Below, one piece after another: positions 1 to 64,000 of a stretch of 64,000 nucleotides of DNA. Both the position numbers and the translations under genes were made by a program. The stretch is from Terebella lapidaria (lineage: Eukaryota; Annelida; Polychaeta; Terebellida; Terebellidae): assembly GCA_949152475.1 (NCBI GenBank), contig OX424568.1:16281667-16345666 (forward strand). The letters are read 5' to 3'. The notes under the pieces are model-generated. The model saw only the letters and a program-made list of their open reading frames with translations, made no database searches and was not told the DNA's origin. Position 1 is the stretch's first letter; each line of letters opens with the position of its first letter.

Positions 1-2105
1 TGTGCACACTCTGAACAAGTTGAACTCTCGGTCGAGCAAACCTCACACCTTGGAGCGCCGCTCTCAAGTTGAACAATGAAAAAATCATGCCAATGCTATT
101 GGCTGATCGCGGAAAACATATACTTGTTGAAAACATCGTTAATTGATTCAGCCATTTGTCATATTGCAAGCAGAGATTGGGAGGAAGGACGTCCGCACAT
201 GGGAGCAATCCATTAACAATATCCTATATTCATAATTCACACAGAAAAAACCCAGTAACGCACTAATTACATTGGTGTTAATGGCTGCACTTACTGGCCG
301 CGAATTCTGCATTTCGAGTCCTTGAGCATACATTGGTGAACCCTATGGGAACTGTGGCATGGTATTGCAATGTACCATACAGCGATATTTAAATGTAACA
401 TAATATGTATATAACTTATGCATATTTTCAATAATCGCTGCTATTTACCACAAAAATGTTGACGTCAACCAAATAATATTTCTGCGCTATCATGGTTATA
501 ATAGTGCTTGACATGCAACTCAGAATGGATCCCCAACACTTCACAGTATTCAGGTATATGCATTCGTTTTATCCAGCTTTAAAAATTGAAACCGTTTTTT
601 GATTTCATTGCTGGGTTACAAAGGCGATGTGCACAAACAACCAAATACATTTTAACCAATGCTGTATTATTATTATTATTATCAAATAATAATAATGTTG
701 AAAGGTTTCAGGTGAAATTTGCCATAACTGAATCGGCAACCCAAAAACCCTGCCAACATCTAAAAGCCCACTCTATGACACTCGGTAGTCCTAGATACCT
801 ACAATAGGCATCACATAAACAACAAACGTGATATGTCTGGGTCTAATCGGGAGCTGAGTTTCCTCACATTAGACCTCTGATTTCTGTGGAAAATGTTGAC
901 ATTTCCAGTGATTGCCGTTTGCCGTGGATTGTGCGATGCGGCGGCAAGCTATCTTTTCTCTGGGTATGACTTGAATAGCGATGTATCACCCCCTCACCAT
1001 CATCAATTATTAACTCCATTATACTGATTAAGGGGCAGTCTAGGTGGAATTAAGAGAAATTGGTTCAAGTCTCGCATTGAGATATCAAGGGAAGTGTGCA
1101 AGTAGGTTAAGTTATTCATGTGATTCAATAGAAAATGAAAATATGATGCATGTGTTAGGATAAGACCTTTTATACTCATCAAGCCGTTGATAGAAAAAAA
1201 TTTTGCAGCATTTATCTTCTAATTTCCCTTTCTTGTTTATCTTTATTTCCTGGATGGATTTCTTATCACCAACTATTTTTCAAGTATTTAGACTCAAATT
1301 TACCATATTCATTTTACATTAGTAGATGCGTTATGCTGGTTATTACATTTCACATTTGGATCAACCAGTAAGTACATGTGACTTCTTGGATGCTCGAATA
1401 TAAATTAAAAATGATAAGTTGTACCCCAACAAATTTAATCATGTTAATATAGGGAAGGTCCTATTTTCGAAAACCCACTCAAATTGTAAGAAGACGTCTG
1501 ACGCAGCCCAAAATGTCAGAGGCCACTCATTTCTGGAGCACGCTCAAGAACATTTCATTTTATTACCAAGAACAGACCCCATAATTCCCAGTCGCGGACC
1601 TGTAAGTAGTCCCGATTGTGGGGAAAGTGGACCCTAGAGTTGACTCAAGTTGGGGGAAGTTTGCCTGGGAAATTCCTGGAGCACCATCGAGGGAACTTCA
1701 TCCACGACACTCTCTGTTTCTGAGGACAGGGTCAACCCGACAACAATCACCACGGCAACCAAATATCTGGGGTGGTGACCGCAAATAGATTGGGGTGTGG
1801 TTTCTGGAGGGGGGATGGGGGGAGGTGGGGGGGGGGGGGGGTTGGCAGAGGGTAGGGAGTTCTCGGGACTGACGGAATTGAAAAAATAGATGAACTTCAC
1901 GTGTTTTGTTGAGAGAGCAATTACTGAAACTGGTTGAACTTCCTAGTCTTTTTCTTTTTATCTTTTTTCTTCTCCTACTTTCAAATGAGATATAATGGCT
2001 TCATGCTCAAACCTTTGTTTTACCAAACTGTTTCTGCATTTAGTGGAATTAACTTTTCAAACCATGTATAATGATAAATATGTCAATTCACACTAATATA
2101 ATAAT
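1..2105. repeat. Tandem duplication, copy 1 (cut by window edge)
   Basis: The order of sequence from 1 to about 2105 recurs at 3894-10010. Near-identical stretches are 1-1186 against 3894-5248. More diverged but collinear similarity continues through 1187-1304 against 5249-5352, about 1340-2018 against 9235-9905, and about 2050-2105 against 9955-10010. No protein is recognisable. The copy contains the 1395-2018 block described separately. The left end lies outside the window, so the true unit may be longer. Confidence 0.75.
1395..2018. repeat. Repeated block with poly-G tract, copy 1
   Basis: About 620 bases matching 9272-9905 at high identity. The core (about 1497-1900) includes the words CAGAGGCCACTCA and GGACTGACGGAATTG, and a variable poly-G tract at 1826-1840. 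Both strands have short open stretches but no recognisable protein. It may simply be the best-conserved part of the larger duplication, or an interspersed repeat family. Confidence 0.6.
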
Positions 2106-3893
2106 ATTGGTAATTATTATTGTTTTGCCACTAATTTTTTTTAAACATAATAATATGTATGATAATTATATCAATGAATGGAATTCCTGAAAAAAAATAT
2201 TCGTTCTGTTTTCATAATTTCTGGCTGCTATTTAAGAGCATTCAGATTCAGAAATTCAAAACAAACAAACTCAAACCCGTTGACATTTACACAGTAAAAA
2301 TCCGCGGCCGCAGATGTGAAGAAAATGTGTGCACGGTCAAGCACTAACTCAAGCATCGGCCAGCTTATAATAATCTTCACAGGCGGTGCGCTATAAACTG
2401 ATACCTGATATCAACACCTTTATAATTGATATGATCAAAATAAAGGTACCAGTTGGTTAGGAGGCCATTTTTAATGTGAGGTATAAAATAAATCAATTTG
2501 GTCTAAATTTTCGCAATATGGTAAGGTGGTATATGTTAATTTGCCTCATGTTTATCCATAGAAAAATAAAAAAAAAATCTTTACTTAACCAATGAGCAAT
2601 ATATAACTTGAAATATAATGAATTATACACTTTTTTATATGCATAATAGCCATTTACAGAGGGGCAACACAATTCAATTACCAATTTAAACTAATTTTCT
2701 GAAGAGATATCATGAATATTTGGGTATTCAAGTGTGCTTAGCTTCAGCTATTCAATTATATTAATGATTTTTTTCTGGGATACATTATGCTAAAGTCATT
2801 TACACCTAATCACCCGACTAATTACATCCATTTGTGCAAATCACCTCAAACAGGCATTGTTCTACAACAAATATTTACCTGATTATATTAACCCCTATTC
2901 ATTGTGTTGAATGGCCTTCGACACCTATCCACATAATAGCGATTGTGTTTGCGCTGAATTACCGAACACTACCGAAATAAATGCCGTATAACCATCACCA
3001 GCGTGCAAAGGCAAGGAATCTTGATTAATCAATAATATATCTTTATCGGGCGCGGACGCCACAATTTATTCTATCCATACCTGATCACATCTGCTCCCAA
3101 CACACAAAAACACCACGGGCGTCTGGTCCAGGTAGAGACGGCATTACGGGATACCGATACAGAATCAATACGCAACACTTGTCGTATCGATGGGATCGAG
3201 GCACATACGGTCAGCAGGAAAAAAGTGCGTATGGAATGTCGGGGCATGATTTCTAATGAGGGATGGCATTCACCTGGTCATGATCAGGGTTTTTTACCGC
3301 ATTTCTTTTTCCAGGTGAGCCATGGAAAATGTGCACATGTGATGTGATGTTTTAGGCAGTGTGACACCTGCTTATTTTGTGTTGGAGCAGAGATGGACAA
3401 TTGAGGGTGCGTGTGTGTGTGTGTGTGGGGGGGGGGGGGGTGACTAACATTAAGCAAGGTTATTGTTGGGTGGGGTCCTGGTCAAATGCCCTTGACGCTT
3501 GCTGCTGAGTAGTAAAGTGGACAGCTTCTGGACATATCATAGCTGGGGAAAATGGACAGTGACATCCAGTCCCCCTCCACCCATAGCCCTCCACTGCAAA
3601 AATATGATGGCAAATGTAACTGGGGGAGAATCCCGTGCGTAATGTACTGAATATCACTGTGGTATGGCCTGAATTAAACATTGTGTCAGGCAATAATGCA
3701 AGTGGGGAAAATATTGTCGAAAGCTTTTGAAAATGAAAATGCACCCGATATGTCCTGCAAAATGCACTGGTTGACAGAATGACAGATGAGAGGGAAATAT
3801 GAATTTCAAAAGTAAATGAATCAGCGATTGATTAGCTCTCATCGTGCATGATACATTCGCACTGGAAATGCCTTTTTGCTTGATGTGATGTAT
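2106..3893. other. Non-coding stretch
   Basis: AT-rich sequence with no supported gene. It contains a (TG)n run followed by poly-G at about 3409-3440. The short open frames here have no splice context or recognisable domain. Confidence 0.5.
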
Positions 3894-4307
3894 TGTGCAC
3901 ACACTGAACAAGTTGAACTCTCGGTCGAGCAAACCTCACACCTTGAAGCGCCGCTCTCAAGTCGAACAATGAAAAAATCATGCCAATGCTATTGGCTGAT
4001 CGCGAAAAACGTATAATTGTTGAAAACATCGCTAATTGATTCAACCATTTGTCATATTGCAAGCAGAGATTGGGAGGAAGGACGCTTGCACACGGGAGCA
4101 ATCCATTAACAATATCCTATATTCATAATTTACACAGAAAAAACCCCAGTAATGCACTTAATTTCATTGGTGTTAATGGTTGCACTTGCTGGCCGCGAAT
4201 TCTGCATTTCGAGTCCTTGAGCATACATTGGTGAGCCCTACCACCTATGGAAACTGTGGTATGGTATTGCAGTGTACCATAGGCGATATTTAAATGCAAC
4301 ATATGCA

Positions 4308-4486
4308 CAGTGGACCCTGTAAGATAAGACCTCACCTTCAGCAGAGAAAATGAGGTCTTATCTTACAGGAAATCTTATTTCACAGGTTCATTTACATGTT
4401 AAATTGATCTTTGGGGAATACAAAAAAGTTTTTTTATAGACAGGGAAGTCTTATTTCGGAGGTGTCTTATCTTACAGGGACCACTG
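4308..4486. mobile_element. Small inverted-repeat DNA transposon (pogo/Tigger-like MITE), copy 1
   Basis: The ends are inverted repeats of about 25 bases. The left end reads CAGTGGACCCTGTAAGATAA and the right end, read inwards on the other strand, CAGTGGTCCCTGTAAGATAA. TA follows the right end. CAGTGGTCCC-type ends with a TA target are typical of pogo/Tigger elements of the Tc1/mariner superfamily. There is no coding capacity. The duplicate of this locus near 400 lacks the element and so shows the empty site. A related copy lies at 26682-26858. Confidence 0.8.
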
Positions 4487-5427
4487 TATATAATTTATGC
4501 ATATTTTCAATAATCGCTGCTATTTACCACAAAAATGTTGACGTCAACCAAATAATATTTCTACTTTACATGCAACTCAGAATAGATCCTCAATATTTCA
4601 CAGTATTCAGGTTTGTTTTATCAGCTTTAAAATCGTTTTGAGAATTCATTGCTGGATTACGAAGGTGATTTGCACAAACAACCAAATACATTTTAACCAA
4701 TGCTGTATTATTATTATTATCGAATAATAAGGTTGAAAGGTTTCAGGTGAAATTTGCCATAACTGAATCGGCAACCCAAAAACCCTGCCAACATCTAAGA
4801 GCCCACTCTATTGTTGCAAATTTATATAGCGATAGTCGGTAGTCCTAGATACCTACAATAGGCATCACATAAACAACAAACGTGATATGTCTGGGTCTCC
4901 TCGGGAACTGAGTTTCCTTACATCAGACCTCTGATTTCTGCGGAAAATGTTGACATTTCCACTGACTGCAGTTTGCTGTGAATTGTGCAATGCGGGGGGA
5001 GCGTTCTTTTCTCCGGGTATGACTTGAATAGCGATGTATTGCCCCCTCACCCTCATCAATTAATAACTCCATTATACTGATTAAGGGCAGTCTACGTGGA
5101 ATTAAGAGAAATTGGTTCGAGTCTCGCATTGAGATATCAAGATAAGTTGGCAAATAGGTTAAGTTATTCACGTGATTCAATAGAAAATGATAGGAAATGA
5201 AAATATAGTGCACGTGAAAAGACCTTTTATACTCATCAAGGTTTTTCTTCCAGAGGCTTCTTGCCAATCTTCCTTAATTTTCTTCCCATACTTTGGGGTT
5301 TTCATATCTTGGATCTATCACAAATAATTTTAAGTATCCAGATTCATCAAATAACTAGACGTCAAGGCCTAAAGATGCCTTGGAGGCATTTCGGTGTGAT
5401 GAATAATTTATAATACTAGATATCAAC

Positions 5428-6855
5428 GAAAATGAAAAATGTCGACAAATTTCGGGTCAAGGTCAAAGTTCATCCATAATACCCGCTAGACATGTTTGTC
5501 TAGGGCGACGAGTCCGAAAATACCATCCGTTTCGCTCTACGACGCACCGTTTCCGAGATATCGACGAAAACAAAAACTGCCGACTCGGCAAAAAAATTTC
5601 GGGTCAAGGTCAAAGTTAATCCATAATACCCCTTAGACATGTTTGTCTAGGGCGACGAGTCCGAAAGTAACGTCCGTTTCGCTCTACGACGCACCGTTTC
5701 CGAGATATCGACGAAAACGAAAAATGCCGACTCGGCAAAAAAATTTCGGGTCAAGGTCAAAGTTCATCCATAATACCCCTTAGACATGTTTGTCTAGTGC
5801 GACGAGTCCGAAAATAACGTCCGTTTCGCTCTACGACGCACCGTTTCCGAGATATCGACGAAAACGAAAAATGCCGACTCGGCAAAAAAATTTCGAGTCA
5901 AGGTCAAAGTTCATCCATAATACCCCTTAGACATGTTTGTCTAGTGCGACGAGTCCGAAAATAACGTCCGTTTCGCTCTACGACGCACCGTTTCCGAGAT
6001 ATCGACGAAAACGAAAAATGCCGACTCGGCAAAAAAATTTCGGGTCAAGGTCAAAGTTCATCCATAATACCCCTTAGACATGTTTGTCTAGTGCGACGAG
6101 TCCGAAAATAACGTCCGTTTCGCTCTACGACGCACCGTTTCCGAGATAACGACGAAAAGGAAAAATGCCGACTCGGCAAAAAAATTTCGGGTCAAGGTCA
6201 AAGTTCATCAATAATACCCCTTAGACATGTTTGTCTAGTGCGACGAGTCCGAAAATAACGTCCGTTTCGCTCTACGACGCACCGTTTCCGAGATATCGAC
6301 GAACGAAAAATGCCGTCAAGGTCAAAGTTCATCCATAATTCCCCTTAGACATGTTTGTCTAGTGCGACGAGTCCGAAAATAACGTCCGTTTCGCTCTACG
6401 ACGCACCGTTTCCGAGATATCGACGAAAACGAAAAATGCCGACTCGGCAAAAAAATTTCGGGTCAAGGTCAAAGTTCATCAATAATTCCCCGTAGACATG
6501 TTTGTCTAGTGCGACGAGTCCGAAAATAACGTCCGTTTCGCTCTACGACGCACCGTTTCCGAGATATCGACGAAAACGAAAAATGCCGACTCGGCAAAAA
6601 AATTTCGGGTCAAGGTCAAAGTTCATCCATAATACCCCTTAGACATGTTTGTCTAGTGCGACGAGTCCGAAAATAACGTCCGTTTCGCTCTACGACGCAC
6701 CGTTTCCGAGATATCGACGAAAACGAAAAATGCCGACTCGGCAAAAAAATTTCGGGTCAAGGTCAAAGTTCATCCATAATACCCCTTAGACATGTTTGTC
6801 TAGTGCGACGAGTCCGAAAATAACGTCCGTTTCGCTCTACGACGCACCGTTTCCA
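5428..6855. repeat. 147-bp tandem satellite, about ten units
   Basis: The word CGACGAGTCCGAAA recurs at 5506, 5653, 5800, 5947, 6094, 6241, 6365, 6512, 6659 and 6806. The spacing is exactly 147 apart from one 124-base unit that lost 23 bases. Units are nearly identical. Each contains a nuclear-receptor-like direct repeat (AGGTCAAAGTTCA), an inverted repeat TAGACATGTTTGTCTA and a perfect hairpin word TGCCGACTCGGCA. No coding role is evident. Confidence 0.95.
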
Positions 6856-7500
6856 AATATGCAGGATGAATCAAGGATGACTCAGCAAAAAATTATTTCG
6901 ACCTCTAGGTCAAAGGTCGTTTGAGGTATCGATCCCAAAATCAATAGGGTTCTTCCCTGGTGATATATAAACCTCCGTGCAAAATTCTGCAACTATTGCC
7001 TGAATATTTTTTGAGTTATCGTCCGGAAACCAAGTTCCTCGATTTCATCCTCACGGACCTCACGGACCTCGGAGCCGGATAAAAAAAAAAAGTACACCCT
7101 AGAGATGTTTGTCTAGGGCGACGAGTCCGAAAATAACGTCCGTTTCGCTCTACGACGCACGGTTTCCGAGATATGCAGGAAGCCTCAAGGATGAATCAGC
7201 AAAAAATTATTTTGACCTCTAGGTCAAAGGTCGTTTGACGGATCGATCCCAAAATCAATAGGGTTCTTCCCTGGTGGCATATGAACCTCCATGCAGAGTT
7301 CTGCAACTATTGCATAAATATTTTTCCAGTTATCGTCCGGAAACCAAGTCTTAAAATTAGCCTTGATTTCATCCTCACGGACCTCACGGACCTCCGATCC
7401 GGCTCAAAAAGAATAGGGTTCTTCCTCATATCATTTCTGACTTGCGGTGAAAATTTGACAAGGATCCGTCAAGGCAATCTAAAGTTATCGTCCGGAAACC
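6856..7500. repeat. Two longer units related to the satellite
   Basis: After the 147-bp array, two units of roughly 290-300 bases follow. They share GCAGGA-AATCAGCAAAAAATTAT, a second direct repeat AGGTCAAAGGTCG, and AATAGGGTTCTTCCCTGGTG. The second begins with the same core word as the satellite at about 7118. This looks like an older, higher-order flank of the array. Confidence 0.7.
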
Positions 7501-7592
7501 AAAAGTGGCGGAAGAAAAAAAAAAAAAAAAAAAAAATAAAAAATTCTGCTAAAACCATAAAGGCATTTCTGCCGAAATGCCTTAATTATATA

Positions 7593-9230
7593 TAAAGAAT
7601 GATATGGTTTCCTACTACATCATGACGGTATCCATCCAAATTGTACAAAAAAAAAAGATCTTTTTTTCATTTGTCCAAAAAATTGATCATACAATGTGAC
7701 ATACATGTATATTATATCATTGACGATCATATTATACCTCTTTCAATCAGAAGCCCATATGATATGTATACCTCGGCAAACATTACAAACGACTCCTGCC
7801 GCTTTACTTGGACGAGTCACCCACCGGTTGCTTGGTTCTATCACGAAATCCACCCCGTATCTATTGCAGGGGGCTCGCTCTACGCAAAGATCATGATCCC
7901 TAAATGGACGCCCCATTGTTTGTACATATTTATGTGGAGGAAACAGGGTAGGGTAGCATCCAGCAATATTGCGAAGGTTAGGCGAAGTGAAAGATTCAGG
8001 AAGGTCTCTGGGAGAAATATATGTTTATTATGTACTTATTTATTTAATTTTATTACAGTACAGTATTATCAATTTGTAAAAATTCGAATTTATGTCAGAT
8101 TTTTTCACCTGTTTGCAGGAAAAATTTCACAAAAATTACACTTTTCTATATTGCAAACATTATAAATTTTGTACAGAATGTCTAGAATTGAATAAATCGT
8201 GTATGAAGCTCAACAACTTGATCTGATTGAAGCTTGATGCACAGCATTCATTTTCTATATCTGATGCCAGTATTACATTTCAAGATGAAAAGTGTCATTG
8301 GAGTCATGTAATAATTAAGTATTACACAGGACAGACTCATGTAATACTACCAGTATTACACAGTGCGGGGTCACTGACAACACAGAATGATATATTCTAC
8401 AGTGCAAAGTCACAGCAATGATTGTGAATGGCTTTGGTAATGCAATGATGCTGCTACACTTGTAGAAAATAGCCCAGGATTGGAGTTTTCTAGAGTACAT
8501 GATGGGCACCATGACCTGCCATTGAGAGTAGGGTATATTGTCAAGGGCATGATGTTTTCAGGACAAGTATCTTCTACAGACCTCATCCTGATCAGACCTG
8601 ATCTGGAATCAACAGACGGCTGGGATTAGCGAGCATGTGTCTACGATTAAGGGTAGATCAGTGTGAGTGGGTGTGATCGCTTGACCTTGGGAGGACACTG
8701 CCTTGAGAGGTCAAAGAAGATGGAGAGAACATCACTGGTCATTTGGCTGGGTAACGGGTGCGGCTGACTTTTACGTCTTCTATCCTTCGATTAGAACAGA
8801 CTTGTTCAGAATTGAACACACAAATTTGCCAGCCTGATCAGTATTTATACCGCTACCCCGGCCGCACTTTCAATGGGTCCATGCCAAGTGAGACACAAAG
8901 GTCATTTGAGTAAATCAATGTTTAGGACATCGCTTACACTGATCAGGGTGACACTTGGTGTGACCAAGGCAACGGTCAAGACTTGATTAGGAAATGTGGC
9001 TACACTTTCTAATTCACTTAGATTCTCCTCAGACAATGATCAGTCTTAGGCAAATTGAAAAAGCAAAGTACTCTCACCCTGCTGGAAAGGTTAGAATTTT
9101 TCCTGCCCTGATCCAGACATGCAAATACATGTATTCCAATGTAGGTCGAACAGTTTTGGATAAAATTTGCAGTATTTTTCCAACAACAATGACCACATTC
9201 ACACTTGTATACCATATCCATTAGCAATGC
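7593..9230. other. Non-coding stretch inside the expanded duplicate
   Basis: No supported gene. The open frame at 7641-8165 (plus) has low-complexity AT-rich composition and no recognisable motif. The part from 8560 to 9000 is richer in GC and in TGATCA and AGGTCA-like words, so it could be a regulatory element, but nothing specific can be shown. Confidence 0.4.
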
Positions 9231-9271
9231 TTGTTACTCTGTTTCACATTCTACTGAAGTATGTCTAAAAG

Positions 9272-9905
9272 CTCAAATCATAAATTCAAAAAATTAAATG
9301 GTACCACAACAAAATGCGACAGTTCCCAAAATATGGATGAAGATGTCTGACGTAGCCCAAAATGTCAGAGGCCACTCACTTCTGGAGAACGCTCAAGAAC
9401 ATTTCATTTTATTGCCACGAACAGACCCCACAATTCCCAGTCGCGGACCTAAAAGTAGTCCCAGTTGTAGCAAGAGTGGACCCGAGAGTGGACCCGAGTT
9501 GGTGGAAGTTTGCCTGGGAAATTCGTGGAGCACCATCGAGGGAACTTCATCCACGACACTTTCCATTTCTGAGGACAGGGTCACCCCGACAACAATCGCC
9601 ACAGCAACCAAATATCTGGGGAGGTGACCGCAAATAGATTGGGGTATGCTTTCTGGAGGGGGGGGGGGGGGGTTGTTTGGCAGAGGGTAGGGAGTTCTCG
9701 GGACTGACGGAATTGAAAAAGTAGATGAACTTCATGTCAAGTTAAGTACATTGTGGTAATTGAGGTATTTGTCTTTCTGTTTTCAGTGTTTTGTTGAGAA
9801 AGCAATTACTGAAATTGCTTTTGAGTCTTTTTCTTCTCACATAATTTGTTTTCTTTTTCCTCTTATTTTTGGATGGGATATAATGACTTCATGTTCGAAC
9901 ATGGG
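9272..9905. repeat. Repeated block with poly-G tract, copy 2
   Basis: Second copy of the block at 1395-2018. It carries its own poly-G tract (about 9658-9672) and an extra segment of about 50 bases near 9735-9785 not found in copy 1. The open reading frame at 9298-9627 (plus) is not preserved in copy 1, which argues against a protein-coding role. Confidence 0.6.
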
Positions 9906-10010
9906 GAAGTGCCTGAGAATAATCATTGTTCCACCTAAATTTGTTTATGGATACAGTTTTCAAAATATATATGTCAACTATATGTCAACTTACACAAATA
10001 AAGCTGGTAC

Positions 10011-12806
10011 CCACATAGTACACAGCGAAAAACAATACACATAGGCCTAAGTTACCTGGGTGTATAGAATACCAGCACATCCTAATTAACATACTAATTA
10101 ACACATTAAACGTTACAAGGTCAAGTTGTGAAATCTTTTAACATGCAAAGAAGCAATCTGACAAGTCTCACGCTCCACCAGTGATTTTGCGCATGTCTCA
10201 ACGGGAATGAACTAAACATACTCTTGATGGGGGGGGGGGGGGGCGGGGGGGGGGGGGGGGCATGTATACAATGTAATGGGTTGGAATAACACGTCAGGAG
10301 AAATATGTTGACATTGTAATTGATTATTGTCTGTCGTGAGTTGGGTAAGAAGACACGCTAGCGTACAGCAGACTAATTGTTGCCGGGTTTCGACCTCCAG
10401 TAAGTGTTACTGACACCACCGGCCATTATGCTGATTGAAAAAACCGAGCGAGCCGGCATGACGGCAAAGAAAACTTGACAATGAGTCTTTTCTTTCAGGC
10501 GTTATTCGCCTGCACAAATATTTGTCCAATCCAGGGGAGTCAGATGTTATCGTTGATAATTAACATGCACGTTATTATAAAGTAAAACTTGCGGGAGGTA
10601 TACATGTCCTAGCAGGAATTTAACACAATACACAGGGTGGGTTTCTGTTGTAAATTAGATTTATATGTCATGTCAATATCACCTTATAAGTCGGGAGTTT
10701 TGCTGGCGAGTCAGTGGGGTGTAAGAAAACAACGTGAGGTAATTCATGTTCGAGTGCTCTTGGAATGAATCAATTTCGACTCATGACGGCCAATAATAAA
10801 CAGTGGCATAAAATAATTTTATTGTTTGTGTATAAACAAACGTTATGAATTGGGTTTTTTTTCTTCACCCGGAATACACCCGCCAATATCATTATTAATA
10901 GATCTGAGGTTACTTCCAAATGCAGGTTTAGGAGAATCATTTAAAATGCACTAAGAATACTAGATACAAATACTGCAGATACTCCTATCTCTGGTCTCTA
11001 GCACAGAAATAAAGATCTACATGTCAATATTTCAAACTGCTTGAAAATTGACTCATATTTCACCCAATATGAGACTGCAAAGTGGGGCCTGACCCATAAA
11101 AAACTTGATATTTGCAGAAATCAAAATTGCAATATGGATCGTAATCAAACCTAACCAACCACACACTGCGGGGGAAAAAAAACCCAAAATTGTCATCGAC
11201 GAGAATTTGTTTTTTTCATCACACACATCAGGTACATTGGCAAACACACTCAAAGCGAAGCCCCAAATCGATTTATAAATAATTGCTCAGGCACTAAACC
11301 CCAGGCTCCTGTTGATGTCGCTAACCGCATTTGGACACACTCAACGAGTTGTTTGACGTTCTCGTCAACGTTTTGTTCGGCGGACGGACCATTATATGAA
11401 TATGTTATGTGCAAACAGTGGTACCTTTGCCGAGCACTCAAATTTCATTTAGACAAACATACAAACTTCATCTATACACTCTGAGCTTGTGTACGTTGTA
11501 CAACATGGATTTAGGCATGAAATTGTGTAGGTTTCTTTTTCATTTTTGATGAAAGTTCAGAACATTGCCTGGAATGTAAGTGTATAAACAATCTCCTAGA
11601 ATGAAATTCATTCACGGCTTTTTATGTTGGTTTTTTTGTGTACCAAGATGACAAAGTATACTACATTTATGTAACTTACTGAACATAACCAAGTACGAAG
11701 AATAATACTGGTAACAAATATCTGAACAGAATAGACCTTAGTACGATTACAAATCCACCAGTTTTCATTTTGGACAGTGTTGACATTATTCGAAAACCAT
11801 TGACATAAATATCTCTGTATTTTTGTTGCCCACGCTACAAATATTTTTTCCCCGCATGACGAGCACCAAAACTGTTGACCAAGCCTCGTAATCTCAGCCG
11901 GCTACCATCCTCCGCATCGAGCAAACATCTCCGATCAAGCATTCAGCAAACGTTGCCTTTTTCTGGCGTACTCAAGCGCGTTACACGTTGACTATCGTTT
12001 CTACTGACGCCCCCCCTCTCTCACGAAATCAAATGTGCGGGAAAAGTGAAGATGGCTCAAATCTAATATGTCCTGTTTTGTCTTCAAACAAAGCGCCGGG
12101 CGCAAGCAGTAGCAGCTTTGGGAAGTTGGAAGTGCGGCGATCCATAAACGAGACATTACTTCTGCGCTTTTAGTCGCCCAGTGACGGGGTATAATCGTTT
12201 GTGGCGATAAAAATGGGATGGGGGCTGCCGTAAAAATCTTATCGTGCACGGAAGGTAGGGATAGCGTGTGTTTGTGTGGATGGGGCGGGGGTTGGGGGTG
12301 GGGGCGGTTGTCGCAGAGGAAGCGACTTATGGGAGACGTGTTTGATTAAGTGACAGGTATACAGTGGCAAAAGTCGCGTGAATGGCGTTCATTGATGTGC
12401 GAAGTGCATGGGAATCTGTCGACTGTGGTGCATGTTTTGGTGGAGAATCTGTCAGAGAATTGATGTGCAAGGTATACTGCTCATGATGAGCGTACAGTCT
12501 AGAGAAATGGATATTTTTGTGTACAACAGTATAATGTAAATAATTACAAGTTACATGTACATACTGATGTATTTTTGTATACCTGATATATTAACTTGTA
12601 ATATTTATTTCACATGATATACATACATGTTGCTTATATGGTGTATAATAAGGAGTTTCTAAATATTCCATGAACATGATAAGAAAATTACTCTAATGAT
12701 GAAAATAGAAAAGGAATTCTCATATTAAGTATAGCTTGATTTCTGATTCATTTCCCTAAAATTCACAAATCTCAATATTTTGATATATATGACAGACTGT
12801 ATACCA
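10011..12806. other. Non-coding stretch with a GC-richer patch at 11880-12360
   Basis: No exon can be supported. Poly-G runs occur at about 10230-10260. The patch from 11880 to 12360 is richer in CpG than its surroundings and could be a promoter or untranslated exon. Short open frames on both strands there show no recognisable protein. Confidence 0.35.
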
Positions 12807-12987
12807 GCAGCTCATTTCCATGGTAACACGAGTGGATGCCCAGAGATGTCCACAGTTTCCCGACTTAATACAAGACGACAGAACTCCACCGGCGGTGGTC
12901 ATCGGCAGATATAGGCGATGGCGGCCACGAGAGCGTGATGGAGATTCAATCTCAGTCCCTGTCACATTCGATGCCTTCGCTGGCTAG
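12807..12987 (+). CDS. Possible terminal exon, unrecognised
   Basis: After an acceptor-like TATACCAG the plus strand stays open for 60 codons to a TAG. The frame contains RCPQFPDLIQDD and GRYRRWRPRERDGDS. It is GC-rich against its surroundings, as real exons in this window are. The opposite strand is also open here. No upstream exon was found that clearly joins to it, and I recognise no family. It could be the last exon of a gene starting in the CpG-rich patch near 12 kb, or chance. Confidence 0.2.
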
Positions 12988-14205
12988 TTAATAGTTGGGT
13001 TGACCACCCGTGAAAAAGGGGGAAGAAATGGGGGAGGGGGCCTGAAATGTGGCAATTCTTTTGATGGGAACGACCTGAAGTCAAGGATATTTTAGGGCGG
13101 AATAAACGTCAGTGGGTCTCCGGTTAAACGTGGAGATGAAAACTCGCAGATATTATTTGCATGTGTGCGTTTTCAATATCGTGTCTAATAAATCGCCAGG
13201 GTTTTATTTAGCTGTTGATATTGGCTCGCGTGGCACACACATGATGGGTTTTGCGCTGTGGGGAGGCCGTTTGATGAATTGTTTTGTTGCGCGGTAGCCT
13301 CGCGTTCATAGATTAGCACCGATGGCCGCGATACAATAGACGAAAACACTTGTAGCTTTATTGTGGCAGCTCGATTAATCAAATCGTAATATTGTAGTTC
13401 CTTCGAGTGCGGTCTTTTGAAGGTTGCTGTGACGCTGGTTGCTATAACCAACACACTCGGCTCTCGAGTTCGGCAGACAATGGAATCATGAGTGGAATTT
13501 TGTTCCTGATGCAGAGAGTCAACAATAACATAATCCACGTATCTGTTGACACTAATTCAAAGCTCAATGCTACATCTTTATATAAGGTAAGTGCAGTAGA
13601 GGAGGGGGGCTCAACCTATTTCATTACCTTCCTGAGATTAAGATGGTCTACAATAATATGTATTTCGGCCTATCATCTGATGTGTATCTGAGGCATAAAT
13701 ATACTCAATTCGCTACTTTTTTTGACACATGAACGTATCGATATCGATTTTGTCATAGATCTAAACCAGACAAGTACCTGTCACATAATAATAGTGAATT
13801 GAAGGTCAAATGATGTAACAATTCAAATAATGTCGGGAGGCGTGAATGATCAGATGATGATGTTATGTTACTTGCTGGCAATGTTTTCACAATGAATACA
13901 TTATCACCAATCAGGATCAAACTTTCAGGAAGCTCTTATTTGCAACAAATGTGATGAATTCATTGATAAATGCATTTTCAACACAATCTTTCCCTACACG
14001 TACGATGTGGTTATATTTAGCTTCATATCGGGTTAAAAAAATAGGACTCGGTTTATACTTAAAGACACGAAAAAATGTCTTTCCCCCAAAACATGAACTT
14101 GGAGAAGATTTTTTCGGGAAATAAGTTCAATAACAGTCATGATACGATACACAGATATGTCACAACACAAAAGTATGTCGAAATTAATGAAAAAACCATA
14201 CTGAC

Positions 14206-17200
14206 CAGCTGCACGACGTAGATTTTTCCGGGACCGACTTGGAAGAGGGTCTGATTTGTGATGATTCCTTCTATCTCCGGCTCGGAGGGTCCCGTCTTCT
14301 CAATCTCAATCCTCAGCCGCTTGGCGCTGTAGTCTCCATCCCGAATCTCAACAAATCCCTGCAAAAAGGAGGGAAAAGTTTGGGCATGAATTAATTATGA
14401 ATGTCATGTGGTCTTTTCATCTTTAATTTTTTTTCTTTCTTTCATCTTCCAACTGGGTGTTGGAAGATGAGTGTTAAATAAATCACTGTATACTTCACAA
14501 GTGTATTACACTTTTCAGATATATTGTGATATTGTAGAGTGAAGGCTAAACCCTAGCATATCCTTAACCGTTATTACTAACAACATACTAGTAATATCAT
14601 TACTAACCAACTATTACTACTTTATTGTTGTGTAGCAAAATGAAATTTATTGCAGGCCCTTTAAATTGCATCCCCTTGTTTATTTGACCAATCCAAAAAT
14701 CCTCTTACAGTATTCACTAAATGCAAATAGAAGGAAAATTATACACGACTGAAGCAAGCAACCCAGTTTACCGAGTTGAATTTCCTTGCGTAATTTATGG
14801 TTTCCCCATTAACTTTCCCTTTACTCAAATATTATTCCACCAATATTTTTGTCCATTTCGACCGGCAAAAAGTCCTGAAATGGTATTCAAGTCAGGAAAA
14901 GTTCAACACAGGCACGCTATGATACCGGGCATACCTAATGTGCCTGAAATAATAAATACTACATTAGTTTATTCTGAAAATAACTGGCCTATTATTGAAA
15001 ACAGTGGTACCCCTTATTTCAACGCAGTTTTACATAATGTCACTGGTTTGTTTCGCATGGGACTAAATTCACACGTTATTGCCTCAAGCAACACACAAGA
15101 CATGGGCACGAGTATACGGATAACCACGGAACAGCGATCAACGATTCAAGGCGTTGTTTATGTTACGATGCTGTCTTTCCCTAGTGCGACACATGTTGCC
15201 TGCATGTAATGGATTTTTATAGAGTACGTACGTTGATCGTTATATCGACTGGACCTCAGCAGCTGTTGGTCCAACGATATGCCAACGTGAACAGGTTACG
15301 AAAAGCACCGATTTGTGAGCAAATTGTCAAATAGATTGTGTGTTGACCGTGCTAGATCAAATTTAAGCTCAATTATGGCCAATAATGACCACCGAGACAT
15401 GCAGATTGCCACAATTTATAGCGTGATAATATTCAGAGGAGTGTCATGTACTAATAAAAATTGATTGGATATAACAAGATGAATATATTCATATCTTTAA
15501 ATATATAGATATATAGAGGGTACCAGCATATATTGCATGAGGTTTCAATCGTATATGGGTACACTAGTAAACAGAAGTTTTTTTAAACAGGGCCTGGGCT
15601 ATTGAGTGCTATTATTATTTATAAGTTCAGTATCATATTCTATATTTTCCATGCTCACTGCCATGATTACATATACACAACTGTACTAAACTGAACTGAA
15701 GATTGATTTCCATCGATGGATAAAGCAACCACAATCAGTAAAACATGAATCAATTTCTACTACCAACAACATTAAAAATACAAAATCTTTGCAGGACAAT
15801 AAATTTAGGGTTCGCCATCCCAGAAGAGTTATCTAACTTATATTTAATATTTGAATAATCATATGCCACAAGCAGCCATGATACAGTCGTTTTCCGAGAC
15901 ACACGACTCAATGACAGAGCTATTAATAGGAAACAATGCCACGATGGCCTTGGTGTGATTCATTAGGTATTCCCCGACATTCACCAGAAAATATTATTGC
16001 TTCTCCCACGTTTTGTTTGGTTTCACAGCAGCTATGCTATAAATATTTAATACTAAATGACAGTAGAGTATTTTGTGAAGTGTCGTCCAAACGTATTTTG
16101 CCTAAATGTTTTTTTTCGCATCCAACGTGAAAAATGAAATATAAAAATACTTGCAACAATGGCCGAAAAAAAAATCACGGGAAGGAAAGGAGTGAATTAT
16201 TTGTTGTTAAGCCCGGTAAAAACACCCTAACAAGTGGTTCGCACCTAGTAGATGAATTGCATTGGCATCATAGATGCATAGGTGAAGGGTTCTCGATCAA
16301 TTCAAGGGATAAGCTTGGCCAATACCTTGCTGTCGCTGACGGGAAAACTTGTGTTGAAGGTGTGAATAATTTAGGTGCAATGATTGTTGTAATATTTTTT
16401 AAGTTCTTCTCGTTAATTTCCTTCTAATTACCCATCAAAATTAGCGAATTTTTTTTATCCAGGTTAATTTTTCTTCAGCAGAAATGAGCAGAAAAAGCAA
16501 TTGATTCTATTTGGAAACAAATAAAAAAAAACTTCAACTGAACACATTTTATTTAATGGATATTTTTGTTAAATATTGATTGTAACCACTGTCAGTTTTC
16601 ACCAGGCAGAAATTTGATCAGATTCTGGCCAACAACATATGAGATACTAGTATTCGGAATACATCAGACAGCACCATATTTTATTGAGCTACACCCAATT
16701 CTGTGTGCTTTCTGATCCACCTTCAAGAATGAAAACTTATTTCTATCAATCATATGTCTACTGAATCAATATTTCATCCAATTTGAAGACAGTGCACATA
16801 CTCAGCACATTAGATTTTTCACAGCATGTAATATTTATATTTTTGCACATACCCGGTACATGAAGTCAGATATAAATAGATGACGCGCAGAAAGGGCTAT
16901 TCACTTGTAATATAATATACAGGTTGGCTGTGTATACCTGCTATGCACCTAAACCATGTTGACACATTTTTCAATTTCACCAACAAATACAATAATAGAT
17001 TTAGATGAAAACTAAATGGCTGCTGGTTGTAAATTTATGGCTATTGAAATATAAGAAAAATGACCTGATAAATGGACACACATATTGAAACATTATTAAC
17101 GTATTCAAATAGTTTGTATATAATGAAAATACCTAGAAAAAATTGATATCATAGTAAAAATGATTGATCAGCCAAATAAATGCGATCAGAGATCCAGGTA

Positions 17201-17528
17201 ACATGAGGCGAGCTACCTGCAGAAAATAGAGTACACCAAAGGCAAGCTAGCAAGCTTTGAATGCTGTGCGCATCATTATCGACTAGACATATCATGATAC
17301 ATGTTGTATACTTACATGGAAGTTGTGTCGGATATGCAACTCGACCAACTTCTGCGTGGGTGGTTCCAGCGTCTCGCTGTATAAATACTTATCACATTCA
17401 GAGAAATAATCCATTTGTTCAGATCCATAATACGAGTATCCGAGTTGCGGTGCTAACGATATCCAAAGCAGAACCTTGAGTATCCGTGACGATAGCACTG
17501 GATCCCTCTTTGATATTTTAAACCACAT
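14206..17528 (-). CDS. Unrecognised secreted or membrane protein, N-terminal two exons
   Basis: Exon 1 is 17528-17316: ATG, 71 codons, then donor CAT|GTAAGT. Exon 2 is 14358-14206: acceptor CTTTTTGCAG, 51 codons, then donor CTG|GTCAGT. Both junctions are phase 0 and the frame continues cleanly. The predicted start has a basic N-terminus then a hydrophobic stretch at residues 16-32 (ILKVLLWISLAPQLGYS) resembling a signal peptide. This is followed by YFSECDKYLYSETLEPP, KLVELHIRHNFH and, after the junction, GFVEIRDGDYSAKRLRIEIE and TLFQVGPGKIYVVQL. The EIRDGD word recalls CUB-like beta-sandwich domains, but I cannot assign a family. Further exons must lie to the left and were not found, so this is partial. 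The intron is about 2.96 kb. Confidence 0.6.
14721..15209 (+). CDS. Long open frame in intron, probably not a gene
   Basis: An open frame of 162 codons lies inside the intron of the minus-strand gene at 14206-17528. It has several N-x-S/T sites and no signal peptide, domain or repeat that I recognise. Its base composition matches the surrounding intron rather than the known exons. It may be chance, or an old retrocopy. Confidence 0.12.
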   Translation: MQIEGKLYTTEASNPVYRVEFPCVIYGFPINFPFTQILFHQYFCPFRPAKSPEMVFKSGKVQHRHAMIPGIPNVPEIINTTLVYSENNWPIIENSGTPYFNAVLHNVTGLFRMGLNSHVIASSNTQDMGTSIRITTEQRSTIQGVVYVTMLSFPSATHVACM

Positions 17529-17824
17529 TTTGAGGGGGGTAATGTGGGCTTTTTGGCACAATTGAGTTATAATTTTGCAGTGGAGTCATTAATCCAGAAA
17601 ATTTATATCCATTTTAGATCTTGCGTTGACCGAATCCCAGCAACAAAGTAGATAAATTTGTATCAATTTCGGGTTTTGTTCAGAGACAAAAGCTTTGAAA
17701 AAGATCTGCCTACAACAATATCACTCGAACTGACTTACTGCATGTCCTATATTTATTCCTTTTGAGAAATTGCTTATTAATCCAGTACTATCATGATTAC
17801 GAAGCCATTATGATGAAGAAACAT

Positions 17825-18180
17825 TCAAATATTGTTGCATGACATATTCCTATTATCCAGAAGCAAATTTACACTGCACAATTCCTCTCTGTCATCCTTT
17901 CCTCGAAAAAACTCATGATGAATATGAAAAACATATTTTATGAGATCTCCCAGATATATAACTGGATTTTTCTGTGGCCATGCCAAGCTTTGCCTGCTCC
18001 GTCTCACAAAGTGGTCCCTAGGTGACTTCAAGTGTGCCGGAGCTTGTAGCAAGATCTCTTCAGTTTTTACCGGAGGTGGCGGCGAGATCCGTGGAAGACA
18101 GTGGCACCGCTTGCTGTTTCCTTGTTTAGTCCGCACGTCTGCGAAGGAAAACGCCCCTCAGGGGTTTTTCGCTTTATAGC
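17825..18180. other. GC-richer unassigned patch with hairpin
   Basis: Both strands have short open frames (103 codons on minus, 79 on plus), neither recognisable. At 18138-18170 a short inverted repeat pairs GCGAA..AAAACGCCCC with GGGGTTTTTCGC. It could be an untranslated 5' exon of the minus-strand gene starting at 17528, since it lies between that exon and the CpG-rich region at 19.5 kb. Confidence 0.25.
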
Positions 18181-19469
18181 TAGGGGCATATACCTGGTTC
18201 CTTGCAGTATTATCATTCCATCTTGGCTGGAGTGACGTGTGTCCGTCCGTTAAAAGCGCCCATTCCGCTGTAACATGAAGTGACATCAAAGTAAACAATC
18301 AAGTCATCAATATCTATGTGGCGTTCCGTCTGAAAATTTGCTTTTCTCTGATCCAACTACTGTGGATAGCCTTCAGTAAGTCGGTCAATACGAATATGAC
18401 AGTCACATAATCTTACACGGCGAATGGGATACTGAAATATTTGAACAAGAAATGGTGCTGGAGGAGGGGGGTGGGGGTTCTCCGACATTTAAAGGGTGTG
18501 TGGCGTTATGTAGCCTGATAGCTGGAGGCTTTCAATACATCATATAGGCAGAGTGAAAAAGAGAGAGAGCAGTATTCAGATTGACGATTTGTATTGATTT
18601 TTTCAAAAAGGATAAACATTGGCACAGTAGTTGTACATTAAAGCAATATTGGTATCAGACACACAAACACACACACACACATGCACTGATCTGCTAAATA
18701 TATCTGACAGATTTACATGCCTTTGAACTTGTTAAAATCAATAAAATTTAGCTTTGATGTTGATATTTATGCACTTTTGCTGGATTCCATATATACACAT
18801 ATCAATGCACACAGTTATATATATATATATAGGTTCAGTCTCTCCCTTTATCAAATGCCATCGAAACAAATGTTGCAAAAATGCCTACTGTATACGATCC
18901 TGTTATAAGGTATTTGAGGTATTATTGCCATAAAAGGGCAAAAACCACTAACCCTTTACTGAAGGATCTCCAATGTAAATATTATTATAGAGATTGCCTG
19001 CCGCTTCATCGCTGTAATAATGCCCCGTCCAAACTCATTAGACGCACAGAATCAATTGCGTTTTTCTATCCCTTCCGGTATCCAGGTAAGCTTTCAAGAT
19101 ATCCATCTATTTCCATTGAATGGAATTCAATAATGTGACCATGACAGCGGGAAATACCTTCGCTTATTGCACGGGTTTTGCAATAGAAGTAGACCACACA
19201 GACGTTCTCTGTTTGATGCAGTGAATCCAATAGATCGAAAAGTAGGCCTATCCACCTTAACTAAAATTCAGACACATGGAGCCATCTAATTTAAATTGTT
19301 TCCGATTCTCCATCCCGCGATAAATCTCGTTCCAAAGATCTAATCGCAGAGATTAACTCCGTGTTTGATATTGCCCGTGTAATCATCGAACGCAACACAA
19401 CACATCAAGTGTATTTACCTTTTTTTTCTCTCTAGACTATGTAACATGTTTCGTATGCACTTGATGTCG

Positions 19470-19800
19470 AATGTCACTCACTGGTTTGCACAAAACCAGC
19501 ACCGTCTGTTGCCTAGGTCTCCGTTTGCACCGCTCGTTGCACGGCCTACAATCCACGACGGCTGCAATCCATGCAAACTAAACCAATCTACCCCCACGCG
19601 GTAGCAGTTGCGACGATGCCCGAAGCGAGCAGACGATCTAGGTCTGGCACGGCTAGCAGACGACACCACGAAGCGAACCAAACGACCGACAGCCCGTCGT
19701 CCGTCAGTCAGTCAGATCGTCTTGCCCGCGAAAAAACCCCGCGCAATTTGTTTGCTGGCACGTGATGATAGACGTCCGCATAGCGGCGCCACTGTACGGT
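19470..19800 (-). promoter_or_regulatory. CpG-rich region, likely promoter of the 14.2-17.5 kb gene
   Basis: This is a clear island of CpG and GC in very AT-rich surroundings, about 2 kb upstream of the ATG at 17528. No known protein is encoded on either strand. Position and composition suggest a promoter and untranslated first exon for the minus-strand gene. This is inference from composition only. Confidence 0.35.
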
Positions 19801-19883
19801 TTAGAGACATTCTTTTCGCGCCTTTTTTCAGGAGACTGTCCTTCTCTAATTTCTATTCTGAGTATTCTCTGGGGAACATTTAG

Positions 19884-22800
19884 ATACGATAGTTAATTGG
19901 ATGACGGTGTTTATAAATAATAATTATATTAAGTTACTCAAAAAATGAGATAGAAATAGTGACGAAAGCTAAATATTGTCGTTCATATTTATATATCTAT
20001 ATATTTACATTCATAATTAAATTGCAAGAGACAAAAAAATTATCTCTGCATGCTCTCATGGTTTTTCTACATAATTCTAGAATTACATAACAAATAATTG
20101 AACGATGAACAAGCATTAAAAATGTTTAGAATAACCATGGGCAACTATGAGCGACAGTAAATTAATGTAACAAAGAATTATGCCGAAATAAATACATAGC
20201 AATATAAGTTGCATGTATGTTAATTTGAAGACTATAAGTATTTTTTTAAGCATGTGTTTCTTTCAAAAATAAAATTATATCAGACAATTGGAATAATTGT
20301 GCGATCTAACATTTTTTCACCATGTTATGAATAGATCTAATGTAGGTGGATCTAAATATTATTTTTGCAAAATATTTCCGATTTGCTCGGAATACGAGTC
20401 AGATATTAAGGGAAAAGAAACACGTAATGTCATGACGTTCAGCACTACAGCATTATATTCAAAGTGATCGATGTTCACAGGTATAATAGGCAGGCTGGTG
20501 TTAGATTTCATATTCTTCACATTGAATCCCTAATAATTTATATTATATAATATTATAGGGCCTAGTATAAAAATATTGGTTGAATCTGAATGAACTGTGG
20601 GTTACTTGTGCTTGAAAATCAGAATGTATTTCGAATCCTTCAATCATGATAATTTATTTCAACGCCATAAATTCATTTCCCCAACTGCTTTGTGTGTTTG
20701 GGTCACATTATGACCGGAACATCATAATGTACCTTTTTCCGAACAAAAAATCATAATGCATCCTAAAGCGTCCGATTTCATGTAAATACAACACATGCTG
20801 AGGTCGTTGTCACGAGAATGAGGTCATATCATAATGACATTCATATAGACCATATTTTACCGAAAATTCAAAGGTCATATTAAAACATAATTATTACAAA
20901 TGAACAATTCATAATGGTTATAATATATTTGGCAACACACCTGAATTTTGCGAATCCGTCAATTATGTTGCCTGATCAATTGTCATACTCTTTTATGAAA
21001 TCACACGTAACAACAAGTATTTACAATAGTTAAGTCTCCCAAGCCGAGAGGTTGTAAAAAAATCTCAAATACACATTTTAAAATTTATACTTCAGTGTGG
21101 TAGGCCTACTTGTGTTATCTGTTTCATGTAATTTGACTGCACAAAATTAGGCCAAGGTGTCAAATAAGGTTACCTGCGAAATGTACAGTGCGTTAAGCCT
21201 GAAAACTTTCTTTCAATTGAAATTTCTGCATTGACCTATCCATTCCATTGAAGATTGAATACAAAGTCATCTAATAATCCCCCTCATGTGACTGCAAGCC
21301 TTTATGCCCATTACACAAACCTAAGATTCAACTACGACTGTTTCACTCAAGGTCATTTGAGGTTAAGTTCAAGATCACTAAGAGATCGGTCATATATACA
21401 TTCCTATGAGCCCATTATGAAACCTGAGCTTTGAAAGGAGACTGTGGTTTTGTTTGTAGACACACATTTCAGTTGGGGCGTGACATTGAAAATCACCATT
21501 TAAGGTCACCATATTCGAAGTCACCTAAATATGTGCCATGTATGCTCATAACACAATCCCAAGCTGTAGCCACAAGCTACAGCTTGCAGAAAAAAAAATC
21601 CAACTAAAAATTCCTCCCTCTTGAAACTGGTATTGCATATGATACAGGAAATAGACATGCAAATATATTTTTAATATTTCATTTTTATTCTTTTATTGCA
21701 TCAAAACTTCATATTGTCATAGTTTGAAACAGCTTTTGAAGCCTACAAAAACTCTTCTAATCACGGAATGTTCTTATTAATTAACACATTAATTATTATA
21801 CTCAGACAGTTCTTTAAATCCCAGGAATGTTGTTCTTCAAATTGTTCGTTTTAATTTTAGTACACATTTACAACAAAGAATACACAGACAAACACATTTC
21901 AGACGATAACTTATTACTATATCTAAAACAATTTCCTAACCACTTCTTCTACAACAATGGACGTATATTTATCAATATTTACTAATTCACTCAATTATAC
22001 AATCGTATCACAACTTGAAATTAAATATTTTACTGAGAATACAGCTGCATCTTCGAAATAAAATGTAATTTTGAGTACGTCATCACAAATATTTGGATTT
22101 ATAAAATGAATTTAGGAGGGTTTACTGATAATGGCGGACATGAAACAAGATTTTAAGCTTCATAATACTAGATGTGACGATGTCAGAACGTATTTGCCGG
22201 TACTGTGAAGTTGTACAATTATATATACATAAATAACAGCATTAGGTTTTACCTAAAACCATATTTGGGAAATAGTATTCATGGGATACTATACAATAAA
22301 TACACATATGTATATATTCACACTATTACAATATTTTGAATATGCATGCGACAAATACAAATCCTATATTATCATAAATGAAAAAAAAATTAATGAAACC
22401 CTATTATAATCTGAAAATATCCTTTGCAATATCTAATATTCATTCACACTCCATGTGTTACCACGGCAACATGTTCCTATGGTACAGTATTTTTCACATA
22501 CATGTATCAGACAAAATTAATATTAAGGGTAATAGCATCTTTGGACAATGATATTTTCAACAATGCAATTTATACATATACAATGTACATTACAGTGTGG
22601 CCTTATCATCAATATTACAGTAATGGTTACGCAAATAGTATTTATAGTCATACCATCATAGTATGCTGATGGAAAACCAATAATTCTACATTGCACCGCA
22701 TATGAGGAATATCAAAGCAGAGAGTGTACATTGTATATTATAATAAATGAGATGAAACTAAGTAGAAATTCGAAGCACCATGCAAAAAATATTACATGTA

Positions 22801-23200
22801 CGATGATAATGTTTATGATTAACAACTATGTCATTAAACCAACATTATGTACAAATTGTATACATTTTTATGCTATGACAGTCTTTGAGTATGATAAGTA
22901 AGATTTCAAATGGCATGCAAGAGTAACGAAAGTAAAATGAAAAAAAAAAAACTTTTGAAACATAATAGACATATACATCAAAGTGAGACAACCTAATTGA
23001 ACTGCTTTTTCAAATTTTTAACTGCTGATTTAAATATTCAACTCAACAATAAAATATGCACAAATACCTGCAACAACATGACTAATACACAGCAATGAAA
23101 GCCGACAGTCTTGTTGTCACTGATAAGAAAATAGCCACGATGAAAATCATCATCATAACTTTTGAGATGATATTTATTTCACAAGAGATACACATAAATT
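19884..23200. other. AT-rich intergenic stretch
   Basis: No exon can be supported over more than 3 kb. It contains an 11-bp perfect hairpin word at about 21562-21588 (CAAGCTGTAGC / GCTACAGCTTG). It also contains a palindromic X-box word at 22457-22470. Confidence 0.5.
22457..22470. promoter_or_regulatory. RFX X-box-like palindrome
   Basis: GTTACCACGGCAAC fits the RFX-family X-box pattern GTNRCC-N2-GGYAAC on both half sites. It lies in intergenic DNA roughly 1.1 kb beyond the SPRYD7 stop codon. Similar words occur at 34873-34886 and near 52816. Binding is not shown. Confidence 0.25.
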
Positions 23201-23232
23201 TTGCCTAAATATTTTTCAGTTGAAACACGATG

Positions 23233-23238
23233 TTTATT
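23233..23238 (-). terminator. Candidate poly(A) signal of SPRYD7
   Basis: AATAAA on the minus strand, 363 bases beyond the SPRYD7 stop codon at 23601. Nearer canonical signals were not noticed. The 3' end is inferred, not shown. Confidence 0.35.
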
Positions 23239-23600
23239 TTGCAAAGAGGTGAAATTGAACCTTAGAATTTAGATATTGCTTGTATGTTTGACAGTCAAGC
23301 TTTTAACTTTGAATGTGGATGTATAATTCTGAAAGACATTCAATTTGGACGCATTTTCAATTCAACAATCAAACCTTTAACAGCAAAACTTCAGAATTGA
23401 ATTTTCACACTGATAATAAACACATTATTTCAGACAAACTCGCTCAACTTTTTAGCATATCACAAACTCACAATCTTTCACTCACCAATATATACACAAT
23501 AAAATATATATACATGAGTTTGGGCCGTAAACAAAAGGGATATGCAAATTATATGTTAATGAGCTTCAAGCAATGTTGAGTAATGTATGGTGTGTATCAT

Positions 23601-26600
23601 TTAAAGTAACGATTTTTCGATCATTATCTCTTCGAAGCCATCAGGCGGTGGATGGTAGAAACTCGTGAACTGTAAGTCTAATGTCGCACCATCTTCAACT
23701 GGAAGGAAAAGAAGGCATAGCGTCTAGAATATTTACTCTGAAACAACAGATTCTGCATATTGAAAATTGGTGTAATATTTATTTTCATTGTATATAATAC
23801 TTACTATATACACACAATTGGAAAATGTATCACCTGTATATATTCTGATTGAATTAGACTTTCTAAAAACAATTTAGTTTCTCCGAGCGATATTATGGTT
23901 AAATTGAGTAAAAGTATGGATTGAATATATTATAAGTTTCTTGAAGCAGAAGATTAACCTTTTTGTGCAAAAAACAAAAATCTGTCAAAAGCTGAAATAC
24001 ATAACATATACGATGGTGTCTGTGTATTTATATATAAAGTTGAAACAAGGTAAACCTTTGTACATTTTTCCCCCTGAATTGGTATCCTTGCAATACAAAC
24101 CATACACCACAGGGAAGACTGTGCCTTTGATGCCTGTGAAGGGAGTGTGCAGCGGTCGGCCATTCAGGAAGAAATTCAACTCTACGTGATCATAACTCAT
24201 ACCCTGCAAAACAGACAATTGATTCGACAATCGCAGAACTGATGGTCCAACTTCATATTGGTATTAGTTTTGAAACTAATTCAATTTGATTCAAGTATGT
24301 TAAGACAAAAGAACAAATTTTCAGCAAGTTTTTATCAGTCAGTCAATATATACAAAATATTGATCGAACTTTCAAATTTCCAATACATAAACAGAATGCA
24401 AACTGTGACTATACTTGCATGGTCAATTTTGTCTGAATATTCATGAACAGACGAAGAACATGAATATTCATATGATGCTTACAATGACATCACCCTCCTG
24501 TGGAATTTCCGGCAGTTTGCCGCGCTCCTCATTATTATGCGAGTACATCCCATCATGCCGCAGCACCCAGCTGTCCTTATTCGTACCCAAGGGTACGTTG
24601 CTAAGGTTACATTGCCTGGTTGCCAGGCCAACGCCCCAAATACCTAAAAAAAAAATAAATACATATCATATGTCAGTGAAATACTCATTACAATGATCCA
24701 ATCACTAGGATTTGTACTATGGTAGTTCACTGAAATCTGGTAGCAGAATTTTGGGACCACATTCATACAGACCAAAATTTCAGAAGATAAATGCATATTA
24801 AAAAAAAAAAAATTCACAATATAGAATTATAATACGAATGAAAATTCATTTTTCATTTTTGGACATCCTATCAGATTATCAGTATGTACATCTTAGTGAT
24901 ACGCCTACTGATGGTGCAGATATATACATGATAATATACACTCATATATATACCTGAGTACTATAAACAGAGAACCTGACCAGAGACGGTGAGTAGAACT
25001 TGAATCTGTCTGAGGTTCTATACAAAGTATGTTATGGTTTGTCCAGTCTGATTCACTCGAGTGTGACAACACCTGACATGCCAGGACATCACACCACATT
25101 GTCAGGACGGTAACACCACACAGGCCAAATTACAAGGAGATCTTCTGGGTCACAAAAAATCTAGTATTTATTCTTCATTGTCCACTGCCTTCTATTTACT
25201 GTAAGGTGGGATAATTTCTAGGACTAGCGGATATAGTAAAACAAACCAAAATTTGCAATTGGCTTGAGAAGGATCGCTAAACACATATGCCTATTTTTTC
25301 TACAACAAATCCCGATAATTTCATGTTCTGGTATTCAATATTTCTGTCTGGTATTTTTTTGGTGCATGTTCCACAGCGCAATTGCTGGTGGATACAAGAT
25401 GGGGAAGCTTCATGCTAGAAATGGGAATGACGACATGCGCCCCTGTACTGACATGCACGAAGGTGTGACATTGCAGTCAACAGGCGTCATACAACAACGA
25501 GATGGGTACGTAATGAAACTTCATAAATCTGTATACGTACGAGCCATCCGTCCTAAATTCGCCGCATTCCCAAATTCGCCAAAGTGGATTTCAGGCCTTG
25601 TAATGTTAATGAAACTAACAAGTTTGATCGCCAGTCGAGACTCTGATATTCAATCTTTGTTCCAGTAATTTATTTTCCACAAAACGAGCTTCTAAGTTCT
25701 GATAATATTGAGTTGGCGAATTTTGGGATGCGGCGAATTTAGGACGGATGGCTCGTAGTAACGGTGCATATTTAGGAGACTTCGATATATGATGATTTAA
25801 TTGAAATTTATATGTAGAAATCTTGCATATAAATCACTAAATATTCTACCTTATTACTAATCATTGTTTTCTAATCAATTTATAATCACCTACCAATGAT
25901 CCAATGCCATAATATGGAAATCCAGCCACAATAATTTGAGAAATTCACAAAAAAATCAGAAACTGTTACTTACCCGAAGTCTGTAACTTGGCCTCGAAGT
26001 AGGCTTTATCTTGCACTATCGGAGCGTTCGCCAGTGCTGCACCCGACCCACAAATTCTGCGTCCACTCTTAACGATGACCACATCTTGTCCTGCGAATAT
26101 TAACAACGTATTTATGTGACAATCATTCAATGTGAAATATTGCATTGATTTGTCAAATAAGGTTACTGCTACATGTTCCAATACATTTCTACAGATTTGA
26201 ATGTGTATGAGTAGTCATCTATACTCTGATATTCGTAACTCATTTATATCGTTTTGTTGCTCCTATTACGATTTGGTGTCAGAACTCTATTTTGCTCAGT
26301 GGTAGAATGTCCACTTCATGACTGGGTGGTCCTGGATTCATTTCAATCCCGGCTTTTTTTCTTTTGGCCCAGAGAAAACTATAGAATTATACTGTTGGGT
26401 TAGGATTACCATTATTACGGTTACTGCACCAAGATTCTAAGCGGTGGTGATGGCCAATGTACTCTTATCGGAGTAAACACTACCCAAAAGAGGACCCCGC
26501 TACCTGACCCTTTTTGTTGAATAAATTCAATCCAAATATAGGCACCATCAATCAGCGCTTATGATGCTGTCTGCCCCGTGTCATATGATTCGTATCGCTC

Positions 26601-27810
26601 ACGATTAACCTCTAGACCATCATCATGTATATAAACCTAGGCAATATACATGTATCTTGGGTAACTGAATAGATCTATCTACAGTGGTCCCCCTCAGATA
26701 AGACCCCCCTCAAGAAAGACTTCCCCCTCTGTAAAGACTTTTTCTTGTGGCGTTAGAATGACTTTAACATGTAAACGAACCCCTCTAATAAGACATCCCC
26801 TTAGATAAGACCTTAATTTTGTGGCAGAAGGGTAGGTCTTATCTGAGGGGGACCACTGTAATAGATATATATATATATGATGTAATATATATATATATAT
26901 TAGAGCAGGAGCAGGCTTAATATACATGTATCATCATCATCATCATCATGTAAAGTACAGTAAAAGGGCGGCGTATAGGGCTTACATGTAAAATGATCGG
27001 TAAATGTTTTTTACGTATGTTATGGACATGGTCACCTGATGGTGTGGATAGGCCGAATCATGTCAACTTGAAGGCGCACCGCTAGTTTGCATGCTCGAAC
27101 TGAAGGCGCACCGCTAGATTGTACATGTGCTCGAATACAGGATAAGGATGTATCCACATGTACAATCTAATGGAAAATGATGAGGTAATCAGTGGCACAA
27201 AATGATAAATACAGATAAAAAGAATATCTAGTTTGTAATAAAGAACACTTTTCTATCATAACCAATTGTAACTCCGGATCAGTCCAAGCGACACGCGTCG
27301 CTTGGGCTGACTCCGGATGGGAAATTAGTTCGTGATAAAATTGCCCACGTTATCCATATTGTACATCCTAGCCAAGGGAAAATCCTTTATTTGAGCATGC
27401 AAACTACTGAAACTAGCGGTGCGCCTTCAAGTTGACATGATCCGATAGGCCTACATTCATTGGTGATCATGTTTTAACCTGGTGATCAAAATTGCCCGCT
27501 CTATCCTACATGTGTTCCAAACATGTGGAGAGGCAGGGTAGGGAAAGTCAAGTGGGTCTGATCATGTCAAAATGACCAGCTTGACAATGTCAATGACAAC
27601 CACTTGTGATTGAGCCTTTGAAGTCCGAGATCTAGATCAAGATGTAGTGCGGATTATGCCGCAGATGAGTTTTATTTTACTTGAAAAATGTTCCATACCC
27701 ATGAAACTCGTGTCCAGTTTGACTTGTGGCAGGTTTTCAAGACGAACATGGCCTGAACTCAGTGTATTTGCATCCCAGCGACACCGAAAGCAACAAAAAC
27801 ACGACGCCAT
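23601..27810 (-). CDS. SPRYD7: SPRY domain-containing protein 7, complete
   Basis: Five exons join in frame: 27810-27699, 26090-25974, 24643-24483, 24203-24101 and 23698-23601. Together they give 196 codons plus stop, the same length as human SPRYD7 as I remember it. The N-terminus MASCFCCFRCRWD is Cys-rich like the vertebrate protein. It is followed by LPQVKLDTSFMGQDVVIVK, GRRICGSGAALANAPIVQDK, GIWGVGLATRQCNLSNVPLG, HDGMYSHNNEE, YDHVELNFFLNGR, GIKGTVFPVVY and a tail FTSFYHPPPDGFEEIM. These span one SPRY fold. All introns have GT donors and AG acceptors (for example GG|GTAAGT, ATT|GTAAGC). SPRY domains bind protein partners; the function of SPRYD7 itself is little known. Intron 1 (26091-27698) has been colonised by at least three mobile elements. 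Confidence 0.96.
25538..25757. mobile_element. Small hairpin element with 41-bp terminal inverted repeats
   Basis: The left end TACGAGCCATCCGTCCTAAA continues into TTCGCCGCATTCCCAAATTCG at 25538-25580. It is mirrored almost perfectly at 25716-25757. Unit length is 220 bases. There is no coding capacity. It lies in SPRYD7 intron 2. It is probably a foldback MITE with a TA target; the superfamily cannot be told from this single copy. Confidence 0.8.
26283..26535 (+). mobile_element. tRNA-derived SINE
   Basis: The head resembles a tRNA gene. An A-box-like GCTCAGTGGTAGAAT at about 26294 is followed some 35 bases later by a B-box-like GGATTCATTTCAATCC and CCGGC, most like a Gly- or Asp-type tRNA but clearly degenerate. 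A body unrelated to tRNA follows, ending near TTGAATAAATTCAATCC. It lies in SPRYD7 intron 1, antisense to the gene. It is not a functional tRNA gene because the acceptor stem is missing. Confidence 0.65.
26682..26858. mobile_element. Pogo/Tigger-like MITE, copy 2
   Basis: Same type as the element at 4308-4486. Ends read CAGTGGTCCCCCTCAGATAA and, inwards on the other strand, CAGTGGTCCCCCTCAGATAA, flanked on both sides by TA. It is 177 bases long and non-coding. It lies in SPRYD7 intron 1. The interior has diverged considerably from the other copy, while the end words remain close. Confidence 0.85.
27057..27441. mobile_element. Inverted-repeat element in SPRYD7 intron 1
   Basis: ATCATGTCAACTTGAAGGCG and the next 14 bases are mirrored at 27408-27441. 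A second direct copy of GAAGGCGCACCGCTAG occurs at about 27102. Inside, at about 27276-27320, lies a second hairpin with arms TCAGTCCAAGCGAC and GTCGCTTGGGCTGA. It has no coding capacity. It is a non-autonomous DNA transposon by structure; the superfamily is unknown. Confidence 0.75.
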
Positions 27811-27999
27811 TTTTGACAGCTGGGAATCCCCTTCCGGTGGAATCCCCTGACGTCATCGAAGTGTGTCTCGCTGGTCTTACAGGTTACCGGACTCGATATC
27901 GTCGAATACCCGATTATAGTGCTTGCTCACAACACATGTACATATGTATTTATTCACCAGACTATATATTTAATATAATGATAAACATTTGTTCTTTTT

Positions 28000-30365
28000 T
28001 TAAAAAATAGGGCCTAAGACTTTTGTCTACATGTAAGTAGGCCTACAGTTGAAAAATCACGCACTGATTTAGGCCAGAATTTCCTGCCTTGAAGAAACCC
28101 AAATCGTCTAAAAAAAAAACCCTATAAAATAGGCCTACATAGATCGGTGGCTAATTAGTAAATGCTAAATTTTTAGCAAATATCTGTTAATTGCACATGT
28201 CAAAATACTTTCAAAACCATTTACAAAACATATATTAGGCAACTCGTATACAGACATATTGGTGTCCACGACATTCTCCATAAAAATTGATAGGTCGTAT
28301 CGAATTTCTTCCGAAATGACCAAATTGATACTCATAAACTCATATATAAACTCGTTTAAATGAATATCAACTGGCGGCTTTTTCTACTGATAAGCACGTT
28401 GTTTCCAATAGGGGGTTATCAAACATATCATTCAACAGAGGGCAGCATTGTACTATCAGTCCTTTTTGGCGCCAAAATCATAAACGGATATGGTCTGTAA
28501 TCATTAATGACGTACATTTTGGCGGGAAAATTACGTTTATATTGATAACGCCAGCAAAAACAGTAAAATGATGTCATAAGACTGATAAAGCAGTGCTGCC
28601 AGCTGGTGATTGCAGATATTTCTGATAACCCCTCATTGTATTTCTTATTGACCACGTCGTGACTGACAGTGATTGCGTGCGTGCAATAAAAGTATAGACT
28701 TGGGTCTCAAGAGCCATTTAGTGTCAAATTATCACGTCTCCGTGCAATCATTTCATTTCTAAAAAAAACACTATCCAAATATTGGAAATGCACAATATAA
28801 TTGTATGAAAATTATCCGTCAGAGATATTTTCTACAAAAGCAGTTATGTTCAAAGGGTATAGCGGGATCAATATTCAATGTTTTCAAAATTCTGGAGACG
28901 TAACATGGACCCAAGAAAATAATTAGTTGCAACAATCTAATATTTTGGGAAAATATATTGGAATGAAGTTTGAAATGGGATCTCGTTGTGTCTGAGAAAT
29001 TCAGTCTATTTATTACATTCCTTCCCAGGCTATTAGCTCTGCAACGGAACCTATAAAATTATCTTTCTATCATTATGCAGACAGTACTGCATACAATCCG
29101 CGTGCCTAATTAACCATTTAATACCGTTCTACTAATTGATGGCTTAATTTCGAGACCAGTGACCGTAGTTATATAACTAATGCCTTCGAAAAACGAATGC
29201 ATATAAATGGTGATGAAAATGTTGATTATATAATTATATATACAAATTCGGAGTATACAGACTATACTCCAAAGTCTTACCTTCCAATCATGAATGTTGA
29301 AAACTTCAAATACTTGTCACAGCTTTTCTCGGCGTTCTTGGTGTTATCCAGCGTTTACTTTTATGTAATTAATCGGTGATGGAATTGTTGATTATATATG
29401 ATGTTATAACATACATACAAATTCGGTAATATATGGTACGCAGACTATACCCCAAATTCATACCAAAGAGCACCTTCCAATCACGAATGTTGAAAACTTG
29501 AAATGCTTGGCACACCTTGATCGTTTGTAGTCCAAGCTAAAAGAACTAGAAAAAAAAAAAGATTTCTATTTCACAAATAGTTCTGATCATTGCTTATAAT
29601 GTCTGCAAATGTCATTAATGATTATATGTTAATATGATATATATGTAATAATGTACCGATAAGTAAGTTAGGCACATGGTATTATACGTATCATATTAAA
29701 ATGTGGTTCTACAAAATTAGTGTAAAGCAGTCATCGTCGGTAACCGGTTTGGCGTAATGTTTAGGCCTACTATCACGTGTGACGTTATCCATTATCGCTC
29801 ACGGTACACGTGGTATGCTACGTAGGCATTTCAATCAAATGAAAAACGTCAAGGACTTGTCGGGGGATTTGTGTGCCATGATAATAGATTTAGCTCCAGA
29901 CCTAGCCTACATTCCTCCCAATTCAATATATGTTTTTGCCGATTAAGTTGTAATACTAATAGACCTATTAATATGCATGCTGTCGTTGAACAATTTACGC
30001 CCGCTTATTTTCAGGTGCGGATCCATGAATTTGGGTTGGTGGTGATGGTGGGTGGGTGGGGGTGGGTTGAGGTGGGATTCCGAATTGCCGAATTGACCCA
30101 TTGCGCGGGGGGGGGGGGGGGGGGAGGGGGATATTAAACACATGCTTATAATATTCGCTAATATTACCTAGAAGGTGGACATAGATTCAAATAGGCAAGT
30201 TTGCATGTAGACATGTAGGCCTTTCGTCGACAGCGGCGGATACGAGATGGGGGGAGGGGTAAGAATGAGAAACACTCCACCCCCCCCCCCCCCCCTCCTC
30301 CGTTCCCTCAAATTTATCCGCCCTTGTTCGATGTGTACACCAGTGCATCATATTTTCATTGGGGG
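28000..30365. other. Non-coding stretch between SPRYD7 and CYP26
   Basis: No exon can be supported. A degenerate tandem duplication of about 175 bases lies at 29200-29350 and 29375-29525 (shared words GTTGATTATAT and AATGTTGAAAACTT). Poly-G and poly-C runs occur at 30105-30128 and 30281-30296. SPRYD7 and CYP26 are divergently arranged around this stretch, so it should contain both promoters. Confidence 0.45.
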
Positions 30366-30533
30366 TACCGTAAAACTTCTAATATGCGCCGGCCTTCTAA
30401 TAGACGCCGGAGGTTCAGGGCTCTGAACTTCAGGCATACTTAAATTAATATACGCCGGGTTCTAATAGACACTGGGTCTAGAGTGTAACTGAAATCAATA
30501 GACGCCCGGGCGTCTATTAGAAGTTTTACGGTA
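30366..30533. mobile_element. MITE of the TACCGTAAAACTTC family, copy 1
   Basis: Terminal inverted repeats TACCGTAAAACTTCTAATA and TATTAGAAGTTTTACGGTA bound a 168-base unit. The interior repeats TCTAATAGACGCCGG several times. Related copies lie at 33332-33450 and 35060-35186. It has no coding capacity. It sits about 480 bases upstream of the CYP26 start codon. Confidence 0.85.
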
Positions 30534-31010
30534 TACAAATTAAGGTACTGCTTTGAGCGTATCCTGGCGCAATAGCTATGGATCGCACCGGAATCTGAGC
30601 TGATAGGCCAACATCTTATCTTTATAACCTGGCTTATTGAAGTGCTGCGGTATAGATTTACTAGCATATTGATTGTGGTTTTACTTTTTACTTTATATCA
30701 TAGTAAGTTAGTAACCAATGTGCATCAAATATATATTTACCTATATTATTGTACTTTGAATAATTGAAATGGAAAAAACATGAATTCTTTGTGCATATTT
30801 GCCTGAAACTTTTGGCTAATACTCAGAATATCACAATGTGCGGTGCTATAATATTTTACTTTCGAGAGATAAGTATGCAGAAAATTGCTATAGATCAACA
30901 AATTGAATGTTGTAAAAAATTATCATGAGCACTTGCATTTACCAATCAATATGCCGATGACCGAAAAAGTGACCCTCTCTGTGTCATTTTAATTCAGACG
31001 TCCGAAGACG

Positions 31011-33064
31011 ATGGCAATGATATCGTGGATGTTCTATGTACTTTGGGACATCTTGTTTGACATCTACATCCTTACCAAGTCGCACGTCACAGTCGGACTT
31101 GCCAGAATCAAACGAAAGTGGAGGCCAAAGAAGATGAAAGACTCTGATGTGAACTTACCTCTACCTCCAGGCAACATGGGTTACCCGATCATAGGAGAAA
31201 CCACAGAGTTTCTCACGAAGGTAAGCTGTGTACTGATATGTGTAGTCTCTGGGACAGATTACAGTTGATCAGCTCCCCTCGCAGACATTCATTTCCAATG
31301 TTTATAGCACTTTAAATACAAAAAGGACAAGTGGAGTTTTAGCCTTTTCTAATATCAAATGTATCAACTACTAATAGCCCCATGAAACCAAAGAGCAACT
31401 CGCTAAAATATTATGGATGCATAGCTTCACTTACGCTGTACATTACAATATTATTACATTCACCCAATGTAAGAAATCATAACAGAAACTCATCAGTGCA
31501 ATCCATCAATATTATCATTCTGTTCATTCAATGTACTCCCAGGGTCTCACTGGGGAATTCTTCCGGGAACGATACTCGAAGTATGGTTCCATCTTCCGCA
31601 CTAACTTCCTCGGCATGAATAACATACACGTCAGTGACTTGTCTCACGTGAAGAAGGTACTCCTAGGCGAGCACCACTTGGTCAAGGTTTTTTGGCCACC
31701 CGCGATGAGAACGCTCTTAGGACGAGGTGCCTTGGCCACCTCGGTCGAAGGACCGCATCGCTGTCTTCGGAGATGCATCAAACAAGCGATGAGCTTCGAA
31801 GCGATGAAGGAGTATGCACCTACGATGATCCGATGTATTTCAGAGGATCTGGAACGTTGGAGTAGCGATGGATTCATCGATATCTACGAGAGAGCCAAGA
31901 GCTTGACGATGAAGACTGCATGTGAAGTTGTCTTCGGGCCAGAGTATATAGAGGACGATGTGATTGAAAGATTATCTGGTGATTTCATCCAGTATGGGAA
32001 TGGGTTCTTCTGCCTGCCATTAATGATCCCAGGGTCTACGTATTATAAGGTTGGTATTCTTCGCGGGACAACCACATAAACACCACTCGAAAATTTCAGA
32101 TTTGGTCATACAAATCTATTTAGTATGATATGATGCGGATCTACTCACTTTCTTCCTCTTATAATATACAATGATCTTTTTTTTTTAAATTACGAATTCC
32201 AGGCTGTTCAAGCAAAGAAACGCATCATGAAGACCCTATTGGATTTAGAGGAGCAAGGCTTGAAACACTCGTCAATTCTGAAATCAATTTTCACAGCACA
32301 CCAGAGAGAAGTCAAAACCTCAACAGAAGAACAAAACAACTTCGCAATAGAAATGCTCTTTGGCGCCCAGGAAACCACAGCATGTACCATCACTTGTGCC
32401 ATGTACCTGTTAGATCGAAATCCAAAAGTTCTTCACGAGTTGAGGACAGAGATTGAAGAACACATAAGGCGTCCAAATTGCCATGGTGACCACATGAATG
32501 GAACAACTAGGCTGACTGTGGACAATCTACATTCTCTGCGATACCTGAACAACGTCGTCATGGAAACGTTAAGGTTGTTTCCACCAATAGGGGGAGGATT
32601 TAGGAAGGTCTTGAAAACCTTCGAACTAGGGGTAAGTACTCCTTCGAATTTGTTCAGCATAAAACACCAGATTCATGTACTTCATTCATACGGTAGAAGT
32701 TGTATCTGACAACCATTTTCCCATTACATATCACCAGGGCTACAAAATCCCCAAGAACTGGACGATAACCTACAGCATCAAGGACCTCCACGAGGGCTCC
32801 GATTTGAATGACGTCAACCACTTCAACCCAAGCCACTGGGACGACAAGGCAGAGAACAACCTCCAATTCTCGCACTTCCTTCCATTCGGGGCAGGTGCCC
32901 GTGTCTGTATTGGGAAAGAGTATGCCAAGCTCTTCATCAAGCTTACCTTAGTTGCTCTCGTCAGTAACTACCACTGGTCGATGGACGGGCAGCAGCCGGT
33001 ATTCACAAGAGTGCCAATCGTCAAACCAGTCGAGCCTCTCATGACGACCTTCAGCAGGAGATGA
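31011..33064 (+). CDS. CYP26: Cytochrome P450 family 26, retinoic-acid hydroxylase
   Basis: Four exons join in phase 0: 31011-31220, 31543-32049, 32203-32631 and 32738-33064, encoding 490 residues. CYP26 enzymes oxidise and inactivate all-trans retinoic acid at the endoplasmic reticulum. Diagnostic words are LPLPPGNMGYPIIGET (residues about 49-64), LLGEHHLVKVFWPP, the I-helix FGAQETTA (about 292-299), the K-helix ETLRLFPP (Glu360, Arg363) and the haem loop FGAGARVCIG with Cys about 439. LLGEH.LV..WP and KTFEL.GY.IPK are CYP26 hallmarks. Exon starts follow AG and donors are GTAAGC, GTTGGT and GTAAGT. An AG just before the start codon (TTTTAATTCAG, 31 kb) suggests an untranslated upstream exon. 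The F-x-P-x-R-F word after the K-helix reads FNPSHW, so the usual Arg is absent. Which CYP26 subfamily it belongs to cannot be told. Confidence 0.96.
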
Positions 33065-33289
33065 ATGGTACTATAGGTACCACGACGATAATTCTTCCGA
33101 CCAAAATCCGTCCACGTTAATATTTATTTTTCAAGACTTTGCCAAAGCACAAATTAATGTGTTGATTTTATTGTACGGGAATTCCTAATCAGTAGCTACT
33201 GGTATTTTTTTTACTTCGTTACTATTACATATGAACTGTTTGTTCGGAAATTTTTATTTTGTATGTTTTTGGCGATGTACATTTGTATA

Positions 33290-33295
33290 AATAAA
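33290..33295 (+). terminator. CYP26 poly(A) signal
   Basis: AATAAA 226 bases after the CYP26 stop codon, just before a MITE copy begins at 33332. It is the first canonical signal downstream. Confidence 0.6.
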
Positions 33296-33331
33296 TCAGG
33301 AAAATGCAATGACAGATCAATTTCGAAGATA

Positions 33332-33450
33332 TACCGTAAAACTTCTAATAGACGCCGGGTTTCTAATAGACGCCGGGTTCTAATAGACGCCGGGGGTTCA
33401 GGTATACTGAAATTAACAGACGCCGGTTCTAATAAACGCCGGGTCTACAC
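33332..33450. mobile_element. MITE of the TACCGTAAAACTTC family, copy 2 (one end)
   Basis: Begins with TACCGTAAAACTTCTAATA and continues through four copies of the CTAATAGACGCCGGG-type word, then fades. No matching right end was found, so it is truncated. Confidence 0.75.
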
Positions 33451-33776
33451 ACATTGTGTAACATAGCAACGTATAGATACTAATATCGACAACGTCAACG
33501 CGTCCCAGTCGGGAATTTCCAGCTTTCAATATCTAAACTGTCGTCCGATTTGTCATATCGTAACACAGGTCTCGCCAATTCCAACTAGATGCTTCCGGTC
33601 GCCTACGACCGCTTGGGTGTATCCCCCGTAGCCCTATCATCCCTGTTGCCCCAAATATATCACTGATGTACATTGTGAGTGTGAAACCTTTCAAGCTTAT
33701 TGAAGGTCGAATTCAAGATCACCACTAAAACCACTGCGTACGAATTTCCATTTCGACATGTTCGATAAAATAACGA

Positions 33777-34118
33777 AATTACAGCCAGATAAAAGTTTTC
33801 ACCTAAAGTTATATTATTTTCAACTCAGAATATTTGACAAACTTGGTTCCAAGTTGAAATTCAAGCAAAAGTTGACAAAAACTGCATTTCAAGATGACTA
33901 AATTGCAGGCAGATCGATCTTTTCACCATAAGTTATATTTCAACTCATACTATGTGCCAAACTTGGTTCCAAGTTGAAATTCAAAGTAAAAGTTGACCAA
34001 AACTGCATTTCAAGATGACGAAATTGGAGCCAGATCGATCTTTTCACCATAAATTATATTTTAATTCATATTAAGTGCCAAACTTGGTTTCAAGTTGAAA
34101 TTCGAAGTAAAAATTGAC
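33777..34118. repeat. 120-bp tandem repeat, about 2.8 units
   Basis: The word AACTTGGTTCCAAGTTGAAATTC recurs at about 33840, 33960 and 34081, spaced 120-121 bases apart. Each unit contains the palindrome CTTGGTTCCAAG. No coding role. Confidence 0.85.
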
Positions 34119-34545
34119 TTTACTGGTAAAAATAATGTTTTCTAATCCAGTTACACCCATGAAATCTCTACTGGACAAAAATTTTAAATTGTTGAGCTCA
34201 ATAATAAATGTTTCTTGTCTTAACTATTTTTCTTGAGGTCAATAATAGACTTAACTAGTAAAAATGATGTTAACTTATTTGGCTACAGCCATGAAATCTC
34301 TACTGCACAGAAGCTTTACCTTGTTGAGCCCAATAATAAATGTTTCTTGTCTTAACTATTTTTATTGTGGTCAATAATAGACTTAACTAGTAAAAATAAT
34401 GTTAATTTATTCGGTTACACCTGTGAAATCTCTACTGGACAAAACCTTTACCTTGTTGAGCTCAATAATAAATGTTTCTCGTCTTAACTATTTTTATTGT
34501 GATCAATAATAGACTTAACTAGTAAAACCAGTGTTAACTTATTCA
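34119..34545. repeat. 131-bp tandem repeat, about 3.3 units
   Basis: AATAGACTTAACTAGTAAAA recurs at about 34245, 34376 and 34508. Units share ATGAAATCTCTACTG and AATAATAAATGTTTCT. It directly adjoins the 120-bp array but is unrelated to it. Confidence 0.85.
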
Positions 34546-34872
34546 GTAATATTGTTCTTTTTTCACCAAAAACATCAGTTCTGTATTCTGAACAAGAATC
34601 CAGTGCAATTTGCTTTCATAGTACAGGTTATTAGAGTGATCACACATGTCAAAGTAGGTATTTTAATTGTCGTAATAAGTTAACCTCTCAAACTTATTAA
34701 TATTTATTCGATCATTCTGAAAAACAATAGGTTTCGTGTGATGGTCTTTCTCATTGAGCCTGTGCGATTTCATCATCATTCATCGAAAACTCCCACCCGT
34801 AGAGCGTTCACGACCCATGTGTGTTAAACAGGCTAATTTGAGCACAAAATGTTATGCCAATCGGCTATTTTG

Positions 34873-34886
34873 GTTGCTATGGCAAC
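34873..34886. promoter_or_regulatory. RFX X-box-like palindrome
   Basis: GTTGCTATGGCAAC lies within a longer perfect inverted repeat (ATTTTGGTTGC / GGCAACCAAAAT). It differs by one base from the canonical X-box GTTGCCATGGCAAC. It lies between CYP26 and TNF ligand A. Binding is not shown, and the inverted repeat could belong to a mobile element. Confidence 0.25.
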
Positions 34887-34997
34887 CAAAATCGATAGGT
34901 GTCCAGATCTCACCATAAGACATGTCCATATAAAATATTATCAAAATCGGTTCAGATTTGCAAGCTGCAGCGCGTTCACAAGAAAGTGTCTGCGGAC

Positions 34998-35018
34998 GCG
35001 GCGGCGGCGGCGGCGGCG
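34998..35018. repeat. (CGG)n microsatellite
   Basis: About seven CGG or GCG units in an otherwise AT-rich area, just upstream of a MITE copy. Confidence 0.9.
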
Positions 35019-35059
35019 CGACGATCGTAAATCCATAGTATCCGCCGAACTTTGTTCGG

Positions 35060-35186
35060 GGGATACAATAAACGCCGGGTCCAGACAACGACTGAAATCA
35101 ATAAACGCCGGGTTCTAATGGACGCCGGGCCTAGAGTGTATCTGAAATCAATAGACGCCCGGGCGTTTATTAGAAGTTTTACGGTA
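35060..35186. mobile_element. MITE of the TACCGTAAAACTTC family, copy 3
   Basis: The right end TTATTAGAAGTTTTACGGTA is intact, with several upstream AATAAACGCCGGG-type words. The left inverted repeat is missing or replaced by the CGG-rich sequence before it, so this copy is truncated. Confidence 0.75.
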
Positions 35187-35523
35187 ATTGTCGTCATTGA
35201 CGCAGGTACATTTTTGTCCTTGAAGATTTGAGTCATGCATATACTTTTTCAAAAACACAAGTTTTTATACACGGACGACACAAATCCCTGAACCCATGTT
35301 TATTGGCATATATTTTACATGAAACTAAAACGTAGGCCTACAGCAAGCACAAAACTGATAAGACAATATTGGACACACACCCTGATGACTACGCATTCAC
35401 AAGTTCATTCGCCTTTCATGATGCTAACATGATAAACTACGGTATACACTGTTACATAGTTTATTTTCTTTCGGAAACATCACAAGTGATATTACTCTTT
35501 GGTGTCAACTTGCATTGCTGCAT

Positions 35524-35529
35524 TTTATT
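35524..35529 (-). terminator. Candidate poly(A) signal of TNF ligand A
   Basis: AATAAA on the minus strand, 230 bases beyond the ligand A stop codon. A second canonical signal follows at 35460-35465. Confidence 0.4.
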
Positions 35530-35758
35530 GAACACAGGCGGTATTCTTGTTACTTCCAGAGTATTTGAAACATACTAATAATTTTTTTTTGCACATACAA
35601 TATAATACAGACGAAAATGTAGCCATCAGTTGGATATATATGATATATAGTATATGTGTGTACACCAAACATAGCGTGGTATACACCAGTCTTTGGTACG
35701 AATGGAATTCACTGATTTCACACGAACACATTTCCTGTTAAGAATTCTTCATCTACGA

Positions 35759-37493
35759 TCAAACTCGCTCCACCTCAGGAAGATCCATGATCTTGATGAT
35801 TCCCCAATACGAAGATTCCTGGCCGATTTGAACCTGTCCTCGACTGTGAGTACTTTTGATCCAGACCTCATCGTTTGGCGCCAAGGCTGTGGCGCCCCCT
35901 AGGTAACAACTGGAGTGGTCGTTTGGCGAGTGGCCACCAGATGGCGGTACTGACTTGACACAACGAAGGAAGACTGTGGAATTTATCATCACAGAATGGG
36001 CTTGATTCTGAGTCGTGGGATGCTCCACCTGGTTATTATGATAATTACGACTTGTATATTTATACCGAATCAAATCGAACAACTCGATTAAAGTCAATGA
36101 GCTTAATCTGAGCTACTTGAAGATTCATTTTCCAGTGAACGCGCTATTTAATTGAATGAGATCACCATTCGAACTTGGAGAGCAATCAAGGAAAAGTGAA
36201 ATTGGTTGTATTCAACTAGCCTGGCTGTAAATGAAGTAGAGTCCAGATCGTAGTATGATCACGTGACCGGAAGTATGATTGTAGTAAAAGCCAGACATCC
36301 GGTCATACCACGTGGCCGGTCTCCACCATTTATAGGCGCCGTCTGAAGATGGCAAGGTCATTAGACTCATTACAAAATATTTACAATTACAGTAACCAAT
36401 ATCTACACGTGCCAAGATTGTGATCGGTTTCCTATGATTTTCATTCATGAATGTAAATCGGTATATCTGTGGAAAATACCAAAATATATCATTCAGCAGT
36501 TTGTTTACCTTGGCCCAAACCGTACGATCCTGGTGGGAAGCCCTGGAAATGTATGGCCGTGTTTTGACTCTGTAAAACAATGTTTACATGACAAAAATGA
36601 CAACGAAAAAGATGCACCATTCATAAGGAAATATGATCCATGTTGGATAGGATATAACCCGATATGGCCTACATGTACCTGTATGCGATTGAGACTTATA
36701 CGCAACTGGTCAATTTCGCCTGCAATTACAAATCATTATTAATATGGGCACATTCTGGATATTCAAGCCTTTGTATTGCACCATGAGTCCATAACTAGTA
36801 TATGATTGTACCTACCCCTACATGCCCTGTTGCAGCGATGTCGCCTGTTTGTTGTCCCGCCTGGGTTTATGAGCGATGCCGCACGTGTCTGATCGCGTCT
36901 GATCCTGCAGTCGGGACACCTCTCCGTCTCCGACGTCACACCGGACGTGACGTCATCCGATGTCACCTGTGTACCAAAAAACCCAAAGCTGTAAAAAGTG
37001 TAATTGCAATAAATTATACATTCCTCTAATTGCATTTTGGGAATAAACATAAGATATGCTCATTTGAACGCTGATGGCCTACAACACTTTGGGAAACGCG
37101 TAAATTAATGCTTTATCTAAAGGCAGGCGCAAATTGTCTAGCTTCAATTAAGGCCCATACCTGCACGTATTCGATATCGTCTGCTCCGGTTGGTGGACAC
37201 GTGCACATCGCCACATCCTTGGTCACCGTGTCCGGATATCGTTCTTTCCATAACCACTGAAGCGTGACCAATGTGACGGCGGTCGCTGCTAACAATATAG
37301 CAATTAGAGAAACAACAGTCAGGATTTTCAGCCATTTTATGAGGTGCTTCGATTTGCATGTACATTTGTCTCCAGTTTTGTCGTGTTCGTTCCATGCAAC
37401 ATTCTCATCTAGATCGGCAGTTGATCGTTCCTCACAAGAAGCTTGACTCTGCACTCTACGATAGGAGTCTCTGTTTGGTGACAAGGCTTCCAT
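35759..37493 (-). CDS. TNF-superfamily ligand A, type II membrane protein, complete
   Basis: Five exons: 37493-37161, 36966-36812, 36567-36509, 36342-36221 and 36028-35759, giving 312 residues. The cytoplasmic tail (1-54) precedes a membrane segment at about 55-80 (ILTVVSLIAILLAATAV). The extracellular stalk follows, with CPDC, a furin-type RIRR at about 132-135 and a Cys/Arg-rich stretch. The TNF homology domain runs from about residue 167 (NTAIHFQG) through WWRPATWY, SGLYFIYSQ, a Cys pair (LRCVKS, SSCYLGGATAL) and YWGIIKIM. TNF ligands trimerise and engage cysteine-rich receptors at the cell surface or after shedding. The exon 2/3 join uses GGTAG|GTACAA and the second AG of ACAGAG; a near alternative would break frame. 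The exon 4 donor reads CAG|GCTAGT, a GC rather than GT donor. Closest families are probably EDA- or Eiger-like, but this is not settled. It is a paralogue of the ligand B gene 4 kb upstream. Confidence 0.9.
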
Positions 37494-40400
37494 GATTATC
37501 TTTCTTCCCGACTGCGCGCAGAATCCTTATTTTTGATATCCTAACGAGTGCTTATATAGGCCTACACACAATGACAATTGTCTTCCAATATATTTTCCTT
37601 AATTGGTATATAATTCGTTATCTATTTATGTATCTAGGGCAACGCCGCGACTTCCATAACAACACATATAGATCACTAATCCTCACGTCCTCGTGTTGTT
37701 CTCGATTCAGCAAAAATTTAATCTAAGGTGTCCCTCATGGAAATTACTAGTAGGCTAGGAGCCCATTTTGACACCGTTATAGGCCAGCGATACATGCACA
37801 CTCAATCCCCAGCCAAACCCCCCAAAACCATCGCCCTCTTTCTTTGACTCTAGGTTTTGCGGGCCCTGGTAACTCAACATCTAGGACAAACATTTCGTTC
37901 ATTCATAAAAAAAATCTTTCCCACTCTCCCCTCCATGTGTATGAATGTACCTTAAGCTAGAATCTACATAACAGTGAAGTTGTACACACATGTGCATCAC
38001 TATGAAGGTAAAACGCTTATCAACTCCATCCGGTGCAAATTCTGTCGCCTCCCCCAGCAAACTACAAATACTAGTACTAAAAGACCTACTGTTTGTTGAA
38101 CCGCTACCGAAATACACCACCCCTCTCCACATCCCAACAAGAAAGAGGCTAATGAACATGTCATCCTTGGCAATATAGTTCCACAGGACGCTTGTGAACA
38201 CTTCAGCATGCTAATTTTTGTTCTCCACATAAAGGAGAATGCGATGTTTACAAAGCGCCCTGTCACATCGAGTGACCTCTTTGTCTTTTTATAGTTAGCC
38301 TTTATGTAATACTAAGTCGGTACAATATAAATTATTAACTATAATAATGACAACTACATGGGTGTCGTCATATAAACAATAGTTATATATTGGTATAGGT
38401 CCATGTATCGTATTACTAAACACATTAGCTTTGCCTATTTCATATTATTTTCACAAAGCCAAATATATCATATTTAGTACATGTCAACAAAGAAAATCAG
38501 ACTATTGGTATTTAGGGCACTGTTCTCTTGGAAAATTTTCGTCATTACTGCTTCGCAAAAATAAGAAATAGTTGTATTTTCGGTTTAATTTGATTTTTGT
38601 CACCATTCTTGTTTTGGCGTTTTCATACGGACGAGATTCCCATTCTTCTAAACATAACTGATATGTTGGCAACTAAATCTGGAGTGCAAACACCGCATTC
38701 AAAGATATCTTTCTATTGTTACAAATAGCATATGTCGTACTGATATATCAGATATATAAATGACAGCGAATTTCCGGTGATGAATATATCGTGAATCAAA
38801 TGTCACTACGTGTATGTTATAGAGGTACGATAGGGGTAAAACCGCAAATATGTGGTCCATCCAGGTCCTTCCTGTCTTCGTGGCAAATAGAGCGCCGCTC
38901 TTCATGTATACTATATCACCTGTGATAGTTTGGTCTGTTCGGCTTGATACTGGCTCACTGGGAGCCAGAAGCGAGATAATTTTGCCATATGTTGAGTCAT
39001 CCCATGCTATTATTCATATTACCAGAAACCCACTTAAGGGGTTCTGATAGTACTTATAGTCATGCCTTCATATTTGTGACGAGTATATTTGAACAAAGTG
39101 ACATTGGCCTGTCAAAACTGTATATAGTATATATATATATTTGTTTTTAAATCTACGCACTGCCGAAAATAATAGCGTTTTTATCACTGCTACGGTACGA
39201 TGAAGATCGAGCATGTATATGCGACTATGCGTGGGTGTGATGGACGTGTGATTTTACTAGTATACATATAATTGCTGGCAGGAAATGGATGTGTAAATCA
39301 GGTTAAATCAGGTTCTATTGTAAAGATTGGAAGACTCGGTTTGCGAATAGGCTTTTATCAGAAATATATCTCTTTTATGTATTCTTCCTTGATAGCATGT
39401 AATTTAACAGAAACAGAAATACACCCCAAAGAGTGTGTATTCTACTTCATTGCAGACGAGATATACATATAGTGAATTCGAGAAAGCACTCAACACTGTT
39501 TTTGTGCTTTATACAATCGAATGATAATTTATCGAGTTTCAAATTATATGCAATTAGTAATAATAGGCCTTTAATTAGTAAAAAAAGGCCTATGCTATGT
39601 GTATCTAACAACACTAGAAAACGTACCATCAACAAGGAAAATATAATTAATTTGCGGTTGTTTCGTCTTTAAAAATATGTTCATCGATGAATAGTGTGAA
39701 TATAATATTATTTCTCGTTCTAAGTAGAGTAGAAACCATAATGATATGATATGGCCATATTTCGCAATGTCAATTCTCACCATGCGGTCGTCGTTTTCCT
39801 GCAACTATTCCACATTTCCATGACAACCAGCGGTCAGTTTTACAACCTCTGGTGTTTTATATATTTGTCATTATTTAAGGTTATCCAAAACTTTAAGGAG
39901 GGAATATTCGTATGATCTTTAGTTGTCACATACTAGAAATATATTGAAATTTTGCAGTCTTCTAGTAAAGTAATAAAATAAATGTGTGATTTCGCAATAT
40001 CCCCAAACATTAGCCAATCAGTTACTCAGGATTTTGACGAGTCTGAACATGTTCGACGGGCATTGAATACACCGCTCGACAAAATTTTGTATATTGTATT
40101 GCCTGCACCAATGAGACAAGCTGAATGAATAGATACATGGATAAAATTAAAGCACAATAAAACCAATGTTGTGTAAAATACTTTATTTACAAATTACAAT
40201 GTCCATGCCTACTAATTTTGGAACACAATTTCACAATGGGACTTAATTTCGTCATTGCATGTATGGGAATTTATCATAACGTTCAAAATACGTTCATTCC
40301 CATATACTCGAATAATGAGACATACATGATGAATACACTGAAAGTCCACATAGTATCGTATGCATTGTTTAACAAAAACAGTGGTAAATCGTAATTTGTA

Positions 40401-41341
40401 AAAACGTAAATGTAAATTTCATTTAAATACAAGCGTTCTAAAACATTTCATATTTGGAAATCAAAATTTATCCATAAGCTCAATAAAACTTATCGCAGCA
40501 GTTTGTGGAGAATAAATATATTCTATTTTTCTAGTACTTTTATTTCTGGATTCTTCTCGTGTCAGTGATATGTGCCAAATTACCAAACATACATATTTTC
40601 GGCATGGGACCTACACCCCCTTTAAGAGATTTTTATATACAAATAGATGGGTCATCTATCAAATGGGGCATATCAGTTTCACTGATAAAATACTTTATAA
40701 ATGTACAGAATACATGTTCACAGATATAATACATGTATGGATATGATTATTACATTACTATCATTACATTACTATTATTATTAAATTTTTACATTAAGGT
40801 TGGAATAAATATTGTATCAATTATAGACAACCCGTTTTACACACGTGCCCGATTTGTTCAATGATTTGATAGAACTCTTCATCATATCTAGATAATAACA
40901 GCATCTCATTTTACCCATTCCAATAGTGTCTCCAAATAAGCGCCCGGTTAACAACCAGCAGGCTCCTGCCGTGAAATAGCGGGCGCCTAAAGGCGCTTAT
41001 TTGGAGGCGAAGGGGCATATAGTATCGAGATTTTTTAATTTTCCTATTCACTTAGCTGATACAATCTATAAGAGGCTGTGTGAAATGGACCTTTCGAGTT
41101 GCACCTGTGCATAACGTAACAGATTTCATATTTTTTTCTGGTACATTGCTGTACAATTCCCGGGGGGGGGGGGGGGTGGGGGTGATCCACTGACATCCAT
41201 TTGAGATGCAGAAAAAAGCAGTATTGTTTGAAAATTGACAGTCCTTGTATTTGGAAAAGAAGTGACGCGCATACAACCGGAAACATTGAATGTTTGTTTT
41301 TTTGTATCCTATTTATCGAACGATAACACCACAGGCTGCCA
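37494..41341. other. Intergenic DNA between the two TNF ligand genes
   Basis: No additional exon was recognised. A small inverted-repeat element lies at 40932-41016. The region should hold the ligand A promoter; no TATA box stands out near 37500. Confidence 0.4.
40932..41016. mobile_element. Short inverted-repeat element
   Basis: CTCCAAATAAGCGCC and GGCGCTTATTTGGAG form a perfect 15-bp inverted repeat around a GC-rich centre (AACCAGCAGGCTCCTG). No coding capacity. Probably a very small MITE or hairpin. Confidence 0.6.
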
Positions 41342-41557
41342 TTATAACCGAAACATTCCAAAGAAGGTAGTCGATGCACGTGCATTAATCGGGTATCTCA
41401 GCTTGTTTGAGACCCGAACAGTTTGATGTTGCTCCAAAAATGCGACGCCGCCCGTCCAGCAACTCTTTCTCGAAGCGCCCGTTGCTAGGCAATAGAACCG
41501 GTTCTCCCCGTCAACTTCTATCAAGAAAGCCGCGTCTTTTTTGGCATTGTACACTAC
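41342..41557 (-). CDS. TNF ligand B, candidate terminal exon 7c (EDA/Eiger-like)
   Basis: After acceptor ATTGCTACAG the frame reads VVYNAKKDAAFLIEVDGE and runs 71 codons to a stop. FYCLATGASRKSCWTGGVAF and ASTTFFGMFRL are close to the C-terminal half of ectodysplasin and Eiger-type ligands (compare C-Y-T-A-G-V and T-T-F-F-G in EDA, from memory). It is shorter than exons 7a and 7b and clearly diverged from them, but starts at the same residue and phase. It has no upstream TNF exons of its own between 41.6 and 43.8 kb. The simplest reading is a third alternative last exon of ligand B. An orphan exon from a lost gene is the alternative. Confidence 0.82.
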   Translation of the reverse strand, partial: VVYNAKKDAAFLIEVDGENRFYCLATGASRKSCWTGGVAFLEQHQTVRVSNKLRYPINARASTTFFGMFRL

Positions 41558-42059
41558 CTGTAGCAATATAATGAAAAATACATTTTATTGGCACTCTCGC
41601 CTAAACGAGACACAACACGACACAACAAACCTGAATGTGGATTTCTCAAGTGACACCAAAAGGGTTTATGTTTCCCCCCGAAATATAGCTATTAGCATGC
41701 ATATGTTGAAGTAGGTGATTGACGGTTTGTGTCAGTTCCTTTTGGAGACCATTCTCTTACAACAGCTTGTAGCTGTTCAATTAGTTATTAAGATGACCCC
41801 CCCCCCCCCCGCGATTAGCAACAGCTATTGAGTAATTCAGTATAAATCAACGTCAGAATAACACTTCAAGCTAACTAAATAAACCTGATGTGACATCCCA
41901 TTGCTAACTAATTAAACCTGATGTGACATCCCAAAAAAATTAGCATCTCGATTATATGGAAAATATGCCAAAACTCCAAACAAACACAACTTCATATTTA
42001 AGTGTCTTGTTCAATATGAATTGTACAGATTGGGCTTCTGTCACAACTTTTGTGTTAAA

Positions 42060-42690
42060 TAGTGTAGAATTGATTTTGGGCAATAACATGAACAAATAAA
42101 TATTTATATCGTTGACTTAAGGCTTTAAATTGTGTAGAATAAATATATTGCTGACAAGACCTCAAATTGTGCAGACTCCAGACAGATAACTAACTATATT
42201 GTCGACAAGACAATATTGTCGACAAGACAATATACCTTAAATTGTATAGAATATAGAACAGATAACTAACTATATCGTTGACAAGATCTTAAATTGTGTA
42301 GAATCTATTTTTTTTACGATAGATAACTTACTATATTGTCGACAAGACCTTAAATGGTATAGAATATATTTTTTACAACAGAGAACCTAACTATATCGTT
42401 GACAAGATCTTAAATCGTGTAGAATCTATTTTTTTACAACAGATAACTAACGACATTGTCGACAAGACCTTAACTTGTATAGAATATATATATTTTTTTA
42501 CAACAGATAACTAACTATATTGCTGACAAGACCTTAAATTGTGCAAAATCTATTTCTTACAACAGATAACTAACTATATTGTCGACAAGACCTTAAATTA
42601 TGTAGAATATATTTTTTCACATCAAATAACTAACTTTATTGTTGACAAGACCTCAAATTGTGTAGAAGCTTTTTTGGACAACAAATAACT
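42060..42690. repeat. About 60-bp tandem repeat, some nine to ten units
   Basis: GACAAGACCTTAAATTGTGTAG-like words recur at about 42154, 42281, 42343, 42401, 42462, 42525, 42586 and 42645, with AACAGATAACTAACTATATTG between them. The array lies between terminal exons 7b and 7c of TNF ligand B. Most units contain TTGTCGACAA or TTGTTGACAA, a short palindrome. Confidence 0.9.
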
Positions 42691-43125
42691 ACCTAAAGTA
42701 CAAAATTAATGCTTATATATTGTACCAGAATCCCACTCAGTTTAACTGACAGAATTGGAAACGGGATATGGATGTGGTTAGTTTTGAGCATATGTTTTGT
42801 TGAACCAACTGTGTGAACAAAATATAATTACTGTGTTATTAATGCAGTTACTGCCTTTCCTTCTTTTTTTTTATTAAATTTTAGCAAAAAGGTTGAAGCC
42901 TAAGTAATTATCCCGGGTAGTAGTTTGAAGTATTTTTTCGAAAAACGGAATAATTTAGATGTTTTTTTCTTGTCTTCGATCGATGTGCGATTAATATATA
43001 TATATATATTAATATATTCCACTGAGTGCCTACATATATATATATTCAACTGAGCGCCTACAATATATATGGTCTAGATGTTAAAGAGGACATTTTCAAC
43101 AAACAGTTTAACATATATATGCAGT

Positions 43126-43131
43126 TTTATT
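43126..43131 (-). terminator. Candidate poly(A) signal after exon 7b
   Basis: AATAAA on the minus strand, about 735 bases beyond the 7b stop codon. It would give a long 3' untranslated region. Not confirmed. Confidence 0.3.
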
Positions 43132-43865
43132 TTGAACACTATACAGATGTATAACGAAGCACAATGCTTTTTTTTCTCACCAAGTTTGTGTGATAACATG
43201 AATAAATGACATTTATACAGCACAAAAATAAATAAGATACACATCTTTGCATGAACATATAAGACTACTACCTGTAACACCGCTTATAAAATGCTATGTG
43301 GCAACTATTTATATTACCGGTATGAACAACTTTCGGAGTGAAATATTGGACAAACAGAATAACTAAATCATAATAACTGAAAACATCATCTAGTGTGAAT
43401 GCCATGTGAATTTGAATATGTGCGGAAATATTCAGTGGTAAACGTAGGAGCCGAAATATTCAGTAAATTTGTTTTGTATTGTTACAAAACAACCACCTGG
43501 ATAATAGAGAAACACTAACAATATTGACGAATTACACCCAATATATAAATGGTATGCACTGGTCATTTGAACCATTCTGTATGTAAACAAATACAATATA
43601 CATGTAATATGAACTTATTGGCTCAACAGACTACTGCGGTAGCTACATACAAAACATTATAGCAACAAGCATAGGATGTCTCAATGAAGTACAACATGGA
43701 TTGTCAGCACTAAAGTATCGAATTGTGCCATACGATAAAGAAACAACCCCTCCCTCGCAAAAAAGAAAACCCTCTCACAAAAACATGCAGTCATCTGTCA
43801 TGTGTGTCGAATGAAGCGAGCTGCCAAATAAATAGACGAACAGAAGTCAACGGACAGCAGCAGTC

Positions 43866-44150
43866 CTACAAGCTTTTTATACCAAAGTATGTGAATCCCG
43901 TTTTTCTTGGGGCGACATGAAGCGAATTGGAGATGGACTCCACTCGTACTGCGTCTCCTGGTCGCAAATACTGCACTGCACTGGCGTGACATGACTTGTA
44001 CTTCGCCGTGTCGATCGGGTTGCCCGATTGGTTGATGTGGTCGACGCCATTTAAACAGGACAATAGCGTGACGCCACGTGGCTCGCTCTGATTGGCTGGA
44101 TCCTTCTTCACGTGGAATCCCATGTGTGCGCGTGTATCGTGGAATGTCAC
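43866..44150 (-). CDS. TNF ligand B, candidate terminal exon 7b
   Basis: After acceptor CCTGTACAG the frame reads VTFHDTRAHMGFHVKK and runs 94 codons to a stop. The opening VTFHDT parallels ITFHET of exon 7a, and NPIDTAKYKSC parallels QPIDAAVYKKC, so the two exons are paralogous duplicates. Other features of the fold are LRPGDAVRVESI and GFTYFGIKSL at the end. There is a Cys pair (LLSCLNG, YKSCHA). Joined to the shared exons it would give 437 residues. A canonical minus-strand AATAAA occurs at 43126-43131. Confidence 0.88.
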   Translation of the reverse strand: MTFHDTRAHMGFHVKKDPANQSEPRGVTLLSCLNGVDHINQSGNPIDTAKYKSCHASAVQYLRPGDAVRVESISNSLHVAPRKTGFTYFGIKSL

Positions 44151-44713
44151 CTGTACAGGACGAATATCAAAACAAAGATGCACATTCAGTTCAATTAATT
44201 TCAATTTAGATATGTTATCTTTGAAGCGAGAAAGCCGGTGAATCATGGATAACTCATCTTTGTTTTGATATGTCCCTAATGTACACATATTTCTCACGAA
44301 TACTTGTTTAGACATTTACAATGTTGAAAATGACAATGTATGTACCTGTTTCTATACAAACTCATTGTTTAAATATGTCATGGATAATAATTTGTAATGG
44401 ACAGTTAAATATTAACAGCAACAACTTTGTACAATCAAATATCGATAATATTATGTACAGTACGCAAGCATTAGGGCATGTCTGTAATCAACAACACATC
44501 AGTGTTAATAAATAGTCAGCTAATTTGTTCAACATATCTTCTGTTACATCATTCACTGAGGACAACTCATAACATCAGAATCACAAAGTTTGAACACGTT
44601 CGCACCAGAAAGACCCGGATAAATAGACCTGAAGGTAAAAAAACCTCTAGAATAAATATCAGTCCGTGGTAAGATCGTATCCTCAACAACAACAATAACA
44701 ACAACTTCTCCAC

Positions 44714-44989
44714 TTAGTTGCCAAGTAGCACTAGTCCCCAAAATGTGCGTCTTGGATCTGTAGCAATATGCCGCCCTCGATATCTGACATATATCGTGAT
44801 GACGTCATCAGTCTCAAGCCTGATGACTCGCGTGACGTCACATTTCTTGTAAACGGCGGCGTCTATTGGTTGCGCATCAGCCACTTTGTCAATGGTAGCG
44901 TCGCAACCGACGATAGCAGTTGGGCCTTCACCCGGGCTGATGCGGAGAACATTAAATTCCAGAGGGGACGTAGTCTCGTGGAACGTGAT
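44714..44989 (-). CDS. TNF ligand B, candidate terminal exon 7a
   Basis: After acceptor TTTTTAG the frame reads ITFHETTSPLEFNVLRIS and continues 91 codons to TAA. It supplies the C-terminal half of a TNF homology domain: a Cys pair (VGCDAT and YKKCDV), DDVITIYVRY in the position of the strand before the last turn, and FWGLVLLG at the end. It begins at the same residue (the V/I after YAQ) and in the same phase 0 as the other two terminal exons. Joined to the shared exons it would give 434 residues. No canonical poly(A) signal was seen between it and exon 7b, so it may share a 3' end further on. Confidence 0.82.
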   Translation of the reverse strand: MTFHETTSPLEFNVLRISPGEGPTAIVGCDATIDKVADAQPIDAAVYKKCDVTRVIRLETDDVITIYVRYRGRHIATDPRRTFWGLVLLGN

Positions 44990-45221
44990 CTAAAAATTGG
45001 GGAGAAATCAAATATGGCGGTCGTTTTTCAGTATCATGTGATCACATATACCTCGACAAATGCATTATTTGACTTATTATTTCCTTATCTGCAGTTGTTT
45101 ATTTTGGGTCTGGCCTTGTGGTTTCCTTCGTACCAAAAATGAATTAAATATTGAGGGGAAAACCCCTTTTCAGTCAAAGGGAAAACGAAAATGAAAGCAC
45201 ATCCGGACAAAGAATAACAAC

Positions 45222-45290
45222 ACAACGACAGGTAAACTGTCAAACAACTGGTTCAAAAATAGGCGATGAACAAATCCCAGGACCGCCAAT
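45222..45290 (+). pseudogene. Homeodomain helix-3 fragment, broken
   Basis: On the plus strand, 45243-45266 encodes NNWFKNRR, the core of a homeodomain recognition helix (W-F-x-N-R-R). Just upstream, in another frame, is TQRQV, as expected before it (TQRQV-NNWFKNRR). The two are separated by an extra 8 bases, TGTCAAAC, apparently a small duplication of the AAAC context. A stop follows soon after. This looks like a decayed fragment of a homeobox gene, perhaps SIX- or TALE-like, lying antisense in the intron between exons 6 and 7a of TNF ligand B. The match is short, so chance is not excluded. Confidence 0.35.
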
Positions 45291-46082
45291 ATAGCTAAAG
45301 AACCTTTCTCGAAAGAAGGAACATTTGGAATCTTCAACCCTCGCACGTGGATATCGAGTACGCCATGTTGGATAGAAAATACCACAAGGAGAACCACAGA
45401 ACCGAGTGTATTGGAGTACCTGACGTCCATCAATTCGACCGGAAGGTAACGATAATGACAGAACAATGTCGAGACAACGAACAACCGCATGAAAGAAATA
45501 ACAGGTGCACTAAAGTTTTTTGTTGTTGTATTATTCTCAGATCAGGAGAGTTTGCTTCTCAAATCAGTTGTCTTTTGTTATTTCGTATTTTTAATATGTC
45601 TGTAATCTGTTTATTGTTTGTCAATATACATTTCATTGTTATATTATATGTTTTTTTAGTTGTGTTTTGGGTTTTCACCTGTTTTATGAATTTTCAATTT
45701 ATTTTCAGTTTAACGGAATATTTGCTATTATTGTGGGTTTATTATTTTTGTTAAGATACATTTTTTTTTTATGATCTTCATATATTATGATTTGTTCGCC
45801 GATTTTCATTAATTGTTTTTCAACTTCTTTCATTTTGTGTCATTGGTTTCATCTCGATTTGAATGATATATTTATCACTGTTTGTTGATTGCCCGTATTC
45901 ACAGAAGAATATGTAATACATCCTTTATATTTTGTGTGCAGCTTACAAGCATGCAATATCTTAGATTGATAAAACATTATTTAATTTACTATCTTAAAAC
46001 TATCATAAGTAGCATTCAAAATAATAATTTATACTCAGTATCGCTTACTCTAATAACAATGTAATTGATAACGGTTACATAC

Positions 46083-47086
46083 CTGGGCGTATATGAAGTA
46101 AAGTCCTGCGACCTTGACCCTAACCTCTCTGATTTCTCCGTCCAGATTTCCGGGAATGACGTCATAAGTTTCGTTCATCTTGGGGTTCAAGGTGGCATTC
46201 CTTGCCCACTCTGGAATTCTCCAAAACTCCAAAGTCTCATCTGCAAAATTCAGAATCAAATTGTATATACTAGTATATTCAAAGTTTATCTGTGAAAGTT
46301 CCGAAGGTTTTCTCTCAGATTATAAATTATAAGTGATATAAATCATCAGTGATTGCTATTTTTCTAGTTTTTGAGAAAAATGTCGCATACTTTGCGGTAA
46401 ATAGCCTTGATAATAGAGTTTGCCATGGAGCATGTCTCGAAAAAGGCTCGAATTATCCTTGTACTGTGTTTGTTCTGAAAAGACAATCAACATTTTGAAG
46501 ATTAATTGAATGTATTGTATTTCATAGTCATTATATTTCCAGATATGACAACAAATTATTAATTATCAATCATAGGCGGATATGCTGTGCCCAAAATAAC
46601 GTATGAAAGCGCTACCAATAAGCTACAAAATTAATTTGATAGTATGCACTGAAATTTCTTAGGACAATTGTCACTTCTCGGTTCATTTACGATCATAGAA
46701 CTCTTAAGAAAATCGGTTTTACCGAGTGGGGTCATCTCGATATTCCCCTCGAGGTGTATAGCGCTGTGTGACGAGGTTTTGCTGATTTCATCCTGTGAAT
46801 GAAAAACAACACTTGCTACATGTAATGGACCTTTATACACGCGCATCGCTGAATAAGAGAAGCTCTCAGCAATATTAACGAAGGTTTGTAGTGAGTGAAA
46901 CAGATTAATTATATATGATGAACTGCTGAACGTAGATTCACTAACCTGAACTAAACTTTTCAAGCCATCTGAATTTAAAATAAGAGAAAAAAAAATACTG
47001 TTTAGAAAACATAGGATAAACATTCGTTAGATATACTATTACACACCGATTCTTTTTTTATTTCATCCTCATCTCATTTTATTGTC

Positions 47087-47156
<70 letters not shown>

Positions 47157-50100
47157 TCAAAACGTTTGGTAACTTTCTACAAATCATGACTATCAATACA
47201 GTGCAGACTTTAGTGGAGAAAAAACCCAGTAAAACTCACGTAAACATTCCTCTTTTCCAGTCAGTTTCGCGTTTTTTTTACGGCCATCGTATTTAAACTC
47301 GCATTTATTGTTGCTCCTTCGCTTCTTTCCGCCGCGGTTTCCTCTATTCCGACCCCCTCCGTTCCCCTTATTTCCACCCCTTTGGTGTCGCTGACCTCGG
47401 CCGGAGGCCTCGCGGCGCCCTCGTATCAGCGTCTCTTCAAGGTCATCATCGTCTTCAAGGTCATCGTAGTCATCTTCAGGATCCTGGATGTTAAATGTTT
47501 TAATTTCGTTCAATACAAATCATGTTCGAAATTATATCATTATAAGCAACAGGCATTGTGCAAATATGTTGGGTGGTATTAGCAGCGTTTTTAGGCCTTT
47601 GCATTGCAATATAAGATGTAGTGAATAGTCTGAACTAGACTCATACTATGGCGCCCCGTTCGTGCCACAAAAAAGAGAGTTTATTTTTTTTCTAACTCAT
47701 ACGTATGAGATAGTATCTCATACGTATGAGATAATAAGTCATACGTATGAGATAATAAGTCATACGTATGAGATACTAAGTCATACGTAGGAGATACTAA
47801 CACATACGTATGACTTATTAACACATACGTATGACTTACTAACACATACGTATGAGATTATAAATCATACGTATGAGATTATAAATCATACGTATGAGAT
47901 AACATGTCATACGTATGAGATACTAACACATACGTATGAGATACTTATCTTATACGTATGAGATATTTCTTTATAAGTAGATAGATATGTGAAATTGTCA
48001 TGGAGAGCGTAAAAGAAGCAAGAAGGTTACATGGAAAACACGGAGGACACACATATTACTTCTATTTCCATGGCGGTGTCGGGTATATAGAAAGTTTAGT
48101 ATCTCCTACGTATGTGTTAGTATTCCATACGTATGACATGTTATCTCATACGTATGAGTTAGAAAAAAAAATTAACTTCTCTTTTTTTGTGGCACGAACG
48201 GGGCGCCATACTCATCCATCTATGCGCATGTTGCTAATAATTTGAAGCTATAATTTTTTCGAAACGTTATGATAAACGAGAAATTGCCCGCGAGAAACGA
48301 AAGTAAACCAAACGCTATGACGTTGGCTCAAAGCCAGTAGCCCATGCTGTGCACGTCCTTAAAACTGTTTAGAATATATGGCGCAGTCAATAGAGGGTGT
48401 CTTCATACATTTTTGTCACTTGTACAACAAGATTTCCGACTTCCGTGCGGGTAACGAAAATTTATGACTTTAAGTTTTGGCTTCAATAAATTTGATTGAT
48501 TGATTGATTGATCCACATCACCAAGTAGTATTCACGGTGACAAGTTTTTAATCGCACGTGATCATTGGGAAGTATCGATTTATTTTACTTAACTAGCCTA
48601 CCTAGCCACTTTAGCGATATCTCTCTCTCTATCTGTCAGTATCTGTATAGAAGGGTGTAGTTTATTTTGGACCGGTTTCAGGCACTCCAGGTCAGCCAAT
48701 ATTTTTTTTTATTCTTATCTGATTCAGGTCAATCAATATATAAACAACAACAAAGGGCTCAGTGTTCAATAATTTATGGGATACTTCCGCGAGATATGAT
48801 ATTGTAACCGAGATTACATTACAGAGTCGAGTTCGGATACCTCTCTCAAACGATTGTTTGCAAATATCGAAGTGTAAAATCTGTAAAAAAAATTCCGAGT
48901 CTGTTTGAACGGCATGTATCAAGTCCGTCATTTAGGCCTATATTGAAGAGGCAAATTATTTACAAAAACAAAGTGAATAACAGTTAATGTTCTGGTTTCG
49001 TGCATTTGGCTTTTCCATTTGGGGATTTTCATGAAGTACATCATGCTCAGAATTTGTGCTTATACCGAATTAAAATATTGTAGGCATACAATATTTGTAG
49101 GTCACTATTATTATTATAAAAGCTGTCTGACCGCATGTGGTATAGGCATAAAACCACATAAGTGGAAGATAATCGCTCTGTACCAATACTGTTCAGTTAG
49201 AAATTGACACGTTGTATTTGTTAGGGAAAAACGAAACCGCAGTTTCTGTTGTTAATGGTTTTTCACTCAAAACATGAAAGGTCGAGAATCAATACTACTA
49301 CCGGACATTTATGTTTGTATTCGCCAGTCTGAAAATAAGTAGGCTACGCGGACAGATCTATCATACATTCGTAAAAATAAACCAAAATATGCTCCTATGA
49401 TACCATTTTGATGAATAGCTTACACGTGTAGCTATGCACTGTTATAAATCATGTATAGGAGGTATATATTGTTATTCAAAATTGCTAGGCATAGGCCTTC
49501 TCTATATAGGTCAAGTTATTCATGTTTTTAATTTAGTTCCTGTTGAAGAAATGGCCTCATATGGCGCTCTCTGTATACTTTTAAAAGTATGGCAAAAAAA
49601 AATAAATATATGTAATACCCGGTATATCAATTCCTAATTCTCGGGACAAAATATCTAGAAGCTCACCTTATTGAAAATATATTATTGGATTTATTGACAT
49701 AGGACATAACATAGATGTAAACCAACCCATATCTATTTTAGTTCTCGGATCACAATAGAAAATTAATTTTTCTTGTTTCATTCGATGGTGTTAATCGTAT
49801 GAATGATACATTTACAAATTCATATTTCTATAAAATGTAAGTACGCATACACATTTCGAGATCAACACACCGTCTATATGCTCTCCCCTATATTAGCCCT
49901 CAACTCACCCCATTGCCTCCGAGCAGCCAGGGATCTCCCGAGCTTGTCTCGTACAGCTCGTAGTCGCTTTCATCTTCAACGGTCCCGTCATTCGTGTTTT
50001 CCACGTCGATGTCCCAAATTACTTCTTCCTGGTCGTGTCCCTCGCGCTGATTTCCATGCGCGTTCGCATGTGCTGAATTTGAATTCTTCGCGCGCTCCGC

Positions 50101-50358
50101 CGCGTGGTAACCACGGTGACAGTTCTTTTGAAGCTCATCGACGGCATCAGTGAGGACCCGGATTTTCCAGAGAGCCAATCCTGAGATAGCTAATGAAATG
50201 GCCACAGTCAGAGAGAGAAAACATATTGCGCAATAGAGCTTCCATGTTCGACTTTGGACTTTTGTTCTCGATTTCCTGAGTCTTTTGGTTTCGTTAGCCG
50301 TCGAAACCAAGACGACGTCGTCTCCAACGTGGACCGAGGTGTCCTTTGGGGAATGCAT
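46083..50358 (-). CDS. TNF-superfamily ligand B, shared exons 1-6
   Basis: Exons 50358-49909, 47483-47240, 46968-46946, 46792-46723, 46474-46391 and 46240-46083 join with matching phases to give 343 residues. Domains: cytoplasmic tail 1-40; membrane segment 41-64 (LYCAICFLSLTVAISLAISG); stalk; an acidic run at 151-167 (DPEDDYDDLEDDDDLEE); a furin-type RGRR at 171-174; and a Gly/Arg/Lys-rich patch to about 210. The TNF homology domain starts at about residue 250 (SAIHLEGN) and continues through LYYQGYLPQ, FWRIPEWARNAT and AGLYFIYAQ, where exon 6 ends in phase 0 at CAG|GTATGT. Exon 3 is only 23 bases; without it the frame runs into a stop. The C-terminal half of the domain must come from one of three downstream exons, 44989-44714, 44150-43866 or 41557-41342. 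The first intron contains a 564-bp transposon. Overall plan and intron phases match ligand A. Confidence 0.9.
47088..47154. repeat. (ATA)n microsatellite
   Basis: About 22 uninterrupted AAT-type units in ligand B intron 2, just downstream of exon 2. Confidence 0.97.
47647..48210. mobile_element. Non-autonomous DNA transposon with palindromic 21-bp repeats
   Basis: The outer ends are TATGGCGCCCCGTTCGTGCC continuing through CACAAAAAAGAGA, mirrored at 48170-48210. Inverted repeats extend over about 70 bases at each end. Inside (47697-47965 and again 48100-48165) the palindrome CATACGTATG recurs about every 21 bases, more than a dozen times, separated by words such as AGATAATAAGT or ACTAACA. A unique middle of about 130 bases remains. 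No transposase is encoded. It lies in the first intron of TNF ligand B. Target duplication is unclear. Confidence 0.85.
48440..48515 (+). mobile_element. Retroposon 3' tail
   Basis: TTTTGGCTTCAATAAATTTGATTGATTGATTGATTGATC has the look of the 3' end of a SINE or LINE, with a short tandem TGAT tail. The body upstream (from about 48230) has no recognised head or coding sequence, so the class is uncertain. Confidence 0.45.
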
Positions 50359-50700
50359 TTTCAGTCTTTCTTTCCTTTCTTCTGAATATCAGTAAAAGAA
50401 CGAAGTTAAAAAACGACACCCTTATTTACCTGATTACATTCGCCCTCTATTAAACGGCAGAATGCTTGCACACACCGGAAAATGTACACCTAATAGAAAC
50501 TTGTCATTCGTAAACAAGTAGTGTCGTCTGAAGGCTTTTCAAGCGATATCTTTTTCTTCTTCTCGGCGTTGCACACCGGGCAAAACATCTGCCAAAACTG
50601 TCGCTTCCAGCAGTTTTCTGCAGCTATTTAAACCCAGCAGCCGTGTCACGATGGCATGAAAGTTCCCCCGACATAATCCAACTATGGATAGTCCCAAAAG
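50359..50700 (-). promoter_or_regulatory. Upstream region of TNF ligand B
   Basis: The sequence directly upstream of the start codon. A TTTAAATA word on the minus strand at about 50620 could serve as a TATA-like element, about 260 bases before the ATG. CpG content is higher than in flanking DNA. Inference only. Confidence 0.25.
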
Positions 50701-51955
50701 TTGACTAATGAACTCTACCCATCGTAATACTGATATCAGCGGGGCGCAGAGCCTAGCGAATGTAGACCTCTCTGGGTTGACATGCTCTGTCTATCTGGGG
50801 CCTGGACCCTCGTGACGTCATGATTTGCGAACGAGACTGGCTCGGTCTCTGGTGGCCATGCAGCGCCTAATTTAGATCTCATTTCTGGAAAGTGAAGTTC
50901 ATTATTCAAATTTTGCCTCGCGTAACGTGCGATTTCGCGTTTTGGACCCCCATCTGAACTTAGTCGATTGAAGGGGTGCAAGCGGGTAAATTGTGCATGG
51001 GGGTTGGGATATTGTTCTGATTATTAACTTCAAAATCAGTTTGCACATGTTTTGCTCAATCCGTCGAGCACATATTACGGACAATGTAATATTATATGAT
51101 AGTTATAACACCTCATGTGTAAATTGATCCAATGATCGGCACGATGATGCAAAGAATCTAATTATAGCATTTTGCTTCCGTGGTTGACCTAATTATTTTT
51201 ATTCGGAATACTTGTTTCATGACATGCTGTAATAATGAAGTGTTGTTTACGTTGAAGAAATTGACATTAAATTAGATAAACGTCAACAAGGGGCATTCCA
51301 GTTTGGTACTATATTAAATCCACGCCTATTCTCCAGGAAGCGAAGAAATTAACGGCATCATCTGCTCCTTGAAATCACATATAAGTCTGACTCAACCTAC
51401 AACCCATGTAGGCCCCAAGTAATAACAGTACGTTTTCAAGAAATCACACACATGTTTTTAAAAAGTTGTTACGACTCGTAATGATATTGTGTATTGAAAA
51501 AAAGCAGCAGCAAAAAAACAAAAAACAAAAAAAAAACATTCGTATTACTCTACTATTCTTATTGAAGGTCTGCCTTTAGCTTCATAGAGGTAAGAATTAA
51601 AAGACTGATTTTAACATTGAACGACGATATGACTTCAATCGGACTATGATATCAAGACGTAATACGATGTCAGAAAAATTGTTTCGTAAATATATATAAA
51701 GTATTTTCCTGAATATCAGAAAATTGATAAGAATGAAAATTCGGCTTCGACTCAATGAATATCGTTCATGAGCCTCATGCGGGGAAAGTAAAAATAAAAA
51801 TGTCTCGAGTTCTAATATTATGCTAATGAGTAATGACATTGGAACGATAGCTGTATGTAAGAAGATATACCAGATTGCTTACCGGTATGGAGTGCCGTCA
51901 AGAAGCAAACAGCAAGTTCGTTAAATGTAGACAGTTGATCAGTCGCTTATTCATC

Positions 51956-52030
<75 letters not shown>
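51956..52030. repeat. (AAT)n microsatellite
   Basis: About 25 uninterrupted AAT units. Confidence 0.97.
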
Positions 52031-52266
52031 TGTTACAGAAAGTATTTTTTCATGACAAATGCAGAAGTAATATCCGAGTAGTTTAGATCTATGAAACCAT
52101 ATCACACATCAAAGACAAATTACATGTTATGGAAAATTATCCTTTTTCAGGAGGAATATGAAAACACTGTCCGAAAACAATATTCTGATATGTTACTTTA
52201 GACGATGACAGATCAATGTTTCTCTATGTGTATTTGAAAAAGCTTCATGGAGAATGCTCGAATTAA

Positions 52267-52990
52267 CCTCTTCAGCGCCAACAGCGCCGGATATTTCCGG
52301 CGCAAAACGTAATTGTGTGACGCCTATGTGCCGGAAATATCCGGCGCAAAGTCACTCCCATATTTTTTCTTGTACGGTCTATATTTTTCAGTCAAAAGTT
52401 CCCACGCAGCTTCCGTATATCGATGAAACTGTTGTAGTGTTCGTTACAATCAATATGTTGGTCAAAGATCAATACAATCAGTACATCAATACAATGGGAA
52501 TGCATGTGATGGAAAGAGAAATTATTGGGTTTTCCGTGGTGTTGTCGTCTGACAGATGTATGTAAGTGTGTGAGCATGCTGAGCAAAGGTATCTTCCACT
52601 GAATTCACTGTCATTTGTACCAGTTAGATCTAGGTATGGTATTTAACATCAATAAAAGAAACTGAGTTGCATGTATAATATTTTATATTGGTGGTAATAG
52701 ATTGATACTTACATTCATAATCAAAGACATGGGGATATTAATATTCTGTGAAAACATTGCATGCTTTCGTGAATATTATTTCAAGATTTGTGAAAAGTTC
52801 AAGAATTAGTGGTTGTTGCTATGGTAACCAGAACACACCGAGGCCCAATGGTGTCGCTTGCACGAGGCTAGATATTTTTTCATACTTGTTTAATAAATTT
52901 CAATCAACTGTGGGTTTTTCTTTAATTTTGCAAATTTCCTTGAAAAAATGCCCGGCGTGGGACAATTTTTCAGGTCTGGCGGTCAAGAGG
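52267..52990. mobile_element. piggyBac-like non-autonomous element
   Basis: The unit is flanked on both sides by TTAA (52263-52266 and 52991-52994), the hallmark target of piggyBac transposons. Ends are imperfect inverted repeats: CCTCTTCAGCGCCAAC on the left, CCTCTTGACCGCCAGAC read inwards on the right. Just inside the left end lie two palindromes, GCGCCGGATATTTCCGGCGC and GTGCCGGAAATATCCGGCGC. It is 724 bases long with no transposase. The interior contains an X-box-like GTTGCTATGGTAACC near 52816. Confidence 0.8.
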
Positions 52991-52998
52991 TTAATTAT

Positions 52999-53030
52999 GA
53001 CGTTCGATTTCGAATTTAAATTCGAACGTC
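52999..53030. repeat. Short near-perfect palindrome
   Basis: GACGTTCGA and TTCGAACGTC flank an AT-rich centre containing ATTTAAAT. It begins four bases beyond the TTAA at the right end of the piggyBac-like element. Confidence 0.7.
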
Positions 53031-53170
53031 TAGATTGTCAAATTTTGTATTAAGATAGTCCGCTACGAATGTAAGAATCAATCTATTACCACCAATATAT
53101 TCAGAACATATATAACGAACATTGAAGTAACGGAGAGTCAAAATTCAAATGTTCTTTCTTGAATATTATC

Positions 53171-53303
53171 TCTTCAAAGTGACCTACTTTATAGAGTAAC
53201 TGATCAGTATTCTAATACTGAAAAGAAAATAGGTGACGCCCTATATTCTTTTCAGTTTTAGGATGCTGATCTGTTACTGTATAAAATATGTCATTTTGAA
53301 GAT
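53171..53303. other. Long imperfect hairpin, 63-bp arms, 6-nt loop
   Basis: The arms at 53171-53233 and about 53240-53303 are complementary with scattered mismatches. For example ACTGATCAGTATTCTAATAC pairs with the complement of GTTTTAGGATGCTGATCTGT. The loop is about TGACGC. It encodes no protein. Candidate identities are a foldback mobile element or a hairpin RNA gene. The arms are longer than a usual miRNA precursor. Confidence 0.65.
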
Positions 53304-56300
53304 CTAGATTATGTTGATACAGTTATTTGTTTAAAAAAAAAAACTCTTTGACCCCCTCCCCTGACTGTTCGGAGCGTACCTTAAATGCTTAGAATAATTT
53401 TGTTGATACATCTTCAAGAAGATGGATATTTGAACAAATTTATTAGTCGACTTCATGTTGTTTGTGATACACTTCATGTAATTCTTCATTGTACAATTTT
53501 TAAACGCTAAAATTGTTCACGATCATAAAAGCCCATTTTATTATGTCAACGTTGTAATCTAGAACTGTGAACCTGTTATACACATTTCAACCAATACAAT
53601 ATCCACGTTCCTATATTACATTTATTATAAATTATTTAATCGTGTTTTCAAGTCACGAGCAAGAATCGTGGACCAAGAGGCGATACTGGGAAAGGTAAAT
53701 GGAATGAAGAGAGGGGGTACTAGGTAAGTATAATTGTCAATGTGACTAAATAAATGCAGACCATCACGAGTCATAGTTCTTTACAACCATCCGTATCACG
53801 AGGTTGCCATGGTAAATACAACAATATCATGCCATGGAACTAACTACCAGAAGTATTTCACGATTCGGGGGAATTCCTGATTATCGTGATTAGAAGCATA
53901 TCCATCGACCCATTCTTTACATAAATAAACGTGATATTTAGATATCCCACGTTCGAGTTGTATATTTTGTAAAGTTATTGGTGTCTTTAGTGGTTAATGT
54001 AATTTTGTCACCAGCAGAAATGTTGTATTCCCTTCAGCTCTATGAAAGTGTATAGCAATTTCTGCCGGTAAAAATTCAAATGGACGATGAAGATATGCAT
54101 ATTTATTGTTTGATAAATGTAATGCAGAACTTGAAGTTTTATGAGATTGCATTATTCCCCGCGCACGTTAGTAAGGTGCTCATAAAGATTTATTATCTTT
54201 AAGCCTTGGATTTTTCTTACTAAATTTATACGACTATTTGCTAGCATTCACTTGTCATTGATTCAGAAAAGGGGGTCTTTTCTCGTAATCTCTCCCACAC
54301 TTGTGGTTTTCTGGGCCTGTGTATACATGCATGTATTTGAAACAAACTTGTTCGAAACATAAGTTCAATTTATACCCCTGGGTTTTCTCTATAGGATTTG
54401 AGTCCTACTTCCCTTTTATTTCACGACACGTTTGAACGTATACCATTCACAATTTCACATATATACTAGTATAGCCTCTTTAGTGCTTAAGACCTAATAT
54501 ATATTGACGTAAACATTCCTGGGAAAATAGAAAGGGAAGCTGATGATAAGAGTTGTAATGATATTCAGCTCATCCGAGTTGTAGTTGGTATTCTGGTTAT
54601 GTTGCTATCGTTTAGTTATTTTCGTTATCCTTATCAAGACATATTAGAACACTCGTGAATATGGATAACATGAACAGAACAGATATGGTTTTGTGATACG
54701 AGTGAAACATCTAGCCAATTTTGCATTCTGTGTCTTCCAAGATATAGTTCCCAATTCTATTGGGTTTTAGTGTGATATAAAAAAAAAACATCTCATTCTC
54801 ATCATTTGTTGCAAACTGATCGTTCAGCTGAAGACGGGATATCTTCCGTACTAAAACTTTGAGTTAATCCGAATTTATCAAAGTAAAAAAAAAACAAACA
54901 AAAAACGAAACCCCGAAGGACATGTAAATGTATTTTGTTCTTATCGGAAGCAACAGGAAGAAAATAGTTCGATAAAAAAAATTCACTTCCTTCAAAATCA
55001 GGTTGTTTTTGTCACGACATATTTTAATGACAATAGGAAAAGTTTCGGTTTGAAATTCTCACTACATTAATTTATAACATTTAAGTGGCCATCTTGATGC
55101 GAGACCGCAGGCATGCTTTCTTCCTTGTAGCATCAGGGTATCCTTTTACCATACATGGCGCACTGGGGAACATTTGACAGATTATACAACTAATAAAGAA
55201 CGAGCACAAGTAAAATGACTCATGATTTGAACATCATCATAAGCTGGGGGTGCTGAAAAATTCTCCAAGCAAAAAAAAATCTACGTAAGAGGTGTACCAG
55301 CAGGAGAACAAGGCACATTTGAATATGGCCATTAATTTTGATAACGACCCCCACCCTACGGCCAAATTAGTGTTTCAACTGAAATGAAAGATTGGCATTA
55401 GAACAACAGCTTCCACGAATTCCAAATTGACAGAGACGGTATTCAAGGAAGCCCGACGAAGTGAGAATTTTGAAAACTTTCATGTCGCTAAAAATAGACA
55501 TAGATTCTAATTATTCTCTTGATATACTGGAAGAATGCCCGACATGGGCGAAGTTACTCTAACTAATAAATATTGTTTCATTTTGAAACAAATTTGTTTG
55601 TCCGACAGTGCATTTTTTTGTGTTCATGTGAAGCACTCAATTTGAAATTTGACACATCATTAACGCGCACACTGAATCTTGAATTATGTGAATATTTATA
55701 TATGCATAATTAGTGTATCATATGCACAATATGCATGCTACAGTGAGTGAATTCCACAGACACATATACTGACGGAACTGTTCAGACGGAAAAAATCGCG
55801 ATGATTGAAAGAATGATGGCGTTGCTATTTTTGTCTTGTGGTCAGTTAAAGGACTTTGTGCCTCTGATATTATTATAACTATATCAGACGTATAAAATCG
55901 AAAGCAATACTCTACACTACATCGGAATTCCCCCACCCACTCCAAATATAGATATTGCTGTCATGCAAAGGCATTGTTTGCAAGTGATTTATTACTTCGA
56001 GAAAGAATAATGATTTCAGTACCGAGCGGTGCCAATATTGAATTTGGGTCATTGTGTCTGATAATTCGTGACCAGAAATTCACCACGGAGGCAGCGAAAC
56101 AACAACAAAAAACATGCTGCTATTAATATGGGCTGACGTTAAAAACTACTGCATCATAAACAGCGATTCTGCAGCAAATATGTCAAGGCTGCTAACTGTA
56201 GAGTGGGCTCAATGTTCGTTTGTCTGTTTTGGTGGCGGGATAATTTACTGCTGAAGTTAAGGAAATTTTATGGGATTTTCCTGATAAACTAGTCTCATTT

Positions 56301-59300
56301 TCCTGATACACTTTTCAACATCTTTTTTTACAGGGTGTACCATTTATCTCATTTGCAGCATAATCTACACTCACAAGTTTAACACCATTTACATCAACAT
56401 AGCGTGTAGATCAAGTAAAGTATATCCAATTTGAGATGAGCAACAGTGAATTTACTATAAGACGCCATAATCATTCTTTGAATGCTGTTGAACCCCCAAC
56501 AGTTAATATGGCATGGGTTAAAAAATATTTGTTCCAAGTCAATAGCCGGTATACCTTATTAGAATGATGATTAGAATTATCACAGATGGAAAATATCATT
56601 CCAAAATGAGATCGAATAAATTCCAACAAATTCAGGGCTTTTATCATGTTTAGGCCCGTATAGAATGAACCTATATTGCGTGGGTGTGGGATCGAAAAGC
56701 ATAGTTGGTGTATATTAGGTAAATCGGCTTATTTGGAAGCAAGATATAACTCAAAACATCAAATAAAAGTATTTGATCACGTGGGACTGAAATTTGACAT
56801 TGGGTTAAATTGCCAACTTTTTAATTTTCGAGATAGAATTCTGACATTTGACGAAAAATTGCGGCTTGATACCCAATTATGACACACAAAATGTCAATGA
56901 TCCGAACCAAATTCTAAGTTGATCCGATGATCCAAAACAAATCTATGGTAAAAAAGCGTGTTACAATAAATGACTTTGAAACAAAATATATCATAGCGAA
57001 AAAATCAAACTGATTTTTGATCACAGTAATCATCGAGTTTCCTTCGAATTGCTTAATTATTTTTTCCAACCTTTTTCAAGTTATTATTATTTTTGTTCGA
57101 AAGAGATCATTGTGATCAAAGTGTATGAAACGCGCCACATCTATTATATTATCGCATTCGTGGACAAGTTTATTCCATGCAATTTTGTAGATATAGCTTT
57201 TACAGTTCAAATTCAAGTTTCTAAATATTCATGACAATTGAAAAAATCAACTCTCGTTTATTAACACGCATCTTGCTATTTCGACGATTAAAAATACGAA
57301 AGCAATGTATCACCAACTCAAGCAAATACCAGTGTGTTTGTTTCCGTGGGCCATGTGAATAAAAGTAATAATAATTTTGAAATCCCCTATAGGTAATGAT
57401 AGCAAAGACCGTCACCTTCGATGATAGTTATGAAGCAGGAAATGCAGGTTGGTTAATGAACCTTTTTTTTTGGGTATACTGGCTCAAGTGTTGGTACGAT
57501 ACACAAGAAAACGAAAGTTGAAATTATTTTCGTGTGTGTCAATTTGTGCCATATCCGAAATTGACTGCATCCGTGGTTTTGATAAGCGTTATCACTCGAT
57601 CGTCACGTCCATCTAGACGAATGTCTATGGTTGTTATGTATCGTTCATTTGTTTAATGTTGTCGTGAACCAAAATAGCGATAAAAAATTTGTCCTGGATG
57701 GATAACCCAGGAAAAATGAGGAGGGTGAGTGGGTGTTAATGAATAGGGCTGTCAAGCTAGATATGTTTTGCATGATATAAAAATATAAGAATTCGTGACA
57801 TTTCTTGCGAATATTACATATTTATGATTCTAGCTTAGCACGATGAACAATTGATCAATTTTGTGAACCCTCAACCTTACTGAACTATTTTATACCTAAT
57901 ATCAGAGGTGATGAAATATAAACTGGTACTTATTGAGATCTATATCTGTTTATATTTAACCAGAATCTCACAAGTTTCAATAACTAACATGACATTGGGT
58001 TCTTTGAAATTGTTTGTAACGGAATCATTGTCAAGTTTTAGGCTTGAATAATCAAAACCGAGTTAGTTATCCCACCTGTAATTCCAGTCTCAGACGAGAT
58101 CGAGAAAGAGGAACTTCATTAACCCCTATAGGACATGAAGTCCCGGAATACGTGAACATTTTCTTCCCCATATGAGTCATCCGTCATGAGGCATCCGTCG
58201 TGAGTTCCCAAAATAATCACAATTCGAGCGAGTTTTGCTTCCTATATTATAGATTTGGTTTAGCTTGAAAGAACTGAAGTGTTGCTTTCAGTTCTTCTGG
58301 ACTAGATCTAGCTTTGGTAAAACATAATAATATCTTGTAGCAGTGTTGCGACTATAGCTTGACATTTCTACATTTTGGAATATTTTATTTGTGAATGAAT
58401 CTCACATTCTGCGACATGTATAGTATTATTGCTAATTAGAAAATGAAATTATCTAAAAAAAAAGATAAGTTCCAAGTTCCTAGATAAGTTCCAACTTGAA
58501 GGTATGAATAGTTGTAAAATGATAGGAGCATGTATACTTAGTTTCTCGAATGTCAAGTTTCTCATGATATATGGCATCCATACATGGGCCTTTCAAATCT
58601 CAAAAGTTACCAAAGGCTCTATAGGGAGCTATATAGGAAATTCAGTGATGTTCGGGGAATGTAGATTGATAGAAGTAACCTATACTTCCAAATACCCACA
58701 TCAAAACAAGACTAAACGGACACACAAAATTCATTGCATCAAAATTAATGCTGGTTGCATCAAATGTTGGTGTTAATGTTGATTTTTGAACTCTCCTTAT
58801 AGAATATAATGCTATTTTACAACATGGTATCATTATACATCTGTTTTGTGCGCTCAAATAATTAATATGACACAAATCAAATATATGTGTATCGTCTTGT
58901 GGCAGTTTCAACCGACACACTCGATAATGCAGCTCTGAGCCGAAACTTCGAAAGACAAAGTGGGAAGCTATATTGTTTGGATCATATTTTTGAATGTGAG
59001 CGAGTATTCATGCTGATATCATTATTATGGAATGCTTAGCTATAGACGACAAACGACTTACTGACCAAGGAATCACTCGGACAGAGCCATAATTCGTACA
59101 AGCACAAGCCATGGTTAAGCCACTAGAGTCTATAAGAACAGTAGTATTTTTATCAACCTGTCTTTTTCTCGGAAAATGTATAGTCTACATGCATAATCTC
59201 TTCATACAGCACAGTCACACTCGATGTCAAGTCTCGAATGTATTTTTAGTATACATGATAGGAATCCAGGGTTGGTTATATGTCGTATCAAAAATCCATA

Positions 59301-60600
59301 AAACCAATAGAAGATATTGACTAGATTGAGTAGATGTGTTTCTCGTATTAAACGTGAATGCACGTGAGACAAGTCACATATACAATAAAAAATAGGCATG
59401 GGACAGAGCAGTATAATGTTTGTCAGCCGACGAAATAACACAATCACTATGTCATATCCCTTTAAAAACCTATCGAAGCAAATTGATGTCCTTAGTTTGG
59501 TTATACAGTTCCGTCTAGTGCCAAAAATAGCAACACTCAACGAGAATTAAAACTGCGCATCAAATAATAGATATATCACGCAGCCAGGCGCTTTTAGTTC
59601 ACCGGTTTTTAGTTCATGACTCGATGACGTTTGTGGTCCGTTGTCCTCGTCCCGTGTGTTACTTATAGTGCAGAAACTCAAAATCCGTCTGATGAATGTT
59701 TTTTTTCTCTTTGTCTGTCGAGGTTTTGAATGAATATCGATGTATCACCTCCTAGTGTTCATTGTCAATAATTGGTCCGTGATTGGTCAGAGATTTGTAG
59801 ATATCGGCTCAGAAAGCGTGGACTATCATTGTGAACATAATTATAGATCTACGATAATTAATACTGTTGAGTGACCAGTGTTATTTCCATATATTGATGA
59901 TGCAAGAAGGAATAGTTGATTCGATCAGATAATTTTTAATGAAATTTCAGCGATTGGTATAAAAATTTTAGAAATTGTAACCCGGTAAGCGATAGGTGCA
60001 CATATATTATTATCACTTGTGTGTTTTAGTGTGTGGCTGTGACAGGGTACGTGGGTCGAATTACGAACTCGACGCGAGGTAGAAATGAACTTTCGATCCG
60101 AGTGCGAATCATGTTTTCTAACTAGACATATTTTGACAGGCAGCCAGTCTATATTTTGTTATTTACATTGCACGGGCGCTATCCAAAATGGACGATCTTT
60201 CAGCGCATTGTATGAGGTGCTTATGGTGTTGTGTGACATAGGCTCTATGTTTTGGGGCCAGCGGCATGAAATAAAATAGAATTTAGTTTAAGCAAACATC
60301 TTTGTATTGGGTATATGCGCGTGCATGTACGCTGTGTTAAGAACCATGATGTGGAGACATCATTGTGTCTTATTATCAAAATGTAATCAATATTTATTTC
60401 TTGTTTGCTTTATTATACAACATTCACTACATAGCGTATCATAACCCATATAATTTTTTTTGGTAAATCCCCAATTAATGTTTAGTTACAAATTTCTCGT
60501 CATTATAACGTGATTCCTAAAATCAAATTTCATTTCCAAAGTAAATCAGGTTGTGGAAACGCAAAAAAAAAAAAATCGCTTGTAGATGCCAGAAACAAGA
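53304..60600. other. AT-rich intergenic stretch, no gene recognised
   Basis: Over 7 kb with only short open frames without splice context or known motifs. A possible 60-base exon at 59128-59069 (minus) has a good acceptor (TAGACTCTAG) and donor (GGTCA|GTAAGT) but no recognisable product. Confidence 0.45.
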
Positions 60601-60614
60601 TGCTCATTTGACTT

Positions 60615-60751
60615 ACTGACTAATAATGTATAGTCTCCATATATCGTAATTTTCGTAATTGATAGCCCCAGGGCCTGACATTTATAGTTCCCGTTCGTGG
60701 TGATATATGGGTCATCCAGGCAAATCACGACACATTTATAGATCGGGGAGT
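60615..60751 (-). CDS. Possible exon, unrecognised, weak lectin-like pattern
   Basis: The minus strand is open for about 45 codons and contains YKCVVICLDDPYITTNGNYK then CQALGLSITKITIYGDYTLL. It ends at a strong donor, GTCA|GTAAGT. No good acceptor was found upstream. The pattern C-x4-G-x2-I-x-I-x-I-x-G-x4-L loosely resembles the last strands of fucolectin-type (F5/8 type C) domains; an Ig-like reading (GNYKCQA) is also possible. Low confidence. Confidence 0.2.
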
Positions 60752-61784
60752 AGAGTCAACTACAGAGTTGTCTAATGGTATCCAAACACAACGTTTCTTC
60801 TCAATTTACACCGCGGATATATATTTGTACCATATATCATGGATACATGTAGAGTATCATTTGATCAGTAGTACTTAGCCCAAACATGTTTGATTCTAAC
60901 GTTGTATTTAGAAGTCATATATTTTACTTTGTTATGTTGGGAGTTTTTTTATAGAAATCCACTAATATCTTGGAGTATATGATAATGTTTATGGTCGTAC
61001 TTTGAAGGTTTCTATGCTTTTGATATAAATTTTCAAGTCTTCTTCCTTAAGTAAGCATCTTTTCTGTTATCCGCTCAACATGTCTGAGAATTGGCATGTA
61101 TTCCTCAACACCATATGCTCTACAATCACTTGATTATTTATGCGTTGAGAGGAATAGGCATCGAATGGCTTTTCCCGAGGACAATAGCAATCCAGAAGAA
61201 ACTAATAAAAATGTATACTTTATAAACTTATCATTCCTTGTATCATAACGTTCTAACGTATTACTTAGTAAAAATGATGGATTTTTGGTGAAGTACACTA
61301 AATTCAATATTGAAAGTTCATTTTAAATATCGTGTTCATTGAAATGTATTGTTGAGAAAACGACTTTCTACAATGAATATATACCACACAAAAAGACTAA
61401 AAATACAGCAATATACCTCCAAATATAGCGTCAATTTAGTTTATGTGATGTGGTCGAAAAACTTGAAGTTCTTGGAAGCTTATTGCACGTGCATGCAGTG
61501 AAGAAATGAACGATATATGGAACAGAAACTGGTGTCATTTTGCATGGTGTCGTGACTTTATCTCTGTTTCCAGTGAAAGCATGAACATCTGGGTAATTAT
61601 CATTCGCCAACAACGAACTCATAATTTGTATTCATGCAATGGCAACTTTAAAACTTGCAATAAGTTTTCAAGCACCATATATGTAGATACACGATATGTA
61701 TATATTGCCCTATATTTGACTGTGTGTGGAGGGGGAGAGAGGGGGGCGAGGGCGGTGAGGTGGTGTTATTTTTGGTGTGTGTGT

Positions 61785-61806
61785 GTGTGTGTGGGGGGGG
61801 GGGGGG
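61785..61806. repeat. (TG)n followed by poly-G
   Basis: A TG run followed by about 14 G. Similar TG/poly-G runs occur at 3409-3440 in this window. Confidence 0.9.
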
Positions 61807-62418
61807 GATATGGAGGTAACGTGCCGTATGCAAAGGCGTTTACGACGTTTCTTGTGATTGGTTGAGTAGGTGAATTTAGGCCAGACCCATCGCTAAAGGG
61901 AAATCCCCCGACCTAACACGTGTTAAATTATTAGTTTACAATTAATAATTGCTATTATTATATTAATTTACCGTCATCACACGGAACGAAATCACACCAG
62001 GTTATTTCCGTGTATCCAATAATTCACCATCCAACCACCAGCAGATGTCGCTCTGCCACAAGGGTCGTACATCGTATCCATGTCAACCAGATTATTTCTA
62101 AAATACTGGAATGGTGAGGCATGGAATTAGTGGTTAAGCAATATTTCCATTTTTCAAAACAGTTTATTTCCAAAACAGTTTATTGACATTTTGATGTATA
62201 TGTAGTGAAAATGACGTTTTTGATATGTGATACATTTTCATGATACACATATGTGCGCATGTTTTACTATACGTACAAATGTAGGATCCAGTACACATGA
62301 TCCTCGAAAAGACACATATACTATTATGTGATGCTCATTTATGATACCACCAAATATATCTGTCAATGCGTGTTTTCTTCACCATCAAGTCCTCGACACT
62401 GGTAGTAAAGGGCGCCTA

Positions 62419-62453
<35 letters not shown>

Positions 62454-62476
62454 AGAAGAAGAAGAAGAAAAAGAGA
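62419..62476. repeat. (GAA)n microsatellite
   Basis: About 18 GAA/AAG units. It lies close to the possible exon at 62551-62622. Confidence 0.95.
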
Positions 62477-62550
62477 ATACGGTACAATATCTGTAGCCTA
62501 CTTCTTTAAACAAATAACAGATAATTTTACTTACCTGGCCTTGGCCCCAG

Positions 62551-62622
62551 ACAGGCTTGTTTACCTGTGTTGCTAAGCACTGCCCAGGCAAATAAAACAT
62601 CTTCACCTGTTTCGGAAAGGTA
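62551..62622 (-). CDS. Possible internal exon, unrecognised
   Basis: A 72-base stretch bounded by acceptor CCTTTCCGAAACAG and donor GGCCAG|GTAAGT, GC-rich against its surroundings. Two of its three frames are open: one reads MFYLPGQCLATQVNKPVWGQ, the other EDVLFAWAVLSNTGKQACLG. The splice signals are good, but the product is unknown and the neighbouring exons were not found with matching phase. Confidence 0.3.
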
Positions 62623-64000
62623 CGAAACTAGACCGCGTTAACAATTTTCTGATTACCGTACTGACACAATTATTCGTTACAATTCGAATGTTTTGGAACA
62701 CGACACGTTTTATATGATGTGACCTCCATTATCCGTACCTACCCAATTTGCTATACATCTATTGACATAAAAAATGCATGATATGAACTCATGGATTGAC
62801 CGACTTTACTATTGAGGGTTTTGTGAATAAAAGATTTCATGGTCACACCTGCAGTGTAGGGTCAAATATTCAAGTCTTCATCCGATCAAAGTTTTATGTT
62901 GTAAATAGTATTCTAATATTCGAACCCAGACTAATGGGTGTTATATCAGTCATTTATAGTTGCTGACTGGGCAATATGCATATTCATAAAGTGTATAATT
63001 AGTGTATAAAAACTGTATGGGAAGTGTCGCAACTTGTATTGTCTAACTGCATGCATATTAAGTGGGATAGAGATAGCTGCCCCCCGGAACCGAAGGAAAA
63101 CGTATTTTCGAATGGAAAAGCATGCCCACTGATTAGACATTTATATTCATCAGCTTTTTGGCGTTTAAATGCAGATAACGGTGCCACTGAAATGAAGCAA
63201 ACAAAGAATGCCTTGCCATGCCAAACATTTATTGGCCATATATACAGATTGCTATTCTTTTATTTTGTTTCTATTTCTGAAGCAGATGACCCTATTCTTG
63301 ACTGTATTTTTTCTCAGCGAGAATTTTCATAGATACTTCATGTTGTTTACATCGCATTTTTATCAGCACCTTTTATTGGGCAGCTCAGCTATACTTCACT
63401 GTTTCGTAAAATAGAGTGAACTGGAAGAGATCCTTGCCAAAGAAAGACGAAAAAAATACAACGGCAACAAACGAAAATGCAACCAACTCATTCAAAGCAC
63501 TAAAACTATACGCCTGAAGCACCAAAATATACCGTTATTTTCTCTTGCTCATGCGTTTCAAGAGAATACTTGTTGTTATATGTTGTGGTTCCAATGATGG
63601 CCCATTTGAACTTGATATACAAAGAGCCAATGTGTATATCTCGCACATGTCTACCAAGCATATCATCGAGGAGTTTTTTCTTGTACCAAAGACCAAGCAC
63701 ATACTGTATATCGTCCTGAAACTAGATCTATGTCACATGCTGTTCTCTGAGAATATTTTTTTTCACAGTCGAAAAAACCGCCACAGGCTCTTGTTTATGT
63801 TCTTAAGAACACGAAATGCGCGGTGCTGACACCTAGCGATTGATGTTGGAAATGTCTCCCTAGTCACTATTCATCATAACGAACTCCAACTTGCTCATTA
63901 GATCATAATGGGAACTTATAGACTAGATTGAGAAAAAAAACCCATTGATTTCTTCTATTTAGAATTTTTGTTCATTTAGAATAAACACCATTCAACAAAT
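62623..64000. other. Non-coding stretch to the window end
   Basis: AT-rich. The open frames at 63024-63332 and 63545-63829 (plus) overlap equally open frames on the other strand and show no recognisable domain. Confidence 0.4.

Follow-up and report, generated by a model that had tools for sequence, protein, structure and literature searches.

TNF ligands are usually seen as following a rule of one gene, one ligand, to which EDA is the well-known two-residue exception. EDA carries a collagen-like Gly-X-Y stalk, and APRIL and BAFF (TNFSF13 and TNFSF13B) are encoded by separate genes in vertebrates; to our knowledge, alternative half-domains of the kind described below are not known for either of them. 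In FGFR IIIb/IIIc and in neuregulin-1 alpha/beta, the choice between alternative exons determines the latter half of a binding domain and changes the match between ligand and receptor, but the domains are of the Ig and EGF-like types and the exons are internal, whereas the present locus concerns a TNF ligand and terminal exons. Among the matches listed in searches of the open-licence literature, none described a TNF ligand whose half-domains are encoded by alternative exons, which is no proof of absence; in the available part of a paper on tunicate TNF ligands (PMC12843592), the strings 'splic' and 'isoform' have 0 occurrences, and PMC8055015 makes no mention of EDA.

The splice forms EDA-A1 and EDA-A2 bind different receptors, according to the available part of PMC9918506. 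For moth Eiger, a docking model in the accessible part of PMC6684607 places the receptor mainly at the CD loop, the GH loop and the D strand, and Eiger is described, in a source available in part, as the sole TNF member of arthropods. Here we describe a locus in Terebella lapidaria, named gene A, which from its exon structure and homology is probably a single gene for a TNF-superfamily ligand whose last exon is chosen among three alternatives (7a, 7b and 7c).

Exon anatomy and domain homology of gene A

The window is the whole analysed stretch of 64,000 nt (GCA_949152475.1, OX424568.1, positions 16,281,667-16,345,666, forward strand). All positions are window-based (Table 1), and wider searches covered the 128-kb neighbourhood of gene A. 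The minus strand was re-spliced in silico. The shared part of gene A consists of six exons (50358-46083, minus strand) separated without exception by GT-AG introns, and their frame is open over 343 aa with VAGLYFIYAQ as the last residues, in agreement with the original prediction that the shared exons stop after GLYFIYAQ in phase 0. The re-spliced strand likewise bears out the phase-0 entry, the two Cys residues and the own stop codon predicted for each of 7a, 7b and 7c, all of which are preceded by an AG acceptor. The exon anatomy of six shared exons plus three terminal exons is thereby confirmed.

Table 1. Window-based coordinates of genes A and B and of elements near the terminal exons
Feature	Position	Strand	Basis
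Gene A exon 1: initiation codon, cytoplasmic segment, predicted transmembrane helix aa 43-63, acidic stalk	49909..50358	-	splice, hydropathy
Gene A exon 2: stalk, furin-like RGRR (aa 171), basic stretch	47240..47483	-	splice, sequence motifs
Gene A exon 3, 23 nt	46946..46968	-	AG/GT sites, frame kept
Gene A exon 4: TNF homology domain begins (SAIHLEGN)	46723..46792	-	splice
Gene A exon 5	46391..46474	-	splice
Gene A exon 6: continues the TNF homology domain up to and into strand C (GLYFIYAQ); donor CAG/gtatgt in phase 0	46083..46240	-	splice, half-domain homology
Terminal exon 7a, 91 aa + stop: remainder of strand C, D-H (alignment); APRIL-like PDB match	44714..44989	-	
Inverted repeat, 5' arm, pairs with 7b polypyrimidine tract	44255..44275	-	
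Inverted repeat, 3' arm, covers 7b polypyrimidine tract	44158..44180	-	
Terminal exon 7b, 94 aa + stop: remainder of strand C, D-H (alignment); APRIL-like PDB match	43866..44150	-	
AATAAA, probable polyA signal of 7b and, with read-through, of 7a	43126..43131	-	motif only
Terminal exon 7c, 71 aa + stop: remainder of strand C, D-H (alignment); EDA/Eiger-like PDB match	41342..41557	-	
ATTAAA, possible polyA signal for 7c; AATAAA also at 40544	41034..41039	-	motif only
Gene B from its start codon through the N-terminal half-domain (last residues FIYSQ); GC donor gctagt, non-consensus	36221..37493	-	
Gene B, sole recognised terminal exon; same phase-0 junction	35759..36028	-	

At the level of motifs only, the shared protein has a type II layout with a furin-like site (hydrophobic aa 43-63, RGRR at 171), and its longest run of Gly-X-Y is three. 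The strand assignment at exon 4 follows the family pattern of the TNF homology domain (THD). The spacing between the two Cys residues is 20 in 7a, 21 in 7b and 9 in 7c, and the pair would link strands E and F, as in the EDA/APRIL/BAFF-like subgroup. The GC content of the terminal exons (0.48-0.52) stands against 0.32-0.33 in the interval preceding each of them and 0.36 beyond 7c. Codon usage gives good coding support to 7b, moderate support to 7a (score reached by 19 of 3000 random windows and 181 of 2000 shuffles, with one antisense frame outscoring the coding frame) and weak support to 7c (129 of 3000 and 898 of 2000). Terminal exon 7c lies 2.3 kb beyond 7b, past AT-rich minisatellite DNA.

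Composites of the shared part with 7a, 7b and 7c score 35.3, 51.9 and 32.6 bits, respectively, against the Pfam TNF family, each above the cut-off of 23 bits; the shared THD exons alone and 7a alone gave no Pfam match. Leave-one-out HMMs, trained each time on the remaining five terminal exons recognised in the 128 kb and searched against its 3398 ORFs, recovered 7a, 7b and 7c at E-values of 8.5e-6, 2.8e-11 and 3.5e-4, well ahead of the best non-TNF ORFs (0.34, 1.2 and 0.2, respectively), which argues that the resemblance among terminal exons is more than chance. Apart from the fusion chain 4zch, the best PDB match is APRIL for the 7a and 7b composites and EDA for the 7c composite, and 6zt0 (Drosophila-type Eiger) matches the composites of 7b and 7c.

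Tandem paralogues and the relationships of the terminal exons

Gene A sits in a tandem array of at least four TNF ligand genes. In the 128 kb, the N-terminal half of the domain was recognised four times and a terminal exon six times; gene A accounts for three of the terminal exons and the paralogues B, C and D for one each. All three paralogues carry a phase-0 intron at the position of the gene A junction. A search with an HMM of the N-terminal half among ORFs of at least 25 aa in the 128 kb, which exons coding for fewer than 25 aa would escape, found no further N-terminal half-domain outside A, B, C and D and, between exon 6 and the N-terminal half of gene B, no ORF at E-values up to 5. Separate upstream exons for 7a or 7c, which the original prediction had named as evidence against itself, were thus not found within this scope. 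Gene B cannot use 7c, since it lies downstream of it on the same strand. Queries with the 7b and 7c composites gave no genomic match across the exon 6-7b or 6-7c junction of the kind expected from splice-joined retrocopies.

The original description of 7a and 7b as clear duplicates was overstated. They are 26% identical to each other (the pairwise range among 7a, 7b and 7c being 22-31%), no closer than to the C and D exons (28% and 27% for 7a; 33% and 32% for 7b), and no significant nucleotide similarity between them was detected (best E-value 0.37). They share the PID.A.YK.C motif, and both have a long spacing between the Cys residues; these features are only suggestive of closeness. In a tree used to test exon duplication, in which branches are long and none is supported, the AU test gave p-values of 0.409 for a clade of 7a, 7b and 7c, 0.417 for 7a with 7b and 0.183 for 7c with EDA. 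The characterization of 7c as EDA/Eiger-like is in line with the PDB searches but has no supported branch in the tree.

The exon 6/7 junction and comparison with described ligands

The VE residues that distinguish EDA-A1 from EDA-A2 fall at the position of the exon 6/7 junction (after FIYSQ in EDA), so that the parallel with EDA drawn in the original prediction turns out stronger than was stated there. The junction intron of gene A and the intron of the EDA-A1/A2 choice are apparently the same intron. A donor variant of intron 8 in cattle EDA, c.924+2 (available part of PMC5015951), implies phase 0 after codon 308, provided that the cattle and human numbering agree. In EDA, as proposed for gene A, splice forms of a TNF ligand diverge at this junction and differ in their receptors (PMC9918506, in part), but only two residues change in EDA, whereas gene A would swap whole D-H half-domains.

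The Gly-X-Y runs of at most three in the gene A protein contrast with the collagen-like stalk of EDA, and gene A is not classed as an EDA orthologue. With APRIL and BAFF it has in common the type II layout, the furin-like site and the Cys pair, in addition to the PDB matches of two composites to APRIL. The Eiger resemblance is that of the 6zt0 matches; Eiger, however, is the sole arthropod member in the partly available source, whereas gene A has neighbours of its own family. The prediction that much of the receptor contact comes from the C-terminal half is only partly borne out for EDA-EDAR: seven of the twelve EDA-EDAR contact residues named in the available part of PMC9918506 precede the junction and five follow it, and the Eiger docking model fits the claim better.

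A model of alternative half-domains and its alternatives

Under the proposed mechanism, exons 1-6 would supply the membrane anchor, the stalk with the furin-like site and the THD into strand C, and exon 6 would be joined in vivo to 7a, 7b or 7c, adding what is left of strand C together with strands D to H. The swapped part would comprise four loops (CD, DE, EF and GH) as well as a portion of the trimer core, and each of the three half-domains presumably folds with the shared half. The outcome would be three ligands with a common anchor and release mechanism and distinct receptor-facing surfaces, whose receptor specificity may change with the terminal exon. The original one-gene-three-ligands reading is favoured by the single set of upstream exons and the three intact terminal exons and weakened by the codon usage of 7c and, less so, of 7a. 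Also against it stand the missing Pfam match of 7a alone, the lack of a polyA hexamer between 7a and 7b, the lack of retrocopy matches for the 7b and 7c composites, and the seven EDA contact residues that fall in the half shared here.

Control is likely to lie in a competition of acceptors and polyA sites. None of the eight polyA hexamer types searched occurs between 7a and the 7b acceptor, and transcripts ending with 7a would use the polyA site of 7b. The inverted repeat forms a predicted hairpin over the 7b acceptor (z = -4.26; 0 of 200 shuffles equally stable, at a site picked after the repeat had been noticed), and none of 120 sampled intronic AGs is equally closed; unless opened, this hairpin would favour 7a or 7c. 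The acceptor of the constitutive exon 3 is rather closed as well (0.20 and 0.32 vs 0.13 for 7b), and a closed acceptor therefore need not imply regulation. The 134-nt hairpin element matches the genome at one place, though a missing match is no proof of rarity, and it has no second copy in the 128 kb, so that its origin as an abundant mobile element is not supported.

The fullest version of the model, which we advance tentatively and regard as rather doubtful in its entirety, is that of three ligands made by swapping half of the jelly roll, two APRIL-like and one EDA/Eiger-like, with a common promoter, anchor and shedding site, with the 7b hairpin partly setting the choice, and with the vertebrate EDA-A1/A2 switch as a minor case of a broader role of this ancestral intron position in receptor choice. 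If true, receptor specificity would have been diversified without gene duplication, by exchange of half a binding domain, the EDA-A1/A2 switch would be tied to an older intron, and natural chimaeras would be at hand to separate the THD half deciding trimerisation from the half deciding receptor choice.

Unlikely, yet deserving some weight, is the explanation that gene A uses one or two terminal exons and that the others, 7c being the likeliest, are remains of recently orphaned tandem genes that lost their 5' exons in a cluster with gene turnover. The tandem array of at least four genes is consistent with this, as are the weak coding statistics of 7c, its position beyond the minisatellite DNA and the uneven divergence of C and D, from which gene pieces may have separate histories. 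However, 7c retains an acceptor, an open frame, its two Cys residues and the last strand of the domain, whereas free drift of its own codons predicts 3.0 stops at 0.3 substitutions per site and 1.0 at 0.1, so that only recent orphaning fits; the empty N-half search between exon 6 and the N-terminal half of gene B also speaks against such remains.

It is improbable that 7a, 7b or 7c represent short independent genes, driven by promoters of their own and beginning with upstream exons that escaped recognition. Exons below the 25-aa limit could have served this purpose, and two uncharacterised open frames lie between exon 6 and 7a (45541-45170, minus; 45299-45754, plus), but these frames match no Pfam family at E-values up to 0.1, the N-half HMM found nothing in the gaps, and each of the three exons begins in the middle of the domain and thus needs an upstream N-terminal half. 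Splicing noise alone or an assembly error such as collapsed haplotypes is very improbable, because the mutual identities are too low for alleles, a 7c query finds a single 7c-like place in the genome, and 7a, 7b and 7c lie together on one 34.3-Mb contig.

Anatomy of a TNF ligand gene with three candidate terminal exons

The original prediction of one TNF ligand gene (gene A) with three compatible terminal exons (7a, 7b and 7c) holds as anatomy, with a six-exon open frame followed by three phase-0 exons that carry their own stops (see the table). Two features of the gene A protein are those expected for a type II TNF ligand: residues 43-63 form a hydrophobic segment, and a furin-like site, RGRR, lies at residue 171.

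Positions of gene A, its tandem paralogues and polyA hexamers (window positions unless marked C15, the contig)
Feature	Position	Strand	Remarks
Gene A, shared exons 1-6	50358-46083	minus	spliced: 343-aa open frame ending VAGLYFIYAQ, phase 0
Terminal exon 7a	44989-44714	minus	phase-0 entry after exon 6, own stop
Terminal exon 7b	44150-43866	minus	phase-0 entry after exon 6, own stop
Terminal exon 7c	41557-41342	minus	phase-0 entry after exon 6, own stop
AATAAA	43131		3' of 7b; motif search
ATTAAA	41039		3' of 7c; motif search; weaker variants also present
AATAAA	40544		3' of 7c; motif search
Gene B	37493-35759	same as A	downstream of 7c
Gene C	near C15 16349407-16347317	same as A	upstream of A
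Gene D	near C15 16364340-16356912	same as A	upstream of A; exon 1 placed by similarity to C

Searched alone, neither the shared exons of the TNF homology domain (THD) nor 7a matched any Pfam family. Composites of these shared exons with 7a, 7b or 7c scored 35.3, 51.9 and 32.6 bits against Pfam TNF (cut-off 23 bits), aligning to profile positions 22 to 124-127 of 127. Leave-one-out HMMs run on 3398 ORFs gave E-values of 8.5e-6 for 7a, 2.8e-11 for 7b and 3.5e-4 for 7c; the top non-TNF ORF of the respective searches reached 0.34, 1.2 and 0.2. A codon-usage model drawn from 1137 codons in gene A and its neighbours gives the exons uneven support as coding: the score was matched by 1 (7b), 19 (7a) and 129 (7c) of 3000 random windows and by 22, 181 and 898 of 2000 shuffles. 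The GC content of 7a, 7b and 7c is 0.51, 0.52 and 0.48, that of the intervals preceding them 0.33, 0.33 and 0.32, and that of the interval after 7c 0.36.

Pairwise identity is 26% for 7a/7b, 22% for 7a/7c and 31% for 7b/7c, and 7b shares 33% with the terminal exon of gene C. A PID.A.YK.C motif is common to 7a and 7b, the two cysteines are spaced by 20, 21 and 9 residues in 7a, 7b and 7c, nucleotide comparison of 7a with 7b revealed no significant similarity, and a tree of ten half-domains had no supported branch. The fusion chain 4zch came first in the four composite searches of PDB, followed by APRIL for the 7a and 7b composites and by EDA, then Eiger, for that of 7c. The exons alone matched APRIL (7b, E 1.2), 4zch and then APRIL (7a, E 0.5 and 0.76), or 4zch and then EDA (7c, E 0.0013 and 0.029), and so agree in direction, though weakly, with the composites.

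Tandem paralogues and the nearest possible partner of the terminal exons

The window corresponds to C15:16281667-16345666. Within 128,334 bases of the 761.6 Mb genome, we recognised four N-terminal THD halves (genes A-D) versus six terminal exons; genes B, C and D have one terminal exon apiece, behind an identical phase-0 junction. A query with the N-half of gene A picks up that gene as well as C and D; the N-half of gene B, spotted by eye, matches Pfam weakly alone (E 0.017) and clearly with its terminal exon (42.8 bits). HMMs of both halves were built from the recognised sequences and therefore test only whether further copies exist; the next ORFs beyond the known set stood at E 0.84 (N-half, a piece of gene D) and 1.3 (terminal exon). 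No N-half remnant was found near 7a, 7b or 7c by HMM search of ORFs of at least 25 aa, a length below which exons would escape, and a search for separate upstream exons of 7a or 7c, which would contradict the original prediction, found none at the same length. Since all four genes share a strand, and each of B, C and D has one terminal exon, gene A is the nearest possible partner of 7a, 7b and 7c.

Splicing probably takes in two or more of 7a, 7b and 7c; splicing of all three, and receptor switching by them, are hypotheses. Alternative half-domain exons are a known principle, occurring in FGFR and neuregulin, and would here occur in a TNF ligand, for which the open-licence papers listed contained no precedent.

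The gene B junction intron apparently has a GC donor (gctagt, position 36220, minus strand) of weak consensus. Between genes C and D, the exon-6 equivalents show dS 0.068 and the terminal exons dS 0.566 and dN 0.199, with identity in 60-column windows of 68-83% in the terminal exon and 78-91% in the 3' flank; this uneven divergence suggests gene conversion or separate histories for the two halves.

The exon 6 junction and the EDA receptor switch

Alignment to solved EDA structures places EDA-A1 FIYSQ-VE-VYY versus EDA-A2 FIYSQ-VYY at the junction. In the excerpts of PMC9918506, Val307-Glu308 constitutes the A1/A2 difference and reshapes the EDAR-choosing surface, and Tyr310 and Tyr311 are assigned to strand C, so that the junction falls inside this strand. 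A cattle EDA variant, c.924+2, hits the 5' splice site of intron 8 (PMC5015951, in excerpt); as 924/3 = 308, a phase-0 intron would follow Glu308 if the cattle numbering matches the human one. Given VE at the junction and this phase-0 position, gene A and EDA apparently use the same intron, and the one at which gene A would choose its ending thus appears to be the receptor-choice intron of EDA. Seven of the 12 main-interface contacts named in the PMC9918506 excerpts (omitting Ser275 and Arg276, an additional crystal contact, and Phe314) precede the junction and five follow it, the latter forming the patch said there to be disturbed in EDA-A2. For Eiger, a docking model (PMC6684607) has the receptor chiefly at the CD and GH loops and the D strand, all of which lie beyond the junction.

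Candidate control elements and other features

The interval from the stop codon of 7a to the acceptor of 7b lacks all eight polyA hexamers searched for, so 7a transcripts would read through 7b and carry it as 3' UTR. A hairpin containing the 7b acceptor, in a stretch chosen for folding because an inverted repeat had been noticed there, reaches -50.8 kcal/mol (z -4.26; 0 of 200 shuffles equally stable) and has one match in the genome. Accessibility of the last 25 intron bases before 7b is 0.13, below all 120 sampled intronic AGs and the eight other acceptors tested; the acceptor of constitutive exon 3 is poorly accessible as well, at 0.20 in one context and 0.32 in another. The hairpin might reduce 7b use.

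In gene A, a satellite within intron 1 (47647-48230) repeats a palindromic CATACGTATG unit with a period of about 21 nt; flanked by inverted copies of a GGCGCCCCGTTCGTGCCACAAAAAA end, it forms a mobile-element-like array. A 60-nt minisatellite of 7.3 copies (42257-42695) lies between 7b and 7c. The plus strand carries a cytochrome P450 gene at 31483-33064 (Pfam p450 in the two pieces searched), presumably CYP26-like. A further TNF ligand on C9 (25181636-25182055), matching Pfam positions 2-126 of 127 in a single open frame, is without the gene A junction intron. Contig C438 (15,973 bases) is a mitochondrial genome of a type that suggests an annelid-like lophotrochozoan: its frames stay open with tables 5, 9, 4 and 13 equally, conserved Lys and Met positions of COX1 fit table 5, and the 12 longest frames share one strand.
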